NCBI GenBank assembly: GCA_947628465.1
Contig: CANQZZ010000082.1
Coordinates: 1-6,213 of the forward strand
Length of the DNA: 6,213 nucleotides
From: an uncultured Clostridia bacterium
GTDB taxonomy: Bacteria > Bacillota_A > Clostridia > TANB77 > CAG-508
Reading direction: 5' to 3'
Under the pieces are notes generated by a model. It saw nothing but the letters and a program-made list of their open reading frames with translations. It was not told the origin of the DNA and made no database searches. Positions within the stretch are counted from its first letter, which is position 1. The number at the start of each line of letters is the position of its first letter. Shown one piece after another: positions 1 to 6,213 of the stretch. Both the position numbers and the translations under genes were made by a program.

Positions 1-177
1 GCAGCAATAGAAGTATCAGATGAAGAAGTATCAGATAAAATAAAAGAAATGGCAAAAAATTATGGTAGAAAAGAAGAGGACGTTAAAGATAATCCAGAAC
101 TAATTAAATATGTAAAAGACAACTTAAAAGTTGAAAAAACAATTGACTTCTTAGTAGAAAACGCAAAAACAAAATAA
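1..177 (+). CDS. tig: Trigger factor, C-terminal fragment (5' end outside window)
   Basis: This is the last 58 codons of an open frame that enters from the left edge and stops at TAA 175-177. The product is probably trigger factor, the ribosome-associated chaperone and prolyl isomerase that binds nascent chains at the exit tunnel. The visible part starts AAIEVSDEEVSDKI and ends with KVEKTIDFLVENAKTK. This matches the usual end of the trigger factor C-terminal helical domain: an acidic '(V)S/TDEEV' helix start, a hydrophilic helix, then a 'K..DFLVENAK' closing helix. Neither the ribosome-binding nor the isomerase domain is in the window. The position directly upstream of clpP and clpX is the classical tig-clpP-clpX order of Bacillota and supports the call. 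The identification rests on a short fragment plus synteny. Confidence 0.85.
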   Translation, partial: AAIEVSDEEVSDKIKEMAKNYGRKEEDVKDNPELIKYVKDNLKVEKTIDFLVENAKTK

Positions 178-184
178 AAGTAAA

Positions 185-240
185 AGGGGGTAATAGCTTG
201 TTTATAGAATAATATAAATAGTTATTACCTTTTATTTTAA
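185..240 (+). terminator. Possible rho-independent terminator or attenuator after tig
   Basis: Positions 189-197 (GGTAATAGC) pair with 221-229 (GTTATTACC), and the stem extends outward through several G-U and A-U pairs to about 185/233. The loop is about 23 nt, which is long. A T-rich run (TTTTATTTT) overlaps and follows the 3' arm. The long loop and wobble pairs make it weaker than the other terminators in this window. I see no good promoter between it and clpP, so it may reduce rather than stop transcription into clpP-clpX. Confidence 0.5.
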
Positions 241-266
241 AACATTGATAAATTTTAATAAATATA

Positions 267-274
267 AAAGGAGG
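267..274 (+). promoter_or_regulatory. Shine-Dalgarno site that fixes the clpP start
   Basis: AAAGGAGG lies 9 nt before ATG 284. The open frame continues upstream to an in-frame TTG at 245, but nothing resembling a ribosome binding site precedes that codon, and the SD itself would lie inside the longer frame. The ATG at 284 is therefore the supported start. Confidence 0.9.
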
Positions 275-283
275 ATTTTATTT

Positions 284-883
284 ATGGAAAAAAATAGTTT
301 AGTACCATATGTAATTGAACAAACAGGAAGAGGAGAAAGATCTTACGATATTTTCTCAAGATTATTAAAAGATAGGATAATATTTTTAAGTGAAGATGTA
401 AATCATGTAACAGCAAGTTTAGTAATTGCACAAATGTTATTTCTAGAGTCAGAAGACCCAGATAAAGAAATATCATTTTATATAAATAGCCCAGGAGGTT
501 CTATAACAGACGGTATGGCAATAGTAGATACAATGAATTATATAAAATGTCCAGTATCTACAATATGTATAGGTCTTGCAGCAAGTATGGGTTCTGTACT
601 TTTAGCATCAGGACAAAAAGGAAAAAGATTTGCAACACCAAATTCAGAAATATTAATACATCAACCTTTAATTTCTGGAGGACTTTCAGGTCAAACAACA
701 GAAATTAAAATACATGCTGACCACATGGTAAAAACAAGAGAAAAATTAAACAAATTATTAAGTGAAAGAACAGGTCAAAGTTTAGAACAAATAGAAAAAG
801 ATACAGAAAGAGACCATTACATGACAGCAGAAGAAGCATTGAAGTATGGACTAATTGATGAAATTATAGATGTAAGGAGATAA
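284..883 (+). CDS. clpP: ATP-dependent Clp protease proteolytic subunit ClpP
   Basis: This encodes the serine peptidase subunit that forms the double-heptameric chamber of ClpXP/ClpCP and degrades unfolded or tagged cytosolic proteins. The product is 199 aa, the normal length for the family. The catalytic triad is visible by family alignment: Ser101 in GLAASMGS, His126 in ILIHQP, and Asp177 at the end of the EKDTERD segment. The oxyanion region NSPGG (about 68-72) and the final YGLIDEII segment are also present. There is little or no propeptide, since [22 protein letters not shown] begins almost at the start. The ATG was chosen because of the SD at 267-274. The gene sits between tig and clpX; its TAA ends two bases before the clpX ATG, so the two are almost certainly co-transcribed. 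No CtsR-type operator was recognised upstream. Confidence 0.98.
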
Positions 884-885
884 TA

Positions 886-2196
886 ATGTCAAATAGAAAT
901 AGTAATCAAAACGTTAGATGTTCATTTTGTGGTAAAGCACAAGAAATGGTAAAAAGAATTGTAGCAGGCCCTAATGCATATATTTGCGACGAATGTATTG
1001 CAGTTTGTAATAATATATTAGAAGATGAGCATTATGAAGATGATTTAGGATATGAAGATGTAAAGTCTGAGGATATACCTACACCAGCAGAAATAAAAGG
1101 CATATTAGATGAATATGTAATAGGACAGGAAGATGCTAAAAAAACATTATCTGTTGCAGTATATAATCACTATAAACGTATATCATGTGATGAAATAATA
1201 GATGATGTAGAAATACAAAAAAGTAATGTATTACTTCTTGGACCAACAGGATGTGGTAAAACACTTCTTGCACAAACTCTTGCAAGAATCTTAAATGTTC
1301 CATTTGCAATAGCAGATGCAACAACTCTTACAGAAGCGGGATATGTTGGTGAAGATGTTGAAAACATACTACTTAAATTAATACAAGCAGCAGAATATGA
1401 TATTCAAAAAGCACAAAAAGGTATTATTTATATAGATGAGATAGATAAAATAACAAGAAAGTCTGAAAATCCATCAATCACAAGAGATGTAAGTGGAGAA
1501 GGTGTACAACAAGCATTATTAAAAATAGTAGAAGGAACTGTTGCATCAGTACCACCACAAGGAGGAAGAAAACATCCTCATCAAGAATTCTTACAAATAG
1601 ATACATCAAACATATTATTCATTTGTGGAGGAGCTTTCGAAGGACTAGAAAAAATAATAAAAGATAGAGTTGGAAAAAAATCTATGGGATTTGGAGCTCA
1701 AATAGAAAGTAAAAAAGAGTTAGACAAATATAAAATATTTGAAGAATTATTACCACAAGATTTATTAAAATTTGGACTAATACCAGAATTTGTTGGAAGA
1801 CTTCCAATAATTGCAACATTAAAAGAATTAGATAAAGAAGCCTTAATTAATATTGTAACAAAACCAAAAAATGCATTAACGAAACAATATAAAAAGTTAC
1901 TAGAGTTAGATGGGGTTGATTTAGAATTTGAAGATGAAGCACTTGAGTCAATTGTAGAAAAAGCAATAGAAAGAAATACAGGAGCAAGAGGTCTTCGCTC
2001 TATAATAGAAGATATTATGAGAGATATAATGTTTGATATACCAACGAATCCTAAAATAGAAAAATGTATTATAACAAAAGAAACAGTGGAAAAGAAAGCT
2101 GGACCAAAATTAGTTATAAACGAAAACAAAGAAGTTAAGAAAAAGAAAATAAAAAAGAAGCCTATTAATAATCAAAATCAAGGTGAAACAGCATAA
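886..2196 (+). CDS. clpX: ATP-dependent Clp protease ATP-binding subunit ClpX
   Basis: This is the hexameric AAA+ unfoldase that recognises substrates and threads them into ClpP. The product is 436 aa, a full-length member. The order of elements is: C4 zinc-binding domain with Cys12, Cys15, Cys34 and Cys37; Walker A GPTGCGKT (119-126); GYVG pore-1 loop (152-155); Walker B IIYIDEID (180-187); RKH pore loop (228-230); ClpP-docking loop at 267-269; arginine-finger segment EFVGRLP (301-307); and sensor-2 GARGLR (366-371). The docking tripeptide reads MGF rather than the more familiar IGF or LGF. The C-terminus ends in a lysine-rich tail (about 416-425) that looks unstructured. The SD AAGGAGA (874-880) lies inside the end of clpP, 5 nt before the ATG. 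A strong terminator follows, so no lon gene is attached here. Confidence 0.98.
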
Positions 2197-2201
2197 GAAA
2201 T

Positions 2202-2243
2202 AAAATTAGACAAATTTAGTAAAATAAATTTGTCTAATTTTTT
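2202..2243 (+). terminator. Rho-independent terminator of clpP-clpX
   Basis: A perfect stem of up to 17 bp pairs 2202-2218 with 2225-2241 around a 6-nt loop (GTAAAA). The 3' arm runs directly into six T residues. Only two pairs are G-C, so strength comes from length. It starts 6 nt after the clpX stop codon. Confidence 0.92.
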
Positions 2244-2308
2244 ATTGAGTGTAACAATAATCATATATGTTTATGTAGAATTATGTATATCAAAAAATAC
2301 TAAAAATA

Positions 2309-2337
2309 TTGAAATAAAATGTATAATGTTATAGTAT
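2309..2337 (+). promoter_or_regulatory. Likely sigma-A-type promoter for the first surface protein gene
   Basis: A -35 TTGAAA (2309-2314) and a -10-like TAGTAT (2332-2337) are separated by 17 nt. A TATAGT at 2330-2335 (15-nt spacer) and a TATAAT at 2322-2327 without a good -35 are alternatives. An A-rich tract precedes the -35. Transcription would start near 2344, giving a leader of about 50 nt. The exact -10 is uncertain. Confidence 0.6.
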
Positions 2338-2344
2338 GTATTTG

Positions 2345-2366
2345 TAAACTAAAGATCGATAGTTTA
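2345..2366 (+). promoter_or_regulatory. 5'-leader hairpin before the first surface protein gene
   Basis: A 7-bp stem, TAAACTA (2345-2351) with TAGTTTA (2360-2366), encloses an 8-nt loop (AAGATCGA). It would lie at or very near the 5' end of the transcript and about 14 nt before the SD GGGAGG (2380-2385). No T-run follows, so it is not a terminator. A role in mRNA stability or translation is only inferred. Confidence 0.4.
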
Positions 2367-2393
2367 AATTATTTAAATTGGGAGGAAAATTAA

Positions 2394-3299
2394 ATGAAGA
2401 AAAAAATCTTAACAATTGTAACATTATTAGTAGTATCATTAATTATAGGCGTTATTGGTACTACAGTAATGGCAGCTGAGTTAGCAGAAGCAACAGTAGT
2501 AGATGCAACTAAAGAAGATACTAAACTTGCAACTGAGATAAAAGAACCAACAATAACAAGCAATACAAATGGTTCTGAACAAACAATAGAAGTTGTTTAT
2601 ACTATTGCAGCATTAAAAATTATTGATGGAAATGATGCAGATAGACCAGATGGTTATGGATGGATAGGAGTTAATGTTAAACGTCCAGACGGAGCAACAA
2701 AAGGTGTTGAAAATGATGGAACTGTATATGAGGCAAATGCATTTGATCAATTCTTTGGAATCAATGTAGAAAAATTACAAAAAGCTGTAGAAGATGGAAC
2801 AGGCTACATATCATATACAAAATCATATGATTGGAAATATGATGATGATAATACAGGAGTAACAAAAACAACATTAATAGTAAAAATTAAAGCAGAAGGT
2901 GTTACACTTCAAGATAAAGATGATAGTGAAAGTGACGATAAAACATTATGGAATAAAGATGAGTATGTAACATATAAATTAGAAGTGTTAGAAGAAGAAT
3001 TAAAAGAGCAAGGATTAGCACAAAAAGACATAGAAGAAAGATTACAAATAGCAGAAGAATTATTAGCAGACCAAGATTTAACAATAGAACAATTAAAAGC
3101 ACAAATTGCAGAATTAACAGCAGAAAAAGAAGCTCCATCAGAAGTAGAAAAACCAGTAGAAGAAGACAATACATCAAAAACTCCAGAAGAAAAAGACAAT
3201 ACACCAAAAACAGGTGTAGTAGATGTAGCATTAATCTCATCAGTAGTATCTATGATATCAGTAGCTGGAATAGTAACAGTAAAAAAATATAGCAAATAA
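2394..3299 (+). CDS. Sortase-anchored surface protein with coiled coil, TPKTG motif
   Basis: This is a secreted protein of 301 aa with no recognised enzymatic domain. In order: a signal peptide (MKKK, hydrophobic 5-25, likely cleavage VMA/A after residue 27); a globular, probably beta-rich ectodomain (about 50-175) containing a DRPDGYGWIG segment; an acidic helical stretch likely to form a coiled coil (about 190-246); a Pro/Glu/Lys spacer (247-269); TPKTG (270-274); a hydrophobic segment (about 275-296); and the tail KKYSK. This is the layout of a sortase substrate, with Thr in place of the usual Leu of LPxTG. Class B sortases of clostridia are known to accept motifs of the type (S/P)PxTG, so the sortase at 4606-5445 is the likely partner. 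The SD GGGAGG lies 8 nt before the ATG. Both ends match the gene at 3547-4488. Ligand and function are unknown. Confidence 0.9.
   Translation: MKKKILTIVTLLVVSLIIGVIGTTVMAAELAEATVVDATKEDTKLATEIKEPTITSNTNGSEQTIEVVYTIAALKIIDGNDADRPDGYGWIGVNVKRPDGATKGVENDGTVYEANAFDQFFGINVEKLQKAVEDGTGYISYTKSYDWKYDDDNTGVTKTTLIVKIKAEGVTLQDKDDSESDDKTLWNKDEYVTYKLEVLEEELKEQGLAQKDIEERLQIAEELLADQDLTIEQLKAQIAELTAEKEAPSEVEKPVEEDNTSKTPEEKDNTPKTGVVDVALISSVVSMISVAGIVTVKKYSK
3165..3211 (+). repeat. Short tandem duplication creating a second, imperfect sorting-like motif
   Basis: A 17-nt unit at 3165-3181 recurs at 3195-3211 with one difference and a 30-nt period. The copies encode DNTSKT and DNTPKT. Only the second gives TPKTG followed by a hydrophobic segment. 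The first has Ser where the motif needs Pro and is followed by PEEK rather than G. Confidence 0.8.
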
Positions 3300-3300
3300 T
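3222..3300 (+). repeat. Direct repeat, copy 1: sorting-signal module
   Basis: This 79-nt stretch covers the hydrophobic anchor, KKYSK tail, stop codon and one following base. It matches 4411-4489 at 77 of 79 positions with no gaps. The two differences both change an amino acid (Ser/Ala and Ile/Val); every synonymous site is identical. Similarity drops immediately upstream and ends just after the stop codon. Confidence 0.95.
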
Positions 3301-3333
3301 TATAAAGAATATAATTAAAATATCAAAATAAAG

Positions 3334-3374
3334 AAATAGTATTAGATTAGAAATAATTTAATACTATTTTTTTT
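3334..3374 (+). terminator. Rho-independent terminator of the first surface protein gene
   Basis: A 16-bp stem (3334-3349 with 3354-3369, one G-U pair) is capped by a GAAA tetraloop at 3350-3353. A T-run to 3374 follows the 3' arm. The next gene therefore needs its own promoter. Confidence 0.93.
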
Positions 3375-3468
3375 ATGTAAAAGATGGTAGATTGCCCATT
3401 GTAGCAAGTCTTAGATAATGGTTATGTGAATTTTAAAATACAAAAAGTAAAAAAATTTAAAAAAAGCC

Positions 3469-3497
3469 TTGCAAAAAAAATAATAATGTAATAATAT
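3469..3497 (+). promoter_or_regulatory. Likely sigma-A-type promoter for the second surface protein gene
   Basis: A -35 TTGCAA (3469-3474) and a -10 TAATAT (3492-3497) are separated by 17 nt, with an A-rich tract upstream. Transcription would start near 3504. The stretch between the preceding terminator and this promoter (3375-3465) contains no convincing gene or known RNA element, only a weak CCATT/AATGG pairing (3396-3400 with 3417-3421). Confidence 0.65.
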
Positions 3498-3542
3498 GAC
3501 TTAGTAAACAAATGATTAGATTTTTTTAAAATAAGGGGGAAT

Positions 3543-3565
3543 TTAAATGAAGAAAAAAATCTTAA
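3543..3565 (+). repeat. Direct repeat of 23 nt spanning the start codon (other copy 2390-2412)
   Basis: Positions 3543-3565 are identical to 2390-2412. The block covers the last bases before the ATG and the first codons, encoding MKKKIL in both surface proteins. It is the 5' counterpart of the 3' repeat and shows that export as well as sorting ends are shared. Confidence 0.9.
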
Positions 3566-4488
3566 TGGTTACATTATTAGCTGTATTGTTTGTGTTAGCA
3601 CTTGCATTAACAAATACAGTAAAAGCAACAGATATCACAATAACAGATGTTACATCTTTATCAGGAGGAACAGTAAGTAGTTCAACAGAAGGTAAAGTAT
3701 ACACACTAACACTAACAAAAACAGACATCAGTAAACTTGTATGGCATGCAATCGATGATCCAACAGGACAAGCTGGCGTTGATAGAGTAGCAAATGGTTG
3801 GGACATAGGATTTAAACTTACTTTATCTAGTGATTTTACCAAGGGGCAATTAAAAGCAGTATATACAGATTATGAAGGAATAGTTAGAACAAATTCAAGT
3901 TGTACACCAGACACTAATGCATCTGAATATAGCGCTTGGGTATCTCTTAATGAAAATAAATTAGAGGGTCAAACAGAGGTATTTCAATTAGCTAAATTTG
4001 AATTCGAAATCGGTACAGATAAAGCAACTGTAATAGTTAAAGTAGATCCTACAGATGTAGAACTAAAACTACCAGAGGATGGAAGTGTTGTAAAAGTAAC
4101 AGTTGATGGTTATGAGTTTACAATGAAAAAAGATAAAACTTTAAGTGCTAATGAAGAAAATGGTGGATTATCAGAAGCAGAAGTAGCAGATTTAGAAGCA
4201 TTAATGACAAAAGAAGGTTATAAATTTGTTGGTTTATTTATTAAAGGAACAAATACTAAATTTACACTAGACCAAGTAATATCAAGTGATTTGGAATTAG
4301 AAGTAAGATTTGAAAAAATACCAGAAAAAGCAGTAGAAGAAGAACCAGTAGAAGAACCAGCAGAAGAAAAACCAGCAGAAAAAGATGATACACCAAAAAT
4401 GGGTACAATAGATGTAGCATTAATCTCATCAGTAGTAGCTATGGTATCAGTAGCTGGAATAGTAACAGTAAAAAAATATAGCAAATAA
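3547..4488 (+). CDS. Cell-surface protein with InlB-type repeat and atypical TPKMG sorting motif
   Basis: This is a secreted protein of 313 aa. In order: a signal peptide with probable cleavage VKA/T after residue 27; an ectodomain (about 28-175) with a DRVANGWDIG segment resembling the DRPDGYGWIG of the 2394 gene and a similar TVIVKV strand; a region at about 181-257 resembling the Listeria-Bacteroides (Flg_new/InlB B) repeat, recognisable from GYKFVGLFIKGTNTKF and SSDLELEVRFEK, though the usual GW is GL; a Glu/Pro/Ala spacer (258-281); TPKMG (282-286); a hydrophobic segment (about 288-308); and KKYSK. The Met at the fourth motif position departs from the Thr at which sortases normally cleave. 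A single Cys (119) is present. The start is supported by the GGGGGA SD (3535-3540) 6 nt before the ATG. It is probably a paralogue of the 2394 gene with a diverged middle. Function is unknown; adhesion or ligand binding is only a guess. Confidence 0.88.
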   Translation: MKKKILMVTLLAVLFVLALALTNTVKATDITITDVTSLSGGTVSSSTEGKVYTLTLTKTDISKLVWHAIDDPTGQAGVDRVANGWDIGFKLTLSSDFTKGQLKAVYTDYEGIVRTNSSCTPDTNASEYSAWVSLNENKLEGQTEVFQLAKFEFEIGTDKATVIVKVDPTDVELKLPEDGSVVKVTVDGYEFTMKKDKTLSANEENGGLSEAEVADLEALMTKEGYKFVGLFIKGTNTKFTLDQVISSDLELEVRFEKIPEKAVEEEPVEEPAEEKPAEKDDTPKMGTIDVALISSVVAMVSVAGIVTVKKYSK

Positions 4489-4489
4489 T
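4411..4489 (+). repeat. Direct repeat, copy 2: sorting-signal module
   Basis: This is the second copy of the 79-nt block at 3222-3300 (offset 1189 nt, no gaps, two mismatches). It again includes the hydrophobic anchor, the tail and the stop codon, and again ends just past the stop. Confidence 0.95.
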
Positions 4490-4508
4490 TTGATGTATAG
4501 ATAAAGAA

Positions 4509-4540
4509 AAGCAAAAGGGAAAAATCCCTTTTGTTTTTTT
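4509..4540 (+). terminator. Rho-independent terminator of the second surface protein gene
   Basis: GCAAAAGGGA (4511-4520) pairs with TCCCTTTTGT (4525-4534) across an AAAA loop, with A-U extensions at the base, and a T-run follows to 4540. This is the most GC-containing terminator stem in the cassette. Confidence 0.95.
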
Positions 4541-4550
4541 ATGAAAAATA

Positions 4551-4579
4551 TTGAAAAAATGCGACTTTTATGATATAAA
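4551..4579 (+). promoter_or_regulatory. Promoter of the sortase gene (extended -10)
   Basis: A -35 TTGAAA (4551-4556), 17-nt spacer and -10 TATAAA (4574-4579) are preceded by TGA, giving an extended -10 (TGnTATAAA). It begins about 10 nt after the preceding terminator, so the sortase has its own promoter. Expected start is near 4586, leaving a leader of only about 20 nt. The 13 nt ending at the -35 (4544-4556) are identical to 2302-2314 before the first surface gene. Confidence 0.8.
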
Positions 4580-4605
4580 TATAACATATAAAAGGGGAGA
4601 AATTT

Positions 4606-5445
4606 ATGGCAAAGGGAAAACATGAAAAGACTGGTAAATCAGATAAAAGAAAAATAGAAAGAACTAAATCAAATAGAACTAAAATTAATAAAACTAAATC
4701 AACCAAAAAAAGAATAGTATTATTACTATTAATATTAATCTTTATAATAAGTGTATCTATAACTGCATTCTTTGTATATAACAAATATAAGAATAAAAAT
4801 GAGAATGACGAATTAAAAGAAATATTTAGCAATGTTGAAGAAACTAAACCAAATGAAAGAATAGAAAAAGTAAAAGAATTACAAAAAGAAAATTCTGATA
4901 TAATAGGTTGGTTAGAAATACCTAATAGTAATATAAGTTATCCAGTATTACAATGTGAAGATAATGAATATTATATGACACACAATTATAAAAAAGAATA
5001 TTCAAAAGATGGTTCACTATTCTTAGACAAAGATTACGACTGGAGTATTCCTAGTACAAATCTTTTAATATATGGACACAATAATATAGGTAGCACGGAA
5101 ATGTTTAAAGGATTAGAAGAGTATAATAAAGAAGATTATTATAAATACCATAAAACAATTAGATTAACAACAGATAAAGAAGATGCAGAATACGAAATAC
5201 TAAGTGTATTTTTATCAAGAGTATATTATAAATCTGAAACTAATGTATTTAGATATTATTATTTCATTAATGCAGAAAATGAGGAAGAATTTAATAACTA
5301 TGTAAATGAAGCAAAAAAAGCAAGTTTATATGATACAGGAGTTACAGCAGAATATGGAGATCAACTTTTAACACTTACTACATGCTCGTATCATACAACT
5401 GATGGAAGACTTGCTGTAGTTGCAAGAAAAGTAGAAAACAATTAA
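4606..5445 (+). CDS. srtB: Class B sortase
   Basis: This is a membrane-anchored transpeptidase that cleaves a C-terminal sorting motif and joins the protein to cell-wall peptidoglycan. The product is 279 aa. In order: an unusually long, strongly basic N-terminal tail (1-36) containing a threefold pentapeptide repeat; one transmembrane segment (about 37-58); a linker with acidic and basic helices; and a class B catalytic domain (about 85-275). Class B signatures are NSDIIGWLEIPNSNISYPV (about 96-114), DNEYYMTHNY, GSLFLD and YGHN. Catalytic residues are His158 in YGHN, Cys260 in TLTTC, and Arg268, eight residues later as expected for this class. The type II orientation puts the active site outside. 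The SD GGGGAG (4594-4599) lies 6 nt before the ATG. Its natural substrates are probably the two proteins encoded just upstream. The symbol reflects the class, not proven orthology. Confidence 0.94.
   Translation: MAKGKHEKTGKSDKRKIERTKSNRTKINKTKSTKKRIVLLLLILIFIISVSITAFFVYNKYKNKNENDELKEIFSNVEETKPNERIEKVKELQKENSDIIGWLEIPNSNISYPVLQCEDNEYYMTHNYKKEYSKDGSLFLDKDYDWSIPSTNLLIYGHNNIGSTEMFKGLEEYNKEDYYKYHKTIRLTTDKEDAEYEILSVFLSRVYYKSETNVFRYYYFINAENEEEFNNYVNEAKKASLYDTGVTAEYGDQLLTLTTCSYHTTDGRLAVVARKVENN
4660..4704 (+). repeat. Three tandem 15-nt units in the sortase N-terminal tail
   Basis: Residues 19-33 read RTKSN, RTKIN, KTKST: three successive pentapeptides encoded by similar 15-nt units (each has ACTAAA at its second and third codons). 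They lie on the cytoplasmic side, before the membrane segment. Confidence 0.7.
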
Positions 5446-5471
5446 TGTATGAAAACATATAATAAGACAAA

Positions 5472-5506
5472 TTAGAGTAGGAATTTCCTGCTCTAAAATT
5501 ATTTTG
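5472..5506 (+). terminator. Probable terminator of the sortase gene
   Basis: TTAGAG (5472-5477) pairs with CTCTAA (5491-5496), and the stem continues inside with a T-G pair and AGGA/TCCT (5479-5482 with 5486-5489) around a 3-nt loop. The following tail, AAAATTATTTT, is T-rich but interrupted, so termination may be incomplete. Confidence 0.7.
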
Positions 5507-5514
5507 CGGAATAG

Positions 5515-5544
5515 TTGACAAAGCTATGAAAACTTTGGTATAAT
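5515..5544 (+). promoter_or_regulatory. Strong promoter of rpsB
   Basis: A consensus -35 TTGACA (5515-5520), an 18-nt spacer and a consensus -10 TATAAT (5539-5544) are preceded by TGG, giving an extended -10. This is the best promoter match in the window, as expected for a ribosomal protein gene. Transcription should start near 5551, leaving a leader of about 110 nt. Confidence 0.93.
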
Positions 5545-5550
5545 ATAACA

Positions 5551-5659
5551 GTTGAAAAATACGCACATATAGTTACAGTTTAAGATTGTGCTTTTATATA
5601 TGTAAAAGTGTTCTTAAATGAAAAAAACTATGTGGAGGAAAAACAAGGAGGAATGAAAA
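5551..5659 (+). promoter_or_regulatory. Structured 5' leader of rpsB, candidate autoregulatory RNA
   Basis: Three nested helices can form: an outer one, CACATA-AGTT (5564-5574, TA bulge) with AACTATGTG (5626-5634); a middle one, TTTAAGA (5579-5585) with TCTTAAA (5612-5618); and an inner one, CTTTTA (5591-5596) with TAAAAG (5603-5608). A competing hairpin, GCACA (5563-5567) with TGTGC (5587-5591), cannot coexist with the outer helix. Two SD-like sites follow: GGAGG (5634-5638), which touches the outer helix, and AAGGAGG (5645-5651), correctly placed 8 nt before the ATG. Ribosomal protein operons are often controlled by such leaders; control by S2 itself is inference. No known RNA family was identified. 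Confidence 0.5.
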
Positions 5660-6213
5660 ATGGCAGTAGTTGCAATGAAACAATTACTAGAAGCAGGTGT
5701 ACATTTTGGACACCAAACAAAAAGATGGGACCCTAAAATGGCTGAATATATTTATCAAGCTAGAAATGGTATCCATATTATTGATTTACAAAAGACATCA
5801 AAGAAAATCGATGAGGCTTATGAATTTATTAAGGAAGTAGCTGAAGAAGGAAAAGATATTCTTTTCGTAGGAACAAAAAAACAAGCACAAGAATGTATTA
5901 AAGAAGCAGCTGAAAAAAGTAATATGTTCTATGTTGACCAAAGATGGCTTGGAGGAATGCTTACAAACTTTAAAACAATAAGAAAAAGAGTTGAAAGATT
6001 AAACAAGTTAGAGCAAATGCAAGAAGATGGTACATTTGATGTATTACCTAAAAAAGAAGTTGCTGCATTAAAAAATGAGATGGAAAAACTAGAAAAAAAT
6101 CTAGGTGGTATTAAAAACATGACAAGAATGCCTGGGGCAATGTTTGTAGTTGATCCAAAAAATGAAAGAATTGCTGTATTAGAAGCAAGAAAATTAAATA
6201 TTCCAATTGTTGG
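5660..6213 (+). CDS. rpsB: 30S ribosomal protein S2, N-terminal part (cut by window edge)
   Basis: This encodes small-subunit ribosomal protein S2, which sits at the head-body junction of the 30S subunit and is needed for S1 and mRNA binding. There are 184 complete codons, running off the right edge, about three quarters of the usual 230-250 residues. Family signatures are plain: [22 protein letters not shown] (about 6-27), [16 protein letters not shown] (31-46), [11 protein letters not shown] (67-77), [17 protein letters not shown] (91-107), and [19 protein letters not shown] (about 148-166). The ATG at 5660 is chosen because of AAGGAGG 8 nt upstream; the ATG at 5653 is out of frame and only 1 nt from the SD. 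The elongation factor Ts gene usually follows rpsB, but it is outside the window. Confidence 0.97.

What the first reader, a model, noticed from the sequence alone, without database searches (positions are those of the whole stretch)
2390..4489. Two surface genes with nearly identical ends and diverged middles
The two surface genes share 23/23 nt across the start codon (2390-2412 and 3543-3565) and 77/79 nt across the anchor, tail and stop (3222-3300 and 4411-4489). The roughly 800 nt between are strongly diverged. In the 3' block both differences are nonsynonymous and all silent sites match. Old duplication followed by ordinary drift would instead leave silent differences. This fits recent gene conversion of the ends, or cassette-like replacement of ectodomains between fixed export and sorting modules. 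Homology blocks at both ends could also recombine, deleting about 1.2 kb and fusing the genes.
Basis: partly seen in the sequence, partly recalled or inferred. Interest (0 to 1): 0.7.

Follow-up and report, generated by a model that had tools for sequence, protein, structure and literature searches.

The report
Surface-gene array with swapped ends
Beside a sortase gene in an uncultured Clostridia bacterium sits a small array of surface-protein genes whose outer parts differ while short DNA blocks at their ends are traded between neighbouring genes, a bacterial way of reshuffling surface proteins that is already known from streptococci and staphylococci.

Summary
The window is clpP-clpX-ORF1-ORF2-class B sortase-rpsB. 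Both ORFs look like sortase-type surface proteins: Ig-like domain plus helical stalk (ORF1) or B-repeat-like domain (ORF2). Silent-site identity alone is weak evidence: tails of different genomes differ at only 14% of shared silent positions, so 0 of 22 has p 0.036. Better evidence is a sister pair, G002/G004: ectodomains differ by about 1%, the sortase by 5.4%, both tails by 15.4%, and one tail switches at a single breakpoint from its ortholog's sequence to the other gene's (p 1.5e-4). Two control pairs with one surface gene and equal sortase divergence differ by 2.6% in the tail. So the 3' block is exchanged between paralogs and ectodomains move between lineages. The 5' block is an old locus-wide module (10 of 14 genes), not a recent event here. 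The kind is known (emm/mrp/enn, sdrCDE); this is a new member.

The parts
886..2196 (+). clpX, left flank of the array
   Evidence: AAA_2 and zf-C4_ClpX
2202..2241 (+). terminator-like hairpin after clpX
   Evidence: inverted repeat, 17-nt arms 100% complementary (I12)
2390..2412 (+). 5' end block of ORF1 (leader, start codon, first 6 codons)
   Evidence: identical to 3543-3565; exact 18 nt from the ATG in 10 of 14 array genes
2394..3299 (+). ORF1, 301-aa sortase-type surface protein
   Evidence: ortholog L001_1
2475..2903 (+). ORF1 ectodomain, predicted Ig-like beta-sandwich (residues 28-170)
2955..3131 (+). ORF1 predicted helical (coiled-coil-like) stalk (residues 188-246), similar to the stalks of L003_2, L004_1 and L006_1
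   Evidence: AF2 helices 188-205, 210-226, 231-246; sequence matches
3201..3215 (+). ORF1 sorting motif TPKTG
3222..3300 (+). 3' end block of ORF1: membrane anchor, charged tail, stop
   Evidence: 77/79 to 4411-4489; 7 of 7 discriminating sites match ORF2 rather than ortholog
3330..3373 (+). terminator-like hairpin after ORF1
   Evidence: inverted repeat 90% complementary (I7)
3469..3497 (+). promoter-like TTGCAA-17 nt-TAATAT before ORF2; similar spacer stretches precede array genes in L001, L003 and L006
   Evidence: by eye; spacer similarity; no promoter scan run
3543..3565 (+). 5' end block of ORF2
3547..4488 (+). ORF2, 313-aa surface protein
3628..4056 (+). ORF2 predicted Ig-like domain (residues 28-170)
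4081..4323 (+). ORF2 InlB B-repeat-like domain (residues 179-259)
4390..4404 (+). ORF2 sorting motif TPKMG; Met (atg 4399-4401) in place of the scissile Thr
4411..4489 (+). 3' end block of ORF2
4606..5445 (+). class B sortase
   Evidence: TIGR03064 168.2 bits against cut-off 153.75
5660..6213 (+). rpsB (runs off the window), right flank
   Evidence: Ribosomal_S2

Best explanation
The window holds a two-gene copy of a variable array of sortase-type surface genes between clpX and a class B sortase. Each gene is a cassette: promoter/leader, signal peptide, exchangeable ectodomain, stalk, sorting signal with membrane anchor, terminator. Homologous recombination between cassettes, within a cell and between lineages, overwrites the short 3' anchor block (ectopic gene conversion) and swaps ectodomains between kept ends. 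Unequal crossing-over at the same repeats probably adds and removes whole genes. ORF1 and ORF2 are old paralogs (distantly related Ig-like domains) whose anchor blocks were homogenised after their divergence; the 5' block is an older locus-wide module. Shown: identity of the blocks, a paralog-type tail with a clean breakpoint in a sister genome, ectodomains more alike than their flanks in that pair, copy number 0-3 between genomes. Inferred: RecA-type mechanism, direction of each event, surface exposure, and selection by host or phage as the reason to keep the diversity.
For: Sister genomes G002/G004 (96% identical over 3047 nt of tig-clpP-clpX): gene-2 ectodomain 6 of 708 nt differ, sortase 41 of 765, gene-2 tail 12 of 78 (Fisher tail against ectodomain 4.6e-9); gene-1 tail also 12 of 78; gene-1 ectodomain 15 of 1266 (the part on contig L085 only). 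Silent sites: gene-2 ectodomain 2 of 220, sortase 29 of 235 (p 3e-7). L002_2's tail matches its ortholog L004_2 at the first 7 informative sites and the other gene L004_1 at the last 11 (max-chi permutation p 1.5e-4). Control: two pairs with one anchored gene beside the sortase and equal sortase divergence (5.9%, 5.8%) have tails differing at 2 of 78 each; pooled 4 of 156 against 24 of 156, Fisher p 9e-5 with sites taken as independent. Window: ORF1 tail against ORF2 tail 2 of 78 differ, against ortholog tails 8 and 8 (pooled p 0.039); 7 of 7 discriminating sites favour ORF2. Within-genome tails 0.897 identical against 0.816 between genomes, 0 of 20000 permutations (relatedness not controlled). 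Near-identical signal peptides on different ectodomains in L003_2/L003_3 and L004_1/L004_2. Array 0, 1, 2, 3 genes. L002 clpX-gene1 spacer matches the L003 gene1-gene2 spacer (88.6% over 254 nt), as expected if one gene was cleanly gained or lost. ORF1 and ORF2 ectodomains linked through L003_1 (hhalign probability 92 and 97).
Against: Of 9 breakpoint tests on tails, 3 have p under 0.05 and 2 hold after correction for nine, both being views of the same L002/L004 exchange; the four tests on window and L001 tails gave 0.057, 1 (no variation), 0.061 and 0.40, the two on L003_3 0.40 and 0.87. Within-genome homogenisation is not general: in G002 and G004 the two tails of one genome match at only 67 and 65 of 78 sites, less than L002_2 and L004_1 across genomes (75), and L003_3 is as close to W_2 (74) as to L003_2 (73). 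Tails share most silent sites between genomes, so part of the window's identity is ordinary conservation. W_1 and W_2 tails are about as close to some other genomes' tails (W_2/L001_1 94%, W_1/L003_3 92% of 108 nt) as to each other (92%). The single-gene controls lie at another place in their genomes and are only two pairs. All relatives with a title are MAG contigs; chimeras between strains cannot be fully excluded, and the G002 and G004 arrays each lie on two contigs.
Confidence: 0.75

Rival explanations
1. Old duplication with strong selection on the anchor and start sequence, at the level of amino acids, codons or mRNA, and no recombination.
For: Tails of different genomes keep most silent sites (14% differ) while the sortase shows 12-31%; the start block is nearly invariant across 6 genomes.
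Against: Such selection would not make sister-genome tails diverge at 15.4% while tails of single-gene loci at the same sortase distance diverge at 2.6%, nor give one clean breakpoint from ortholog-like to paralog-like sequence. The exact start block was found only at this array: 8 of 29 pattern matches are exact and all 8 lie here.
Confidence: 0.12
2. Very recent tandem duplication of the whole gene followed by rapid positive selection on the middle.
For: Ectodomains evolve faster in amino acids than flanks (omega 0.35 and 0.18 against 0.06 for the sortase and 0.03 for rpsB, window-L001); ends are nearly identical.
Against: Ectodomains of ORF1 and ORF2 share no alignable DNA and only remote profile similarity; each has its own ortholog in L001 at about 71% amino-acid identity, so the duplication predates that split; omega stays below 1 in all five ectodomain or gene pairs of ORF1 and ORF2 fitted (0.18-0.35).
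Confidence: 0.03
3. Assembly or binning artefact: short-read assembler joining ends of different genes or strains.
For: The titled relatives are MAG contigs; contigs in G002 and G004 break inside the array.
Against: The longest exact run between ORF1 and ORF2 is 44 nt, shorter than a usual short read (recalled). The same organisation recurs in the window, L001, L003 and L006, and the three L003 proteins each occur in 4 contigs. The ORF1 cluster of the window occurs in 3 contigs.
Confidence: 0.08

Closest known systems
mrp-emm-enn genes of the Mga region, Streptococcus pyogenes
   Same: Neighbouring sortase-anchored surface genes with recombination between them giving chimeric genes (PMC9993116, passages read); that they share similar signal and anchor ends around variable parts is recalled.
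   Different: Here the first domains are Ig-like, MucBP-bearing or weakly beta-helix-like, not M-type coiled coils; the locus carries its own class B sortase; no Mga-type regulator was seen in the window.
sdrCDE array, Staphylococcus aureus
   Same: Tandem array of wall-anchored protein genes that loses members by recombination between shared coding repeats (24 isolates lacking sdrD or sdrE or both; PMC7360770, passages read); a recombination hot region (PMC4866539, passages read).
   Different: The shared block there is the SD-repeat region; here it is about 80 nt of anchor, plus start and terminator blocks.
Clostridium difficile SrtB and its (S/P)PXTG substrates
   Same: Class B sortase of a clostridium cleaving PXTG-type motifs between Thr and Gly (PMC4155245, passages read).
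   Different: The motif here is TPXTG and, in ORF2 and both L001 genes, TPKMG; substrates lie in an array next to the sortase.

Membership tests
Sortase-anchored wall protein (PXTG type) | N-terminal signal peptide | tested here: inconclusive
   MKKKIL + hydrophobic stretch ending in A read by eye; AF2 helix 2-22 in ORF2, not in ORF1; no signal-peptide predictor available
Sortase-anchored wall protein (PXTG type), ORF1 | PXTG motif, hydrophobic stretch, basic tail | tested here: met
   TPKTG, then VVDVALISSVVSMISVAGIVTV, then KKYSK
Sortase-anchored wall protein (PXTG type), ORF2 | Thr before the cleaved bond | tested here: not met
   ORF2 has TPKMG; hydrophobic stretch and basic tail present; covalent anchoring of ORF2 is therefore not claimed
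Class B sortase (TIGR03064) | score above curated cut-off and catalytic Cys motif | tested here: met
   168.2 against 153.75 bits; TLTTC motif
InlB B-repeat (ORF2 residues 179-259) | B-repeat fold | tested here: inconclusive
M-protein family (emm/mrp/enn) | M-type sequence | tested here: inconclusive
   no M-family Pfam hit listed for ORF1 or ORF2 at E up to 1; no direct comparison made
Recombining tandem surface-gene array (works like emm/sdr) | exchange between paralogs at shared blocks | tested here: met
   one sister pair with a clean breakpoint and two single-gene control pairs
Recombining tandem surface-gene array (works like emm/sdr) | copy-number variation within a species | tested here: inconclusive

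The most novel reading that the evidence does not exclude
The array is a dedicated diversity-generating site of a gut commensal clade: end blocks are kept as recombination junctions so that ectodomains can be swapped, and the same exchange also spreads changes of the sorting signal itself, such as the Met at the cleavage position (TPKMG) that passed from the ORF2 lineage to the ORF1 ortholog in L001, alongside a change next to the catalytic cysteine of the local sortase (TLSTC to TLTTC). Substrate array and enzyme would co-evolve to a private anchoring code.
Probability: 0.2. Interest if true: 0.68.

Novelty: new member of a known kind. Interest (0 to 1): 0.45.

Why it matters
It extends the emm/sdr style of surface-gene reshuffling to uncultured gut Clostridia with a class B sortase, and gives a clean example in which the conserved sorting-signal block itself is the exchanged piece. 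It also warns that silent-site identity between paralog ends is weak evidence by itself: a sister-genome comparison with single-gene controls is what separates conversion from conservation. If the TPKMG motif proves to be cleaved, it would widen the known substrate code of class B sortases.

Tried and rejected

Rows left out: the tail analysis used 14 genes of 6 genomes. Further tail matches in G004:C95, G005:C50, G010, G014:C18 and G015:C10, and weaker ones, were not included (not linked to this sortase in the assembly, cut off, or diverged). Proteins without DNA in hand (P0008, P0009, P0012, P0013, P0017, P0018) entered no nucleotide count. The 0-3 copy table covers the window, G001-G004, G006, G010, G017 and G018 (9 genomes); of the 11 other genomes with a handle, G008, G009, G011, G013 and G015 have one anchored gene beside a sortase lying elsewhere, and the rest (G005, G007, G012, G014, G016, G019) showed none by my PXTG motif beside a sortase, ran off a contig, or had no sortase match.
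Full report
WHAT IS THERE. The 6213-nt window reads clpP (284-883), clpX (886-2196), ORF1 (2394-3299), ORF2 (3547-4488), a sortase (4606-5445) and the start of rpsB (5660-). The sortase passes the curated cut-off of class B (TIGR03064, 168.2 against 153.75 bits). No genome is held for the window. The nearest relatives are seven loci of MAGs titled 'uncultured Clostridia bacterium isolate Lapin-...'; that these are rabbit gut is my reading of the name.

THE OBSERVATION. It is correct to the base: 23/23 at the starts; 77/79 at the 3' ends, with both differences nonsynonymous; the DNA between is no more alike than shuffled sequence (48.0% against 45.9% mean, 47.7% maximum of 10 shuffles). Chance is excluded for the 3' block: about 9.8 silent differences would be expected from independent codon choice, none seen.

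THE LOCUS IN RELATIVES. In the genus of L001, 16 of 17 held genomes have a sortase match at E <= 1e-20. At the sortase next to clpX and/or rpsB the number of anchored surface genes is 0 in G017 and G018, 1 in G010, 2 in the window and G001, 2 in G002 and G004 (each read over two contigs, so at least 2), and 3 in G003 and G006 (in G006 an IS3-like transposase pair, not clpX, is upstream). The ectodomains differ: ORF1 type, ORF2 type, types with beta-helix matches below Pfam's cut-off, a 1105-aa protein with five MucBP stretches in L006, and P0009 with a B-repeat match above cut-off. P0002 (ORF2 type) and P0009 share a longest contig of 65,970 nt while P0007 (ORF1 type) is known only from contigs up to 21,062 nt, which hints at strains with another neighbour; I did not have that contig.

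IS IT CONVERSION OR CONSERVATION? It is weaker than it looks. Across 81 between-genome tail pairs 14.0% of shared degenerate codons differ silently (274 of 1957); in 10 within-genome pairs 10.0% (28 of 280). At 14%, no difference in 22 positions has probability 0.036; at the window-L001 flank rates of 15% (sortase) and 19% (clpP) it is 0.028 and 0.010. So conservation explains much of the silence. Tails are more alike within genomes than between (0.897 against 0.816; 0 of 20000 label permutations; this control ignores relatedness). ORF1's tail differs from ORF2's at 2 of 78 sites and from its own ortholog in L001 at 8; ORF2's differs from its ortholog at 8 (pooled Fisher p 0.039). At the 7 sites of the 108-nt tail where ORF2 and L001_1 differ, ORF1 takes ORF2's base every time (p 0.016). 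Against a general rule: in G002 and G004 the two tails of one genome are less alike (67 and 65 of 78) than L002_2 and L004_1 across genomes (75), and L003_3 is as close to W_2 (74) as to L003_2 (73).

THE DECISIVE PAIR. G002 and G004 are 96% identical over 3047 nt of tig-clpP-clpX. Along their arrays the divergence runs: gene-1 ectodomain 15 of 1266 nt, gene-1 tail 12 of 78, gene-2 ectodomain 6 of 708, gene-2 tail 12 of 78, sortase 41 of 765. The tails are the most diverged coding part and the ectodomains the least. L002_2's tail gives the pattern BBBBBBBAAAAAAAAAAA over 18 informative sites, B being its ortholog L004_2 and A the other gene L004_1: one breakpoint inside the anchor (max-chi permutation p 1.5e-4). 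I ran 9 such tests: p = 0.00015, 0.0019, 0.015, 0.057, 1, 0.061, 0.40, 0.40, 0.87; the first two survive correction for nine and are two views of one exchange. Control: two pairs with one anchored gene beside the sortase, at another place in the genome, and the same sortase divergence (G011/G009 47 of 801, G013/G015 45 of 774) have tails differing at 2 of 78 each; pooled 4 of 156 against 24 of 156 in the array pair, p 9e-5 with sites taken as independent. The gene-2 ectodomains of G002/G004 are also too alike for their flanks (silent 2 of 220 against 29 of 235 in the sortase, p 3e-7), so they were probably exchanged between the lineages recently, with breakpoints inside the genes.

THE 5' BLOCK. 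The 18 nt ATGAAGAAAAAAATCTTA occur in 10 of 14 array genes of 6 genomes. In the 17 genomes a pattern for most codings of MKKKI(L/F) found 29 places; the exact 18 nt occurred 8 times, all at this array. It is thus an old module of the locus. Beyond codon 6 ORF1 and ORF2 have different signal peptides, each like its ortholog's in L001 (codons 1-30: 24 and 27 identical). In L003_2/L003_3 and L004_1/L004_2 nearly the whole signal peptide is shared by genes with different ectodomains, so start modules are exchanged too, but not recently in the window.

OTHER REPEATS. The spacers are also shared: L002's clpX-gene1 spacer matches L003's gene1-gene2 spacer (88.6% over 254 nt), and 61 nt after two L006 genes are identical. 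This is where unequal crossing-over could add or drop whole genes.

A CHANGE OF THE SORTING SIGNAL. ORF2, both L001 genes and P0009 have TPKMG; the ORF1-type proteins of the window, P0012 and P0013 and the ORF2-type proteins of L003, L004 and L002 have TPKTG. The simplest history is that Met arose in the ORF2 line and passed to L001_1 by exchange; L001_1 matches L001_2 at the first 8 informative tail sites (breakpoint p 0.061). The sortases of the window and L001 have TLTTC where the 7 others aligned have TLSTC. They are close relatives, so this is one event at most and may mean nothing.

HOW SURE. The exchange of anchor blocks and ectodomains at this locus is well supported by one sister pair and consistent with the rest; the event in the window itself is moderately supported. 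Mechanism (RecA), surface exposure, ligands and the selective cause are inferred. Known parallels are the emm family and sdrCDE (passages read), so the kind is known.

Noticed in passing
window 4399-4401; L001_1, L001_2; P0009: Sorting motif TPKMG with Met at the position where sortases cleave after Thr; codon atg where ORF1 has aca.
   Followed up: partly
window sortase residue 258 and L001 sortase: TLTTC next to the catalytic Cys, where the 7 other sortases aligned have TLSTC; the window and L001 also carry TPKMG.
   Followed up: partly
L006 2526-3598: IS3-like transposase gene pair (by eye from the translations) directly upstream of the three-gene array, where clpX stands in relatives.
   Followed up: no
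L006 5383-8700: 1105-aa surface protein with five MucBP stretches sharing the array's 3' end.
   Followed up: no
L070, L071: clpX and sortase adjacent with no surface gene between; in L070 no rpsB shows downstream of the sortase in the ORF list.
   Followed up: no
L066 near 4959-5067 (G004:C95): A tail of the same kind upstream of miaB/mutS-like genes, at a contig end, so copies may exist away from the array.
   Followed up: no
L001 6346-7657, L003 near 4907, L070 near 4162, L085 near 2681: The clpX reading frame is not whole in the ORF lists of these four relatives, while it is whole in the window, L071 and L077; biology or assembly error not decided.
   Followed up: no
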